From contig NZ_JACA01000001.1 in the NCBI RefSeq assembly GCF_000520995.1, positions 558,001 through 622,000 of the forward strand: a stretch of DNA of 64,000 nucleotides. The letters are read 5' to 3'. The stretch is from Aquimarina macrocephali JAMB N27 (GTDB lineage: Bacteria > Bacteroidota > Bacteroidia > Flavobacteriales > Flavobacteriaceae). Every line of letters begins with the position of its first letter. Positions within the stretch are counted from its first letter, which is position 1. The translations under genes were made by a program, and so were the position numbers. Shown one piece after another: positions 1 to 64,000 of this stretch. A model generated the notes under the pieces. That model saw only the letters and a list, made by a program, of their open reading frames with translations. It was not told the origin of the DNA and did no database searches.

Positions 1-2212
1 AACCGTTTCCTATATTCTTCCAACTCTGTCCATAGTTTTCACTTACATAGATATAAGGTTTAAAATCATCCCATCGATATCCATTTAATGTTACATATAC
101 TCTTCCCTTTTTATGAGAAGAAGCAATCACTCTTGACACCCAAAGATCTTTAGGAAAAGATTCCGAAATCTTACTCCAACTTCCTCCAGAATTTTTAGTT
201 ACATATACTAATCCATCATCACTACCTGTGTAGATCAGTCCAAATTGAAATATCGATTCGGCAATAGTAGATAATGTTCCATAAGCTACATTTCCTTTTT
301 TACCACCATTCGTTAAATCGTTAGATATAGTAGTCCAGTCATCACCCTGGTTCATAGAGCGCATTAACTTATTACCTCCTAAATATAAAATGTCTTGATT
401 GTGTGGCGACAGTAAAATTGGTGTTTGCCAATTAAATCGATAAGGAGATTCTCCTAGCTCATGCTTAGGTTGAATATAGGTTTGTTTGTTTTTTGCACGA
501 TGTATTCTAAAATAATTACCAAACTGAAATCCAGTATATACAATATTTGCATCCCGATCATCAATCTGCACCTGCATACCATCACCTCCCATAATACTTT
601 CCCAGGGGTAATGACCATTTTGATGCCAGGAATCATCTTCTTTAGCATTATGCGCTCCTACCCAAACTCCATTATCTTGCAATCCGCCATATACATTATA
701 TGGTTTCTCATGATCAATATTAATTGCATAAAACTGTCCCACACTAGGTTGATTTGCTTTTATCCAGTTTTCTCCATCATCGTAAGAGATATTTAGTCCC
801 CCATCATTACCATTTATCAAGTGCATAGGGTTTTTAGGATTGATCCACAATGAATGATGATCGGCATGAACGTTTTGTCCATTAATATTGGTAAATGTTT
901 TTCCGGCATCTTTAGATTTCAAAATAGGGACTCCAGAAATATATATATGATCCTTATTAGCTGGGTTTACCTGTATTTGAGCAAAGTAATATCCATAACT
1001 ATAAAATAGATCATCTATATAGTCTTTATGGGTTTTTGTCCAAGATTTCCCGCCATCATTGCTTCTGTATACTTCTGCTCCTATAACCGGAGTATCAAAT
1101 AACATTGCATTAGCGTTTTCGAGGTATTTCGAGAGGTCTATTGGTTTTACTGTACCTCCACGCACAAGTTGCTTTACATTATCTGCTCTATATTTTTCTT
1201 GAAACCCATTAGTTTTTAAAAATGCATTTAGCTTTTTATTTTCCAGTTTTAAAAAAGCTTCTGATGACATCGTTTTAAAATCCTCTTTGGTTAATCCGGT
1301 ACCGCTTTTTTTGGTATCGTTTTCCTTTCTTCTATACTGGCTATCATGTACAGCATATATTGTGTTTTCATCAAAAACGGCAAGGCCAATTCGACCTACT
1401 CCTTCTCCTGTAGGAAAACCACTTCCTTCTATAGATATTTTATTCCAGGTAGTTCCAGCATCAATACTTTTATAAATCCCTGACCCTAATCCATTACCTT
1501 CAAAATTCCAGGCTTTACGATCTTTATCCCATGCAGCTGCGTACATAATATTATAGTTGCCAGGCGCATATGCCAAATCAATGATACCCGTTCGATCGTT
1601 AATAAACAACGTTTTTTTCCAGGTAGTCCCTCCATCTGTTGTTTTATAGACTCCACGTTCTTGATTAGAAGAATATAAGTGCCCTGTTACTCCCACGACT
1701 ACCTCATCTGGATTATTAGGGTTAATAACGATTCTACCTATATGATGTGAATCGAGTAGTCCTACATTTTTCCATGTCTTACCATTATCTGTAGATTTTA
1801 GAATTCCTATTCCTGCATAGGATGACCTAGACGAATTATTTTCACCGGTTCCTACCCAAATAATATTATTTTTCCAGTCTACTGCAATATCACCTACATT
1901 AATTGTCTCTGCCGAATCCAGAACAGGTTCAAAAATAGTTCCATTATTTACTGTATGCCACAACCCTCCAGAAGCATATCCTACATAAAACTCTGTAGTA
2001 TTTTCTGGGTTTATATCAACATCAACTACACGACCACTCATTACAGTTGGGCCAATATTTTTAAAAGGTACATGTTTTACTAAAGAAGACTTTTCCATTT
2101 GCTTTTTGTTCAGCAATCCTTTCTGTACTAATTCTGCATTAGTAGCGGGTTGTTGAGAAAAAATAAAAGAAGAAAGAAATAGGAAAAATAATGATGATGT
2201 AAATATTTTCAT
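1..2212 (-). CDS. Secreted BNR/sortilin-like repeat protein (3' end outside window)
   Basis: The frame is open from an ATG at 2212 to the left edge, 736 codons with no stop, so the C-terminus is missing. A Sec signal peptide (about 20 residues, ending FSQQ) is followed by a run of Asp-box (BNR) motifs of the form S/T-x-D-x-G-x-T-W/F, seen as STDNGKTW, TTDGGTTW, SIDAGTTW, SNDGGKSW, SKDAGKTF, SYDDGENW and SENYGQSW. This is the architecture of Bacteroidota 'glycosyl hydrolase, VPS10/sortilin-like' proteins, which form beta-propellers and usually exceed 1000 residues. The name glycosyl hydrolase is historical; no catalytic residues can be assigned here. It is probably exported to the periplasm or surface. 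A T9SS tail, if present, lies outside the window. Confidence 0.9.
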   Translation of the reverse strand, partial: MKIFTSSLFFLFLSSFIFSQQPATNAELVQKGLLNKKQMEKSSLVKHVPFKNIGPTVMSGRVVDVDINPENTTEFYVGYASGGLWHTVNNGTIFEPVLDSAETINVGDIAVDWKNNIIWVGTGENNSSRSSYAGIGILKSTDNGKTWKNVGLLDSHHIGRIVINPNNPDEVVVGVTGHLYSSNQERGVYKTTDGGTTWKKTLFINDRTGIIDLAYAPGNYNIMYAAAWDKDRKAWNFEGNGLGSGIYKSIDAGTTWNKISIEGSGFPTGEGVGRIGLAVFDENTIYAVHDSQYRRKENDTKKSGTGLTKEDFKTMSSEAFLKLENKKLNAFLKTNGFQEKYRADNVKQLVRGGTVKPIDLSKYLENANAMLFDTPVIGAEVYRSNDGGKSWTKTHKDYIDDLFYSYGYYFAQIQVNPANKDHIYISGVPILKSKDAGKTFTNINGQNVHADHHSLWINPKNPMHLINGNDGGLNISYDDGENWIKANQPSVGQFYAINIDHEKPYNVYGGLQDNGVWVGAHNAKEDDSWHQNGHYPWESIMGGDGMQVQIDDRDANIVYTGFQFGNYFRIHRAKNKQTYIQPKHELGESPYRFNWQTPILLSPHNQDILYLGGNKLMRSMNQGDDWTTISNDLTNGGKKGNVAYGTLSTIAESIFQFGLIYTGSDDGLVYVTKNSGGSWSKISESFPKDLWVSRVIASSHKKGRVYVTLNGYRWDDFKPYIYVSENYGQSWKNIGNG

Positions 2213-2397
2213 TTTGATGGGTGTTTAGTGCGTTGAAAGTAGATATTGTTATAACAAACTCAAAATTTTTAGATATTGTTTAACAATCATTTGCCATAAA
2301 ACAATAGTTATAAAACGCAAAGGATAGTATCTATTTTTTGCGTTTCTCGTAATTTTTTAGTTAATTTATTAAGTACTAATCAATAAAACACACAATC

Positions 2398-2679
2398 ATG
2401 GAAGAGTATTTACCGTTAATTATTCAATTAATCAGCGGGGCCGTGGGAGGAAACATCGCAGGCTCATTATTAAAAAATGCATCTTTGGGTAAAGTAGGAA
2501 ATTCAATTCTGGGAATACTCGGAGGAGGTTTAGGTGGATATTTGTTAAGTTATCTGGGAATCGGTACTTCTGGCGGAATGGATTTGTCCGGAATATTAGG
2601 AAGCATTGCTGGTGGTGGAGTTGGTGGTGGTGTATTAATGGCTATAATAGGTTTAATCAAAAATGCAATAAGCAAATAA
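2398..2679 (+). CDS. Small glycine-zipper membrane peptide, unknown function
   Basis: This is a 93-residue protein made almost entirely of Gly, Leu, Ile, Ala and Ser, with Gly-rich stretches such as GGGLGG, GGGVGGG and AGGGVGG spaced between hydrophobic helices. Two or three membrane-spanning or membrane-inserting helices with glycine-zipper packing are likely, at about 5-25, 35-60 and 65-90. It has no signal peptide cleavage site and no charged catalytic motif. It stands alone: the upstream gene is divergent and a strong terminator follows at 2726. Family and function are not recognised. Comparable glycine-zipper peptides act as membrane-anchored structural proteins or pore-forming peptides, but that is only analogy. 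The start ATG is the first in frame. Confidence 0.7.
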   Translation: MEEYLPLIIQLISGAVGGNIAGSLLKNASLGKVGNSILGILGGGLGGYLLSYLGIGTSGGMDLSGILGSIAGGGVGGGVLMAIIGLIKNAISK

Positions 2680-2725
2680 AAATACATTCATATTAGCAAA
2701 AAAAGTTAAGGTAAATTAAATATTT

Positions 2726-2761
2726 AAAAAGGAACTCATAAGATTTTGAGTTCCTTTTTTT
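2726..2761 (+). terminator. Rho-independent terminator after glycine-zipper gene
   Basis: An 8-bp stem (GGAACTCA at 2731-2738 with TGAGTTCC at 2747-2754) is preceded by A5 and followed by a T-run. It separates the 2398 gene from the aminopeptidase gene. Confidence 0.85.
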
Positions 2762-2863
2762 ATTACGCAAATAATAATCATATTTTTGAAGAAAATCAGT
2801 ATTCTTAATCCTCGTTTGGTCTAGAGGGCTTATGAGGTTTGTAATTAAACAACATATCATACA

Positions 2864-4156
2864 ATGAAATATAACCAGATCGATAGAAATCTCTTTATCA
2901 AAAATCGTAAAAACTTTACAGCACAAATGAAACCCAATAGCATTGCTATATTTAATAGTAATGATATATATCCAATTAGTGCCGATAGTACTATGCCTTT
3001 TGAGCAGCATAGAGATATTTTTTACCTAAGTGGTGTTGATCAGGAAGAAAGTGTATTATTACTTTTTCCCGATGCTCCTATGGAGAAACATCGTGAGATT
3101 TTATTTCTAAAAGAAACCAATGAACATATTGCAATTTGGGAAGGTGAAAAATTAACCAAAGAACGAGCTTTTGATGTTTCTGGAGTCAGAACCGTATATT
3201 GGCTTCAGGATTTAGAGAAAATTTTCTTTGAACTCATGACACAATGTGAAACCGTGTATGTAAACACTAACGAACATTACAGATCTAGTGTAGAAACAGA
3301 AACTCGTGAAGATCGTTTTACCAAATGGTGGAAAGCAAAATATCCAGCACATACCGTAGCAAAAAGCAATCCTATTTTACAACGATTGCGTGCAATAAAA
3401 GATCCTATAGAAATTGATCTTATGCAAACAGCTTGTAATATTACCGAAAAAGGATTTCGAAGACTTTTAAGCTTTGTAAAACCAGATGTTTGGGAGTATA
3501 ATATTGAAGCCGAATTATTGCACGAATTTATCAATAACAGATCCAAAGGTTTTGCCTATACTCCTATAATCGCAAGCGGAAATAATGCCAATGTACTTCA
3601 TTATATAGAAAATAACCAACCCTGTAAAGCAGGAGATTTAATCCTTATGGATGTTGCTGCAGAATATGCCAATTACTCTAGTGATTTGTCACGTACAATT
3701 CCGGTATCGGGAAAATATTCTAAACGTCAACGAGATGTTTATGACGCTGTACTTAGAGTTAAAAATGAAGCTACCAAAATGTTGGTTCCAGGAACTGTTT
3801 GGGCCGATTATCATGTTGAAGTTGGTAAAATTATGACATCTGAATTATTAGGTTTAGGTCTTATAGATAAGGTCGATGTGCAAAAGGAAGATCCAGAATG
3901 GCCTGCATACAAAAAATACTTTATGCACGGCACCTCTCACCATATAGGATTAGATACTCATGATTATGGTATCCTTACTGACCCTATGAAAGCTAATATG
4001 GTATTTACTGTTGAGCCAGGAATTTATATTCCTGATGAAGGTTTTGGAATTCGTATTGAGGATGATGTAGTGATCCAGGAAAAAGGAGAGCCTTCTAACC
4101 TAATGGCTAATATTCCTATCGAAGCTGAAGAAATTGAAGAATTAATGAATAATTAG
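2864..4156 (+). CDS. pepP: Xaa-Pro aminopeptidase (aminopeptidase P, M24B)
   Basis: This 430-residue cytosolic enzyme removes N-terminal residues from peptides with proline in second position. The N-terminal creatinase-like domain (about 1-170) is followed by the pita-bread M24 domain. The five dimetal ligands are all visible: D263 (MDVAAEY), D274 (SDLSRT), H359 (in HGTSHHIGLD), E384 (VEPGIYI) and E399 (RIEDDV). Length matches E. coli PepP. There is no signal peptide. A near-consensus -7 box TATTTTTG lies at 2781-2788, but without a clear TTG upstream, so the promoter is uncertain. The gene appears monocistronic. Confidence 0.95.
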   Translation: MKYNQIDRNLFIKNRKNFTAQMKPNSIAIFNSNDIYPISADSTMPFEQHRDIFYLSGVDQEESVLLLFPDAPMEKHREILFLKETNEHIAIWEGEKLTKERAFDVSGVRTVYWLQDLEKIFFELMTQCETVYVNTNEHYRSSVETETREDRFTKWWKAKYPAHTVAKSNPILQRLRAIKDPIEIDLMQTACNITEKGFRRLLSFVKPDVWEYNIEAELLHEFINNRSKGFAYTPIIASGNNANVLHYIENNQPCKAGDLILMDVAAEYANYSSDLSRTIPVSGKYSKRQRDVYDAVLRVKNEATKMLVPGTVWADYHVEVGKIMTSELLGLGLIDKVDVQKEDPEWPAYKKYFMHGTSHHIGLDTHDYGILTDPMKANMVFTVEPGIYIPDEGFGIRIEDDVVIQEKGEPSNLMANIPIEAEEIEELMNN

Positions 4157-4313
4157 ACCTCAACAAAATCATCTATAAGCTCTGTACATACATTATCTGT
4201 ATGGGGCTTATATTACCCCCTGAAAACACGAAAAAAAATGGCGGTAAAGCCGTAAGGTAGTTTCTCTTATTTTTTATAGTTTAGTTGAGAATAACTCTAA
4301 AACCAGTTCTACT

Positions 4314-4706
4314 ATGAAAAAGCTTCTTCTATGTTTTTTCGTCATTACGCTTTGCAATGCCTGCACTAAAAAAAACAAATCGCCATTAGTTGGTAAATGG
4401 AAGCTAACACATGTACTGGTCGATCCAGGAAATGGAAAAGGTGCCTTTCAAAAAACGAACCAAGAAAAAGTTATCGAATTCTTTAATGATGGCACCTTAA
4501 AAACAAACGTATCTTACTGCCCATTAGACAATGATAAGACTATTGGAATGTCTGGAACGTATGATATGAATCATACTCAGCTTATCATGGCTTGTACATC
4601 TTCAGAATCTAAAATAAATTTTGAAATAAACGATTCTAAGTTGATCATCGATTATCCGACTCAATGCATGGAGCCTTGCAAAGAAAAATATACCAAAATT
4701 GATTGA
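4314..4706 (+). CDS. Lipocalin-like lipoprotein
   Basis: This 130-residue protein has a lipoprotein signal peptide (MKKLLLCFFVITLCNAC, lipidated Cys17). The mature part opens with LVGKWKLTH, the signature start of the small Bacteroidota lipocalin-like domain, followed by alternating beta-strands (KVIEFFNDGTLK, SGTYDMNHTQLIMAC, SKINFEINDSKLIIDYP). Four mature Cys (in SYCPLD, MACTSS and QCMEPCK) may form disulfides. Ligand unknown. It is flanked by intergenic spacers on both sides and is probably a single-gene unit. The domain call rests on the first motif and overall size. Confidence 0.7.
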   Translation: MKKLLLCFFVITLCNACTKKNKSPLVGKWKLTHVLVDPGNGKGAFQKTNQEKVIEFFNDGTLKTNVSYCPLDNDKTIGMSGTYDMNHTQLIMACTSSESKINFEINDSKLIIDYPTQCMEPCKEKYTKID

Positions 4707-4842
4707 TAGTCTTCTTTTTTAAACAACCGAACTAAATCTAAAATTCGCATAAAATCTTATAATCGCTAGTAAAAAATCTCTCATCTTGTTATATAAACTA
4801 ATTAAGAGTTTCTCGTAATTGATAAAAACCGTATTTCTTTTA

Positions 4843-4874
4843 TTGACTTTGATATCAATATTTAAATACTTTTG
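4843..4874 (+). promoter_or_regulatory. Bacteroidota-type promoter for TPR/AraC gene
   Basis: A TTG at 4843-4845, a 21-nt spacer and TACTTTTG at 4867-4874 match the Bacteroidota TTG-N19..23-TAnnTTTG pattern. The expected transcription start near 4880 lies about 25 nt before the ATG at 4905. Confidence 0.6.
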
Positions 4875-4904
4875 ACTCTTAATTAAAATTCTAAATGGTA
4901 TGGT

Positions 4905-6629
4905 ATGTATTTAAAACTACTTAGCAGCATTGTCATTTTTTCTATCTCGTTTATAAGCTATGGGCAATCTTTTCAGGTTCCTGATTCCTTGATGCAAAAA
5001 ACATACAAACAGCTTAGTGAAGACTTTCATACAAATTTAGATAGTAATAAGTCAAAAGCAAGATTATATGCCCAGGCATATTTTAACAAAGGAAAAAACA
5101 GCAAAGACAGCAGTCGCATAGCGTGGTCTTATGTATATAAAAGTCTATTGTATAATGATTCGAAAAATAGAAAAATAGAAGCTCTAGATAGTGCTGTTTT
5201 TTTTGGCAAAAATATAGTTAAAAAGAACCATCCAGAGGTTTTCTATAATAAAAGAGCAATTTCCTTTGGAGAGTTTGGTGACCTTAATAATAGTTTTAAG
5301 GACTACTTAACAGCATTAGACCACTCTAGAAAAAACAATAATGCACCATATATATATCTTCTAAAGCATAATATTGCAAATTTAAAAAGGAAACTAGGAA
5401 AATATGACGAGGCCAAAAGATTATTTATAGAATGTATAACGTATGAAAAAAGCATCAAAAACAAAACGAAACGAGACACTATTTCTTATCTATTGACGCT
5501 AACAGAACTCGTCTCTGTATATAGATTAAATAATCAAATAGATTCTGCAAAAATTTTAAATAAAGAAGGAGCTAAGTTTTCTAAAGGTAAACCCGTTGGA
5601 TTTTTATTCGACTTAAATGATGGTGTTTTAGATTATCACGACCAAGAATATAGTACTTCGGTAAAGAAAATTAAAACAGTATTACCCAAAATTATTAATC
5701 CTGAAAGAGGTTATGAAAGTACTACCGATTTAATTAATGCGTATCTATATTTAGGAAATTCTAATAAAAGCTTAGGTGAAATCTCAAAGTCTATTAATTA
5801 CTTCAAAAAAATAGATTCTATATCTAAAACTTTAAATTATTTTTTACCCGAAAGTAGATCAGCCTATATAGAACTGGTTGATTATTACAAATCTATTGAT
5901 GACCACACCAACCAATTACTGTACATAAATAAATTATTAAGTGCAGATAGTATTTTAACAAAGAACTACAGGATTGTTAGTGATAAAATATTAAGAGAAT
6001 TTGATACTCAGGAACTCCTTGAGCAAAAACAGAAAATCATAGCTTCATTAGAAAAAGAAAACAATAGGATATCTTCTCAAAATATTATCATATTAATATT
6101 TCTGTTATTAAGCCTAATTGGTATTGGTTACTATTACTATCGACAACAGCTTTACAAAAAGAGGTTTTTAAAACTCTTGCATCAAATTTCTGATCAAAAC
6201 CAAAAAAAAAATCAATCTAATGATGATCCAAGTCCCTCATCAATTAACAAAAAGACCCTAGACAAACTACTTAACAAGCTACAGCAATTTGAAGAAAAAA
6301 AAGAGTTTTTAAGACCTCTAACCTCAAAAGATCTTGCCAAAAGCTTTGGATCAAACTCTAGTTATCTTTCTAAAGTGGTTAATACTTTTAAAGAAAAAAG
6401 TTTCAGTAATTATATCAATGATTTACGAATCGATTTTGTAATCGATAAATTAAACGATGATTCGATATTTAGAAAATATACAGTGCAAGCCATTGCACAA
6501 GAAATTGGTTTTAATAATTCTGAAGCATTTTCTAAAGCATTCTATAAAAAGACAGGGATTTATCCTTCATATTTTATTAAAAAGTTAGAAAAGCAAAAAA
6601 ATAGTAAGTCTAATCAGTCTTCTCGTTGA
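4905..6629 (+). CDS. TPR-repeat membrane sensor with AraC-type DNA-binding domain
   Basis: This 574-residue protein has a Sec signal peptide (about 1-20, ending SYGQ), a periplasmic region of TPR-like helical repeats (about 30-370), a coiled coil, one transmembrane helix (about 394-413, IIILIFLLLSLIGIGYYYY) and a C-terminal AraC/XylS helix-turn-helix domain (about 455-565). The last contains FGSNSSYLSKVVNTF and the conserved second helix region IGFNNSEAFSKAFYKKTGIYPSYF. This is the flavobacterial one-piece sensor-regulator layout: the TPR part senses in the periplasm and the HTH acts in the cytoplasm. Targets and signal are unknown; it sits between single genes with no clear partner. Confidence 0.85.
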   Translation: MYLKLLSSIVIFSISFISYGQSFQVPDSLMQKTYKQLSEDFHTNLDSNKSKARLYAQAYFNKGKNSKDSSRIAWSYVYKSLLYNDSKNRKIEALDSAVFFGKNIVKKNHPEVFYNKRAISFGEFGDLNNSFKDYLTALDHSRKNNNAPYIYLLKHNIANLKRKLGKYDEAKRLFIECITYEKSIKNKTKRDTISYLLTLTELVSVYRLNNQIDSAKILNKEGAKFSKGKPVGFLFDLNDGVLDYHDQEYSTSVKKIKTVLPKIINPERGYESTTDLINAYLYLGNSNKSLGEISKSINYFKKIDSISKTLNYFLPESRSAYIELVDYYKSIDDHTNQLLYINKLLSADSILTKNYRIVSDKILREFDTQELLEQKQKIIASLEKENNRISSQNIIILIFLLLSLIGIGYYYYRQQLYKKRFLKLLHQISDQNQKKNQSNDDPSPSSINKKTLDKLLNKLQQFEEKKEFLRPLTSKDLAKSFGSNSSYLSKVVNTFKEKSFSNYINDLRIDFVIDKLNDDSIFRKYTVQAIAQEIGFNNSEAFSKAFYKKTGIYPSYFIKKLEKQKNSKSNQSSR

Positions 6630-6699
6630 TATTTCTACTCATCTATAGAATATTTTCTATACTTCCTTCGTTGAATACAAAAACTCTCTTTTATATATT

Positions 6700-7083
6700 A
6701 TGCAACGAATGAAAATCACTGCTGGTCACCAGCAAGCTATGCCATATATAGTAGTAGAAAAAGCTGAAGATTTTATTGATTTCATTCGAAAAATCTTTCA
6801 GGCACAGGAAATGATACGAAGCCTGGATGTTGATAACAGAATACAGCACTCAGAAATTAGGATCGGTGATACCACTATTCTTCTTACAGAAGCTTCACAA
6901 CATAATCCTGCACACCCCGGGTGCATGTATGTTTATGTAAAAGATACTGATCAAACATATTATGAAGCAATAGATGCAGGAGCCAAATCCTTGATGGAAC
7001 CTATAGAAGAAGATTATGGAGCCAGAGGAGCCGGTTTTCAAGATCCATTTGGTAACACCTGGTGGATTGCTACATTAAATTAA
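6700..7083 (+). CDS. VOC-superfamily (PhnB/glyoxalase-like) protein
   Basis: The 127-residue cytosolic protein has the two beta-alpha-beta-beta-beta halves of the vicinal-oxygen-chelate fold. The N-terminal half opens with PYIVVEKAEDFIDFIRKIFQAQ and the C-terminal half ends in DYGARGAGFQDPFGNTWWIAT, typical of PhnB/YdcA-like VOC proteins. Substrate cannot be predicted; such proteins include epimerases, dioxygenase-like and antibiotic-binding members. A second ATG at 6709 could be the real start. It follows the AraC gene by 70 nt on the same strand and could be co-transcribed. Confidence 0.8.
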   Translation: MQRMKITAGHQQAMPYIVVEKAEDFIDFIRKIFQAQEMIRSLDVDNRIQHSEIRIGDTTILLTEASQHNPAHPGCMYVYVKDTDQTYYEAIDAGAKSLMEPIEEDYGARGAGFQDPFGNTWWIATLN

Positions 7084-7110
7084 GTCTGATCAAAAACGAT
7101 TATTCTATAT

Positions 7111-8454
7111 TTAGTTACATCCTAAATCCTGTTGAGATTGTACATCATTAACCGGAAAGCATAATCCCGATTTCAACGTTTCAGGCACATACCGATTAAG
7201 ATCAGTATCCCGTAAACTAGTTTCTATAAAAGCCGTGAGGTTATCTATTTCCTGATCTGTCAAATCAATAGTACCAAATTGAGTTGCCAGGTTTTCATCT
7301 GTTACTTCTGTTGATTGCGGGATTCCTTTATTTTTATATACCACAACATCTCTTACCGATGTAAATGTTCCTCCGTGACCATAAAAACCATTATCAGTTA
7401 TATTATAAAGAGTTGGTGTTTTAAATTTATAGTTATCATTTGGATTTTTAGTAAAACCTCCCCTTCCTTTCTTTACATTTTCAAAACCTGCACTATCTAG
7501 CACCAATGCTTTATTAGAATTATCAAAGTCCCCCATCCCAAAAGCATGAAAACTCTTATCATTTAATGCTGGACCAGTATGACATTGATAACATTTTCCG
7601 TTACCAAAAAACGAAATTGCTCCTTTCTTTTCTGCATCACTCATAGCATCATAGTCTCCTTTTAACCACTCTTGCCAAGGCGATTTATTGGCAAGTAATG
7701 TTCTTTCATAAGCAGCCATGGCCAAACCTGCATTCTTAGTAGTATATCGCTGGCTCTCTATAATATCACCAAAAGCCTTATCAAACATTTCCTTATATCC
7801 AAGTGTATTTACAAAAGCCTCATCAATCAATAGTCTATGTACTCCCTGACCTTTTATTGCTTGAACTTCTATGCCTTGAAATCCTAAAAAATTCTCTTGA
7901 ATATTTGTCCAATTACTTTCTGTTCCTGCATTAGTTCCTGTACCTCCAAATTGTCCATTCCATAACATTACATCTTGGTACGCCACGTTTAAAAGAGTAG
8001 GTGAACGAAGTGGTTGGATGTCAACAGAATCAATAGGAACATTAGTATTTATTAATCTACCATTACCATTGGTTCCAAAACCTATACCACATTCTCCAAT
8101 ACCTTGTCTTAATCCTGAGCTAAATCCCGCAGCAACTTGATGACAAGAGGCACAAGAATATGTCGCTTTCATCTCATCTATTTTTGGGTTTCCGCCAAGA
8201 GCTGTTTCATGCAATAATAACTTTCCTAATTCAACTTTTTCCTTAGTAATTGGATTTAGAGGATCTTGAGGTATTTTAAGATAATCATCACTTTGTGGTA
8301 AAATAAAATAAGCAAGACCTTTGTCTTCAGAAATATTGGTTAAAAGAGTTTTTAAGTCTTTATCCAAACCTGATGCTATAGGTACATAGTCATCATCATT
8401 AGCACAAGAAAATAAAAGTAATGTAATAAGTATAAGAGTAGTTATTTTTCCCAT
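7111..8454 (-). CDS. Di-heme cytochrome c peroxidase family lipoprotein
   Basis: This 447-residue exported protein has a lipoprotein signal (lipidated Cys17 in LLLFSCAND) and two c-type heme sites, CASCH (C101, C104, H105) and CYQCH (C288, C291, H292). It is the CCP/MauG superfamily layout: an N-terminal electron-transfer or active-site heme and a C-terminal heme domain. The C-terminal heme region continues into TPTLYNITDNGFYGHGGTFTSVRDVV. It is about 100 residues longer than classical CcpA; the extra length lies mostly between the two hemes. It could reduce periplasmic peroxide or oxidise a protein partner. It is distant from the second di-heme protein at 19007. Transcribed alone toward its convergent neighbour. 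Confidence 0.9.
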   Translation of the reverse strand: MGKITTLILITLLLFSCANDDDYVPIASGLDKDLKTLLTNISEDKGLAYFILPQSDDYLKIPQDPLNPITKEKVELGKLLLHETALGGNPKIDEMKATYSCASCHQVAAGFSSGLRQGIGECGIGFGTNGNGRLINTNVPIDSVDIQPLRSPTLLNVAYQDVMLWNGQFGGTGTNAGTESNWTNIQENFLGFQGIEVQAIKGQGVHRLLIDEAFVNTLGYKEMFDKAFGDIIESQRYTTKNAGLAMAAYERTLLANKSPWQEWLKGDYDAMSDAEKKGAISFFGNGKCYQCHTGPALNDKSFHAFGMGDFDNSNKALVLDSAGFENVKKGRGGFTKNPNDNYKFKTPTLYNITDNGFYGHGGTFTSVRDVVVYKNKGIPQSTEVTDENLATQFGTIDLTDQEIDNLTAFIETSLRDTDLNRYVPETLKSGLCFPVNDVQSQQDLGCN

Positions 8455-8572
8455 AGATTCCCTTTATATAAAATTATTAAAATTTGTTTTCTGGCGCGAA
8501 TGTAACAAAAACTAATACAATACAAAAGGGGAATTTACCCCTAAAAACCTTTAATTTTTATGTTTATAAAAA

Positions 8573-9844
8573 TCACTTTGTTTTTGAAAAGATATTCATA
8601 ACAACTAGTGCTACCAATGCTGGTAATAACCAAGCTAAGCTATATACACCTAAAGGAAGGACTTTTATAAGCGGAGCAACATAGTCCTGCATTCCAATAG
8701 ACCCTAAAAAATCAGGAATACTAAATAAAATAGTTACAATAACAACAGTTCTAAATACTAATGAAGAAGTGAATCTATTGGGTAAAACATTTAATAGAAT
8801 CAAAATGATGGTTATAGGGTAAATAAACATAAGTGCCGGTATAGCCACATTGATGATATAGTGTACATCAAACTGTCCCATTAAAACACCCAAAATACAG
8901 GCTACAATTGCAGTAATAAAATATGCTTTTTGAGATCCATTATAAATACCTTTTATAAAATCTGCCGTACCTGTTACAATACCTACAGCTGTAGTAAAAC
9001 AAGCTAATCCAACTAGAATACTTAAAAATACTTTACCAATATTGCCCAGAGTTTTTAAACTCATCCCTGATAATAAATCTGTTCGGGAAATATCAGTGTC
9101 AAAATCAGCACCAAATAATGCACCGCTATAAATCATCCCTGCATAAATAACAAAAAGACCTACTCCCGCCAAAATACCTGATCCAATGATCAGTTTTCGA
9201 TTTCTATCAAAATTATTTTCTCCTTTAATTTTTAGAGAAACAATAATAACGCCACCTACAACAACGGCTCCTATTGCATCAAATGTTTGATATCCTTCTA
9301 GCAACCCTTTAATAAAAGGAGTTTGAAATTCTGAAGGATTAATCGCAGGAGTTTGCATTGAAAAAATACTAATACAAATAATACTAAGTACGACGATAAA
9401 TATAATAGGAGAAAGAAATTTGCCTAATAAACTAAGAATCTTAGATCGATTAAGTACAAAAAGCAATACTAACGCAAAATAAATAGTACTGGTCAACCAG
9501 GCATTTGTGCCAAAAAATGGTTGAATTGCCATCTCATGAGTAACAGATGCTGTTCTTGGAGAAGGCAATGTGATCGAGATCAAATAAACCAGTATACAAT
9601 AAATAAGACTAAATGTAGGAGATACTTTCTTTGCAAAATCAAGCATAGTTCCTTGTAAGCGAGCATGTGCAAAAATTCCTAACAAAGGAATAACTACTGC
9701 CGAAATAGCAAAACCCATAATAACCAGAAACCATGCATCACCCGCTTTATACCCCAAAAGTGGAGGAAGCATCAAGTTTCCTGCACCAAAGAACATTGAA
9801 AATAATGCAAATCCTGCAACAAAAGTTTCTTTATTAAATCTCAT
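8573..9844 (-). CDS. brnQ: Branched-chain amino acid transport carrier (LIVCS family)
   Basis: This is a 423-residue integral membrane protein with about 12 hydrophobic helices. The N-terminus (ETFVAGFALFSMFFGAGNLMLPP) is the hallmark of BrnQ carriers, which import Leu, Ile and Val with Na+ or H+. Length is normal for the family. Its ATG at 9844 is followed upstream by a 220-bp divergent spacer shared with the hydrolase gene at 10065. No other transport component is nearby, as expected for this single-subunit carrier. Confidence 0.93.
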   Translation of the reverse strand: MRFNKETFVAGFALFSMFFGAGNLMLPPLLGYKAGDAWFLVIMGFAISAVVIPLLGIFAHARLQGTMLDFAKKVSPTFSLIYCILVYLISITLPSPRTASVTHEMAIQPFFGTNAWLTSTIYFALVLLFVLNRSKILSLLGKFLSPIIFIVVLSIICISIFSMQTPAINPSEFQTPFIKGLLEGYQTFDAIGAVVVGGVIIVSLKIKGENNFDRNRKLIIGSGILAGVGLFVIYAGMIYSGALFGADFDTDISRTDLLSGMSLKTLGNIGKVFLSILVGLACFTTAVGIVTGTADFIKGIYNGSQKAYFITAIVACILGVLMGQFDVHYIINVAIPALMFIYPITIILILLNVLPNRFTSSLVFRTVVIVTILFSIPDFLGSIGMQDYVAPLIKVLPLGVYSLAWLLPALVALVVMNIFSKTK

Positions 9845-10064
9845 TTAGTTAGGTATTTATGTCCCTTTAAAAAGCAATAATAATGAAACCATAATAAGCA
9901 TACAAAATAATCGTAATAGTATTTGTAAATAGAAAAGCAATAACAAGCTGAAAATTAATATATAACTATAGCTAAAAAACTAAGTACATTCATAAAAAAA
10001 TATTCATTTACATTTTAAAAGAGTATTGTTTCTAGTTTCTTTGCTCTTTAAATTAAAAAGCAAA

Positions 10065-10844
10065 ATGATAGTAACATATAAAGGGATTAAAGTAAATTAT
10101 AACACCTCTGGAAAAGGTACTCCTATAATCTTTCTACATGGGTTTCTAGAAAATTCTACTATGTGGGAAGAAACCATCGACCTTATATCAAGTACATATC
10201 ATTGCATTTCGATAGATCTTTTAGGTCATGGTCATACCGAGTGTATCGGATATATACATACTATGGAGGATATGGCACAAGCAATCAAGGTTGTTTTAGA
10301 TCATCTAGATATCTCTACGGCTTCTTTTGTAGGTCATTCTATGGGAGGATATGTAGCTCTCGCATGCATAGATCTTTTTCCAGATATAGTTTCAGGATTA
10401 GTATTGTTAAATTCTACCTCATTTCCTGATAGTGCCGAGAGAAAACAAAACCGTAGTAGAGCTATTGATATTGTCAAGAATAGTCCTAATGCATATACCA
10501 GCATGGCAATTGCTAATCTTTTTGCCGAAGAAAACCGATTGCGATTTGCCGACAAAATAAATATAATCAAAGATCAGGCTTCAATGATTTCTTTGCAAGG
10601 AATTATCTCTGGTTTAGAAGGAATGAAAGTAAGAAAAGATCATACATCTCTTTTGTCCAATTTTAATAAGCCTAAAATCATATTTGCCGGAACCAAAGAT
10701 CCTATATTATTATATGATCAAAGTATTAAAGAATCTAAACAATGTAATATCAATCTTGTTAGTTTTGATGGAGGGCATATGTCATATTTGGAGAATAAGG
10801 ACGAATATGTTGCAGAACTTTACCAGTTTCTGAACTCTTTTTAA
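10065..10844 (+). CDS. Alpha/beta-fold hydrolase
   Basis: The 259-residue cytosolic protein has the full alpha/beta hydrolase triad: nucleophile S92 in GHSMGG, D212 (GTKDPI) and H238 (GGHMSY). The oxyanion-hole segment is LHGFLEN (about 24-30). I start at the ATG at 10065 (MIVTYKGIKVNYN), where the first beta-strand begins. A TTG at 10026 would only add a non-conserved 13-residue stretch. The closest functional families are esterases, MenH-like or haloperoxidase-like hydrolases; the substrate is unknown. It is divergent from brnQ. Confidence 0.88.
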   Translation: MIVTYKGIKVNYNTSGKGTPIIFLHGFLENSTMWEETIDLISSTYHCISIDLLGHGHTECIGYIHTMEDMAQAIKVVLDHLDISTASFVGHSMGGYVALACIDLFPDIVSGLVLLNSTSFPDSAERKQNRSRAIDIVKNSPNAYTSMAIANLFAEENRLRFADKINIIKDQASMISLQGIISGLEGMKVRKDHTSLLSNFNKPKIIFAGTKDPILLYDQSIKESKQCNINLVSFDGGHMSYLENKDEYVAELYQFLNSF

Positions 10845-10912
10845 TACAAATCTTAGAAGATAATAAACCCATTTTTGGTTTCTTTAAAAACCAGACAGTT
10901 TTATACATTTCT

Positions 10913-10968
10913 TAGACGAAATACCTTTTTCGTAGTCAAAAAACACTACAAAAGGAGTATTTCGACTA
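10913..10968. repeat. Long imperfect stem-loop in spacer
   Basis: Two 24-nt arms (10913-10936 and 10945-10968) pair almost fully. The core is CGAAATAC with GTATTTCG, and the inner part is GTAGT with ACTAC. There is one A/A mismatch, two single-base bulges and an 8-nt A-rich loop. No T-run follows on either strand, so it does not look like a simple terminator. A shorter hairpin (TGGTTT/AAACCA, 10875-10892) precedes it. Confidence 0.6.
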
Positions 10969-11091
10969 AAAATCAATGATTTATGGTGATTTTTTCTTAC
11001 AAAAATGCAGATAATAATAAAAAAAAGATTATTATTGTATTGATAATGAACCCATAACCCTTTTCTATGAATTTTTAACCCCCTAAGAATA

Positions 11092-11361
11092 ATGAAAAAA
11101 ACTACCCCATCCTCCGCATTTTCTTTTTCAAAAATTTACTGCTCTCTATTTGGCCATGACTATCTTCTTTCTAAAAATGTTACTCATCACATTAAAGAAT
11201 ATACCTGTTCGCACTGTGGTGAACAAGCTACTACTAATAGTAGAGGACGATTAGAAGCAATGACACCTAAATTAAAAGAAATTAATAATGCTTTAGCCTC
11301 TGTGCATGCTAAGAAACAGGCAAGAACTAATCGTGATACTCCATTTCAGGCAGCTTCATAA
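11092..11361 (+). CDS. Small zinc-ribbon-like protein (DUF1660-like pattern)
   Basis: This 89-residue protein has the pattern C-x-LFGHDY followed by CSHCGE, so three Cys plus His residues (FGHDY, THHIKEY) could bind one zinc ion. The arrangement recalls the DUF1660 family of small proteins first noted in phages (Cx2LFGHx..CxxCG). The C-terminal half is basic and Gln/Ala-rich without a clear fold. It stands alone after a 247-bp spacer that carries a strong stem-loop, and it converges on thiL with only 7 nt between the stop codons. Function unknown; a nucleic-acid or protein-binding role is only inferred from the ribbon. Confidence 0.65.
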   Translation: MKKTTPSSAFSFSKIYCSLFGHDYLLSKNVTHHIKEYTCSHCGEQATTNSRGRLEAMTPKLKEINNALASVHAKKQARTNRDTPFQAAS

Positions 11362-11368
11362 TTATTAA

Positions 11369-12415
11369 TTATTCCTCGATTGGATTCCAACCCTGAGCCT
11401 GTATGGCTATCTTTTCATTTGCTCTGGTTACTAGTCCTATTCCACTTTTCTCATCTGTTATATGACCTATAACTGTAAGACTGGGATTTGCTTTTATTTT
11501 AGGATAATCTTCTTGTTTCATTGTAAACAGTAATTCATAATCTTCTCCTCCATTTAGTGCTACTGTTGTACTATTCATTTTAAATTCTTCGCATGTAGAT
11601 ATAACTGTAGGGTCTAATGGGATTTTTTCCTCATATAAATTTACTCCAACTTTAGATTGAGAACAAAGATGTATTATTTCTGATGATAGTCCATCACTTA
11701 TGTCAATCATACTTGTTGGTTTTACATCTAATGCTTTAAGAAGTTCTGATATGTCTTTACGTGCTTCTGGTTTAAGTTGTCTCTCAATGATGTAAGCATA
11801 TTGATCCAGGTCTGGTTGCGAATTAGGGTTAACCTCATAAACTTGCTTCTCTCTCTCTAATACCTGAAGCCCTAAATATGCTGCTCCCAAATCACCAGTT
11901 ACAACCAGAAGGTCATTTTCTTTGGCCCCACCACGATATACCAAATCTTCTTCATTTGCATATCCAACAGCCGTAATACTAATAAGTAAACCGGTTGTTG
12001 AAGAAGTTGTATCTCCTCCTACTACATCTACATTATAAATCTTTGCTGCAGTTTCAATTCCTGCGTATAATTCTTCTAATGCTTCCAAAGGAAACCTGTT
12101 TGATACTGCAATAGAAACTGTAATTTGTGATGCTGTTGCATTCATTGCATAAACATCAGAAAGATTAACCACCACTGCTTTATATCCTAAATGCTTTAAT
12201 GGAACATATGACAAATCAAAATGTACTCCTTCTATCAATAAATCTGTTGTTAATACGCATTTTTTATTTTTAAAATCCAAAACTGCTGCATCATCCCCAA
12301 TCCCAAGAGAAGTTGTTTTTTGGTTGATCTCAAAATTCTTGGTCAAATGATTAATCAGTCCAAACTCTCCTAATTCCGATAGTTGTGTCTTTGGTGTATT
12401 CTTATCTTCAATCAT
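11369..12415 (-). CDS. thiL: Thiamine-monophosphate kinase
   Basis: The 348-residue cytosolic enzyme phosphorylates thiamine monophosphate to thiamine pyrophosphate, the last step of TPP synthesis. Seen: LGIGDDAAVLDF near the N-terminus (Mg-ATP binding Asp pair), TTDLLIEGVHFD, the VVNLSDVYAMNA segment, VGGDTTSS, VTGDLGAAYLG, MIDISDGLSSEI and LNGGEDYELLF, all characteristic of the PurM-like ThiL fold. Length is normal. The N-terminus MIEDKNTPKTQLSELGEFGLI supports the chosen ATG. No other thi genes are in the window. Confidence 0.96.
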   Translation of the reverse strand: MIEDKNTPKTQLSELGEFGLINHLTKNFEINQKTTSLGIGDDAAVLDFKNKKCVLTTDLLIEGVHFDLSYVPLKHLGYKAVVVNLSDVYAMNATASQITVSIAVSNRFPLEALEELYAGIETAAKIYNVDVVGGDTTSSTTGLLISITAVGYANEEDLVYRGGAKENDLLVVTGDLGAAYLGLQVLEREKQVYEVNPNSQPDLDQYAYIIERQLKPEARKDISELLKALDVKPTSMIDISDGLSSEIIHLCSQSKVGVNLYEEKIPLDPTVISTCEEFKMNSTTVALNGGEDYELLFTMKQEDYPKIKANPSLTVIGHITDEKSGIGLVTRANEKIAIQAQGWNPIEE

Positions 12416-12419
12416 TTTG

Positions 12420-12446
12420 CAAAGGTAGGTAACAAAGTGATTTCAA
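12420..12446 (-). promoter_or_regulatory. Putative promoter of thiL placing the start at or next to the ATG
   Basis: On the minus strand a TACCTTTG box (12427-12420) ends only 4 nt before the thiL ATG (12415). A TTG (12446-12444) lies 16 nt upstream of the box. If used, transcription would start at or within a few bases of the initiation codon, giving a leaderless or nearly leaderless mRNA. Confidence 0.4.
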
Positions 12447-12564
12447 TTCATAAAAAACTTCTGATTTTTCAACCCTCTAAACTTAACACTAGGAGTCTTG
12501 TAGCTTGGGGATATTAAAACAATACTCAAAAAAGTTTAGTACATTTATTAAAATTGAAAACATT

Positions 12565-13815
12565 ATGAAAAGGTATTTTATATGCGAATTGTTATTATTT
12601 GCAGCTTTTATAAGTTGTAGTAGTGACGACAATGGTAATGACGTTTTTAATAATCCGCCTGTTGCTACAAATGATGTTAAATCTGGCCCCTGTGAAAATG
12701 GTCTTGCGGGTGGGTTTTACCCTTGTAGCGGATATGATCTGATCACTAGAATATCGTTGACAGAAATGTCTGCGGGTGCTGGCAATGATAGCTGGGGGTG
12801 GACAGACTCGCAAAGTGGTAAAGAATATGCATTAATAGGGCTGGACAATGGTACGGCTTTCATAGATATTTCTACACCTGATAGTCCAATATATTTAGGC
12901 AAACTACCAACCGCAACTGTAAATAGTCCGTGGAGGGATGTAAAAGTCTATCAAGATCACGCTTTTATTGTAAGTGAGGCTACCAATCATGGAATGCAGG
13001 TTTTCGATCTTACAAGACTACGAAATGTAACAAACCCGCCTCAGACCTTTACTTCTGATACGCATTTTACCGATTTTGGAAGTGCACATAATATTGTTAT
13101 TAATGAAGATTCTGGATTTGCATATGCAGTAGGAACAAGTAGGTTCGGAACTTATCGAGGAGGTCCTGTATTTATTAATATACAAGATCCTAAAAATCCA
13201 ATTGCTGCAGGAGGTTTTCTTTCTACAGGAGATAGAGCTTATAGTCACGATGCACAAGCAATTAACTATCAAGGACCTGATACCGATTATACGGGTAAAG
13301 AAATATTAATTGGTAGTAATGAGATAGAAGTTGTAATCGCAGATATTACAGATAAAAATAATCCTGTTACGATATCAACTATTAAATATACAGACGTAGG
13401 GTATACTCATCAAGGATGGTTTACAGAAGACATGAGATATTTTATATTAGGCGACGAAACCGATGAACAAGGAGTTGGATTTAATACCAGAACTATAGTT
13501 TTTGATTTTGAAGATCTTGATAACCCTAAGTTTCATATGAATTATACGGGTCCTACAGCTGCCGTAGATCATAATGGATATGTAAAGGGAAATCTATTTT
13601 ATCTGGCAAATTATAGAGCTGGAATTAGAATACTTGACATTTCTGATATCGGGAATAAAAATATGACAGAAATTGGTTTTTTTGACACTTTCCCATCAAG
13701 TGATAGTGCAAATTTTAATGGGGTATGGAATGTATACCCTTATTTTCAAAGTGGAAATATTGTGATTAGTGATATCCAAGGAGGGTTTTTATTGATTCGA
13801 AAGAGTACTCCGTAA
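12565..13815 (+). CDS. LVIVD-repeat (choice-of-anchor B) beta-propeller lipoprotein
   Basis: This 416-residue protein is a lipoprotein (lipobox FISC followed by SSDDNG). The ATG at 12565 gives a proper signal peptide, whereas a TTG at 12505 would add 20 unlikely residues. After a linker comes CENGLAG..YPC and a series of blades such as GTAFIDIS, VFDLTRLRN, VFINIQDPKNP, IVIADIT and RILDISDIG, the LVIVD motif of choice-of-anchor B propellers. Each blade carries His or Asp residues in conserved positions (SEATNHGMQ, GSAHNIVINED, YSHDAQ, THQGWFTED, VDHNGY), which might bind metal (inference). The next gene encodes a close paralogue exported by a different route. No enzymatic role is known. Confidence 0.85.
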   Translation: MKRYFICELLLFAAFISCSSDDNGNDVFNNPPVATNDVKSGPCENGLAGGFYPCSGYDLITRISLTEMSAGAGNDSWGWTDSQSGKEYALIGLDNGTAFIDISTPDSPIYLGKLPTATVNSPWRDVKVYQDHAFIVSEATNHGMQVFDLTRLRNVTNPPQTFTSDTHFTDFGSAHNIVINEDSGFAYAVGTSRFGTYRGGPVFINIQDPKNPIAAGGFLSTGDRAYSHDAQAINYQGPDTDYTGKEILIGSNEIEVVIADITDKNNPVTISTIKYTDVGYTHQGWFTEDMRYFILGDETDEQGVGFNTRTIVFDFEDLDNPKFHMNYTGPTAAVDHNGYVKGNLFYLANYRAGIRILDISDIGNKNMTEIGFFDTFPSSDSANFNGVWNVYPYFQSGNIVISDIQGGFLLIRKSTP

Positions 13816-14134
13816 AAATATAAATTAATTATGTTTTATAACATAATCTTATCCTCTGTATAGACCAAAATATAATAGCAGTCAAAAACTTTAATTGCTC
13901 TTTATAGATTTTGCTTAAAATTGAAAAATACATATCACTTTAATACAATTCTTCATTTTTTAACTCATAATTATGTGAAAAAATGTTAAAAAATGTTAAA
14001 GTAATGCAAACTACACATAGAATTCACAAATACCTAAACATAAAATCGATAAATTAGTTAATTATTTAAAAATTAAACTATTAGCGTATGACATAAACTT
14101 CAATTTCTAAACAAACTCTTAAACCACAAACTCA
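13816..14134 (+). other. Intergenic spacer between the two LVIVD genes
   Basis: This 319-bp stretch has no gene. It holds a weak 8-bp hairpin just after the stop (ATTATGTT/AACATAAT, 13828-13847) without a T-run. It also has a tandem direct repeat AAATGTTAAA at 13981-13990 and 13991-14000. No consensus promoter is clear, though the spacer must carry the start signal of the downstream operon. Confidence 0.5.
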
Positions 14135-16837
14135 ATGAAAAATTTAACTACTCTTCTGCTGTTAATATCAGCAGTATTCTCTTATGGTCAGACCCCTTGT
14201 CAAAACGGGCTGGCAGGTTCTTATCCTTGTAACGATTACGATTTAATGTCTCACATCACTCTATCTCAGATGAGTGCCACAGCCGGTAATGATAGCTGGG
14301 GATGGACAGATCCACAAAACGGTAATGAATATGCAATTATTGGTTTAAATAACGGAACCGCATTTATAAACATTTCAAACCCAACTAATCCCGTTTATCT
14401 TGGTAAATTGCCAACAGCTACCTCTAATAGTTCTTGGAGAGATGTAAAAGTGTATAAAAATCATGCTTTTATAGTAAGTGAAGCTTCAAATCACGGAATG
14501 CAGGTTTTTGATCTTACAAGATTGCGTAACGTAGCAAATCCTCCTCAAAATTTTACCGCAGATAAAAGGTATACAGAATTCGGAAATGCTCATAACATTG
14601 TAATCAATGAAGATTCTGGATATGCCTATGTTGTAGGGGCTCAAAGAAATTCTGGTCCTTATAAAGGAGGACCTCTTTTTATTAACATTCAAGATCCTAA
14701 AAACCCTACTAACGCAGGGGGACTTTTATCAGGGGGTCAACGTGCATATACTCATGATGCCCAGGTTATTACTTATAATGGTCCGGATAGTGACTATACA
14801 GGAAAAGAAATTCTAATCGGTAGCAACGAAATTGAAATCGTAATAGCCGATATTACCAATAAATCAAATCCTAAAACAATATCAACCATAAAATATTCTG
14901 ATGTTAAATATACTCACCAAGGGTGGTTTACAGAAGATTTGAAATATTTTATATTGGGAGATGAACTCGATGAACAAGGAGTTGGTTTTAATACAAAAAC
15001 AATAGTTTTTGATTTTCAGGATTTAGATAATCCAAAATTTCATTTTAATTATTTTGGCCCTACACCTGCTACAGATCATAATGGATATGTAAAAGGTAAT
15101 TTATTCTACTTGGCAAATTATAGAGCAGGGATAAGGGTTATAGATATTTCTAACATTGGAACCAAAACCATGACAGAGGTAGGGTTTTTTGATACTTATA
15201 CCTCTAGTAATAGTGTAACTATGGATGGTGTGTGGAATGTATACCCCTATTTCAATAGCGGAAACATTGTTATAAGTGATATTCAAGGAGGGTTTTTCTT
15301 AATACGAAAAAGTGCACCAGCCGTATGCCAGGCAACCGTTCCTACAGGTGTCGGATCTTCTAATATAAATGCAACTTCTGCTACTATTAATTGGACAAGT
15401 GTTGCCAACGCTACTTATGATTTAAGATATCGTCAAACAGGTACTTCTTCCTGGACAACAACCGCAGTAAACGGAACTTCTAATACTATAACTGGTTTGT
15501 CTGCCACTACATCTTATGAAGCACAAGTAAGAAGTAAATGTCAAGACGGCACTTCTTCTAATTACAGTGGTTCTGTTAATTTCACAACTACAGATGTTCA
15601 AGTGAATTATTGTAATTCTAATGGAAATAGTGTTTCTGATGAATATATTAGTAATGTATCTATTGGGAGTATAAATAATACATCCGGGGCATCCAGTGGT
15701 GGTTATGAAGACAACACCTCTATATCTACTAGTCTTGCAAAAGGCACATCACATACAATTACAATCACTCCAACATGGTCGGGTACAGTATATAGTGAAG
15801 GATATAGTGTATGGATCGATTTTAACCAAGATGGTGATTTTGTAGATTCTGGAGAACAAGTATGGTCACAGAATGCAACGAGAACTACTCCTGTTAGTGG
15901 AACATTTTCAATCCCATCTAGTGCATCAGCAGTATCGACCAGAATGCGTGTCTCTATGAAATATAATTCTGTCCCAACATCCTGTGAATCGTTCCAATAT
16001 GGTGAGGTAGAAGATTATACAGTTACTATTACCGAAGGTAGTGGTAATGTTTGTGCCGGTGGAGTATCCTCATTCCCATACAATGAAAGTTTTGAAAACA
16101 CTTTAGGTTTGTGGACACAATCATCATCAGATGATATCAATTGGACAGTAGATACTAATGGAACTCCATCAAGAAATACAGGACCATCAAGTGCAAGTCA
16201 GGGAACATATTATCTCTATGTAGAGGCTTCTGGAAATGGAACAGGGTTTCCTAGTAAACGTGCAATACTAACATCTCCTTGTTTTGACTTAAGTGGTACT
16301 GCTTCTCCTGCATTCACATTTACATATCATATGTTTGGCGCATCTGATATGGGGAGCATAGCAGTTGAAGCATCAACAAATGATGGTGCTTCATGGACAA
16401 GCATCTGGAGTAAAACCGGTAATCAAGGAAATTCCTGGAATACCATTAATCTTGATCTTTCTCAATATATTGGTGAAGCTTTAAAACTAAGATTTAATAG
16501 AGTTACAGGGGCTACCTGGCAAGCTGATATCGCCATTGATAATATTTCTCTTACAACCAGTGTTGCTGCTAACTCTTCTTTGGTTTCAACAGAAAACATA
16601 TCTTTTTCGGTCTTCCCAAATCCGGTTCAGGGATCGATCATGAATGTATTTATGGGTGACAAAAGTGCTTCTAAAGAACCTTCAAATTTTGAAATCAAAA
16701 ATTTTGTAGGGCAATTAGTAGGTAAAGGAGTCGTTAAAAATACAATAGATGTTTCCAATTTGAAAACAGGAGTTTACTTTTTACAAATCACCACCAAAAA
16801 ACAAGGTGTTATTACCAAGCGTTTTGTAAAAAAATAA
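14135..16837 (+). CDS. T9SS-exported LVIVD propeller with FN3, GEVED and jelly-roll domains
   Basis: The 900-residue surface or secreted protein begins with a Sec signal (ends VFSYGQ). Residues about 20-395 form an LVIVD propeller closely similar to the lipoprotein at 12565, including CQNGLAG.YPC and the same His positions. Then come a fibronectin type III domain (about 400-485), a GEVED domain (about 490-633, ending QYGEVEDYTVTI) and a MAM/choice-of-anchor J jelly-roll (about 645-810). The last part is a T9SS type A sorting domain (about 824-900, VFPNPV..GQLVGKG..LKTGVYFLQITTK..TKRFVKK). GEVED and jelly-roll domains commonly bind surface ligands. Only 22 nt separate it from the next gene, so it likely heads the operon to 20050. 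Confidence 0.9.
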   Translation: MKNLTTLLLLISAVFSYGQTPCQNGLAGSYPCNDYDLMSHITLSQMSATAGNDSWGWTDPQNGNEYAIIGLNNGTAFINISNPTNPVYLGKLPTATSNSSWRDVKVYKNHAFIVSEASNHGMQVFDLTRLRNVANPPQNFTADKRYTEFGNAHNIVINEDSGYAYVVGAQRNSGPYKGGPLFINIQDPKNPTNAGGLLSGGQRAYTHDAQVITYNGPDSDYTGKEILIGSNEIEIVIADITNKSNPKTISTIKYSDVKYTHQGWFTEDLKYFILGDELDEQGVGFNTKTIVFDFQDLDNPKFHFNYFGPTPATDHNGYVKGNLFYLANYRAGIRVIDISNIGTKTMTEVGFFDTYTSSNSVTMDGVWNVYPYFNSGNIVISDIQGGFFLIRKSAPAVCQATVPTGVGSSNINATSATINWTSVANATYDLRYRQTGTSSWTTTAVNGTSNTITGLSATTSYEAQVRSKCQDGTSSNYSGSVNFTTTDVQVNYCNSNGNSVSDEYISNVSIGSINNTSGASSGGYEDNTSISTSLAKGTSHTITITPTWSGTVYSEGYSVWIDFNQDGDFVDSGEQVWSQNATRTTPVSGTFSIPSSASAVSTRMRVSMKYNSVPTSCESFQYGEVEDYTVTITEGSGNVCAGGVSSFPYNESFENTLGLWTQSSSDDINWTVDTNGTPSRNTGPSSASQGTYYLYVEASGNGTGFPSKRAILTSPCFDLSGTASPAFTFTYHMFGASDMGSIAVEASTNDGASWTSIWSKTGNQGNSWNTINLDLSQYIGEALKLRFNRVTGATWQADIAIDNISLTTSVAANSSLVSTENISFSVFPNPVQGSIMNVFMGDKSASKEPSNFEIKNFVGQLVGKGVVKNTIDVSNLKTGVYFLQITTKKQGVITKRFVKK

Positions 16838-16859
16838 TGTCTTTAAAATATACTAACAA

Positions 16860-18224
16860 ATGAATCGCTCTAAATTCTTATTCAATGTACTTCTCGTCTG
16901 TATTGCAACATTAGTTTTAATTGCTTGTGGTAGCGATGATGAAGATAATGTGACACCCGTTCCTCCTTTAGAAGGGTTTTTGGGTGAAATAGACTGGGTA
17001 AAAACATTTGGAGGAAGTAATGAAGATAATGCCCTATCAGTAGTTGAAACTACTGATGGGGGTTATGCAATAGCTGGATATACCCAAAGCATTGATGGAG
17101 ATATTACAGATAAAACTGCTCCAGATAGTGATTATTGGTTACTCAAAATAACTAAAGAAGGAGAAATTTCGTGGAGTAAAACTTATGGAGGCTCTGGAGA
17201 TGAAAGAGGAGAAAAAATCATTCAAACTACCGATGGAGGATTTGCGTTGGTAGGATATAGCAGAAGTGCCGATGAAGATGTAAGTGCAAATGCCGGATTA
17301 CAAGACTACTGGATCGTAAAAACAGATGCTTCGGGAGGTATACAATGGGAAAAGAGTTTTGGATTTCCTGGAATAGACAGAGCCTTTTCTGTTGTACAAA
17401 CTCGTGATGGTGGATACTTTATTACAGGTTTTCTTGATGTAACTGCTAGTGGTGGAGAAGGCAATGACAACAAAAGTGGTTTTTCAAAACACGGAGTGGG
17501 AGAATTCTGGGGTATTAAACTCAACTCTTCTGGAGAAAAAGAGTGGCGACGTTTTTTTGGGGGTACCAATAATGATCGTAGTTATGATGTAGTACAAACT
17601 CAAGATGATGGATTTTTAATGATAGGATCTTCAGAAAGTATTGATTTTGATGTTACTGGTAGTAAAGGAAGCTATGATTTTTGGGCCGTAAAAATTAATA
17701 AAGAAGGTACCAAATTATGGGAAAAATCATTTGGAGGATCAGAGATTGACGTAGGTTACGCAATTGCAGCTACCGGTGATGGGAAATTTCTTATCGTAGG
17801 AGATTCCAGAAGTGTAGATGGTGATATTTCTAGTGCTAATGGAAATGCTGATCTTTGGTTGATACAAATAGATGGCAATGGTAATTTACTTTGGCAAAAA
17901 TCATTGGGAGGTACCGCTTTTGATACCGGAAGAGCTATCTCCAAAATGCAAAATGGCGGTTTTATTATTACAGGTAACTCTAGAAGTAATGACATCGATG
18001 TGGCACAAAACAAAGGGCAAAGTGATGTATGGAGTATGATAATAACCTCTAATGGAGAAATCCAATGGAAACTGGCCAGTGGTGGTAGCGAAGCAGAATT
18101 TGGAGAAGGCTGCATAGAAACAAGCGACAAAAAAATAGTTGTTGTAGGTAATTCTGAAAGTAGTGACTTTGATGTCCCTGGTAATAAGGGATCCAAAGAC
18201 CTATTAATTATTAAATATAAATAA
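16860..18224 (+). CDS. Secreted lipoprotein with W-K-x-GG / DGGY propeller-like repeats
   Basis: This 454-residue lipoprotein (signal peptide ending LIACGSDDED) consists of about seven ~55-residue repeats. Each reads roughly W-x-K-t-fGGs-x-x-D-x-a-x-s/a-v-x-x-T-x-DGG-y/f-x-i-x-G-x-S-x-S-x-D-x-D, for example VKTFGGSNEDNALSVVETTD and QKSLGGTAFDTGRAISKMQN. The pattern resembles Bacteroidota 'delta-60/Kelch-like' beta-propeller proteins. No catalytic residues are evident. It lies inside the operon with the T9SS propeller (22 nt upstream) and the MbnP-like gene (5 nt downstream), so it probably acts at the same cell surface. Exact family not recognised. Confidence 0.75.
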   Translation: MNRSKFLFNVLLVCIATLVLIACGSDDEDNVTPVPPLEGFLGEIDWVKTFGGSNEDNALSVVETTDGGYAIAGYTQSIDGDITDKTAPDSDYWLLKITKEGEISWSKTYGGSGDERGEKIIQTTDGGFALVGYSRSADEDVSANAGLQDYWIVKTDASGGIQWEKSFGFPGIDRAFSVVQTRDGGYFITGFLDVTASGGEGNDNKSGFSKHGVGEFWGIKLNSSGEKEWRRFFGGTNNDRSYDVVQTQDDGFLMIGSSESIDFDVTGSKGSYDFWAVKINKEGTKLWEKSFGGSEIDVGYAIAATGDGKFLIVGDSRSVDGDISSANGNADLWLIQIDGNGNLLWQKSLGGTAFDTGRAISKMQNGGFIITGNSRSNDIDVAQNKGQSDVWSMIITSNGEIQWKLASGGSEAEFGEGCIETSDKKIVVVGNSESSDFDVPGNKGSKDLLIIKYK

Positions 18225-18229
18225 ACACA

Positions 18230-18997
18230 ATGAAAAATATAATATACATCCTCATAGCAACATTGGTCATCGTTTCTTCCTGTAAAAATGACGACGAGGG
18301 AACGACAAAAACCTTTGGAAATGTTGTACTTGATTTAAAAAACACAATAAATAGTAATGGTATCGAATTAACTACTGATTCTTATACTAACGGAAGTAAT
18401 GAAGTCTATATCATTTCAGAATTAAAATATATTATAAGTAATGTTGTTTTAATTAAAGCTAATGGTGAGGAGTTTACGTATCCTGTAGATCGAAGCTATT
18501 TCTTAATTAACGAAGAAGTTTTAGAAAGCAAAAAAGTAAACCTTTCTGATATTAGTGCAGGACAATACACTAAAATCAGGTTTGGTTTTGGGGTTGATCA
18601 ATCAAAATATCCACTTAACGGAATGGCGAACTTTATTCCTACCGCAGAAGAAAGCGGAATGTTATGGAGTTGGTCTGCCGGATATAAATTCCTTAAATTT
18701 GAAGGAACATATACCACAAATGGTGGAGCTAGTACTGATTTTTTAATTCATGTAGGAAGTCATGGTACCACTTTAGACAACTATAAAGAAATAACACTCG
18801 AATTACCCAGCACATTGACCATTGAAGAATCAAAATCACCAGAAGTGGCAATTAATGTGGATATTGCAAAAATATTTGATGGTACAAATACGCATTCACT
18901 AGAGGTAAAAAACAGTATTCAGGTAGATGCAGAATTTGCTCCAAAAATTGCAGAAAATATAAGTACTATGTTTACTGCATCTAGTGTATCTAATTAA
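18230..18997 (+). CDS. MbnP-like lipoprotein
   Basis: This 255-residue lipoprotein (lipidated Cys18, VSSCKNDDEG) matches the MbnP family. Seen: an initial beta-strand VVLDLKNTINSNGIEL, the segment EVYIISELKYIISNVVLI, FGFGVDQSKYP, the hallmark MLWSWSAGYKFLKFEG (W146 and W148) and FLIHVGSHG. In characterised MbnP/CorA proteins a Trp is converted to kynurenine by a partner di-heme enzyme (MbnH) and the protein binds copper. The di-heme gene follows after only 9 nt, exactly the expected partner. Which Trp is modified here, and whether copper is bound, is inference. The upstream spacing of 5 nt suggests translational coupling. Confidence 0.87.
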   Translation: MKNIIYILIATLVIVSSCKNDDEGTTKTFGNVVLDLKNTINSNGIELTTDSYTNGSNEVYIISELKYIISNVVLIKANGEEFTYPVDRSYFLINEEVLESKKVNLSDISAGQYTKIRFGFGVDQSKYPLNGMANFIPTAEESGMLWSWSAGYKFLKFEGTYTTNGGASTDFLIHVGSHGTTLDNYKEITLELPSTLTIEESKSPEVAINVDIAKIFDGTNTHSLEVKNSIQVDAEFAPKIAENISTMFTASSVSN

Positions 18998-19006
18998 AGT
19001 AATATT

Positions 19007-20050
19007 TTGAAATTATTATCATATATAGCTATTATCCTTATCGGAACTGCATGTAGTTCTGATAAGGATAATTATGTTCCTATCGAAAATAAAAAATTAG
19101 AATTTACTATACCCGCAAACTTTCCCGACCCAACTTATGATATAGCACTTAATCCTCCCACAGAAAAAGGTTTCGAACTAGGAAAAAAGTTATTTTATGA
19201 TGGTCGCCTGGCCTCTGATGGTGTGATTTCTTGCGGTTTTTGTCATATTCAGGATTTTGCATTTACCCATCACACACATATTGTAAGCCATGGTGTAGGC
19301 GGTGCTTTAGGAACTCGTAATGCACAGCCTTTACATAATATGGCATTTATGAAAGAATTCACATGGGATGGAGCTGCAATACATTTAGATCTTCAACCTA
19401 TTATACCTATTACTGCAGAAGTAGAAATGAATGAAACCTTCAATGGCATTCTTAAAAAACTAGAAGAACAACCAGAATATGTAAAATTATTTGCAGAAGC
19501 CTTTGAAGATCAAAAAATCAATTCTGATAACATGCTTAAGGCAATTTCTCAGTTTATGATTATGATGATTTCAGCAAATACCAAATATGACAAAATAGAA
19601 AGAAATGAAGGCTCTGTATTTACTGTAGAAGAAGCTGCAGGTTTTGAACTCTTTAAAACCAAATGTGCCTCTTGTCATAAAGGTACCTTATTTACAGATC
19701 AATCGTATCGCAATAATGGTCTACCTATTGACCCTCTGTATAATGATATAGGAAGAAATCGTGTTACAGGATTAACCGAGGACATGCAAAAATTTAAAGT
19801 TCCTAGTTTAAGAAATATTGAACTTACTTTCCCTTATATGCATGATGGTAGATTAAAAACTTTAGACGATGTTTTAAATCATTATAGTGATGGTATGGTT
19901 GATTCTGAAACCTTAGACCCAATACTTAAAGACCAAAATGGTGCCTTGGGAATCCCAATGACAGCTGAAGAAAAACAACAAATCATCGCTTTTCTAAAAA
20001 CACTTACCGATGATGATTTTGTAAACGATACTCGTTTTTCAGAATTTTAA
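19007..20050 (+). CDS. MbnH-like di-heme cytochrome c peroxidase/MauG-family lipoprotein
   Basis: The 347-residue exported protein starts with TTG (no ATG gives the signal peptide) and is a lipoprotein (lipobox LIGTAC, Cys16). Two heme c sites are visible: CGFCH (C76, C79, H80) and CASCH (C220, C223, H224). The C-terminal heme domain has VPSLRNIELTFPYMHDGRLKTL, the conserved segment of CCP/MauG/MbnH proteins. Known MbnH enzymes form a high-valent di-heme state that oxidises a Trp of MbnP; the directly preceding MbnP-like gene makes that the likely substrate. A general peroxidase role remains possible. It is the last gene of the operon; the SUF promoter follows. Confidence 0.88.
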   Translation: MKLLSYIAIILIGTACSSDKDNYVPIENKKLEFTIPANFPDPTYDIALNPPTEKGFELGKKLFYDGRLASDGVISCGFCHIQDFAFTHHTHIVSHGVGGALGTRNAQPLHNMAFMKEFTWDGAAIHLDLQPIIPITAEVEMNETFNGILKKLEEQPEYVKLFAEAFEDQKINSDNMLKAISQFMIMMISANTKYDKIERNEGSVFTVEEAAGFELFKTKCASCHKGTLFTDQSYRNNGLPIDPLYNDIGRNRVTGLTEDMQKFKVPSLRNIELTFPYMHDGRLKTLDDVLNHYSDGMVDSETLDPILKDQNGALGIPMTAEEKQQIIAFLKTLTDDDFVNDTRFSEF

Positions 20051-20114
20051 AACCTTCTATCTAAGTCATTATAGCTTTTACCTATTCCAATATATAACAG
20101 ATATATGTTAGGTT

Positions 20115-20147
20115 TTGTGTATAAAATCTACTTATGTAGTATATTTG
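20115..20147 (+). promoter_or_regulatory. Promoter of the SUF operon
   Basis: TTG at 20115-20117, a 22-nt spacer and TATATTTG at 20140-20147 fit the Bacteroidota consensus. The predicted start near 20153 leaves a leader of about 30 nt before sufA. It separates the SUF genes from the MbnH-like gene. Confidence 0.65.
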
Positions 20148-20181
20148 CATTTCATTTAGAATTAATCTATATTATAAAAGT

Positions 20182-20511
20182 ATGATTAAGGTATCAGACA
20201 TAGCAAAAAATAAGGTCATCGAATTGATGAGTGACGATGGATATGATGCAGTTACCGATTATGTGCGTGTAGGTGTAAAAAGTGGAGGGTGCTCTGGTTT
20301 ATCATATGATTTAAAATTTGATAAAGCACAAGAGGAAGGAGATAAAGTATTTGAAGATAATGGTGTGAAAATCATTGTAGATAAAAAAAGTTTTCTCTAT
20401 TTAATCGGTACAACCCTAGAGTATTCTGGTGGTTTAAATGGTACTGGTTTTGTATTTAATAATCCTAATGCCAGTAGAACTTGTGGCTGTGGAGAAAGTT
20501 TTTCCCTTTAA
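20182..20511 (+). CDS. sufA: A-type iron-sulfur carrier protein
   Basis: This 109-residue cytosolic protein has the three invariant Cys of A-type carriers: C37 in SGGCSGLSY and C101/C103 in RTCGCGESF. It receives Fe-S clusters from the SufBCD scaffold and delivers them to apoproteins. It opens the SUF operon, 39 nt ahead of sufB, the usual flavobacterial order. The specific name (SufA, IscA or ErpA) is by context. Confidence 0.93.
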   Translation: MIKVSDIAKNKVIELMSDDGYDAVTDYVRVGVKSGGCSGLSYDLKFDKAQEEGDKVFEDNGVKIIVDKKSFLYLIGTTLEYSGGLNGTGFVFNNPNASRTCGCGESFSL

Positions 20512-20550
20512 TCGATAAAAAAGATCCTGAATTAATTTAGGGTAATAAAA

Positions 20551-21996
20551 ATGGCATATACTGAAGACGATTTAAAAAAAGAATTAGAGACCAAAGAATA
20601 TGAGTATGGATTCTATACCGATATAGAATCTGATACTTTCCCTGTTGGTCTTAATGAAGATATAGTTCGTGCGATTTCTAAGAAAAAAGAAGAACCCGAA
20701 TGGATGACAGAATGGAGACTTGAAGCTTTTCGAGCATGGGAACAGATGGAAGAACCCGAATGGGCAAATGTTACTTATGAAAAGCCCGATTTTCAGAATA
20801 TATCTTACTATTCTGCACCAAATAAAAAACCTAAATATAATAGTATTGATGAGGTAGATCCAGAATTACTCGATACTTTTAAAAGACTTGGGATTTCATT
20901 AGATGAACAAAAGAAATTAGCGGGAGTAGCGGTAGATATTGTAATGGACTCTGTATCAGTAGCTACAACATTTAAAGAAACCCTTGCAGAAAAAGGAATT
21001 ATATTTTGCTCTATTTCTGAAGCTATTCAAGAACATCCAGAATTAGTTAAAAAATATATTGGAGCTGTAGTTCCGCAGAAGGATAATTTTTATGCTGCCT
21101 TAAACTCTGCTGTTTTTAGTGATGGTTCGTTTTGCTATATTCCTAAAGGTGTTCGTTGTCCAATGGAACTATCTACCTATTTTAGAATCAATCAGGCAGG
21201 TACAGGTCAGTTCGAGCGTACTTTAGTTGTGGCAGATCAAGGAAGTTATGTAAGTTATCTGGAAGGGTGTACTGCTCCTTCTCGTGATGAAAACCAATTA
21301 CACGCTGCTGTTGTAGAATTAATAGCATTGGATGGTGCAGAAATAAAATATTCTACAGTACAGAACTGGTATCCTGGTAATGCCGAAGGAAAAGGAGGGG
21401 TTTATAATTTTGTGACTAAAAGAGGAATTTGCGAAAACAACGCTAAAATTTCTTGGACACAAGTAGAAACAGGATCAGCAATTACCTGGAAATATCCTTC
21501 TTGTATATTAAAAGGAGATAACTCTGTTGGAGAATTTTATTCTATTGCGGTAACCAATAATTTTCAGCAAGCAGACACAGGTACAAAAATGATACACTTA
21601 GGCAAAAACACCAAAAGTACTATCATTTCTAAGGGTATTTCTGCAGGGAAATCTCAAAATAGCTATCGAGGATTAGTGCAAATAAGTAGTAGAGCGACCA
21701 ATGCACGTAATTTTTCACAATGTGATTCATTATTGATGGGCAATGAATGTGGCGCACATACGTTTCCTTATATAGAAACTAAAAACAAAACCGCTCAAAT
21801 AGAACATGAAGCAACTACAAGTAAAATAGGAGAAGATCAAATTTTTTATTGTAACCAACGAGGAATCGATACAGAAAAAGCAATCGCTTTGATCGTTAAT
21901 GGTTTTAGTAAAGAAGTATTGAATAAGCTACCTATGGAGTTTGCAGTAGAAGCTCAAAAACTTCTGGAGATTTCTTTAGAAGGTTCTGTAGGCTAA
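20551..21996 (+). CDS. sufB: Fe-S cluster assembly scaffold SufB
   Basis: The 481-residue protein is the core scaffold subunit of SufBC2D, on which Fe-S clusters are built with sulfur from SufS/SufE. It has the standard length and the expected segments: an N-terminal helical region, [46 protein letters not shown], the right-handed beta-helix and C-terminal [22 protein letters not shown]. It is followed after 25 nt by a lipoprotein gene and then sufC and sufD, all on the same strand. Confidence 0.97.
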
Positions 21997-22021
21997 TTGT
22001 AAAACCATCAAATCTACATTA

Positions 22022-22411
22022 ATGAAAAAAACATGTATTTTAATTGCACTAAGTCTTATTCTTTTTTCCTGCAAATCCGAAAACAAAAATGAAGAACCTA
22101 ATTTAATTCGTGGCGAATTTATTCTTATAGATGATGCGGCAGTCTTAAAAGGTAATGATTTTATATATGGTGTGATAATTAATGATATCACGCTTGAACT
22201 CGCTAAAAAAGTAGAACCTCTGCAAAGAGAAGAATATGACATGGTTCCTGTTGTAGTAAAGGGAATCATAAAACCCAACCCAGAACAAGGGTGGGAAGAA
22301 ATAGTAGAAATAAAAGAAATTATCGGAGTAAGTGCACCAACTTCAGAGTTGCCCACTAAGATTAAGTCTCCAGAAGAAGACAAAAACTCTGAGCTAGAAA
22401 AAGATAAATAA
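22022..22411 (+). CDS. Lipoprotein of unknown function inside the SUF operon
   Basis: The 129-residue protein has a lipoprotein signal (lipidated Cys17, LILFSCKSEN) and a mature domain of about 70 residues with probable beta-strands (RGEFILIDDAAVLKGNDFIYGVIIND, DMVPVVVKGIIKP, EEIVEIKEIIGV), then an acidic disordered tail. The small domain could be OB-like, as it pairs 'GEFILIDDAAVLKG' with 'VVVKGIIK', but this is a guess. It lies between sufB (25 nt) and sufC (39 nt), an odd site for an exported protein in a cytosolic pathway. Function unknown. Confidence 0.7.
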   Translation: MKKTCILIALSLILFSCKSENKNEEPNLIRGEFILIDDAAVLKGNDFIYGVIINDITLELAKKVEPLQREEYDMVPVVVKGIIKPNPEQGWEEIVEIKEIIGVSAPTSELPTKIKSPEEDKNSELEKDK

Positions 22412-22450
22412 CTAAATTATATCTCATAAGAGATAAAAGCTTTGTACAAC

Positions 22451-23203
22451 ATGTTAGAGATAAAGGATTTACACGCAAGTGTCGAAGGTAAAGAAATTTT
22501 AAAAGGTCTTAACCTAAATGTAAAAGCAGGAGAAATACACGCAATTATGGGTCCTAACGGTGCCGGAAAAAGTACATTAGCCAGTATCGTTGCAGGTAAA
22601 GAAGAATATGAAGTTACCAAAGGAGGAATTCTTCTGGAAGGAGAAGATATCGAAGAACTTGCAGCAGAAGAACGTGCTCATAAAGGTGTTTTTCTATCGT
22701 TTCAATACCCTGTAGAAATTCCTGGTGTAACGGTAACTAATTTTATGAAAACTGCCATAAATGAAACACGAAAAGCACAAGGCCTTGAAGAAATGCCTGC
22801 CAAAGACATGCTTAAAAAAATTCGTGAAAAATCCGAATTATTAGAAATCGATCGAAAATTTCTATCTCGTTCTCTTAACGAAGGATTCTCGGGCGGTGAG
22901 AAAAAACGTAATGAAATCTTTCAGATGGCAATGATGGAGCCTAAATTGGCAATCCTTGACGAAACAGATTCTGGGCTTGATATAGATGCTCTACGTATTG
23001 TAGCCAACGGAGTGAATAAACTGAAAAGTGAAGACAACGCTATCATAGTAATTACTCACTATCAACGTCTCTTAGACCATATAGTTCCAGATTTTGTACA
23101 TGTATTATATGACGGTAAAATCGTAAAATCTGGTACCAAAGAATTAGCTTTAGAACTAGAAGAAAAAGGATACGATTGGATTAAAGAAGAAATAAACGCT
23201 TAA
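22451..23203 (+). CDS. sufC: SufC ATPase of the SUF system
   Basis: The 250-residue ABC-type ATPase powers cluster assembly on SufBD. Walker A GPNGAGKS (34-41), signature FSGGEKKR (146-153) and Walker B ILDETDSGLD (168-177) are intact. I start at the ATG at 22451 (MLEIKDLHASVEGKEIL), which matches the family start; a TTG 9 nt upstream is less likely. It lies 4 nt ahead of sufD, so the two are translationally coupled. Confidence 0.96.
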   Translation: MLEIKDLHASVEGKEILKGLNLNVKAGEIHAIMGPNGAGKSTLASIVAGKEEYEVTKGGILLEGEDIEELAAEERAHKGVFLSFQYPVEIPGVTVTNFMKTAINETRKAQGLEEMPAKDMLKKIREKSELLEIDRKFLSRSLNEGFSGGEKKRNEIFQMAMMEPKLAILDETDSGLDIDALRIVANGVNKLKSEDNAIIVITHYQRLLDHIVPDFVHVLYDGKIVKSGTKELALELEEKGYDWIKEEINA

Positions 23204-23207
23204 GATT

Positions 23208-24521
23208 ATGGAGTTGAAAGATAAATTGGTGTCTTCTTTTTTGGCTTTTGAAAACACGGTAGATGTTGATACAGCTGTTCATGATATCAGAAGTCAAGCT
23301 ATTAAAGCTTTTGAAGAAAAAGGATTTCCTACCAAAAAAGAAGAAGCGTGGAAATACACTTCTCTGAATACTGTACTAAAACACGATTACAGCATTTTTC
23401 CAAAAGAAGAAAATGCTATAGAATTTAGAGATATAAAAAAGTACTTCCTTCATGATTTGGATACATACAAAATTGTGTTTATTGATGGTAAATATTCATC
23501 TCATTTATCTGAAACTACTCATGATAAGATCGATGTATGTTTAATGTCATCGGCATTAAGCAATGAAAAATATCGATTAATAATTGAAAACTATTTTAAC
23601 AAAGTAGCTCGTGAAGATGGGCTTACTTCTTTAAATACAGCTTTTTCTAGAGAAGGAGCTTATATTTATATTCCAAAAAATAAGTTGGCAGATAAACCTA
23701 TACAGGTTTTACATTTTTCTACAGGAAATGAAGCTGCCCAAATGTTACAACCACGTAACTTAATTGTTGTTGGAGAAAATTCTCATGTGCAAATCATTGA
23801 GCGTCATCAGAGTTTAACAGACAACCCTGTTCTTACGAATTCTGTAACTGAAATTTTTGCAGATAAAAGGGCAGTTGTCGATTACTATAAAATTCAAAAT
23901 GATAATCAAAATGCTTCTTTGATTGATAATACTTATATCGAACAACATGCACAAAGTGTAGCATCAGTACATACTTTTGCTTTTGGAGGAAATATCACCA
24001 GAAACAACCTTAATTTCTATCAAAAAGGTGAAGGAATCGACTCTATACTTAATGGTATAACAATTATTGAAGGAAAGCAGCATGTAGATCATAATACTCT
24101 GGTACATCATATAGCACCAAATTGTGAGAGTCATCAGGATTATAAAGGTATTTTTGATGAAAAATCTACAGGTGTTTTTAATGGAAAAATTATTGTAAAT
24201 AAAGAAGCGCAAAAAACAAATGCTTTTCAATCTAATAACAACATCTTATTAAGTGATAAAGCAACTATCAATTCTAAGCCACAATTAGAGATTTTTGCAG
24301 ATGACGTAAAATGCTCGCACGGTTGTACTATTGGACAATTAGATGATAATGCATTATTTTATATGAAATCCAGAGGTATTGGAGAAAAAGAAGCCAGGGC
24401 TTTGTTAATGTATGCATTCGCAAACAATGTGTTATCTAGTGTAAAAATACCTCAGCTAAAAAGTAGAATTAATAAACTAATCGCGACTAAACTTGGCGTG
24501 AATATTGGTTTCGACCTATAA
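23208..24521 (+). CDS. sufD: Fe-S cluster assembly protein SufD
   Basis: This 437-residue protein is the SufB homologue that forms the SufBC2D complex. Visible features are the N-terminal helical part with FPTKKEEAWKYTSL, the beta-helix core (GIFDEKSTGVFNGKIIVNKEAQKTNAFQSNNNILLS) and the C-terminal motif DDVKCSHGCTIGQLDDNALFYMKSRGI with a conserved His-Gly-Cys segment. It ends the first part of the SUF cluster, followed by a strong terminator at 24551. Confidence 0.96.
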   Translation: MELKDKLVSSFLAFENTVDVDTAVHDIRSQAIKAFEEKGFPTKKEEAWKYTSLNTVLKHDYSIFPKEENAIEFRDIKKYFLHDLDTYKIVFIDGKYSSHLSETTHDKIDVCLMSSALSNEKYRLIIENYFNKVAREDGLTSLNTAFSREGAYIYIPKNKLADKPIQVLHFSTGNEAAQMLQPRNLIVVGENSHVQIIERHQSLTDNPVLTNSVTEIFADKRAVVDYYKIQNDNQNASLIDNTYIEQHAQSVASVHTFAFGGNITRNNLNFYQKGEGIDSILNGITIIEGKQHVDHNTLVHHIAPNCESHQDYKGIFDEKSTGVFNGKIIVNKEAQKTNAFQSNNNILLSDKATINSKPQLEIFADDVKCSHGCTIGQLDDNALFYMKSRGIGEKEARALLMYAFANNVLSSVKIPQLKSRINKLIATKLGVNIGFDL

Positions 24522-24550
24522 GATAAACTGCATCAATAACAAATGATATT

Positions 24551-24590
24551 AGTAAAGCCAAATCCTGGAAGATTTGGCTTTACTATTTTT
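24551..24590. terminator. Bidirectional terminator between sufD and the serine hydrolase
   Basis: A perfect 14-bp stem (24551-24564 with 24571-24584, 6-nt loop, AGTAAAGCC / GGCTTTACT at the base) is followed by ATTTTTATTT. It sits between convergent genes and probably ends both transcripts. It splits the SUF genes into at least two transcription units. Confidence 0.8.
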
Positions 24591-24596
24591 ATTTCT

Positions 24597-25949
24597 CTAT
24601 TCTATCGAATCAACCATTTCTTTTAAAAATGTATTGAAATCAACTCCTGCATCTCCAATAAGTCCAAATCGTACAATGACCAAATCTTTAGAAGGAATAA
24701 TAAACACCCGTTGTCCCTGAAATCCATTTGCAGAAAACATATCTCTTGGAGCGTCTGGATAAAATCCTCCAGCATTTAGCCAAAAATGCCCTCCGTAATC
24801 TCCTTCAGATGTAGGGCTTGGGGTTGTCACATAATCCACCCACGAAGGTTCAAAAATCTGCTCTCCGTTCCAATTCCCTTTATGTAGATATAATAATCCA
24901 AATTTACCCCAATCCCTTACTGTTGCCCAAGCATAAGAAGAGCCTACATAATTACCTGTCATGTCCGTTTCTATAAGCATAGAATTCATTCCTATTTTAT
25001 CAATAAACTCTCGATATGGATAATCAAGATACTCCTGGTAGCTTTTGAACTGTTTTCTCAAAATCCCAGATAGCAGGTTAGACACACCAGAAGAATAATA
25101 CCAATATTCATTGGGTTTGTGAATTGCTTTTTTATGAATTTGGGGAATTGTCATATCTTTATCTACATATAACATTTTTGTAACATCAGAAATAGAGCCA
25201 TAATCTTCATCCCATTCCAACCCACAATTCATCTGTAAGAGATTATTAATCGTTATCTCTTTTCTTTCATCATTTTGCCATGCAGACACTGGGGCTTTAT
25301 CTTGTATATTAATTGCACCTTGTTTTTGTAACACGCCATAAACTGTAGAGAGAACACTTTTCGTCATAGACCACCCTAGCAACTTAGAATCTTTATTCAA
25401 TCCATCTATATACTTCTCGGCAATAATCTGATCTTTATAAAGCACAAGAACAGCCCTTGTTTTCTTTATATACTCTCCATTCGTATCAAAAATTGAAGTA
25501 ATAGTCCTATTTATCTTATCATAATCGACCGTAGTAAAAACTGTATCTTTTTGTTCTAATTGGCCATATGGATATGATAACCTTGTCTCTATTTTAGTTC
25601 TTTGCGGTATTAAAACAGGTATATTTTCATCAAAATCGTCATCGATCAAAACACTACCCAATCCTTCTCTATAAATTGCTTTTCTCTCTTTAAGACCAAA
25701 AACAGAGGCAACAGATGTCCTGTTATTCATATTTACCTCATCATCTGCCAAATTAACCGGAGCAAAATTATTATCATTTAAATCCGTAAACTCTAAACTT
25801 CTGTTTGCAATAAAAACCGATGAATTCATATTCTTTGCAGAATATCCTGTTAGAATTGTAAGTTTTGGGTAATTCAGTACAAATGCAATACAAATTCCTG
25901 CAAATAGAATAAGAAAAGCAATCCCAATAATTTTTTTAAGTCGTTTCAT
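24597..25949 (-). CDS. Serine hydrolase of the class C beta-lactamase/PBP fold
   Basis: The 450-residue protein has an N-terminal membrane anchor (about 7-27, IIGIAFLILFAGICIAFVL) and a beta-lactamase-like domain from about 160. The catalytic S-x-x-K is S194-M-T-K197 in GWSMTKSVLS, the second motif is Y285-S-S in EYWYYSSGVS, and GGHFWLNAGG stands near the C-terminus. Such proteins are usually D-Ala-D-Ala hydrolases or esterases rather than resistance enzymes. It lies antisense inside the SUF cluster, between sufD and sufS, and shares a terminator with sufD. Confidence 0.88.
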   Translation of the reverse strand: MKRLKKIIGIAFLILFAGICIAFVLNYPKLTILTGYSAKNMNSSVFIANRSLEFTDLNDNNFAPVNLADDEVNMNNRTSVASVFGLKERKAIYREGLGSVLIDDDFDENIPVLIPQRTKIETRLSYPYGQLEQKDTVFTTVDYDKINRTITSIFDTNGEYIKKTRAVLVLYKDQIIAEKYIDGLNKDSKLLGWSMTKSVLSTVYGVLQKQGAINIQDKAPVSAWQNDERKEITINNLLQMNCGLEWDEDYGSISDVTKMLYVDKDMTIPQIHKKAIHKPNEYWYYSSGVSNLLSGILRKQFKSYQEYLDYPYREFIDKIGMNSMLIETDMTGNYVGSSYAWATVRDWGKFGLLYLHKGNWNGEQIFEPSWVDYVTTPSPTSEGDYGGHFWLNAGGFYPDAPRDMFSANGFQGQRVFIIPSKDLVIVRFGLIGDAGVDFNTFLKEMVDSIE

Positions 25950-26004
25950 TATAAAAAGGGTTAAATCATTCTAAAAATAAACAATCCTAATTAGAAATAC
26001 TTAC

Positions 26005-26012
26005 TACTTTTG
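26005..26012 (+). promoter_or_regulatory. -7 box TACTTTTG ahead of sufS
   Basis: TACTTTTG at 26005-26012 is a perfect Bacteroidota -7 box, 15 nt before the sufS ATG at 26028. A matching TTG at -33 is not clear. It supports starting sufS at 26028 rather than at a TTG (26010) that overlaps the box. Confidence 0.5.
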
Positions 26013-26027
26013 CAGAAAGAAATTGAT

Positions 26028-27242
26028 ATGTTAGATGTACAGAAAATACGAGAAGATTTCCCAATACTTACCAGAGAAGTACACGGAAAACCTTTGGTGT
26101 ATTTTGATAATGCGGCCACATCTCAAACACCGCAGGTAGTTATAGACGCCATTGTAGATTATTACAGCAACTACAATGCGAATATTCATCGTGGTGTTCA
26201 CACTTTATCACAAGAAGCAACAGATGCATACGAGATGGCTCGTAAAAAAGTGCAGAAACATTTTAATGCAACACACACACATGAGATTATTCTCACTTCG
26301 GGAACAACTCATAGTATTAATATTATTGCTACCGGATTTACCTCTCTTCTTTCTGAAGGTGATGAAATCATTGTTTCGGCATTAGAACATCATTCTAATA
26401 TTGTGCCTTGGCAAATGTTATGTGAACGAACAGGGGCCATCCTTAAAGTCATCCCGATGAACGAAGATGGTGAATTAGTAATGGATGTGTATGATCAATT
26501 ACTTTCTAACAGAACTAAACTTGTTTTTACTAATCACATCTCTAATGCATTAGGAACTATAAATCCTATTGAAGAAATTATTGAAAAAGCACATAGCGTA
26601 GGTGCAGCTGTATTGATCGATGGTGCACAAGCTTGCCCTCATGTTAAGCCAGATGTTCAAGCTTTGGATGTAGATTTTTATGTTGCTTCTGCACACAAAC
26701 TCTGTGGACCCACAGGAGTAGGTATGCTATACGGAAAAGAAGAGTGGTTAAACAAACTACCTCCTTATCAAGGTGGTGGTGAAATGATCGAGCAAGTTAC
26801 TTTTGAAAAAACTACCTATGCCGGGTTACCCCATAAGTTCGAAGCTGGCACTCCTAATATCTGTGGCGGTATAGCTTTTGGAGTAGCGATCGATTATATG
26901 AATAGTATTGGTTTTGACAATATTGCTGCATATGAGAACGAACTTCTTGAATACGGTACACAAAAATTATTAGAAATTGAAGGGTTAAAAATTTACGGTA
27001 CCTCCAAAAACAAAACTTCTGTAATCTCTTTCAACCTGAATGATATTCACCCCTATGATGTAGGAACTATTGTAGATAAACTTGGTATTGCAGTACGTAC
27101 GGGACATCACTGTGCACAGCCCATTATGGATTTTTATAAAATACCAGGAACGGTTCGTGCTTCTTTTTCATTCTATAATACTAAAGAAGAAATTGATGCT
27201 TTGGTCGAAGCCGTTAAAAAAGCCAAGATGATGCTCTCGTAA
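26028..27242 (+). CDS. sufS: Cysteine desulfurase SufS
   Basis: The 404-residue PLP enzyme supplies sulfur (as persulfide) from L-cysteine to SufE and SufB. PLP-binding Lys224 (ASAHKLCGPTG) and the catalytic Cys362 (RTGHHCAQP) are both in place, and HSNIVPW and LIDGAQ are typical of group II desulfurases. Length is normal. The ATG at 26028 (MLDVQKIREDFPILTREVHGK) matches the family start. It is separated from sufD by one antisense gene. Confidence 0.97.
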   Translation: MLDVQKIREDFPILTREVHGKPLVYFDNAATSQTPQVVIDAIVDYYSNYNANIHRGVHTLSQEATDAYEMARKKVQKHFNATHTHEIILTSGTTHSINIIATGFTSLLSEGDEIIVSALEHHSNIVPWQMLCERTGAILKVIPMNEDGELVMDVYDQLLSNRTKLVFTNHISNALGTINPIEEIIEKAHSVGAAVLIDGAQACPHVKPDVQALDVDFYVASAHKLCGPTGVGMLYGKEEWLNKLPPYQGGGEMIEQVTFEKTTYAGLPHKFEAGTPNICGGIAFGVAIDYMNSIGFDNIAAYENELLEYGTQKLLEIEGLKIYGTSKNKTSVISFNLNDIHPYDVGTIVDKLGIAVRTGHHCAQPIMDFYKIPGTVRASFSFYNTKEEIDALVEAVKKAKMMLS

Positions 27243-27317
27243 ATTATTTTTATACCATTTGGTTTTGTTCAACGTTATTTAATTACCATACAACGTCTTA
27301 AATAAAACAACCAATCT

Positions 27318-28028
27318 ATGAGTAAGTTTTTTTCCTTATTAAGTATCGTTATTTTATTTTCTTCATGCCAGGAAACCAAGCGAGTATTTATAGCTAATAC
27401 TTTGGAAGATTGTGTTGGCGTTGGCCCTCAAAAATGCATGTTGTATAAAGAAAACCCAAGTGATGAATGGACTTATTTTTACGATACAATCGAAGGATTT
27501 GAATATGAAGAAGGATATAACTATGAAATTGAAGTTACCGTTACCAAAGTAGAAAACCCTCCTGCCGATGGTTCTTCATTACACTATACTCTAGTTAAAA
27601 TACTATCAAAAGAAAAAAATCGATCCATAGCCCAAAACATTCCTTTAAAGAATAAAAAAGATCAGGGCAATATAGTTAATGTCGAATACCAGGCACTCTC
27701 CAGGGGTTCCTTTTTTCAAATCAAAATTAATAACGATCGTATTGAAAAAACTACCGATGTAAATTTAAAAAATAGTCATTCAAAAAAATGCTCAAAAAAA
27801 GATTGGAATACCATTACTTCACTCCTCGAAACTATAGATATTGATAAAATAAGTGAGCTAAAAGCACCTACCGAAAAAAGACTTTTTGATGGTGCTCCCC
27901 ATGCACAACTAAAGATCACTTCTTCTACCAAAACGTTTGTCTCGAATGGCTTTGATCACGGACATCCTCCTCAAGAAATACAACAATTAGTTAATACTAT
28001 ACTATCATTGGCAGAAAGTATTGAATAG
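27318..28028 (+). CDS. DUF4377-domain lipoprotein
   Basis: The 236-residue lipoprotein (Cys17, VILFSSCQET) has a DUF4377 domain in its first half, recognised by TLEDCVGVGPQKCMLYKENPSDEWTYFYDTIEGFEYEEGYNYEIEVTVTKVENPP. The second half (about 140-236) contains KCSKKDWNTITSLLETIDIDKISELKAPTEKRLFDGAPHAQLKI and is not assigned. It lies between sufS and sufE and overlaps the sufE promoter by its 3' end. Function unknown; an exported protein in this cytosolic pathway is unexpected. Confidence 0.82.
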   Translation: MSKFFSLLSIVILFSSCQETKRVFIANTLEDCVGVGPQKCMLYKENPSDEWTYFYDTIEGFEYEEGYNYEIEVTVTKVENPPADGSSLHYTLVKILSKEKNRSIAQNIPLKNKKDQGNIVNVEYQALSRGSFFQIKINNDRIEKTTDVNLKNSHSKKCSKKDWNTITSLLETIDIDKISELKAPTEKRLFDGAPHAQLKITSSTKTFVSNGFDHGHPPQEIQQLVNTILSLAESIE

Positions 28029-28051
28029 CAACAATTCTTGTTGTACTTTTG
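28021..28051 (+). promoter_or_regulatory. Promoter of sufE inside the end of the DUF4377 gene
   Basis: TTG at 28021-28023, a 20-nt spacer and TACTTTTG at 28044-28051 match the consensus. The expected start near 28057 is about 12 nt before the sufE ATG (28069), which argues against a start codon at 28021. Confidence 0.6.
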
Positions 28052-28068
28052 TTGAAAATTTGTACGTA

Positions 28069-28491
28069 ATGACAATACAAGAAATCCAGGAAGAGATTGT
28101 TGATGAATTTGGTATGTTTGATGATTGGATGCAGCGATATGAATACATGATTGAACTAGGGAAATCTCTACCTCTTATTGAAGAAAAATACAAAACAGAC
28201 GACAATATCATAAAAGGATGCCAGAGTAAAGTGTGGGTACACGCCGAAATGAAAGATGATAAAGTTCAATTTACTGCAGATAGTGATGCCATTATTACCA
28301 AAGGTATTATTGCAATATTGATACGTGTCTTTTCTGGGCAACATCCCGCGGCCATCATTGAAGCTGATACTAATTTTATTGATGAAATTGGTTTAAAAGA
28401 ACATTTATCACCAACACGTGCTAATGGTTTAGTAAGTATGATTAAACAACTAAAAATGTATGCTATCGCTTACCAAACACAATTGAATTAA
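28069..28491 (+). CDS. sufE: Sulfur acceptor protein SufE
   Basis: The 140-residue protein accepts persulfide sulfur from SufS on Cys51 (IIKGCQSKVWV, the same position as in E. coli SufE) and passes it to SufB. The sequence FDDWMQRYEYMIELGKSLPLIEEKYK is the conserved N-terminal helix. The ATG at 28069 gives the family start. The gene has its own promoter and leads a short run to sufT-like, thioesterase and DUF2480 genes. Confidence 0.96.
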   Translation: MTIQEIQEEIVDEFGMFDDWMQRYEYMIELGKSLPLIEEKYKTDDNIIKGCQSKVWVHAEMKDDKVQFTADSDAIITKGIIAILIRVFSGQHPAAIIEADTNFIDEIGLKEHLSPTRANGLVSMIKQLKMYAIAYQTQLN

Positions 28492-28541
28492 ATCAATTTT
28501 TGTCGCATAAAGCTTGTTAAAGCAATATTAAAACTAAAAAA

Positions 28542-28868
28542 ATGAGTGAAACCACTATAGATACAAACGACTTAGGAGAAAAAATTGTACGAGTATTAAA
28601 GACAATCTTTGATCCAGAAATTCCGGTTGATATATACGAGCTAGGGCTAATCTATGATGTATTTGTTAATGAGGATTATGAAGTAAAAATTCTAATGACA
28701 CTTACTTCTCCTAACTGTCCTGTAGCAGAGTCTCTACCAGAAGAAATACGAGAAAAAGTAAAATCTCTTGATGCAGTAAAAGATGTAGAAATGGAACTTA
28801 CTTTTGATCCACCATGGTCACAAGATTTAATGAGTGAAGAGGCTAAACTAGAACTGGGAATGCTGTAG
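28542..28868 (+). CDS. SUF-associated MIP18/DUF59 protein (SufT-like)
   Basis: This 108-residue MIP18-family protein has DPEIPVDIYELGLIYDV near the start and TSPNCPVAESLPEEIREKVKSLDAVKDVEMELTFDPPW, the family motif with a conserved Cys (TLTSPNCPVA). Relatives (SufT, PaaD) help mature Fe-S proteins. It is regularly found after SufE in Bacteroidota. The functional name is by context. Confidence 0.9.
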   Translation: MSETTIDTNDLGEKIVRVLKTIFDPEIPVDIYELGLIYDVFVNEDYEVKILMTLTSPNCPVAESLPEEIREKVKSLDAVKDVEMELTFDPPWSQDLMSEEAKLELGML

Positions 28869-28920
28869 CAGAGAATGCAGTCATTTCGGAACAACTTTCT
28901 AAAATAAATAAACAAGGAAA

Positions 28921-29358
28921 ATGAATCCTGAACATTATAGTAAATTAGAAAGAATGTATCTACAGGCAAATATCAACACTGCATTGTATGATACCACCAA
29001 AGTCAAAATCGATGAAGGTTTAGCACAAATCGAGCTTGAAATTTCAGAAAAGTATTTTCATGCATTAGGAGCTATACACGGTTCTGTATATTTTAAACTA
29101 CTCGACGATGCTGCTTTTTTTGCTGTAAATTCTATTGTAAAAGATATTTTCGTCCTTACTACTTCGTTCAATATTAATTTAATACGACCTGTCGATAAAG
29201 GAATAATTACAGCTGTCGGAAAGATAAAATTTAAATCCAGAAGCCTATTTGTTGCAGAATCAACTTTATACAATCAAGATGGTAAAGAAATTGCTTTTGG
29301 AACTGGAAATTTTGCAAAAAGCAAGATAGAACTTTCAGAAAAAATAGGGTATAAATAA
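28921..29358 (+). CDS. PaaI-family hotdog thioesterase
   Basis: The 145-residue protein has a hotdog fold with the PaaI/4HBT motif ALGAIHGSVYFKLLDDAAFFAVNS (a His-Gly and Asp pair) and TTSFNINLIRPVDKG. Such enzymes hydrolyse acyl-CoA thioesters; substrate not known. It is 52 nt after the SufT-like gene and 17 nt ahead of DUF2480, so probably co-transcribed with the SUF genes. Confidence 0.85.
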   Translation: MNPEHYSKLERMYLQANINTALYDTTKVKIDEGLAQIELEISEKYFHALGAIHGSVYFKLLDDAAFFAVNSIVKDIFVLTTSFNINLIRPVDKGIITAVGKIKFKSRSLFVAESTLYNQDGKEIAFGTGNFAKSKIELSEKIGYK

Positions 29359-29375
29359 CATAATACAACGATACA

Positions 29376-29885
29376 ATGGCCGATGAAATTGTAAATAGAG
29401 TTGCTAATAATAAAAACCTCATCACTTTTGATTTAGAAGAATACTATCCTAAAGGCAATCGTATTCTTTTTGATATTAAAAATTGGCTTTTTGAGGGGTT
29501 AATTTTACGCGAAAAAGAGTTTAGAAAATACGTCTTAGATCATGACTGGAGTCAATACCAAGACGTCTATGTTGCATTAACTTGTTCTACAGATGCTATT
29601 ATCCCAGGCTGGGCATACCTTTTATTGACTAGCTCATTACAGCCCTTTGCAAAAAAAGTAGCCGTAGGATCTTTAGAAGCTCTGGAAACGATACTCTATG
29701 CCGAAATTATAAATACTATTGACATTTCAGAATATCAAAACAAGCTGATTATTATAAAAGGTTGCACTAACAAACCTGTTCCTCAAGGGGCTTATATCGA
29801 TTTGATCCAAAAATTACAACCTGTTGCAAAAAGTATTATGTATGGAGAAGCATGCTCTTCTGTTCCTCTATATAAAAGGAAATAG
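29376..29885 (+). CDS. DUF2480 family protein
   Basis: The 169-residue cytosolic protein matches the Bacteroidota-only DUF2480 family (start MADEIVNRVANNKNLITFDLEEYYPKGNR; TCSTDAIIPGWAYLLL; GCTNKPVPQGAYIDLIQKLQPVAKSIMYGEACSSVPLYK). Four Cys (ALTCSTDA, KGCTNKP and the ACSSVP region) could have a role in Fe-S binding, but this is inference. It follows SUF genes in many flavobacteria. Function unknown. Confidence 0.9.
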   Translation: MADEIVNRVANNKNLITFDLEEYYPKGNRILFDIKNWLFEGLILREKEFRKYVLDHDWSQYQDVYVALTCSTDAIIPGWAYLLLTSSLQPFAKKVAVGSLEALETILYAEIINTIDISEYQNKLIIIKGCTNKPVPQGAYIDLIQKLQPVAKSIMYGEACSSVPLYKRK

Positions 29886-29968
29886 GTTCTTTTGTCTATT
29901 AATACTGTTTTTTATCGAAAAATAATGGTCTGCCAGCATACTTTTAGGGTAAAAAACGTTTCTTAAAA

Positions 29969-29976
29969 TATATTTG
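29969..29976 (+). promoter_or_regulatory. -7 box TATATTTG ahead of DUF3078 gene
   Basis: A perfect TATATTTG box lies 93 nt before the ATG of the 30070 gene. There is no good TTG at -33, so it is a candidate only. Confidence 0.35.
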
Positions 29977-30069
29977 CCAACATAAAAATTTACACTGGTT
30001 ATTTATGCCGGTTAATAAATTATTTAACCATAAAAATAACCTGATTAAATTCCTTAAAACTATCATCAA

Positions 30070-31023
30070 ATGAAAAAAACATTGCTAACTGTAGTTCTAT
30101 TAATTAGTTCTACGATTCTATTTGCACAAGAAGAAACAAAAAAAGACGAAGCTCCTAAAGATGGATGGACCAAAGGAGGTAATATTAGCCTTTTAATAAA
30201 TCAATCTGCTTTTAATGCAGAATGGCTAGGAGGAGGAACATCTAATATTGCAGGAAATTTCTCTCTATCTTATGACTTTAATTACCGTAAAGGAAAACTC
30301 ACTTGGGATAATAAAATTCTTGCAGATTATGGTCTTACCAAACTTAAAGATCAAGAGTTTATACGTAAAACTAATGATCGCTTAGAGTTAAATTCATTAT
30401 TGGGTAGACAAATCAAAGAATCACTATGGTATTATTCTTTTTTCTTAAACTTTAAAACACAGTTTGATAAAGGATACGAATATGGAGAAGAACCTATTTT
30501 AGATACAACTACTGGAAATGTTATAGGAACAAGAGAAATCCGAACAGAAACTACTCGTATTTTTTCTCCTGCTTATTTACAGTTAGGTCCAGGTATGTTA
30601 TGGAAAAAAAGTGACAATCTCAAAGTTAATATCGCCCCTGCAACAGCACGATTTATTTTTGTACATGATAAGTTTACAGAGGTGGGTAATGATCAGGCAG
30701 CAATAGATGCTTTTAATGATGCCGGAGGTTACTTTGGAGTAGAAGCAAACGACACGTTTCGCTTTGAATTTGGTGCGGCACTTAATGGGTATGCTAAATT
30801 TGAGATCATGAAGAATGTATCTATGGAAAACATTTTAAATTTGTATTCTAACTACTTAGAAGATCCACAAAATGTAGATATAGATTATACTGCAAACATC
30901 GTTATGACAATTAACAAGTATTTATCTACTAATCTAACATTTCAGGCTATCTATGATGATAATGCTGTTGGTGCTTTTCAGATTAGAGAAGTGTTTGGTC
31001 TAGGAGTAAATTACGGGTTCTAG
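30070..31023 (+). CDS. DUF3078 outer-membrane protein (copy 1)
   Basis: The 317-residue protein has a Sec signal (ending ILFAQ) and the DUF3078 core GGNISLLINQSAFNAEWLGGGTSNIAGNFSLSYDFNYRKGKLTWDNKILADYGLTK. Alternating amphipathic strands and a C-terminal aromatic end (LGVNYGF) suggest an outer-membrane beta-barrel. It closes the SUF neighbourhood and is followed by a strong terminator. A paralogue with a longer N-terminus lies at 35315. Function unknown. Confidence 0.88.
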   Translation: MKKTLLTVVLLISSTILFAQEETKKDEAPKDGWTKGGNISLLINQSAFNAEWLGGGTSNIAGNFSLSYDFNYRKGKLTWDNKILADYGLTKLKDQEFIRKTNDRLELNSLLGRQIKESLWYYSFFLNFKTQFDKGYEYGEEPILDTTTGNVIGTREIRTETTRIFSPAYLQLGPGMLWKKSDNLKVNIAPATARFIFVHDKFTEVGNDQAAIDAFNDAGGYFGVEANDTFRFEFGAALNGYAKFEIMKNVSMENILNLYSNYLEDPQNVDIDYTANIVMTINKYLSTNLTFQAIYDDNAVGAFQIREVFGLGVNYGF

Positions 31024-31045
31024 AAACAAGAAAATATAGCTCTTT

Positions 31046-31083
31046 AAAAAAGCATCTTTTATTTGATAAAAGATGCTTTTTTC
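31046..31083 (+). terminator. Terminator after DUF3078 copy 1
   Basis: A perfect 12-bp stem (31051-31062 with 31066-31077, 3-nt loop) is flanked by A5 and T6. Confidence 0.88.
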
Positions 31084-31102
31084 TTTAGTAAGTCTACTGT
31101 AT

Positions 31103-31546
31103 TTATGCTTTACTAGGCACTAATTTCATATGAAATTCATGTTTATCCTCATCAACTGTCTTAAAACCCATACGTTCATATAAATACTTAGCTGGGTTTT
31201 CTTTTAATACTTTTAGTATCATATTTTTATTTGAAGCTTTGGCAGTTTCTATTAGATCTTTAATCACATACTTCCCTATTCCATGACCTTGATATTCGGG
31301 TAACACTTGTATTTGTAGTATTTCTATCGCGTGTCCCGTTTCAATATATTTCAATACACCTGCTCTTTGATTTGATTTTAATATCACATAAGCACTATCA
31401 TATTGAAAATCTATTCTGGATAAATGTTCTTCATCGGATAAGAAAATTCCCATTTTCTGTAAGTGCTCGACCATTGTTGCCATTCTTAAATTAAATAAGA
31501 AATCCTTATCCGATTCTTTCGCTTTAATCAGTTCTAATTTTTCCAT
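31103..31546 (-). CDS. GNAT-family N-acetyltransferase
   Basis: The 147-residue cytosolic protein has the GNAT acetyl-CoA binding loop QVLPEYQGHGIGKYVIKDLI (Q/R-x-x-G-x-G/A) and typical C-terminal strand LYERMGFKTVDEDKHEFHMKL. The acceptor is unknown. It lies between the DUF3078 terminator and the tricorn gene on the minus strand and shares no operon spacing with either. Confidence 0.9.
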   Translation of the reverse strand: MEKLELIKAKESDKDFLFNLRMATMVEHLQKMGIFLSDEEHLSRIDFQYDSAYVILKSNQRAGVLKYIETGHAIEILQIQVLPEYQGHGIGKYVIKDLIETAKASNKNMILKVLKENPAKYLYERMGFKTVDEDKHEFHMKLVPSKA

Positions 31547-31626
31547 AGGAAATCATATAATACAGTATCACGAATATACCTTAAATTATGAAATACATTT
31601 TTGATAATACATATCATAAAAAAAGT

Positions 31627-31661
31627 AAAAGCGAGAGTAAAGAAAATACTCTCGCTTTTTT
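31627..31661. terminator. Terminator between tricorn protease and GNAT genes
   Basis: A perfect 13-bp stem (31627-31639 with 31647-31659, AAAAGCGAGAG / CTCTCGCTTTT, 7-nt loop) lies 22 nt beyond the stop codon of the 31684 gene and works on the minus strand. Confidence 0.8.
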
Positions 31662-31683
31662 ATGTATCTCATTTGCAAGCAAA

Positions 31684-34600
31684 TTACTTAGAACGATCCT
31701 CTGCAGCAGGTACTTTGTTCTTTGGGTTTTTGTCACTTTCTTTAAGTGTTTTTAGCACTTCATTAATAGCGCGATCCAGTTGCACGTCTATACCTTGAGC
31801 ATCTTTTCCTGGGTTTTCTGGAACATGGATATCCGGCTCTACACCATGTCCTTCTGCAAACCAGGTTCCATCAGGATTATACATTCTAAATGTAGGTACT
31901 GTTACATATCCACCGTCTATTAATTCTGGTGCTCCCGAAATTCCTATTAGTCCTCCCCAGGTTCTTGTACCAATAAGCGGTCCTACTTTTCTTTTCTTGA
32001 AATAATCTGGAAACGCATCTCCTCCACTACCACTCCATCCATTAATAAGCATCGCTTTAGGCCCGTAATGTCCTCTTGGAGGCCAAGCCCAATCTTTGCC
32101 TTCTCGCACCTTGTAATAGCTTAATAATGGTCTGTTTAATAATTCTACAAATCTATCTGGTATTTGTCCTCCATTATTAAATCTTTCGTCAATAATTAAT
32201 CCATCTTTATGATGTTGAGCATAGAACATTCTAACTAATTCTTCTTGCCCATCTATTCCTGTACTTGGTACATAAATATATCCTATTCTTCCTCCTGATT
32301 TTTCATCTACATATTTTCGCATTTCTTCAATCCAGGCAAGATTTCTCAGCCTCGCTTCACTTTTTATGGGCTGTACAAGATATTGCTCGCTATTTTTGCC
32401 ATCAGGAGTTTTACTAACTGTAATCTCTATCGTTTCATTTGCTTTTCCTTCTAATGCTACATAAGGATCTGCATACTCTGTTAATTCTATTCCATTAATA
32501 CGCAATATATAATCACCTTCTTCAACTAATACTCCAGGTTTTCTAAGAGGAGATTTAACCTCAGTATCCCAAGGAGCTGGCGTAATGATCTTTTTTATTC
32601 TATATTTTCCCTGATGCATTTCCCAGTCAACACCGAGATAACCAGTAGTTTTGTTAGAGCTTGATACTACATCCCCTCCACCTCTATATGTATGAGAGGC
32701 ATTTAGTTCTGCAATTAATGCTCCGGTTATTTTATTAAGGTCATTTCGACTTGCTGCATATTCTATTAATGGCTCATATTTCTTTTTCATAGCTTCCCAA
32801 TCCAATCCGTGTAGATTTTTATCATAGAAAAAATCTCTTTCTAAACGCCATATATCTGCAAAGATTTGTCGCCATTCTTCTTTTGGGTTGACGGTCATTT
32901 CCATTTTAGAGGTGTCTATATGATCTTCGAGAGATTGATCTTTTGCTACTTCTATAATGCCCATTTTTTCTTCGCTAAACACTAGAATACTATTATTATC
33001 AAACGAAACTTTATAATCGTCTACATTTTCAAGAATTGTCTTTTCTTCATCCTCTTCAAAATCATAATATTTTAAAACTGATTTTTCATCCTTTGATCCT
33101 GTTCTTGGATGTTTTAAGAAAATGACTTTACCTTTAGCAGCCTTTATTCCTCCCGTATTTCCTAGCTCTACTGGTAAAATGATCATTCTGGATTCTATAC
33201 CATTAAAATCTATGCGTATCGGTTTTACCTTTTGTTCTTCTTCTTCTTTCTTTTTATCTTTAGAATCCTCTTTCTTTTTATCACCTTCATTTATAGCAAC
33301 TACATCATTTTTTAATTCAATAGGGTGTACTGCATCTTTTGTAAGCGGAATGATTCCTATTTTAGTTGCATTAGGATATGTCCAGCTATTATCATAATCA
33401 CTATATACCGGATCAAAGGTTCTATTGGTCGTACAATAGATATACTTGTTGTCAACAGAAAACACAGGATTTCCATCATCATAAAAAGCAGAAGTGATGA
33501 TGTTCTTTTTCTTTTTATCGATATCGTATATAATGATATGCTGATTTCCATTTTCATGAGAATTTGCATAGGTTATATATTTACTATCACTTGACCAACT
33601 TACCGAGAATCCTGATAGGCCGCCTTGAAACAATTGAATTTCCTGATCTATTTTGGTAATCGTATTGTTAGTAATATTTGCCAGTCTTATATGCATTTCC
33701 TGATCAACAAAAATTAATTTTTTACTATCAGGAGACCAGAACAGTTGATATCTAAATCCCGGGCCTTGTTTTGAGATTTGTTTCTCTGAATTATCTTTAA
33801 GGTTTCTTACCATTAATTCATACTCTCCTGTTTTATCACTCCAATATGCAATATATCTTCCATCTGGTGACCAACTTGGATAACGCTCTGCAATGCCACT
33901 TGTACGTGTTAGGTTCTTGGTAATCCCATCTTTTTTAGGCACAGAAAAGATATCTCCTCTGGCACCTACAATAATTCTATTACCATCTGGTGCAATACCT
34001 ACACTATGAATGTATTTTTCTGCTTTCTTTACTTGAGGTTTTAATCCTGTAAAATCCCCAATAGCACTTATAGATATTTCTTTTGTTGTTTTTGTTGCCA
34101 CATCTAACAGATATAGTGTTCCTCCAGCTTCAAAAACGATTTCAGATTTTCCTATAGACGGCCGTTCAATATCAAATTCTTTAAAAAATGTAATTTGCTC
34201 GTGTTGTTTTGATTGTAGGCTATATTTCCAGATATTAAACTTTTTTGAAGAATCTTTATCCGAAAGATAATAGAGGTCATCATTATTCCACATGGGTAGT
34301 TCATCATTACCATCGTTATTGGTAATGTTTTCAGAGGTTAAGGTTTTGAGGTTAAAAAGATAGATATCAGAAGCCATTCCTCCTCGATATCTTTTCCAGT
34401 TTCTGCTAAGCCTTGATTTATCTGTCATTGCTACAAGATCACCATTAACATGTAGATCTAATTCTTCGACTTTGCTTATTGGTATTCTTACTGGTAGTCC
34501 TCCATTAACAGATATTTTAAACGCTTTAGAAAAACGTTGTTTACCACTTTCCATTCTAGAAGTGTAGATTAAAAATTTTCCGTCTTTAGTCCACGCTTTA

Positions 34601-34938
34601 ATATTATCAGACATTCCGTGGGTTGTAATTCGTTTTGGAATACCACCAGTTACAGGAATTGTATATATGTCATGGTTGCCATCATAATTAGCATTAAACG
34701 CTATAGTTTTTCCATCTGGAGAAAATTTTCCCATTGTTTCTCGGCCTGGCTTAGTTGTTAACCGATGTGCTGTGCCTCCTTGTTTATTTACAATCCATAG
34801 GTCATCTGCATAAGTAAAACAGATATGAGAATCAGAAACATCTGGATATTGAATCATTTTTGCTGGTAGTTGGCCATAATTTATGTTTGGCAACAAATAC
34901 AATAAAAATAGTGTAATAATCTTCGAGAGATTTTTCAT
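31684..34938 (-). CDS. Tricorn-type S41 protease, exported
   Basis: The 1084-residue protein has a signal peptide (ending NINYGQ) and two WD/PD40 propeller regions (about 25-330 and 330-560; repeats such as FSPDGKTIAFNANYDGN and WSPDGRYIAYWSDKTGE). A tricorn core with a PDZ domain follows (about 760-860, GYLGVDWEMHQGKY..GDYILRINGIELTEY). The S41 catalytic domain has INGWSGSGGDAFPDYF, with Ser971 as the likely nucleophile, and His in ASHTYRGG. A Lys/Glu linker (GDKKKEDSKDKKKEEEEQK) interrupts the second propeller. Related proteins degrade peptides in the periplasm. Length fits the family. It is divergent from the second DUF3078 gene. Confidence 0.92.
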   Translation of the reverse strand: MKNLSKIITLFLLYLLPNINYGQLPAKMIQYPDVSDSHICFTYADDLWIVNKQGGTAHRLTTKPGRETMGKFSPDGKTIAFNANYDGNHDIYTIPVTGGIPKRITTHGMSDNIKAWTKDGKFLIYTSRMESGKQRFSKAFKISVNGGLPVRIPISKVEELDLHVNGDLVAMTDKSRLSRNWKRYRGGMASDIYLFNLKTLTSENITNNDGNDELPMWNNDDLYYLSDKDSSKKFNIWKYSLQSKQHEQITFFKEFDIERPSIGKSEIVFEAGGTLYLLDVATKTTKEISISAIGDFTGLKPQVKKAEKYIHSVGIAPDGNRIIVGARGDIFSVPKKDGITKNLTRTSGIAERYPSWSPDGRYIAYWSDKTGEYELMVRNLKDNSEKQISKQGPGFRYQLFWSPDSKKLIFVDQEMHIRLANITNNTITKIDQEIQLFQGGLSGFSVSWSSDSKYITYANSHENGNQHIIIYDIDKKKKNIITSAFYDDGNPVFSVDNKYIYCTTNRTFDPVYSDYDNSWTYPNATKIGIIPLTKDAVHPIELKNDVVAINEGDKKKEDSKDKKKEEEEQKVKPIRIDFNGIESRMIILPVELGNTGGIKAAKGKVIFLKHPRTGSKDEKSVLKYYDFEEDEEKTILENVDDYKVSFDNNSILVFSEEKMGIIEVAKDQSLEDHIDTSKMEMTVNPKEEWRQIFADIWRLERDFFYDKNLHGLDWEAMKKKYEPLIEYAASRNDLNKITGALIAELNASHTYRGGGDVVSSSNKTTGYLGVDWEMHQGKYRIKKIITPAPWDTEVKSPLRKPGVLVEEGDYILRINGIELTEYADPYVALEGKANETIEITVSKTPDGKNSEQYLVQPIKSEARLRNLAWIEEMRKYVDEKSGGRIGYIYVPSTGIDGQEELVRMFYAQHHKDGLIIDERFNNGGQIPDRFVELLNRPLLSYYKVREGKDWAWPPRGHYGPKAMLINGWSGSGGDAFPDYFKKRKVGPLIGTRTWGGLIGISGAPELIDGGYVTVPTFRMYNPDGTWFAEGHGVEPDIHVPENPGKDAQGIDVQLDRAINEVLKTLKESDKNPKNKVPAAEDRSK

Positions 34939-35314
34939 GACATTAAAGTTTGTTTTGTGATTGATATGTATTGTTTTTACTATGACCTATGATTATTTAA
35001 AACGTTACATCAAGTGCTCTGATTATTATCTTGTTATATTCATGTGTCATTATATCAAAAGTATCCCAAATGGTTTTTATTTTTATACGATTCTGACACA
35101 TTAACCTACTGTTAACGTTAATATAGTATGTAATTACCGAACAATAAAGGGTTTACTTATCTATGTTAATAGATGAGTGAATATGAATTGATACTATGGT
35201 AAGTAGTCAATGCAGATGCAATTTTATGTAAGATGTTTTTAAGAAATATCTCTAATTTGAAAAAGCTAAGTGCATACCGTATCTTTGTATTCTACCCTTG
35301 CAATAAAAGATCAA
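34939..35314. promoter_or_regulatory. Divergent intergenic region, tricorn / DUF3078 copy 2
   Basis: This 376-bp AT-rich spacer holds no gene. On the plus strand a clear promoter lies at 35257-35287. On the minus strand a TACTTTTG box (35063-35056) stands about 118 nt before the tricorn start, without a clear TTG. Confidence 0.5.
35257..35287 (+). promoter_or_regulatory. Promoter of DUF3078 copy 2
   Basis: TTG at 35257-35259, a 20-nt spacer and TATCTTTG at 35280-35287 match the consensus perfectly. Transcription should start near 35293, so a GTG at 35270 cannot be the start codon; the ATG at 35315 is used. Confidence 0.72.
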
Positions 35315-36340
35315 ATGAGTAGATTTTTTTTAGCTATTTTTCTGTTTCTGTTAGTAACAAAAATTTCTGGTCAGGAAAAAGAAAAAACAAAATACCTGGA
35401 TTCAATTCAAGTTAATTTAAAACGTTCTCTTGATAGTATTTTAAAAAACACCACAAATGACTTAAATATCATAGTTTTAAAACAGAAACTAAAAGAAATT
35501 ACTCCTAAAAAACCAAAAGAAGAACATATCGGGTGGAAAAATAAGGCAAACTTTACTTTACTTTTTAATCAATCTGCATTTAACTACGACTGGCAAGGTG
35601 GAGGAACATCTAATATTGCTGGAAATGTTACATTAAATTATGAGTTTAACTATAAAAAAAATAGCCTAACCTGGGATAATAAAATTATTGCAGATTACGG
35701 ACTTACTTTTTTAAGAGGAGAGGATTTTGCTCGTAAAACCAATGATAGGATCGAATTTAATACTCGATTGGGGCAAAAAATTGGTCAAGGTTTCTGGAAC
35801 TATTCTTTGTTTATCAATTTCAGATCTCAATTTGATAAAGGATATAGATTTACCAAAGATCCCGATACAGAAGAGACTATTCGTACAGAAGAAACTCATT
35901 TCTTTTCTCCAGCTTTTATACAGATCGGACCAGGACTATTATGGAAAAAAAGCGATAATCTACACATTAATATTGCTCCAGTCACCTCTCGTATGATATT
36001 TGTAGACAAAGAATTTACCAATATTGCAGATTATGTAGATGGTGATTATTTTGGTGTAGATGCTGGCGAAAGCTCTCGATTTGAGTTTGGTGGATCTCTT
36101 GCGGCATATTCTAAATACACTTTGGCAAAAAATATAACTCTAGAACAACTTTTAAACCTGTACTCTAACTATATTGAAGATCCGGCCAATGTAGATATTG
36201 ATTATACATTAAATATTAGCTTACTTGTAAACAAATACATTACAGGTAGTTTTGTGTTTCAAGCAATTTATGATGACAATGCTACCAGCGGATTTCAGAT
36301 ACGTGAGGTAATTGGATTAGGGCTTAAATATAAGTTTTAA
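35315..36340 (+). CDS. DUF3078 outer-membrane protein (copy 2)
   Basis: The 341-residue exported protein (signal MSRFFLAIFLFLLVTKISGQ) has a charged helical stretch (about 21-85) absent from copy 1. The DUF3078 core follows: NFTLLFNQSAFNYDWQGGGTSNIAGNVTLNYEFNYKKNSLTWDNKIIADYGL. The C-terminal half is very similar to the 30070 protein, with matching strands such as SPAFIQIGPGLLWKKSDNLHINIAPVTSRMIFV, so it is probably the same outer-membrane barrel. The two paralogues flank the GNAT/tricorn pair. Function unknown. Confidence 0.87.
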   Translation: MSRFFLAIFLFLLVTKISGQEKEKTKYLDSIQVNLKRSLDSILKNTTNDLNIIVLKQKLKEITPKKPKEEHIGWKNKANFTLLFNQSAFNYDWQGGGTSNIAGNVTLNYEFNYKKNSLTWDNKIIADYGLTFLRGEDFARKTNDRIEFNTRLGQKIGQGFWNYSLFINFRSQFDKGYRFTKDPDTEETIRTEETHFFSPAFIQIGPGLLWKKSDNLHINIAPVTSRMIFVDKEFTNIADYVDGDYFGVDAGESSRFEFGGSLAAYSKYTLAKNITLEQLLNLYSNYIEDPANVDIDYTLNISLLVNKYITGSFVFQAIYDDNATSGFQIREVIGLGLKYKF

Positions 36341-36370
36341 GTTAGAGCTTGTTTAAACACCTTGCTTCCT

Positions 36371-36474
36371 GAAAACTACTATTTTGAGAACCTTAAGGTA
36401 TACTTCAAATAATTCTAATATCTCGATATGCTCATGATTTGAAGTATACTCAGAACCTCAAACCACTGATTTTC
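36371..36474. repeat. Long imperfect inverted repeat between convergent genes
   Basis: A perfect 13-bp inner stem (GTATACTTCAAAT at 36398-36410 with its complement at 36437-36449) and an outer partly paired stem (36371-36388 with 36457-36474, GAAAA..GAG / CTC..TTTTC) enclose a 26-nt loop. It lies between the 3' ends of DUF3078 copy 2 and hflX and may act as a bidirectional terminator, or be a remnant of a small mobile element. Confidence 0.55.
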
Positions 36475-36500
36475 AGTTCTCATTGTAATTAAATATGCTC

Positions 36501-37709
36501 TTATTCTTCGACAATCTCAGGATATAAAAAGTTATTATAAGGGAAACGAGTTACATGAATATTTCGTGTTTCTTTATATACTCGTTTTCTAAAGTCATCA
36601 ATATTCTCTTTCTTGATCGCAGAAATAAACAAGGCGTTATCTCCTATTTTACTCATCCAAGTCTGTTTCCATTCTTCTAGAGTATAATGAGCTTTGGTTC
36701 TTTCTGTAGTTAAATCATCACTATCTATTGTCTCATGTTGATAAGCATCAATTTTATTAAAAACCATCATAGTGGGTTTATCTCTACAATCAATTTCATC
36801 AAGAATCTTATTCACTGATTCGATATGATCTTCGAACTGTGGATGAGAAATATCTACTACATGTAATAATAAATCTGCTTCTCTTACTTCGTCTAATGTG
36901 CTTTTAAAACTCTCTACCAGTTGAGTAGGTAGTTTTCTAATAAAACCAACTGTGTCACTAAGTAAAAATGGAAGGTTGCCAATAACTACTTTTCTTACTG
37001 TAGTGTCCAGAGTAGCAAAAAGTTTGTTTTCTGCAAAAACCTCGCTTTTGGCAATAACATTCATTAGTGTAGATTTACCCACATTGGTATACCCTACTAA
37101 AGCTACTCTAACCAATTTTCCACGATTACCACGTTGTGTCGCCATCTGCTTATCAATGGTAAGCAGTTTCTTTTTAAGCAAAGAAATTCGGTCTCTAACA
37201 ATACGACGATCTGTCTCTATCTCTGTTTCTCCCGGACCTCGCATCCCGATACCACCACGTTGTCTTTCTAAGTGAGTCCACAAGCCTGTTAATCTAGGTA
37301 ATAAATATTGATACTGTGCCAACTCTACCTGAGTACGGGCATAGCTGGTTTGAGCACGTTGGGCAAAAATATCAAGGATTAAATTGGTTCGATCTATAAT
37401 TTTAGCCTTTAGAATACGCTCTATATTACGAAGTTGACCTGGGGATAATTCATCATCAAAAACGACAGTACCAATATCATGTTGTTCTACATAAATTCGT
37501 ACATCCTCCATTTTTCCTGATCCTATAAAAGTTTTAGAATTAGGCATATCCATCTTTTGGGTAAATCGTTTTACCACTTCGCCCCCAGCTGTAAACGTAA
37601 GAAATTCTAATTCATCCAAAAACTCTTCAAGCTTCTCTTCATCTTGATTCTTGGTTATGATTCCTATCAAAACTGTTTTCTCGTATGCTATTTCTTCTCT
37701 TTCTAACAT
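36501..37709 (-). CDS. hflX: GTPase HflX
   Basis: The 402-residue cytosolic ribosome-associated GTPase splits stalled 70S ribosomes. Seen: N-terminal HflX domain with FIGSGKMED..VVFDDELSPGQLRNIE, the linker RGGIGMRGPGETEIETDRR (152-169), G1 GYTNVGKST (206-214), G3 DTVGFIRKLP and G4 NKID. Length is typical. It converges on DUF3078 copy 2 across the long inverted repeat. Confidence 0.96.
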   Translation of the reverse strand: MLEREEIAYEKTVLIGIITKNQDEEKLEEFLDELEFLTFTAGGEVVKRFTQKMDMPNSKTFIGSGKMEDVRIYVEQHDIGTVVFDDELSPGQLRNIERILKAKIIDRTNLILDIFAQRAQTSYARTQVELAQYQYLLPRLTGLWTHLERQRGGIGMRGPGETEIETDRRIVRDRISLLKKKLLTIDKQMATQRGNRGKLVRVALVGYTNVGKSTLMNVIAKSEVFAENKLFATLDTTVRKVVIGNLPFLLSDTVGFIRKLPTQLVESFKSTLDEVREADLLLHVVDISHPQFEDHIESVNKILDEIDCRDKPTMMVFNKIDAYQHETIDSDDLTTERTKAHYTLEEWKQTWMSKIGDNALFISAIKKENIDDFRKRVYKETRNIHVTRFPYNNFLYPEIVEE

Positions 37710-37757
37710 TAGCTACCTAATCTTCTATATCTTAATTTATTATATTGTGCCTTTAAA

Positions 37758-37798
37758 CAAATGTACAAAAGTACAACAATTATGTACTCGGGAACCAA
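37758..37798 (-). promoter_or_regulatory. Promoter of hflX (two -7 boxes)
   Basis: On the minus strand two adjacent -7 boxes are present, TACTTTTG (37773-37766) and TACATTTG (37765-37758). TTG at 37798-37796 lies 22 nt upstream of the first. The hflX ATG is at 37709, a leader of about 45-50 nt. Confidence 0.55.
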
Positions 37799-37831
37799 CA
37801 TTATAGCCGGTTTCTTATAAAATTAAATGCC

Positions 37832-38803
37832 ATGGCCAATAAATTTTATTTCAGTAAAAAAAGCACAAATCACTTTACCATAGCATTTTATAACCTGGAG
37901 AATTTATTCGACACCAAAGATGACCCGAAAACCTTAGACAATGATTTCTTGCCAGATTCTGAAAAAAAATGGAATCAAAAACGTTATGAAAAAAAAATAT
38001 TCAAGCTTGGTACAGCCATTTCTAATATTGGATTTTCAAAGACAAGAAGAGCTCCTATCCTGGTTGGTGTTGCAGAAGTAGAAAATAAAGCGGTTCTCAA
38101 AGATCTTATAAACTCTAAACATTTAAAACAAAAAGAGTATGGTATTGTTCATTATGATTCTCCAGATGAACGAGGTATTGATGTAGGATTACTATATCAG
38201 AAACAATATTTTGAAGTAAAGAATTCTAAAACTATTACTGTTTTGGTAGATAATGAAAAAGGAGAACGGGACTATACTCGCGATATTCTATGGGTAACCG
38301 GTGCTTTAAATCAAGAAGAAGTTCATATCTTAATAAATCATTGGCCATCAAGAAGAGATGGAGCAGAAAGTACAGCCTATAAGCGCATTGCTGCCGCAGA
38401 AAAAAACCGTGAGATTATCAACCAGATTACTGATAAAAATCCTAATGCAAAAATTATCATCATGGGAGATTTTAATGATGATCCTTCTAGCGAAAGTATA
38501 AAAAATTTGGTGCAGCAAGATCTTTTTAATCCAATGGAACGACTCCTTACCCGATACAGAGGTAGTACCAGTTACAGAAGTCAATGGAACCTGTTTGATC
38601 AAATAATCTTTAGCCATAACTTTCATCAATATGAAGGGGGAAAACATAGTTTTTCTAATGCTGCCATCTTTGATGATGACTTCCTAAAGATCTACAAGGG
38701 TCGCTATAAGGGTACTCCTTTCAGAACTTATGCAGGAAGAAAATATAAAGGAGGATACAGTGATCATTTTCCTGTGTATATACGTTTAAGACACAATATA
38801 TAG
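37832..38803 (+). CDS. Endonuclease/exonuclease/phosphatase-fold protein, no signal peptide
   Basis: The 323-residue protein has the EEP (DNase I-like) fold. Motifs seen: AFYNLENLFDTKDD (N21, E23), VGVAEVENKAVL, HYDSPDERGIDVGLLY, INHWPSRRDG, IIMGDFNDDPSS and YSDHFPVYIRL, which hold the catalytic Asn, Glu, His and Asp residues. It is clearly paralogous to the protein at 57142 but lacks the signal peptide, so it probably stays in the cytosol. Substrate is unknown (nucleic acid or phosphoester). It stands alone with a strong terminator 40 nt downstream. Confidence 0.9.
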   Translation: MANKFYFSKKSTNHFTIAFYNLENLFDTKDDPKTLDNDFLPDSEKKWNQKRYEKKIFKLGTAISNIGFSKTRRAPILVGVAEVENKAVLKDLINSKHLKQKEYGIVHYDSPDERGIDVGLLYQKQYFEVKNSKTITVLVDNEKGERDYTRDILWVTGALNQEEVHILINHWPSRRDGAESTAYKRIAAAEKNREIINQITDKNPNAKIIIMGDFNDDPSSESIKNLVQQDLFNPMERLLTRYRGSTSYRSQWNLFDQIIFSHNFHQYEGGKHSFSNAAIFDDDFLKIYKGRYKGTPFRTYAGRKYKGGYSDHFPVYIRLRHNI

Positions 38804-38843
38804 GAGGTGTTTTAACCCTGGTAAAACAGGTAAAAGACCTAAA

Positions 38844-38884
38844 AAAAGTCCGAATAGTTTGAAATTCAAGCTATTCGGACTTTT
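38844..38884 (+). terminator. Terminator after the cytosolic EEP gene
   Basis: A 14-bp perfect base (38844-38857 with 38871-38884, AAAAGTCCG / CGGACTTTT) can extend by further pairing inside the loop. An upstream ATG at 38859 lies inside this hairpin, so the following gene starts at 38934. Confidence 0.85.
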
Positions 38885-38933
38885 CTATTTTGACCACTGT
38901 CTATATTCGCCAAATAAACCAATAATTTTAAAT

Positions 38934-39413
38934 ATGAAAACACAAAATTTTAAAAATCTAGTTTTTTTATGTGTGGGACTTTTAATGTTTTCCTGCAGTA
39001 AATCTGATCTTTCTGAAGCCGATGAAACATTGGTATTAGAAAAAAGCGAAGTTGAAATTGTAGAGAATCAAGATGCTAAGGGGATAATACTCCCTGGATT
39101 GCTACCTGGGATTTATGGGTCTACAAATATTAATACTTATGAAAATGAGACGTATAGTTATGTTTTAACTCAGGCAGAACAAAATGCTGTTCCGAGTAGT
39201 TCAAGACGATTCAAAGTGCGTTTTCAAGTATGGTCTGGGGGTGCTTGGGTGCATAAAAAAACATACAGTAACCAACCTAGTACAGTAACAGCCAAATTTC
39301 CAAAATATGGAAATAATAACACTGTCTTCTGGAGAATTGGGTTTCAGATGTATAATAAAAACACAAATGTGCACTACAGTAAAAAATGGAAAACAATCTT
39401 AGTACATAATTAA
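38934..39413 (+). CDS. Hypothetical lipoprotein
   Basis: The 159-residue lipoprotein (signal ending LLMFSCSKSD) has an acidic linker (ETLVLEKSEVEIVENQDAKG) and a basic beta-rich domain (about 75-159) with many aromatic residues (RRFKVRFQVWSGGAWVHKKTYSNQP, NTVFWRIGFQMYNK). The aromatic/basic surface might bind carbohydrate or nucleic acid; this is only a guess. Family not recognised. The start at 38934 avoids the terminator hairpin. It converges on the 39556 gene across a perfect palindrome. Confidence 0.7.
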   Translation: MKTQNFKNLVFLCVGLLMFSCSKSDLSEADETLVLEKSEVEIVENQDAKGIILPGLLPGIYGSTNINTYENETYSYVLTQAEQNAVPSSSRRFKVRFQVWSGGAWVHKKTYSNQPSTVTAKFPKYGNNNTVFWRIGFQMYNKNTNVHYSKKWKTILVHN

Positions 39414-39451
39414 ACACAGTACTTACATTGTACCTTCTAGATCATTTTTAT

Positions 39452-39487
39452 AAAGACATCTGGATAGATATCTATCCAGATGTCTTT
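39452..39487. terminator. 36-nt perfect palindrome between convergent genes
   Basis: The stretch is its own reverse complement over all 36 nt: an 18-bp arm (AAAGACATCTGGATAGAT) meets its complement with no separate loop bases. It lies between convergent 3' ends and can form an AAAG..CTTT-capped hairpin on either strand, so it likely serves as a bidirectional terminator. Confidence 0.75.
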
Positions 39488-39555
39488 CGTGTTTATACAC
39501 ATAAACACTTGCATTTTTTAAACTTTTTTTATTACTCAACTTATCTATAAATTGA

Positions 39556-40293
39556 CTAAAAATAATATCTGCCAGATTCAATAAAATCATCAGAGATAGT
39601 AGTATATGAATCCCAACAAGTATTACAAGTAGAATCTAACCATTTATTAAACCCTGTTTTAGAATTAAATTGCATACCTGTTTCTGTTGCTTCATTGTAA
39701 CCATAAATAGAAATGTATCTAAAACGCCACCCGTCTGTCCCTTGTAATTTAATAGTAGCCGATTCAATTTCCATCCATTCAATATCAATAGGTTTTGGTA
39801 ACGTTAGTTCTAGTTCGTATGTGTCTATACTGCCTTGTTCTCGCCCTCCCTGTAATACAAAATTCCTTTTGGTCATTATTCCTTTATCGGTCTTAAAAAC
39901 TATATCAATCTTTACAACTCCATTCGTTCCTTCATGTGTATTAGTGCCAGTCATTGTTGTTATTCTAAAAGGAATTTTTGTAATCGATCCTGAAAAAAAG
40001 GAGAATCCTGTTTTTTGCTTATGTCCTGTGAGGTTTTTCTCAAATTTGGCTAAGGCTTCTGCTTTACTCGTTTCGGCACTAAAACTCATATGAAATATTG
40101 GTTTTATTACTCCTGATTGATCATCTGCTACAGTAACATCACTATTTCCTGTAGTACTCATAAAACCTTCTTGCTCTTTTATGTTTAGTATCTCGGTATC
40201 TGATTCTGTTTTTTCACATGATGTAATCACCAAAACACCTATTGTTACGAATATGTATTTTTTAAGTTTTGTTACTGTTTTCATTTTGTTCAT
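39556..40293 (-). CDS. Lipoprotein with a possible PLAT/LH2-like domain
   Basis: The 245-residue lipoprotein (lipobox VITSCEKTES) has an N-terminal linker and a beta-rich region (about 100-200). This contains ITTMTGTNTHEGTNGVVKIDI, FVLQGGREQGSIDTYELEL and WRFRYISIYGYNE, similar in layout to PLAT/LH2 beta-sandwich domains (TG..AGT..V.i. and W...i.v). The match is by eye and weak. The C-terminus has a CNTCW motif. A second ATG at 40284 is possible. Confidence 0.65.
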   Translation of the reverse strand: MNKMKTVTKLKKYIFVTIGVLVITSCEKTESDTEILNIKEQEGFMSTTGNSDVTVADDQSGVIKPIFHMSFSAETSKAEALAKFEKNLTGHKQKTGFSFFSGSITKIPFRITTMTGTNTHEGTNGVVKIDIVFKTDKGIMTKRNFVLQGGREQGSIDTYELELTLPKPIDIEWMEIESATIKLQGTDGWRFRYISIYGYNEATETGMQFNSKTGFNKWLDSTCNTCWDSYTTISDDFIESGRYYF

Positions 40294-40642
40294 TAAGAGT
40301 TTTAATTATAAAAATATTTGTCTTTGATTCAACAAATGTAAACTCAAGTATCCTATTTTATCAATCGTAGTTGATGGTCTGCTATTTTGAATTGATCAAA
40401 AATATGTTTCAATTGATAGTTTGTAATCTTCACCTATTCAGTTACATCAAAATCATTTGGATTCTAGATTATAATCTATAACTAAGAAAACTATATCCTT
40501 CTTTAACAAACCATTGATTAATATGTGATTACAAAAAAATACTTGATTTTCTTAAACTTTTTTTAACATATCTGCCCAATAATAATCATTCTAATACTCT
40601 AACTTGCATTACGCAAAAAATCACACAAAAAATTTAATAGTC
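40294..40642. other. Divergent intergenic region (39556 gene / T9SS nuclease gene)
   Basis: This 349-bp AT-rich spacer has no gene. The minus-strand promoter for the 39556 gene lies at 40333-40364. For the plus strand only a degenerate box (TAACTTGC near 40600) was seen. Confidence 0.5.
40333..40364 (-). promoter_or_regulatory. Promoter of the PLAT-like lipoprotein gene
   Basis: On the minus strand TTG (40364-40362), a 21-nt spacer and TACATTTG (40340-40333) match the consensus; the ATG at 40293 follows about 40 nt later. Confidence 0.6.
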
Positions 40643-43600
40643 ATGAAATTAAAATTACTCTTAATTCCATTCGTTATCTCCTGCTTTTTTTGGACTCAGA
40701 ATGGGTTTACTCAATCCGTATTTATTAATGAAATACACTACGACAATGCAAGCACAGATATAGAAGAAGCTATCGAAATTGCAGGGACAGCAGGGACAGA
40801 CCTTTCTGGTTGGAATATTGTTTTGTATAATGGGTCTAATAACGCCGTTTATAATACAATTTCTATTTCGGGAGTGATTCCTGATCAGCAAAATGGTTTT
40901 GGAACGATAGTAGAAATTCTTCCAGCCAATGGATTACAAAATGGTGCACCAGATGGGATTGCATTAATTGATAACAATAATACTGTTATCCAGTTTTTAA
41001 GCTATGAAGGTGTTATTACTGCAACAGATGGACCCGCATCTGGGTTAACAAGTACCGATATAGGTGTATCAGAATCTAGCAGTACTCCCGTTGGAGCCTC
41101 TTTACAACTAGCAGGAACAGGAACATCTGCTACAGAATTTACTTGGGAAACATCTACAACCAACTCATATGGTGCGATAAATACTAATCAGGTTTTAGGA
41201 ACACCAGTTATCATACCAATAATTAACGAGTTTGTATTTAATCATACCGGATCAGATACTGATGAATTTGTAGAAATATTAGCTAGTGTAGAAACAGACT
41301 TAAGCGAATATTGGTTACTAGAAATTGAAGGAGATAGTAATGCTTCTGGAGTTATCGATGAAGTAATACAATTAGGCACTACAGATATTAATGGATATTT
41401 CACTACTGCTTTTGGTAGTAATGTATATGAAAACGGAACTGTCACTCTACTTCTGGTAAAGAATTTTACAGGTAGTTTAGGGCAAGACCTAGATACAGAT
41501 GACAATGGTATCTTTGATGTTACCCCGTGGGAAGAACGCATTGATGATATTGGAGTTAATGATGGTGGTGCATCTGATCTTAACTATGCCAATATTACTT
41601 TACTACAATCCTTTGATGGAAGCTCATTTACTGTTGGAGGAGCATCGAGGTTTCCAAATGGTCAAGATACCGATGCTATCACCGATTGGAAAAGAAATGA
41701 TTTTGATGGAAGTGGGTTACCAAGCTTCCCCTTAGCTATAGCAGAGCCGGGAGAAGCTGTTAATACTCCTAATCGAGAAAATGTAGTTATTGATGATGTT
41801 GATCCTACAACCGTTATAGTAATTAATGAAATTGACGCAGATACAGATGGATCTGATATTTTAGAATTTGTAGAGCTGTTTGACGGCGGAGCCGGAAACA
41901 CATCTCTGGATGGACACACTTTAGTATTCTTTAACGGATCCAATAATCAGAGTTATGCTGCCTATGATTTAACTGGTTCTACCACAAATGCTAATGGATA
42001 CTTTGTTATCGGTAATGCAGATGTAGCTAACGTCGGGGTTACGTTTCCTGGTAATGGACTACAAAATGGAGCAGATGCTGTAGCACTATATAAAACTGAA
42101 GCTTCTAATTTTCCTAACGGAAGCGCTATCACAACAGAAAATTTGGTAGATGCTATTGTATACGACACCAATGATAGTGACGATACAGAACTATTGGTTT
42201 TACTAAACAGTAGTGAACCACAAGTAAATGAAGACGAGAAAAATGATAAGAATTTCCATTCATTACAACGTTTCCCTAATGGATCAGGAGGATTAAGAAA
42301 TACCTCAACATATACACAAGCAATTCCTACTCCGGGAGGAGCAAATACCAATGCAACAGAGATAGCTAATCTTATTATTAACGAACTGGATGCAGATACT
42401 CAAGGCTCTGATGCTTTAGAGTTTGTGGAACTATATGATGGTGGAACCGGAAATACCTCACTTGATGGTTATGTATTGGTAAATTATAACGGAAGTAACA
42501 ATACCAGTTATAATGCCATTGATTTAGATGGTTTTACTACCAATGCCGAAGGATATTTTGTCATTGGTAATGCAGATGTTGCTAATGTAGGCCTTGTCGT
42601 TCCCGGAAATACGTTCCAGAATGGTGCAGATGCTGTGGTCTTGTATTTTGGTGATGCTACAAGCTTTCCTAACGGAACAGCGGTTACTACCGAAAATATC
42701 ATTGATGCCATTGTATATGATACCGATGATGCTGATGATGTAGAATTATTAGTACTTCTAAATACAGATCAGCCACAGGTAAACGAAAACACAAACGGAA
42801 ATAAAGATGGAGAATCTTTACAACGAAGCCCTAATGGACAAGGAGGAGTTCAAAATACTGCTTCATATGTAGCTAAAGCTCCAACACCAGGAGCAGATAA
42901 CGATGGTGTAATAGTAATTCCTGGCGACCCAATAAGCATTGCAGAAGCTAGAGCTACTGCCGAAGGTACACCAGTTACTATCACCGGAGTATTAACTGTT
43001 ACTGATAGTTTTAATGGTCCTGCATTTATTCAGGATACCACCGGTGGTATCGCTATTTTTGATGACCAGGTGCAAGCAAATGCTACTTTAAAAGTTGGAG
43101 ATTCTATTACCATAACAGGGATCAGGGCTGCTTTTAATGATCAGATTCAGATTAGTTCTGTAACAGATGTAGTAAATAACGGTCTTCCTCAAAACCCAAT
43201 TACACCACTAGACATTACACTTGCAGAGCTTGCAGATCATCCGGGAGAATTGGTTCGAGTACTTAATACTACATTCCCTAATCCGGGAGATCTTTTATTT
43301 GGAAACTCTAATTTCACCCTTACCGATGCTAGAGGAAATGGAGAACTACGTGTTGATAACGATGTAGCTTCTATAGTAGGTAAAGCACAACCCATTACCT
43401 GTTCAGAAATCACTGGTGTGATAGGTCGTTTTAGAGAATTCTTCCAGTTACTGCCAAGGCAGGTTTCAGATATTCCTTGTGCGGTAGAATTTATTCCACC
43501 GGGAGACACTGTAGGGTTCCCTAAAGAAGATACTTTTGATGTAGTAACCTGGAATATCGAATGGTTTGGTGATGAAAACAACTCGCCTGTAGGTCAAAAT

Positions 43601-45253
43601 CCTATGTCTGATGCAATTCAAAGAGATAGCACGGCTACAGTACTTAAAAAGTTAAAAGCAGATGTATATGCCGTAGAAGAAATTGCTGATGATGTATTAT
43701 TTGAAGAATTAGTAAACCTGTTACCAGGATATGATTATATTTTATCTGATGCTGTTTCCCGTCCTAATTCTGGTGGAGTATCACAAAAAGTAGGATTCAT
43801 TTATAATACAGAAACTGTTTCTGTGGTTGAAACAAGAGCAATGTTTACATCCATTCACCCGCTATATAATGGTGGTGATGCATCTGCACTTGTAGATTAT
43901 CCTAGCGAAACAGATCGTTTCTACGCTAGTGGAAGATTACCCTTTTTAATGACTGCAGATATAACTATTAACGGAGTTACAGAACGTATTGATTTGATCG
44001 CACTACATGCCAGAGCAAATAGTAGCAATGGTCCTCAAAATCGGTATGATATGCGTAAATATGATGTAGAAGTATTAAAAGATTCGCTAGATGCTAATTT
44101 TGCAAACAATAAGGTTATTCTTTTGGGAGATTATAATGACGATGTAGATGAAACTGTAGCAGACATCCCATCAACCATTTCTAGTTTTCAGGAATATGTA
44201 GATGATACAGCTAATTACACGATTGTATCTTCTGCGTTAAGCGAAGCAGGATTGCGATCATTTGTTTTTAGAGAAAATATGATTGATCATATTATGGTTA
44301 CTAATGAACTTAATGAAGCTTATATCGAAAATTCTGTAACAGTTCATTACGACGTATATGATAATGATTACGCATTCACTACATCGGATCACTTACCCGT
44401 TTCTGCACGATTCTTACTAGAACCAGAATTTGTAAACAATAATTGTTCTGGGGCATCTGTGGTAGCTTTTGATCAAGGCAAGAGAAAAGATGGAGGAAGA
44501 ATACCTCGACTTAGAAGTAAAACTAAGCGTGCCTTAGGAACTCCTAGAGAAAAAAGATATTTTAATTTTGTGAGTTTAGGTTTTGGTGGATCGATCACCA
44601 TAGAACTAAACAACGAAATTTTTGATAATGCTGATACTAATGAATTTGCAGTATTCGAATCTACAGGGTTCTTTGACAACGTCCCTTGTAATTACTATCC
44701 AGAATCAGCAGAAGTATTTGCTTCTCTAGATGGTATTGAGTTTGTTTCTTTAGGAACAACTTGCCAGGATGGAGAATTTGATCTTGCAACGGGTAACTTA
44801 CGTTCTGCAAAATATATCAAAGTTGTAGATACAAGTGATAAAGCTAGTTTCCCATGGTTTGCAGATGGCTATGATCTAGATGCTATTGTATGCCTTGAAA
44901 ATGGTGAGCGTATCGCTACAAAAAATACTATGGCAAATACAAAACCTCCTACTGCTCTAGAAAGTGAATTACTAACCGAAGATTTTGGATTAGAAGAAGC
45001 AAGTGTTTTTGTTTCCCCAAATCCATTTAAGAATCAATTATCTATAGATTTTAATACTCTTGTTGAAGGAGATGTAGATGTTATAATTACTGATGTAACT
45101 GGCAAAACTGTATATACTCAAACGATACAACTTAATGCCAGACAATCCAAATTATCTATTGATATGAATCGTTATCCAAAAGGATTTTATGTTGTACATG
45201 CTTCTAGTACAAATGGAAAACTTAATATAACTAAAAAGATAATTAAAAAATAA
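40643..45253 (+). CDS. T9SS-exported multidomain nuclease (lamin-tail repeats, OB-fold, EEP)
   Basis: The 1536-residue protein starts with a Sec signal (ending GFTQ). Then come four lamin-tail (LTD) domains (about 24-185, 192-385, 391-575, 576-755) and an OB-fold region like YhcR/DUF5689 (about 765-945, ITGVLTV..AFIQDTTGGIAIFD). The endonuclease/exonuclease/phosphatase domain (about 960-1260) has VVTWNIEWFGDE, AVEEI, GDYNDDVDE, DHIMVTN and TSDHLPVSARF. A beta-rich Cys-containing domain (1263-1416) and a T9SS sorting domain (about 1455-1536) follow. It is a secreted or surface phosphodiesterase, most likely an extracellular DNase/nuclease. The start is the ATG at 40643; a TTG upstream would spoil the signal peptide. 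Confidence 0.92.
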   Translation: MKLKLLLIPFVISCFFWTQNGFTQSVFINEIHYDNASTDIEEAIEIAGTAGTDLSGWNIVLYNGSNNAVYNTISISGVIPDQQNGFGTIVEILPANGLQNGAPDGIALIDNNNTVIQFLSYEGVITATDGPASGLTSTDIGVSESSSTPVGASLQLAGTGTSATEFTWETSTTNSYGAINTNQVLGTPVIIPIINEFVFNHTGSDTDEFVEILASVETDLSEYWLLEIEGDSNASGVIDEVIQLGTTDINGYFTTAFGSNVYENGTVTLLLVKNFTGSLGQDLDTDDNGIFDVTPWEERIDDIGVNDGGASDLNYANITLLQSFDGSSFTVGGASRFPNGQDTDAITDWKRNDFDGSGLPSFPLAIAEPGEAVNTPNRENVVIDDVDPTTVIVINEIDADTDGSDILEFVELFDGGAGNTSLDGHTLVFFNGSNNQSYAAYDLTGSTTNANGYFVIGNADVANVGVTFPGNGLQNGADAVALYKTEASNFPNGSAITTENLVDAIVYDTNDSDDTELLVLLNSSEPQVNEDEKNDKNFHSLQRFPNGSGGLRNTSTYTQAIPTPGGANTNATEIANLIINELDADTQGSDALEFVELYDGGTGNTSLDGYVLVNYNGSNNTSYNAIDLDGFTTNAEGYFVIGNADVANVGLVVPGNTFQNGADAVVLYFGDATSFPNGTAVTTENIIDAIVYDTDDADDVELLVLLNTDQPQVNENTNGNKDGESLQRSPNGQGGVQNTASYVAKAPTPGADNDGVIVIPGDPISIAEARATAEGTPVTITGVLTVTDSFNGPAFIQDTTGGIAIFDDQVQANATLKVGDSITITGIRAAFNDQIQISSVTDVVNNGLPQNPITPLDITLAELADHPGELVRVLNTTFPNPGDLLFGNSNFTLTDARGNGELRVDNDVASIVGKAQPITCSEITGVIGRFREFFQLLPRQVSDIPCAVEFIPPGDTVGFPKEDTFDVVTWNIEWFGDENNSPVGQNPMSDAIQRDSTATVLKKLKADVYAVEEIADDVLFEELVNLLPGYDYILSDAVSRPNSGGVSQKVGFIYNTETVSVVETRAMFTSIHPLYNGGDASALVDYPSETDRFYASGRLPFLMTADITINGVTERIDLIALHARANSSNGPQNRYDMRKYDVEVLKDSLDANFANNKVILLGDYNDDVDETVADIPSTISSFQEYVDDTANYTIVSSALSEAGLRSFVFRENMIDHIMVTNELNEAYIENSVTVHYDVYDNDYAFTTSDHLPVSARFLLEPEFVNNNCSGASVVAFDQGKRKDGGRIPRLRSKTKRALGTPREKRYFNFVSLGFGGSITIELNNEIFDNADTNEFAVFESTGFFDNVPCNYYPESAEVFASLDGIEFVSLGTTCQDGEFDLATGNLRSAKYIKVVDTSDKASFPWFADGYDLDAIVCLENGERIATKNTMANTKPPTALESELLTEDFGLEEASVFVSPNPFKNQLSIDFNTLVEGDVDVIITDVTGKTVYTQTIQLNARQSKLSIDMNRYPKGFYVVHASSTNGKLNITKKIIKK

Positions 45254-45825
45254 TTGAATTAGAAGGAGGCTATTTAGATAATCTCTTAAACAATACCAGA
45301 TCTAAAAAAGGCTGAATTATCTAATTCAGCCTTTTTATTATTTACTTATTTCTTTTTCAAAACATATCTAATGCATTGTTTTTCAGTAACATAACATTAC
45401 GGGTTCTCATCAAAAAAAAACATCCAAACACCTGTTTTTATCCAGAGTTTATGACTAGTCTCTATACAGTTAATTAACCCATTTTTATATAGTGATTTTC
45501 CTGAATAATAGTTTAACCACCTAATAATCAATTAATTATATTTTCAAACGATTAAGAATGCTATTATCTATTTTTATAGATAGATAGATTTGAATACTTT
45601 TAAAATTGAAATCAATAGAGATTAAATATTTCTTCATTTGATACTACTCCACTCTAATGGTTAGAATCCCACAATGATTATAGTATCATTAGGACAAAAC
45701 CATCCAATAGGTAAGAAACAAAAATATATCTGGCGCCGAAAGTAAATGTTTCTAAAAGAATGATCTCATGAATCCTTGTAGGCTTCAAAAACTAACTTAT
45801 TTAATAATCTTAAAACTAAATCAAA
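45254..45825 (+). other. Intergenic spacer before the metalloprotease pair
   Basis: This 572-bp AT-rich stretch has a terminator at its start (45305-45336) and an isolated TAGATTTG box at 45585-45592. Nothing else could be assigned. Confidence 0.5.
45305..45336 (+). terminator. Terminator after the T9SS nuclease
   Basis: A perfect 15-bp stem (AAAAAGGCTGAATTA at 45305-45319, complement at 45322-45336) with a 2-nt loop and T-run. The same GGCTGAATT stem recurs in the terminator at 47724. Confidence 0.87.
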
Positions 45826-54042: not shown

Positions 54043-56928
54043 CTAAAATCTTACATAGACATTGAGATAGTAGGAAGTACCAAACCCGTAAAAATATTTT
54101 GATCCAAAAACGGGAGTATCACGTTGTGATTCTTCTAAAGCCAATCTGTAATTCGCACTCCTAGCCTGCTCAAATCCTCCTGTTCTATATTCTTGATCAA
54201 GAATATTATTTATAGAGGCAAAAAAACCAATGTAGTACTTCTTGATTCTCCAGGATTTTCCACCAATAGCATTTACAAGAAAATAATCCTTAAACTGCTC
54301 CTGTTGTAAAAGATGCTTTGCAATATTTTCGTCATAATCATTAAAAGGTAATCCATCAGTATCTTGATAAAAATTCGTGGTTCTTGCAAAAGGACTTATA
54401 TTGATATACGCATTAGAAAAATAATTTGTAGTAGCCCCAAACCACCAAAAATCTGGGTCACGATATTCAAAACCTAATTGCCCTGCGCGTTGAGGTCCTC
54501 CTGAAATGTGATACCCCTCTAATGCTGATTTTCCGAAACTTCGTACCCCTTGAATGTCTGAAAATGCTTCACTAGTACTAGTTAAGACTAAGTCTGGATC
54601 ATTATCATATACAAAGCTACCAACAGCAGCAGCTCCTTTAATCTTGATAGTCGGGGTAATTTGATATTCAATTCCAAATTCTCCACCAATGTATCGTTTA
54701 TCAATATTGGTAAGTATTTCCTGAACAAACCCTACATCTGATCCTGAGATAGCTTCGGTAAAAAAGAAAGAAATATTGGTAGCATCCATAACCTTGGTGT
54801 AATACCCTGTTAATCTTGCTTTTATTTTTGAAGAACGAAGTATATAACTACCATCTACAGATTGAATTTTTTCACTTTCCTGAGATTCACCTAATAATTC
54901 TGCTACAGTACTATTATTCTGTCTTGCATTTGCAAAAGTATTACGAATTGTAGGTGCTTTATTGAAATAAGCGCCTTGTATTTTTATAAAATGATGTCCA
55001 TTGACAGTAAGAGTAGTTCCTGCCTTTATTCCATAATTTATAAAGTTCAAAGCTTCGCTTTTTCCATAAGAAGCATTCCCTGGAAAGTATCCATTTTCAA
55101 ACAAACCATTTCTTTGATAGGAGGTTTGTGAAAATGTTCCTCCCAAAAAGAAGTTAACTCTTTTCAACTTAAATTGCCCTTGAAGAAATCCCTTAATTGC
55201 AGAGGCCTCAATCTCATAGTTATAATCATACCGATCTCCTACTCCTACAATACGGTTAGGGTTACGTAAATCACTCTGTGCTCTATTGGATAATTCAGAA
55301 GGAGTTAATTCTATCGAAGATAAAGCAAATACGTCAATATCCAGAAAACCAGTACCACCCAAAAGATCGGTTACCTCAGCAAAATTTTGGCTCTTTAAAT
55401 TCTTGTACCCGATTGCTGCATTTAATGTAATGTGTTGATTGAGCTGACTATTTAGTATCATATTACCACTCAACTGGGTATCATCTGTTCTATCCTCGTA
55501 TAAAATATATGTTGAATTATTACCTTTTTGCGCATTTTGTTGATTGGTTTGTAACAAATCAGCCCAGTTTAATTGTCCATTGTTGATAAGACTTTGTTGC
55601 GCCAAAAATGCATTTTGATACTCCAGAGGAGTTGGGTCAGGATTTTCTAAAAAAGAACTTGGCATATTATCCGGGTGCACAGGATTGGTGTCTGCACTTC
55701 TGCCTCCTCCAATATAGGTTTGTTGCCCGTTTGGACCTATTATTAAATCACTGCCTCCATTATCTATTCTACTATTTGCAATTTTACCGGTCTGAAATGC
55801 TATATTCGTCTGTAAACGAGTTTTTTTTGATATATTCCAATAATGATTTATCATAAAGACTGGCTCCTCTATTTTCCGCTCTCTGGAGTTCCTTATTTTT
55901 CCGTCTAGATACCCCCAGTTAGGGTTATATTTATTTCCTTTAAGATTAAATACTTCATCGGTAATCGCTGTAGACCTCCCTCTACGATTTGGAGTATAAA
56001 AACCTGTTAGGTTTAGACTGTGTTTTCTCCCTAATTTCTTTTCAATCGAAATAAAAAATGAATTTGAATCATATAAGGTTCCCTCAACAAAGCCTTCTTT
56101 TCCATATCTTCTAGCTAAGGATACAGAGAATGCCCATCCTCTTGCGGTAATCCCAGAATTATACGTTCCTATTACTCTCCCTTGATAACTACGGTTAGAA
56201 ATGGCATAAGATATTTTGCCTCCTTTTCTGTATTTAGAAGCCCTCATAATGATGTTAGAAGTTCCTAAAAGATTTCCAAATGTATAGTCGTTTTCTGAGA
56301 TCCCTAGTGAAAATTCCTGATTGCGTTGCACATCATTTAACCCTCCCCAATTGCTCCATTGTGGTCTTCCATTAGAAAATTTGTTCATTTCAACTCCATT
56401 GATCAGAACTTTTCCATTTTCATTTCCTAAACCTCTTGGGCGAAAAAAAGTTGAGCTAAAATCAAATGCTGCAGCAGTAAGAAATACATCTCGGGTAGAT
56501 TGAAGTAATCCTGAAACACTAAAGGAAACATCATTATCTTCATCTAATTCATGATCAGAAAGGCTAATCGTACCTATATATTGTTCTGTATTAAAATCAA
56601 ACTGTAAGTCTATTTTTTTAAGATCCAGGACATCCCCTTCATTAATTACAATAGGAAAACGTTTAGTTATATATCCTTGTTTCGATAGTATAAGTACTTG
56701 CTCCCCTATAGGAAGCATAGTATTTCTAAAATCAAATTCGCCAAACGAATTAGTGAATACAGTAACCTTTGTTTCTTTAATAGATGCTGTAACCTTTTCA
56801 AGATTTACACCAGAAATAGCATCGATAACTTTTCCTTTTAGCCCGGTTTGTTGAGCGTGTATGCCCACAATACTACAAAAGAACACTAGCAAAATAATAT
56901 ATTTTGAATCAAAAAGAGTATGGCTCAT
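54043..56928 (-). CDS. TonB-dependent receptor with CarboxypepD_reg domain
   Basis: The 961-residue outer-membrane receptor has a signal peptide (ending GIHAQ) and a carboxypeptidase-regulatory-like domain (GLKGKVIDAISGVNLEKVTASIKETKVTVFTNSFGEFDF). A plug domain (about 140-270, FRPRGLGNENGKVLINGVEMN) and a 22-stranded barrel ending in aromatic YLNVYVRF follow. It imports a substrate with TonB-ExbBD energy. The DUF5689 lipoprotein gene follows and an exported EEP protein faces it, so a nucleic-acid- or phosphoester-derived substrate is a reasonable inference. Length is normal for the family. Confidence 0.92.
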   Translation of the reverse strand: MSHTLFDSKYIILLVFFCSIVGIHAQQTGLKGKVIDAISGVNLEKVTASIKETKVTVFTNSFGEFDFRNTMLPIGEQVLILSKQGYITKRFPIVINEGDVLDLKKIDLQFDFNTEQYIGTISLSDHELDEDNDVSFSVSGLLQSTRDVFLTAAAFDFSSTFFRPRGLGNENGKVLINGVEMNKFSNGRPQWSNWGGLNDVQRNQEFSLGISENDYTFGNLLGTSNIIMRASKYRKGGKISYAISNRSYQGRVIGTYNSGITARGWAFSVSLARRYGKEGFVEGTLYDSNSFFISIEKKLGRKHSLNLTGFYTPNRRGRSTAITDEVFNLKGNKYNPNWGYLDGKIRNSRERKIEEPVFMINHYWNISKKTRLQTNIAFQTGKIANSRIDNGGSDLIIGPNGQQTYIGGGRSADTNPVHPDNMPSSFLENPDPTPLEYQNAFLAQQSLINNGQLNWADLLQTNQQNAQKGNNSTYILYEDRTDDTQLSGNMILNSQLNQHITLNAAIGYKNLKSQNFAEVTDLLGGTGFLDIDVFALSSIELTPSELSNRAQSDLRNPNRIVGVGDRYDYNYEIEASAIKGFLQGQFKLKRVNFFLGGTFSQTSYQRNGLFENGYFPGNASYGKSEALNFINYGIKAGTTLTVNGHHFIKIQGAYFNKAPTIRNTFANARQNNSTVAELLGESQESEKIQSVDGSYILRSSKIKARLTGYYTKVMDATNISFFFTEAISGSDVGFVQEILTNIDKRYIGGEFGIEYQITPTIKIKGAAAVGSFVYDNDPDLVLTSTSEAFSDIQGVRSFGKSALEGYHISGGPQRAGQLGFEYRDPDFWWFGATTNYFSNAYINISPFARTTNFYQDTDGLPFNDYDENIAKHLLQQEQFKDYFLVNAIGGKSWRIKKYYIGFFASINNILDQEYRTGGFEQARSANYRLALEESQRDTPVFGSKYFYGFGTSYYLNVYVRF

Positions 56929-57004
56929 AGTGTGTGATATATAGGGTTGAATAACTCAAAATACTCCCGAGTTATATGTTAATAATGAGCAAGTATAAAA
57001 TATC

Positions 57005-57027
57005 CCAGTTTCATTTTTCGAAACTGG
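57005..57027. promoter_or_regulatory. Inverted repeat in the divergent TonB/EEP spacer
   Basis: CCAGTTTC (57005-57012) and GAAACTGG (57020-57027) form a perfect 8-bp inverted repeat with a 7-nt centre. It lies in the 213-bp spacer shared by the TonB receptor and EEP genes and could be an operator or a leader hairpin. Confidence 0.45.
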
Positions 57028-57100
57028 AAAAACCAATATTTGTCTCGAAGTAGGTGCCAAGATCCTGATTTTGATATCTGTCTAAAAGATTAACCCTAAA

Positions 57101-57140
57101 CCTCACATTGTGCTGAACTGGATTCAGTATCTCTGTGAGG
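57101..57140 (+). promoter_or_regulatory. Leader hairpin directly before the EEP start codon
   Basis: CCTCACA (57101-57107) pairs with TGTGAGG (57134-57140), and inside it CTGAA (57113-57117) pairs with TTCAG (57123-57127). The hairpin ends one base before the ATG at 57142 and contains a GAGG. It may control ribosome access. Confidence 0.5.
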
Positions 57141-57141
57141 T

Positions 57142-58209
57142 ATGATAAAAAGCAAGCTTATGTTTTTGAAAAGTATCTGCGTAACACTCATTTTATTAAC
57201 CACTTCCTTTGTTTTTGCACAAGAAACAAAGGAGTATAAAATCCATACCATTGCATTTTACAATCTTGAAAATCTCTTTGACCCCGAAGATGATCCTATA
57301 ACTTTTGATGATGACAGAACTCCTAAAGGAAAGGACCATTGGACCTATAAAATGTATACTCATAAGGTGAAAAATATGGCCAGAACAATCTCTGAAATTG
57401 GCGAAGACCTAACTGCCAACTCTCCTGCTATTTTGGGAGTTGCAGAAATAGAAAATAGAAAAGTGCTCGAAGATCTTGTCAATGATCCAAATCTTAGGCC
57501 AAAGGACTATGGAATTGTTCATTTTGATTCTCCGGATCGAAGAGGGATAGATGTGGCTTTACTCTATCAAAATGCTCTGTTTAAGGTGAAAACCTACAAT
57601 AAACATAAGTTGGTAATTTATGACAGAAATACTGCTAAGCGAGTGTTTACAAGAGATCAATTACTGGTAAGTGGTTATCTGGATGGAGATTTACTACATA
57701 TAATTGTAAATCATTGGCCATCTAGAAGAGGTGGAGAAGCTAGGAGTCGATATAAAAGAGAAAAAGCAGCAGCACTAAACAAAAAGATAATGGATTCTAT
57801 ATTTGCTGTTGATCCATATGCAAAAATTATCACGATGGGTGACCTTAATGACAATCCTAATGACTCTAGTGTAAAAAAAATACTGGTTGCAAAACAGTAT
57901 AGAAAAAATATTAAAATTAAAGGGCTTTACAATCCTATGGCAAAATTGGCTAAAAAAGGTTTGGGTTCCCTTGCTTGGAGAGATCAATGGAGCCTGTTTG
58001 ATCAAATTATTATTTCTAAAAACTTTTTAGACACGGATTATTCTTCTTATCGGTATTATAAAGCTGGAGTATTTAATCCAGAATATTTGATTACACCAAC
58101 AGGTAAGTATAAAGGGTATCCTTTTCGTAGCTATACTAATGGTGCATATACAGGAGGATACAGTGATCATTTTCCTGTGTATATATATCTTATTAAACAA
58201 AAAAAGTGA
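57142..58209 (+). CDS. Exported endonuclease/exonuclease/phosphatase-fold protein
   Basis: The 355-residue protein has a signal peptide (ending SFVFAQ) and an EEP fold. Motifs: AFYNLENLFDPEDD (N and E), VAEIENRKVL, HFDSPDRRGIDVALLY, IVNHWPSRRGG, ITMGDLNDNPND and GYSDHFPVYIYL. It is a periplasmic or secreted paralogue of the 37832 protein. It faces the TonB/DUF5689 genes, so extracellular nucleic-acid or phosphoester degradation before uptake is plausible. A second ATG at 57160 could be used if the upstream hairpin hides the first. Confidence 0.9.
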   Translation: MIKSKLMFLKSICVTLILLTTSFVFAQETKEYKIHTIAFYNLENLFDPEDDPITFDDDRTPKGKDHWTYKMYTHKVKNMARTISEIGEDLTANSPAILGVAEIENRKVLEDLVNDPNLRPKDYGIVHFDSPDRRGIDVALLYQNALFKVKTYNKHKLVIYDRNTAKRVFTRDQLLVSGYLDGDLLHIIVNHWPSRRGGEARSRYKREKAAALNKKIMDSIFAVDPYAKIITMGDLNDNPNDSSVKKILVAKQYRKNIKIKGLYNPMAKLAKKGLGSLAWRDQWSLFDQIIISKNFLDTDYSSYRYYKAGVFNPEYLITPTGKYKGYPFRSYTNGAYTGGYSDHFPVYIYLIKQKK

Positions 58210-58228
58210 TCAAAAATGATCACTTTTT
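58201..58228. terminator. Terminator overlapping the EEP stop codon
   Basis: A perfect 12-bp stem (58201-58212 with 58217-58228, AAAAAGTGATCA/TGATCACTTTTT) contains the TGA stop. It may serve the convergent 58258 gene as well. Confidence 0.8.
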
Positions 58229-58257
58229 TATTTATTTTTTATAAAGATATTATCTGA

Positions 58258-58689
58258 TTATTGACAATCAGAAAGTTCTACATATTTTTCAAAAGGAACA
58301 CCTGTGTCTCGAGGAGTTAATACTCCTTGATGAAATTCTTGTATAAAAGCATTTCCGTTTTCTCCTCTGCATACCCGCAGAGTAATATTGTTATTAGTAC
58401 AATTCAGACAAGTTTGCCCTCCAAACTTACAATCTCCTAATATTTTTAATTGCTCTTCATAAACTTTAATTGTTTCATCATCAGCAGCGCAGCCATTATT
58501 TAAAACTGTTTCTATTGCTGTTTTATATGCAGTACAAGCTTCTGTAGAACCAATGTTTTGACTATATACTACGGCAGCTTCTGATAAGTCTACATTAGCT
58601 TTAACACAATCTACATCTTCATCATCGCTTCCACATGCTGTAAATCCCAGGGCAAGGATACAGGCAACGACATACACAAGTTTTTTCAT
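58258..58689 (-). CDS. Cysteine-rich lipoprotein
   Basis: The 143-residue lipoprotein (lipobox GFTACGSDD, Cys19) has about nine further Cys in the mature part (DVDCVKA, EACTAY, NNGCAAD, GDCKFGG, QTCLNCTN, RVCRGE, SDCQ). Several probably form disulfides; the N-terminal half looks helical and the C-terminal part (QTCLNCTNNNITLRVCRGENG) holds a CxxC pair. No family recognised. Possibly a small surface or periplasmic binding protein. A TACTTTTG box (58729-58722) lies upstream, without a clear TTG. Confidence 0.7.
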   Translation of the reverse strand: MKKLVYVVACILALGFTACGSDDEDVDCVKANVDLSEAAVVYSQNIGSTEACTAYKTAIETVLNNGCAADDETIKVYEEQLKILGDCKFGGQTCLNCTNNNITLRVCRGENGNAFIQEFHQGVLTPRDTGVPFEKYVELSDCQ

Positions 58690-58832
58690 TTTAATTCTTG
58701 ATTTTTAGGTTAAGTTAAACTCAAAAGTAAGAAAATTAAACTGGACTAGGTAATATCGCTATATAATCCCATAGTTTCATCATCTATAAAATTGGTTGTA
58801 ACAAGTAACTATCTTATATAGAATATGGTAAT

Positions 58833-60668
58833 TTATTTTACTTCTTCGATATCAATGGGCTTACCAATATAGGCTAAAAAACTACCTTCTTCTACCTGCT
58901 CTATTTCTTTACTAAATGATGATATAATTCTAATGTCTTTATTGGTATCTTTTATAAACAGAGGGATAATGTCTTTATCATCTTTAGTCATATCAATCAA
59001 CGTTTTATATTGTTTTTTATCCTTAATCTTTATTTCTTGAATTCCAGGATATTTTTCGGCAAGTTCAATAAGTTTATAGTAGTCATCGGTATGAGAAAAT
59101 AGGCCTTCCTGAGGGTTATTTTTGGGGTCTTCCATTTCTTCAGAAGTAATTAATCTAAAAGCCCCATATTCTCCAAATTGATCTTTAAACTTATTAATTG
59201 CATATTTATTTATATCACTATTGCCCGTAAGTGCCATTAGGTATCCCATATCATTTAACTCAATATTGTCGTTGAGCTGATCACTATAAATATTACCTTC
59301 TATCGCTTCTAATCCCAGATCCTTGGCTTTATTAATGTTGTCTCTATTGCTGTCTACCAAAACCACATGTCGATTGTTGTTTTTGATATATACTGCAATC
59401 AATCTGGAAACTTTGGAGGCGCCTATAATTAAAATACCTTCAGATTTTTTGAGAAATACTCCAACTAATTTGGCAAAAATACGTGCTGTAGTAGCATTAA
59501 GTAAAACAGTACCTAATACAATCATAAACACAAGAGGTGTAATATACTCTGCTCCCGGAACTCCTTCTTTATATAGTTTTAATCCGAATAATGATGCAAT
59601 ACCAGCTGCTACAATACCTCGAGGCCCCACCCAACTAATAAAAAGCTTTTCGTTAGTTTTGAGTCCTGAGTTTAAAGAGCTTAGAAATACACCTATAGGC
59701 CTTACTATAAAAACGACAATAATAAAAAGTAAAGCAGCTTGCCAATTATAGATTAGTTGTAAATCTTCGATATTGATATTTGCTGCCAGAAGAATAAATA
59801 ATATTGAGATCAGAAGTACACTTAGAGATTCTTTAAAGTATAAAATTTCATCAATGTGAGGAAGGTTTATATTTCCTAATACCATACCCATAACCACTAC
59901 AGAAAGTAACCCAGACTCGTGAGCAAAAGCATCAGATAACACAAAAACACCTAATACCAATGCAAGAGTTACTACATTAAGCAAGTAATGAGGGATAATT
60001 TTTTTCTTAAGAGAAAATGCCAAAGCATGAGCAAACGTAAAGCCAAACGTAAAGCCTACTAGTATAATTTTACCAAATTCGATCAAAGCTGTAAATGTAA
60101 ATTCTTCGCCACCGCCTACTCTAATAAATTCAAATACCAAAACAGCAACCAAGGCTCCAATTGGATCAATTAAAATACCTTCCCATTTTAATACTGCAGA
60201 CACGTCCTTTTTAAGAGGAATATTTCTAAGAATCGGAGTTATTACTGTAGGACCAGTTACAATAATTAATGAAGAAAATAAGAAAGAAATAGGCCAACTT
60301 AAACCAAAAATGTAGTGTGCTGCTAATCCTGCACCAAAAAAAGTAACAATAACGGCAATTGTGATTAATTTTATAATCACAGGACCAACATTAAGAATTT
60401 CGCTTCTTCTTAGAGTAAGACCACCTTCGAAAAGAATAATGCTTATGGCTAAAGAAACAAAATAGAATAAGCTCTCACCAGGAAAAAGACCTTCTTTCCC
60501 GTTCCAGATAGGTTGTATCAATTTAGTGCCATCACTAGTAAATAAAGTAGCAAAAGGACCAACCAAAAGCCCAATTAAAATTAATGGTAAAATTGCGGGT
60601 ATTTTAAATTTCCATGCTACCCATTGGGCTAAGATCCCCAATATAATTATTCCTGCCAGTTCTAACAT
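58833..60668 (-). CDS. CPA1-type cation:proton antiporter with RCK (TrkA-N) domain
   Basis: The 611-residue membrane protein has about 12 TM helices (up to residue ~400) and an antiporter core (FGLSWPISFLFSSLIIVTGPTVITPILRNIPL; the TGPTVI segment is typical). A cytosolic RCK/TrkA-N domain follows (about 407-530, SEGILIIGASKVSRLIAVYIKNNNRHVVLVDSNRDNINKAKDLGLEAIEGN). The dinucleotide glycine motif reads GASKVS rather than GxGxxG, so its nucleotide preference may differ. It exchanges Na+ or K+ for H+. It is divergent from the USP/SulP genes. Confidence 0.92.
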   Translation of the reverse strand: MLELAGIIILGILAQWVAWKFKIPAILPLILIGLLVGPFATLFTSDGTKLIQPIWNGKEGLFPGESLFYFVSLAISIILFEGGLTLRRSEILNVGPVIIKLITIAVIVTFFGAGLAAHYIFGLSWPISFLFSSLIIVTGPTVITPILRNIPLKKDVSAVLKWEGILIDPIGALVAVLVFEFIRVGGGEEFTFTALIEFGKIILVGFTFGFTFAHALAFSLKKKIIPHYLLNVVTLALVLGVFVLSDAFAHESGLLSVVVMGMVLGNINLPHIDEILYFKESLSVLLISILFILLAANINIEDLQLIYNWQAALLFIIVVFIVRPIGVFLSSLNSGLKTNEKLFISWVGPRGIVAAGIASLFGLKLYKEGVPGAEYITPLVFMIVLGTVLLNATTARIFAKLVGVFLKKSEGILIIGASKVSRLIAVYIKNNNRHVVLVDSNRDNINKAKDLGLEAIEGNIYSDQLNDNIELNDMGYLMALTGNSDINKYAINKFKDQFGEYGAFRLITSEEMEDPKNNPQEGLFSHTDDYYKLIELAEKYPGIQEIKIKDKKQYKTLIDMTKDDKDIIPLFIKDTNKDIRIISSFSKEIEQVEEGSFLAYIGKPIDIEEVK

Positions 60669-60800
60669 GTTTTGTTCTTAAATCAGATTAATGTGAGAAA
60701 GATCGGGATTTTTTTAAAAATAACAGAAATAAGTGCTATTTTCTGATTTTAAAAAATTAAGTTTATATTTTGCCACTTATAATTATTACAAAATAAATCT

Positions 60801-61661
60801 TTGAACGAATTACCTAATCATAAATTTAATACTATCCTTATTGGGGTAGCCTTTTCTCCTAACCTAAAAAACAATATTTTTGAGGCCATGCGAATGGTTG
60901 ATTTTTTTGATTCTAAAATGATCATTGTTCATGTAGGTGAGAAAACTAAAAAGAAAGAAGATAACATAAAAGAACTCATTTCTGGATTTTCTGACGATGA
61001 TGATGAAAAAGTGAGTGTTATTTGGAAACAAGGTGATCCCGTTACTATTATTATCGAGACTGCCAGAGAAAATAATGCTGATCTAATTATGCTTGGTGCT
61101 ATCCCCAGAGAAGACTTTCTTAAGTTTTATATTGGGTCAATTGCACGAAAAATTACCAGAAATGCACATTGTTCTGTTTTGTTGTTAATAAAGCCATCAG
61201 AAGATTTAAGACCCTGTAATCATATTGTGGTAAATGGTCTTAAAGATGAGAAAACCAGACAAACAATTCTTGATTCATTTGAAGTAGCCCAGAATCTTGG
61301 TGCACAAAAACTCACTATTGTAGAAGAAATTTCTCGTCAAGAGGTTAAGGTTGTTGTAGAAGACGATCGATCTTTGCTTAAGGACACATTAATAAAAGAA
61401 CAATTAACTAAAAAAGAAGATCTTAGGGTACAACATATCTTAAATGATGTTCCGGAAGATCTTAAGACCGGTATTTTAATAAAAACACAGTCTATTTTTG
61501 GAAAAAGAGGATATTCTATTGGTCATTATGCAAAAGTAGTAGCGGCAGATCTTCTTATTATGAATGCCCCAAAAAGAACTACGTTTTTAGATCGTATTTT
61601 TCTTCATGATCTTGAGCATATTTTATCAGAATTACCCACAGATGTTTTAATTATGAGATAA
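60801..61661 (+). CDS. Tandem universal stress protein
   Basis: The 286-residue cytosolic protein has two USP-like domains (about 8-140 and 145-286). The first has ILIGVAFSPN, LIMLGAIPREDFLKFYIGSIARKITRNAHCSVLLI. The nucleotide loop G-x2-G-x9-G(S) is incomplete (GAIPREDF..IGS), so it may not bind ATP. It starts with TTG at 60801, as no nearby ATG gives the first strand. The stop codon abuts the ATG of the SulP gene, so the two are translationally coupled. Confidence 0.88.
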   Translation: MNELPNHKFNTILIGVAFSPNLKNNIFEAMRMVDFFDSKMIIVHVGEKTKKKEDNIKELISGFSDDDDEKVSVIWKQGDPVTIIIETARENNADLIMLGAIPREDFLKFYIGSIARKITRNAHCSVLLLIKPSEDLRPCNHIVVNGLKDEKTRQTILDSFEVAQNLGAQKLTIVEEISRQEVKVVVEDDRSLLKDTLIKEQLTKKEDLRVQHILNDVPEDLKTGILIKTQSIFGKRGYSIGHYAKVVAADLLIMNAPKRTTFLDRIFLHDLEHILSELPTDVLIMR

Positions 61662-63926
61662 ATGAAAAAGGCGAGCAACACTACATCTGGTTTTTTATCT
61701 CAATTGCCCAAGAATATTTTTTCGGGCTTTGTGGTTTCATTAATCGCATTACCATTGGGGTTAGGGCTAGCTTTAGCTTCTGAAGCTCCTCCTATCTCGG
61801 GAGTAATTGCCTCTGTTGTTGGAGGGATTATTGTAAGTGTTTTTGGAGGATCTAAAGTTACAATTACAGGTCCGGGTAATGGATTGGTAGTCGTTTTACT
61901 AGGAGCCATCACAACACTTGCTAATGGCGATCTTTATCAAGGTTATATTTTTACATTAGCAGCCATTATATGCTCTGGAGTACTAATGATTATCATTGGA
62001 CAATTACGATTAGGTATTTTGAGCGATTTTTTCCCTTCTTCAGCAATTCAAGGAATGCTTGCTGCAATAGGAATAAGTATTTTTGCAAAACAGTTTCATG
62101 TTATGCTTGCCAATACTGGCATCAAAGGAGATACTATTTCTTTGTTAACAAATATTCCCCATAGTATTTCGTTATTATTTAAGCCCGAATATAGCGCCAT
62201 TGCTATTGCTGCATTGGTTGGAGTTTTGAGCTTATTGATTATGTTTTTTTATGGTAAAATCAGAAATAAATATTTTCAATTGGTACCTGCACCCATGTGG
62301 ATCGTTCTTATCGCTGTAGGTTTAAGTTATTATTATGAGTTCTTTTCTAGTGCTCCTTATCCAATAGACACTTCCTTGTTAGTACAAATACCAGACGATA
62401 TTTTTTCAAATTTCCCTACTCCGAATTTTTCATTAATTCTTGACTTTAAATTTATAGGAGTAGTTATTGCAATAACTTTAATTTCAAGTATCGAATCTCT
62501 ATTAAGTATTAAGGCTGTAGATAAGCTAGACCCTTTAAAAAGAAGATCAAATATAAACAAAGACCTTACTGCATTAGGTGTTGCATCAATTGTGAGTGGT
62601 TTTTTAGGAGGGCTTAATGTAGTTACCGTAATTGCCCGTAGTTCTGTAAATGTTAATAATGGTGGTACCAATCGGACTTCTAATTTCTTTCACTCTGTAT
62701 TCTTAATACTATTTGTGGTTTTGTTTCAAGATCAACTTAAAAGAATTCCGCTTACAGCATTGGCAGCTATTTTGGTATATACAGGATATAAACTGGCAGC
62801 TCCCAGAAACTTAAAAATTGTTGCAAAAATCGGTAAAGAACAACTTATTATTTTCTTTGCCACAATTATTGCAACAATAACAACAAACTTAATCACAGGG
62901 ATCCTCATCGGAATCCTGACAACGATTGTTATACATTTTATCCTTAATAAAAGCGTGTTGTTTTTTGTTAGAAATCTTTTTAAACCTAATGTACTTATGT
63001 TTAAAGAAGGCTTCAACGACACCTATTTTGTTAGTGTAAAGAATTTTTCGAGCTTTCTTAATTATTCTCGATTAAAAAGAAAATTAGATACAATCCCTGA
63101 GAATCATGATGCCATTATCGATTTTTCTCTTTGTGACTTTGTAGACTACACTGTACAGGAGAGTCTATTAGGGTATCAAGAAACTTTTAAGAGAAAAGGA
63201 GGGTCTTTTGAGATCACAGGACTTGATATTCATGGTACTTCTTCAGAACACCCTCTAGCAATAAGAAGTTTGATTCCTTTTTCTAAAAAAATCAAAATTG
63301 GAGCAAAATCAAATCTTACCAAAAGACAAAAAGATTTACAGAATATTGCTAATGATTTTTCCTGGCGATATGACCCTAAAAAGGATAATCATATTTCTGG
63401 TTTACACGATTTTGTGTTTTTTAAAACTAAAAAAATCAATTATCTAAACAACTCTATTTATGATCCTCAGTCTATTTTTAGAATTTCTGATACCGAATTT
63501 TCTGAAGGTGAGTTTATAGCACGTACATTGGTTAGAACTACAATATTAACGATACAGTTAGAAAAAGAAATTCCCAAATTTACCCTAGATAAAGAGGGTT
63601 TATTAGAGTTTATATATAAGTTTTCGGGTTTTAAGGATATTTTAATTTCTGGACATCCTGATTTTTCTAAGCGATTCTTCCTTTTAGGGGAAAATCCAGA
63701 AAAAATTCGAGTGTTATTTAATGATGATTTAGTGCTGTTTTTAGAGAGTAATCCATACTATCATATCGAATGTAATGGCAATTCTTTACTTGTAATGCGA
63801 AAAGAACGTTTAGCTAGTATTAAGGAAATTAAAGCATTATTAGATTATGGAACTCGCTTAGAAAAAGTAATCTCAAATATACAATATGATGAAATATTGT
63901 TAAAAAGTCCAAAAATTAAATCTTGA
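61662..63926 (+). CDS. SulP-family anion transporter with C-terminal STAS-like region
   Basis: The 754-residue membrane protein has about 12-14 TM helices (to residue ~430) with SulP hallmarks (PKNIFSGFVVSLIALPLGLGLALASEAPPISGVIASVVGGIIVSVFGGSKVTITGPGNG). A cytosolic part (about 440-754) includes a STAS-like stretch (HDAIIDFSLCDFVDYTVQESL) and a long unassigned tail. SulP proteins of this type carry bicarbonate, sulfate or other anions; bicarbonate is likely here because bacteria often pair it with stress or pH proteins. It is coupled to the USP gene. Confidence 0.9.
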   Translation: MKKASNTTSGFLSQLPKNIFSGFVVSLIALPLGLGLALASEAPPISGVIASVVGGIIVSVFGGSKVTITGPGNGLVVVLLGAITTLANGDLYQGYIFTLAAIICSGVLMIIIGQLRLGILSDFFPSSAIQGMLAAIGISIFAKQFHVMLANTGIKGDTISLLTNIPHSISLLFKPEYSAIAIAALVGVLSLLIMFFYGKIRNKYFQLVPAPMWIVLIAVGLSYYYEFFSSAPYPIDTSLLVQIPDDIFSNFPTPNFSLILDFKFIGVVIAITLISSIESLLSIKAVDKLDPLKRRSNINKDLTALGVASIVSGFLGGLNVVTVIARSSVNVNNGGTNRTSNFFHSVFLILFVVLFQDQLKRIPLTALAAILVYTGYKLAAPRNLKIVAKIGKEQLIIFFATIIATITTNLITGILIGILTTIVIHFILNKSVLFFVRNLFKPNVLMFKEGFNDTYFVSVKNFSSFLNYSRLKRKLDTIPENHDAIIDFSLCDFVDYTVQESLLGYQETFKRKGGSFEITGLDIHGTSSEHPLAIRSLIPFSKKIKIGAKSNLTKRQKDLQNIANDFSWRYDPKKDNHISGLHDFVFFKTKKINYLNNSIYDPQSIFRISDTEFSEGEFIARTLVRTTILTIQLEKEIPKFTLDKEGLLEFIYKFSGFKDILISGHPDFSKRFFLLGENPEKIRVLFNDDLVLFLESNPYYHIECNGNSLLVMRKERLASIKEIKALLDYGTRLEKVISNIQYDEILLKSPKIKS

Positions 63927-63976
63927 TCCCTTCCATTTTTTCTATTTTGCAAAGATTTTTAATTATTCTTGAAAAG

Positions 63977-64000
63977 ATGCTAATGAATGAAACACAAAGA
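63977..64000 (+). CDS. Possible start of a further gene (cut by right edge)
   Basis: An ATG at 63977 (or the ATG at 63983) opens a frame (MLMNETQR) that continues to the edge, about 50 nt after the SulP stop. Too short to identify. A carbonic anhydrase would be a common neighbour for SulP, but nothing here shows it. Confidence 0.3.

Follow-up and report, generated by a model that had tools for sequence, protein, structure and literature searches.

A methanobactin-independent MbnP/MbnH-like pair in a conserved surface propeller operon of Aquimarina macrocephali, and its apparent trade-off with a histidine motif

Introduction

What is an MbnP/MbnH-like pair doing at the end of a set of propeller genes in a flavobacterium, with no methanobactin genes beside it? 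The question is raised by a 64,000-nucleotide stretch of the genome of Aquimarina macrocephali JAMB N27 (the window, meaning the whole stretch that was analysed). The genes and residues on which the analysis turns are collected in Table 1.

Table 1. Genes and candidate functional residues of the propeller-MbnPH unit in the window
Feature	Description	Position	Strand	Basis
coaB copy 1	choice-of-anchor B beta-propeller lipoprotein	12565..13815	+	TIGR04312 557.6 bits, cut-off 100
coaB copy 2	choice-of-anchor B propeller	14135..16837	+	TIGR04312 564.5 bits; T9SS sorting domain
prop	SBBP-repeat-like propeller lipoprotein, without GHDH	16860..18224	+	weak LipL53-family NF047494 match
mbnP	MbnP-like lipoprotein, 255 aa, ATG start	18230..18997	+	PF20243, AlphaFold2 model, 7l6g match
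M144-L-W146-S-W148	candidate copper Met, Trp for oxidation and second Trp of WxW, in MLWSWSAGYKF	18659..18673	+	aligned to GMAWNW of 7l6g; codons 18659-18661 (M144), 18665-18667 (W146), 18671-18673 (W148)
H174	candidate copper His	18749..18751	+	aligned to HVGS of 7l6g
mbnH	MbnH/MauG-like di-haem lipoprotein, 347 aa, TTG start	19007..20050	+	PF03150, TIGR04039
C76-GF-C79-H80	first haem motif	19232..19246	+	80/81 first-set rows
W120	candidate inter-haem Trp	19364..19366	+	aligned to Trp of MbnH 6e1c; 80/81 rows
C220-AS-C223-H224	second haem motif	19664..19678	+	81/81 first-set rows
Y293		19883..19885	+	aligned to Tyr of MbnH 6e1c and Met of peroxidase 2c1u

Loci and Samples

The Pfam MbnP family, PF20243, was surveyed in 199 genomes of the family Flavobacteriaceae and was present in 99 of them, at 110 places. 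Eighty of these loci were fetched with about 8 kb of flank on each side and, together with the window, make up the profile-found first set of 81. The remaining 29 places were fetched later with shorter flanks (80 + 29 + window = 110). A separate named set of 80 loci was found by patterns that included MxWxW, and some of its contigs are also in the first set. The invariance of the Met and the two Trp residues in alignment A3 (54/54) is thus partly by construction, and the fair count for these residues is that of the first set. Types Ia and Ib, described below, were labelled from the MbnP motif ahead of any tree, so that motif counts within them are partly definitional.

The 54 pair-bearing prop proteins compared column by column consist of 40 from the first set and 14 of 56 such loci in the named set; the other pair-bearing props of the named set were checked for GHDH. 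The comparison group is formed by 20 flavobacterial coaB places from genomes without PF20243, with a prop in 18 and a pair in none. The identity of thiL and suf was tested on the window genes and, in relatives, is taken from length and position. An over-long ORF start in L056 was trimmed for the MbnP tree, and the coaB ORF was lost in gene calling at three of the 20 non-flavobacterial coaB places (L172, L173 and L175).

The MbnP-like Lipoprotein and Its Di-haem Partner

The first-pass annotation of this DNA had recognised an MbnP hallmark with W146 and W148, a di-heme MauG/MbnH-type gene following it, and lipoprotein character in both products. All three observations hold. The MbnP-like protein scores 149.2 bits against PF20243 (cut-off 27). 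Its AlphaFold2 model, made from a 54-row alignment, has a mean pLDDT of 89.3 and finds a single clear match in Foldseek, the six chains of 7l6g (E 4.6e-8 to 5.1e-7; next 9.4e-3). The same structure was returned by a second aligner, with a Z of 16.9 and an rmsd of 3.4 over 211 residues (next best Z 6.3). MopE and CorA are not among the structural matches listed for the model, which neither shows nor excludes a relation to them. The copper site of MbnP is said, in work by Manesis et al. in PNAS in 2021, to be formed by a His, a Met and the first Trp. Among the genomes collected, the five loci nearest in MbnP have identities from 97 down to 91%; four belong to Aquimarina and one to a Bacteroidia assembly. 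By family, predicted fold and candidate copper-site residues, the protein is confirmed as MbnP-type at the level of sequence and model.

The mbnH ORF begins 9 nt after mbnP on the same strand, and its product scores 169.9 bits against CCP_MauG (PF03150). Its best solved relative is 6e1c (E 8.7e-41), the MbnH of Methylosinus trichosporium. W120 presumably has the inter-haem role, and Y293 is presumably the Tyr that replaces the distal Met of the peroxidases. In comparisons with six Aquimarina-group relatives, mbnP has a dN/dS of 0.10-0.12 and mbnH one of 0.03-0.07. The genome holds five PF03150 matches in all. Some 10 kb upstream of mbnPH, at 7111-8454 on the opposite strand, a second di-haem CCP_MauG lipoprotein is encoded.

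Both proteins fall under the cut-offs of their NCBIfam models. MbnP scores 55.2 bits against the equivalog TIGR04052 (cut-off 140), a cut-off also missed by one tested member each of locus types II, III and IV, and MbnH scores 232.6 bits against TIGR04039 (cut-off 362.85). The single cysteine of the window MbnP is the lipobox Cys, so that the protein lacks the 'four-Cys' motif to which the 7l6g title refers. These scores and the missing cysteines mark the pair as a variant.

The Propellers and the Operon

Both coaB copies lie far above the TIGR04312 cut-off, and the AlphaFold2 model of copy 1 (pLDDT 93.5) is a beta-propeller. An alternative TTG start at 12505 would lengthen the ORF of copy 1, whose choice-of-anchor B domain spans 12682-13812. 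Copy 2 carries the Pfam domains fn3, GEVED, MAM and Por_Secre_tail. The match of prop to NF047494 reaches 39.4 bits against a cut-off of 400. The unit is flanked by thiL, on the opposite strand, and by suf genes. A promoter scan was uninformative (38 found vs 38.5 expected), and among the terminator-like sites listed there is none between mbnH and sufA.

That the pair sits behind surface propellers and has no methanobactin gene nearby had also been claimed in the first-pass annotation. The former is borne out by the TIGR04312 matches and the model of coaB copy 1; as to the latter, a Pfam/NCBIfam scan gave no match to the methanobactin biosynthesis families (mbnB/mbnC) among the genes at 12565-20050. 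The suggestion drawn there, that the system is independent of methanobactin, is right but not new, as passages of two papers place MbnPH far beyond the methanobactin producers (BMC Biol 2013, PMC3621798; mBio 2022, PMC9426467). The scan of the operon proteins also gave no copper gene, receptor, transporter, regulator or SCO1 family. Elsewhere in the genome, on contig C14 and not on the window contig, the one match to PF05114 (the MbnB/TglH/ChrH superfamily) is a 484-aa protein. The ORF directly before it has 135 aa and contains the Cys-bearing repeats GCPKCFSG and GCLACCSG, and the two together (L266, 917-2787) may form a locus for a modified peptide.

In the coaB proteins of MbnPH-bearing operons H153, H207, H261 and H315 are found in 65/65 and H120 in 64/65, and the DxWGW motif is present in all 65. 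In flavobacterial loci without a neighbouring pair DxWGW is kept in 19/20, and no Trp or His column separates loci with a pair from those without, at the thresholds used. The conserved coaB residues therefore appear to be independent of MbnH, and DxWGW was set aside as a second MbnH substrate. Judged by its sequence, the choice-of-anchor B domain may itself be a propeller that binds metal. In the phylum, coaB is over the cut-off in 92 of 296 genomes and is thus widespread without MbnPH; none of the 20 non-flavobacterial coaB places received a label for prop, MbnP or MbnH. A specific kinship of coaB with the Sphingobium phosphotriesterase was rejected. This enzyme is the top match by Foldseek, yet it is level with generic WD40 propellers (structural Z 30.5 vs 31.3), and in sequence coaB resembles it weakly (E 0.0016).

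Distribution and Locus Types

The genes mbnP and mbnH occur together in all 81 first-set loci and are directly adjacent in 80. Strict pairing and low dN/dS together indicate that the window pair is not a chance arrangement. Type I loci (40 in the first set) have one or more coaB, prop, MbnP and MbnH; type II loci (28) consist of a gene of about 125 aa, the pair and a gene of about 330 aa; in type III (8 loci) the pair stands beside a gene of about 661 aa. Four loci form type IV and one lies outside the types. The order coaB-prop-MbnP-MbnH, with all genes directly adjacent, is found in 39/81 first-set loci, and the same four-gene order in 26 of the remaining 29 places, giving 65/110 overall. 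The gap between prop and MbnP is 30 nt or less in 37 of the 40 type I loci, and most of these loci have flanking genes of the same lengths as thiL and suf in the window. In the named set coaB and prop lie near MbnP in 56/80 loci and an MbnH-like ORF is present in 80/80, several genes distant in some Kordia loci.

Several observations concern the other genes that accompany the pair. In L069 (8969-12381) genes of about 928 and 209 aa lie between mbnP and mbnH. The first of these, at 929 aa, was considered as a receptor and rejected; it encodes a propeller-type histidine kinase and is followed by a response regulator. The Kordia-like loci L227, L239 and L240 have a similar insertion, as judged by the likeness of the first residues only. 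In L075, the one type III locus tested, the 661-aa upstream gene encodes a TonB receptor with a sub-cut-off match to a copper-receptor family; type III MbnPH with a TonB receptor belongs to other genera. In most type II loci (L036-L065) the gene of about 330 aa overlaps the mbnH end or directly adjoins it; in the two loci tested, L038 and L045, it has no Pfam or NCBIfam match. Type II MbnP has a C-terminal HxHN in most loci and His207 in 28/28. In L067 (type IV) the product of the gene after mbnH (9596-11005) carries a YHYH domain and a sorting tail of the T9SS kind.

Two Versions of the Pair behind the Same Propellers

Type I is not uniform. The MbnP motif divides it into Ia, with 7 loci including the window and the motif M-x-W-x-W, and Ib, with 33. 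Compared with the site of 7l6g, Ib MbnP lacks the Met in 33/33, which is partly by definition of Ib. W148 has become Val in 27/33, W146 is kept in 28/33 and absent in 5/33, and H174 is present in 33/33. In the first set the Met, both Trp and the His are all kept in type II (28/28) and type IV (4/4), and in type III (n=8) both Trp and the His are kept in 8/8 and the Met in 7/8. The H174 column is His in every Ia, Ib, II, III and IV row. The loss of M144, W148 and sometimes W146 indicates that the known form of the copper site is not maintained in Ib. Across the first set and the later ones, each of the 60 Ib proteins has GGGY followed by His (GGGYH), and by its residues the Ib site may approach the kynurenine plus two His site of CorA and MopE. 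Position 293 of MbnH is Tyr throughout types Ia, Ib, II and IV in the first set, but Phe or Leu in the eight type III pairs (L074-L076, L078, L080, L082, L083 and L085).

Do Ia and Ib share their history with the propellers in front of them? In the MbnH tree Ib is a single group and Ia groups with type II; Ia and Ib as one clade are rejected (p-AU 0.0016). The MbnP tree also sets Ib apart from Ia as one group with support of 100/100, under a long-branch warning that IV and Ib may join falsely. In the prop tree, by contrast, Ib as a single group is rejected (p-AU 0.0115), and Ia and Ib are intermixed within one MbnPH-bearing clade. The deep branches of this tree have moderate support, and the long Ib branches call for caution with the trees. 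The conflict of the MbnP and MbnH trees with the prop tree indicates that the same propellers are followed by pairs that differ in ancestry.

A Histidine Motif on prop

Props without a neighbouring pair have H148, H172, H174 and Y176 in 18/18, GHDH being residues 171-174. In the pair-bearing props H172 and H174 are found in 0/54 and H148 in 8/54, and H211 is present in all 72 compared. The prop clade without the pair has four special invariant columns, three of which are His, and four other columns mark the MbnPH-bearing clade.

The rule was predicted beforehand and then tried on 46 further loci, of which 42 had a prop and were scored; L269, L273, L310 and L312 have no prop and lie outside the score. 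GHDH was found in 14/14 of these props without an adjacent pair and in 0/28 with one. L281, L282 and L283 have a GHDH prop without an adjacent pair, yet a type II pair is present elsewhere in the genome, which indicates that the neighbouring pair is what counts. Genome G283 had been expected to be GHDH-positive, with no MbnP known there; a pair was found beside its prop and GHDH was absent, so that the rule held and the named case failed. GHDH is also absent from all 58 props in the named set.

On a 114-row prop tree GHDH and MbnPH each change once. A single change per trait amounts to one historical event, and the correlation is suggestive rather than a statistical proof. A trade-off on prop between GHDH and a neighbouring MbnPH is, at the sequence level, a strong lead, not proof.

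Probable Surface Location

MbnP and MbnH have a Cys in a lipobox-like pattern at C18 and C16, respectively, by pattern match. The residues after the lipobox Cys are KNDDEG in MbnP, SSDKDN in MbnH, GSDDED in prop and SSDDNG in coaB copy 1. Surface export signals of lipoproteins are given as SDDFE and K-(D/E)2 in passages of PMC5080379, and the acidic residues of the window lipoproteins resemble them. Among type I proteins, at least two acidic residues occur in the six positions after the Cys in 34/40 MbnP, 20/40 MbnH, 24/40 prop and 12/65 coaB; the lipobox pattern itself is unmatched in 4/40 MbnP, 10/40 MbnH, 10/40 prop and 41/65 coaB. CorA is described, in excerpts of PMC3912023, as a surface protein in which Cu(I) is bound by two His, a water and kynurenine, with a di-haem gene beside it. 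Going by that account, kynurenine-Cu(I) chemistry at the cell surface exists.

Explanations for the Unit

How can the pair, the propellers and the histidine motif be brought together? The explanation that we consider the best, and to which we give an even chance, is that of a methanobactin-independent MbnP/MbnH module in a four-gene surface unit, with kynurenine-Cu(I) replacing the GHDH site. The unit would face outward, with MbnH anchored in the outer membrane. MbnH would oxidise W146 of MbnP to kynurenine, and the kynurenine-bearing MbnP would bind Cu(I) through the kynurenine, M144 and H174. This site would serve the coaB and prop propellers at the cell surface and would have taken over from a putative histidine metal site, GHDH, on prop. 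Copper gathering and cofactor use would both fit the unit. Counting against this explanation are the single change of each trait on the prop tree, the lack of copper genes in the operon, the altered copper site of Ib, the scores under the NCBIfam cut-offs and the occurrence of coaB across the phylum without MbnPH. It is also conceivable, and put forward here tentatively, that the Flavobacteriaceae have a surface propeller machine with one metal site in two exchangeable builds, either GHDH or a kynurenine-copper protein, the latter remade in Ib.

An alternative that seems unlikely is that MbnPH matures the propellers, MbnH or MbnP-delivered copper building a cofactor in coaB or prop. The five His and the DxWGW motif kept in coaB would suit such a role, and passages of PMC5739008 supply a precedent in mtoX-SCO1-mauG, but coaB without the pair retains the motif and no Trp or His column splits the two groups. 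It is distinctly unlikely that the pair serves surface copper acquisition or sensing, a role suggested in the first-pass annotation, with the propellers as incidental neighbours. CorA, a homologue of MopE with the same site, is a copper-repressible surface kynurenine-Cu(I) protein according to parts of PMC3912023, and the sister type III pair in L075 has its TonB receptor with the copper-receptor match. The operon, however, is without receptor, transporter or regulator, and its propellers look non-incidental in view of the conserved order, the spacing and the tree conflict.

We give little credence to common descent alone, by which the pair landed once behind coaB-prop and GHDH is a mere clade marker. 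One change each for GHDH and MbnPH on the prop tree is what such a history would leave, and further columns do differ between the prop clades, including the four that mark the MbnPH-bearing clade. It does not sit well with the conflict between the MbnH and MbnP trees and the prop tree, with His filling three of the four columns that are both invariant in the pair-less clade and peculiar to it, or with the short prop-MbnP spacing in type I. Finally, it is hardly credible that the di-haem protein is simply a peroxidase and its partner lipoprotein unmodified: PF03150 includes peroxidases and 16 of the 29 matched solved sequences are named 'peroxidase', but the nearest solved relative is MbnH, the position aligned with the peroxidase Met holds a Tyr, and the pairing with MbnP is strict.

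Relation to Known Systems

The favoured explanation, a kynurenine-Cu(I) module serving the propellers, has relatives among described systems. The window pair is like MbnP/MbnH of M. trichosporium (7l6g, 6e1c) in the MbnP fold, the M-x-W-x-W motif plus His, the di-haem partner with Tyr and the adjacency of the genes. It differs in that MbnP has no Cys outside the lipobox, in the scores under the TIGR04052 and TIGR04039 cut-offs, in the lipoprotein-like character of both members, in having no methanobactin genes beside it and in forming the last two genes of an operon of propellers.

MopE/SACCP and CorA/CorB of methanotrophs likewise combine a surface Cu(I)-kynurenine protein with a co-transcribed di-haem protein, as described in excerpts of PMC3912023. 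CorA has two His, and through GGGYH the Ib relatives of the window pair may resemble it. MbnP is stated to have no marked sequence similarity to MopE or CorA in a passage of PMC3621798, which also mentions GenProp0940.

In the mtoX-SCO1-mauG arrangement a propeller gene, SBP56 (methanethiol oxidase), stands together with genes for a copper chaperone and a di-haem MauG-like protein, and parts of the same paper propose that the MauG-like and SCO1 genes mature the copper propeller methanethiol oxidase (PMC5739008). The window propellers, unlike that one, are of the TIGR04312 and SBBP-like kinds, and there is no SCO1 family match. The bp2923 (CruR) copper operons, as far as passages of PMC9426467 describe them, have MbnPH-like genes away from methanobactin, as in the window, but they also have copper receptors and chaperones, which the window operon is without.

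Choice-of-anchor B and TIGR04312 are not named in the open-licence literature searched here, and print elsewhere is possible. A search of the same literature for papers combining three of MbnP, Bacteroidetes, copper and WxW gave a single, unrelated one. We consider three findings new: that the four-gene operon is conserved, that pairs have been exchanged behind its propellers, and that a neighbouring pair and the GHDH histidines appear to trade off.

Implications

The conserved partners and the pair-less GHDH relatives provide a direct comparison of the metal on prop with and without MbnPH. A propeller-MbnPH operon would also offer a lead to the role of the choice-of-anchor B proteins.
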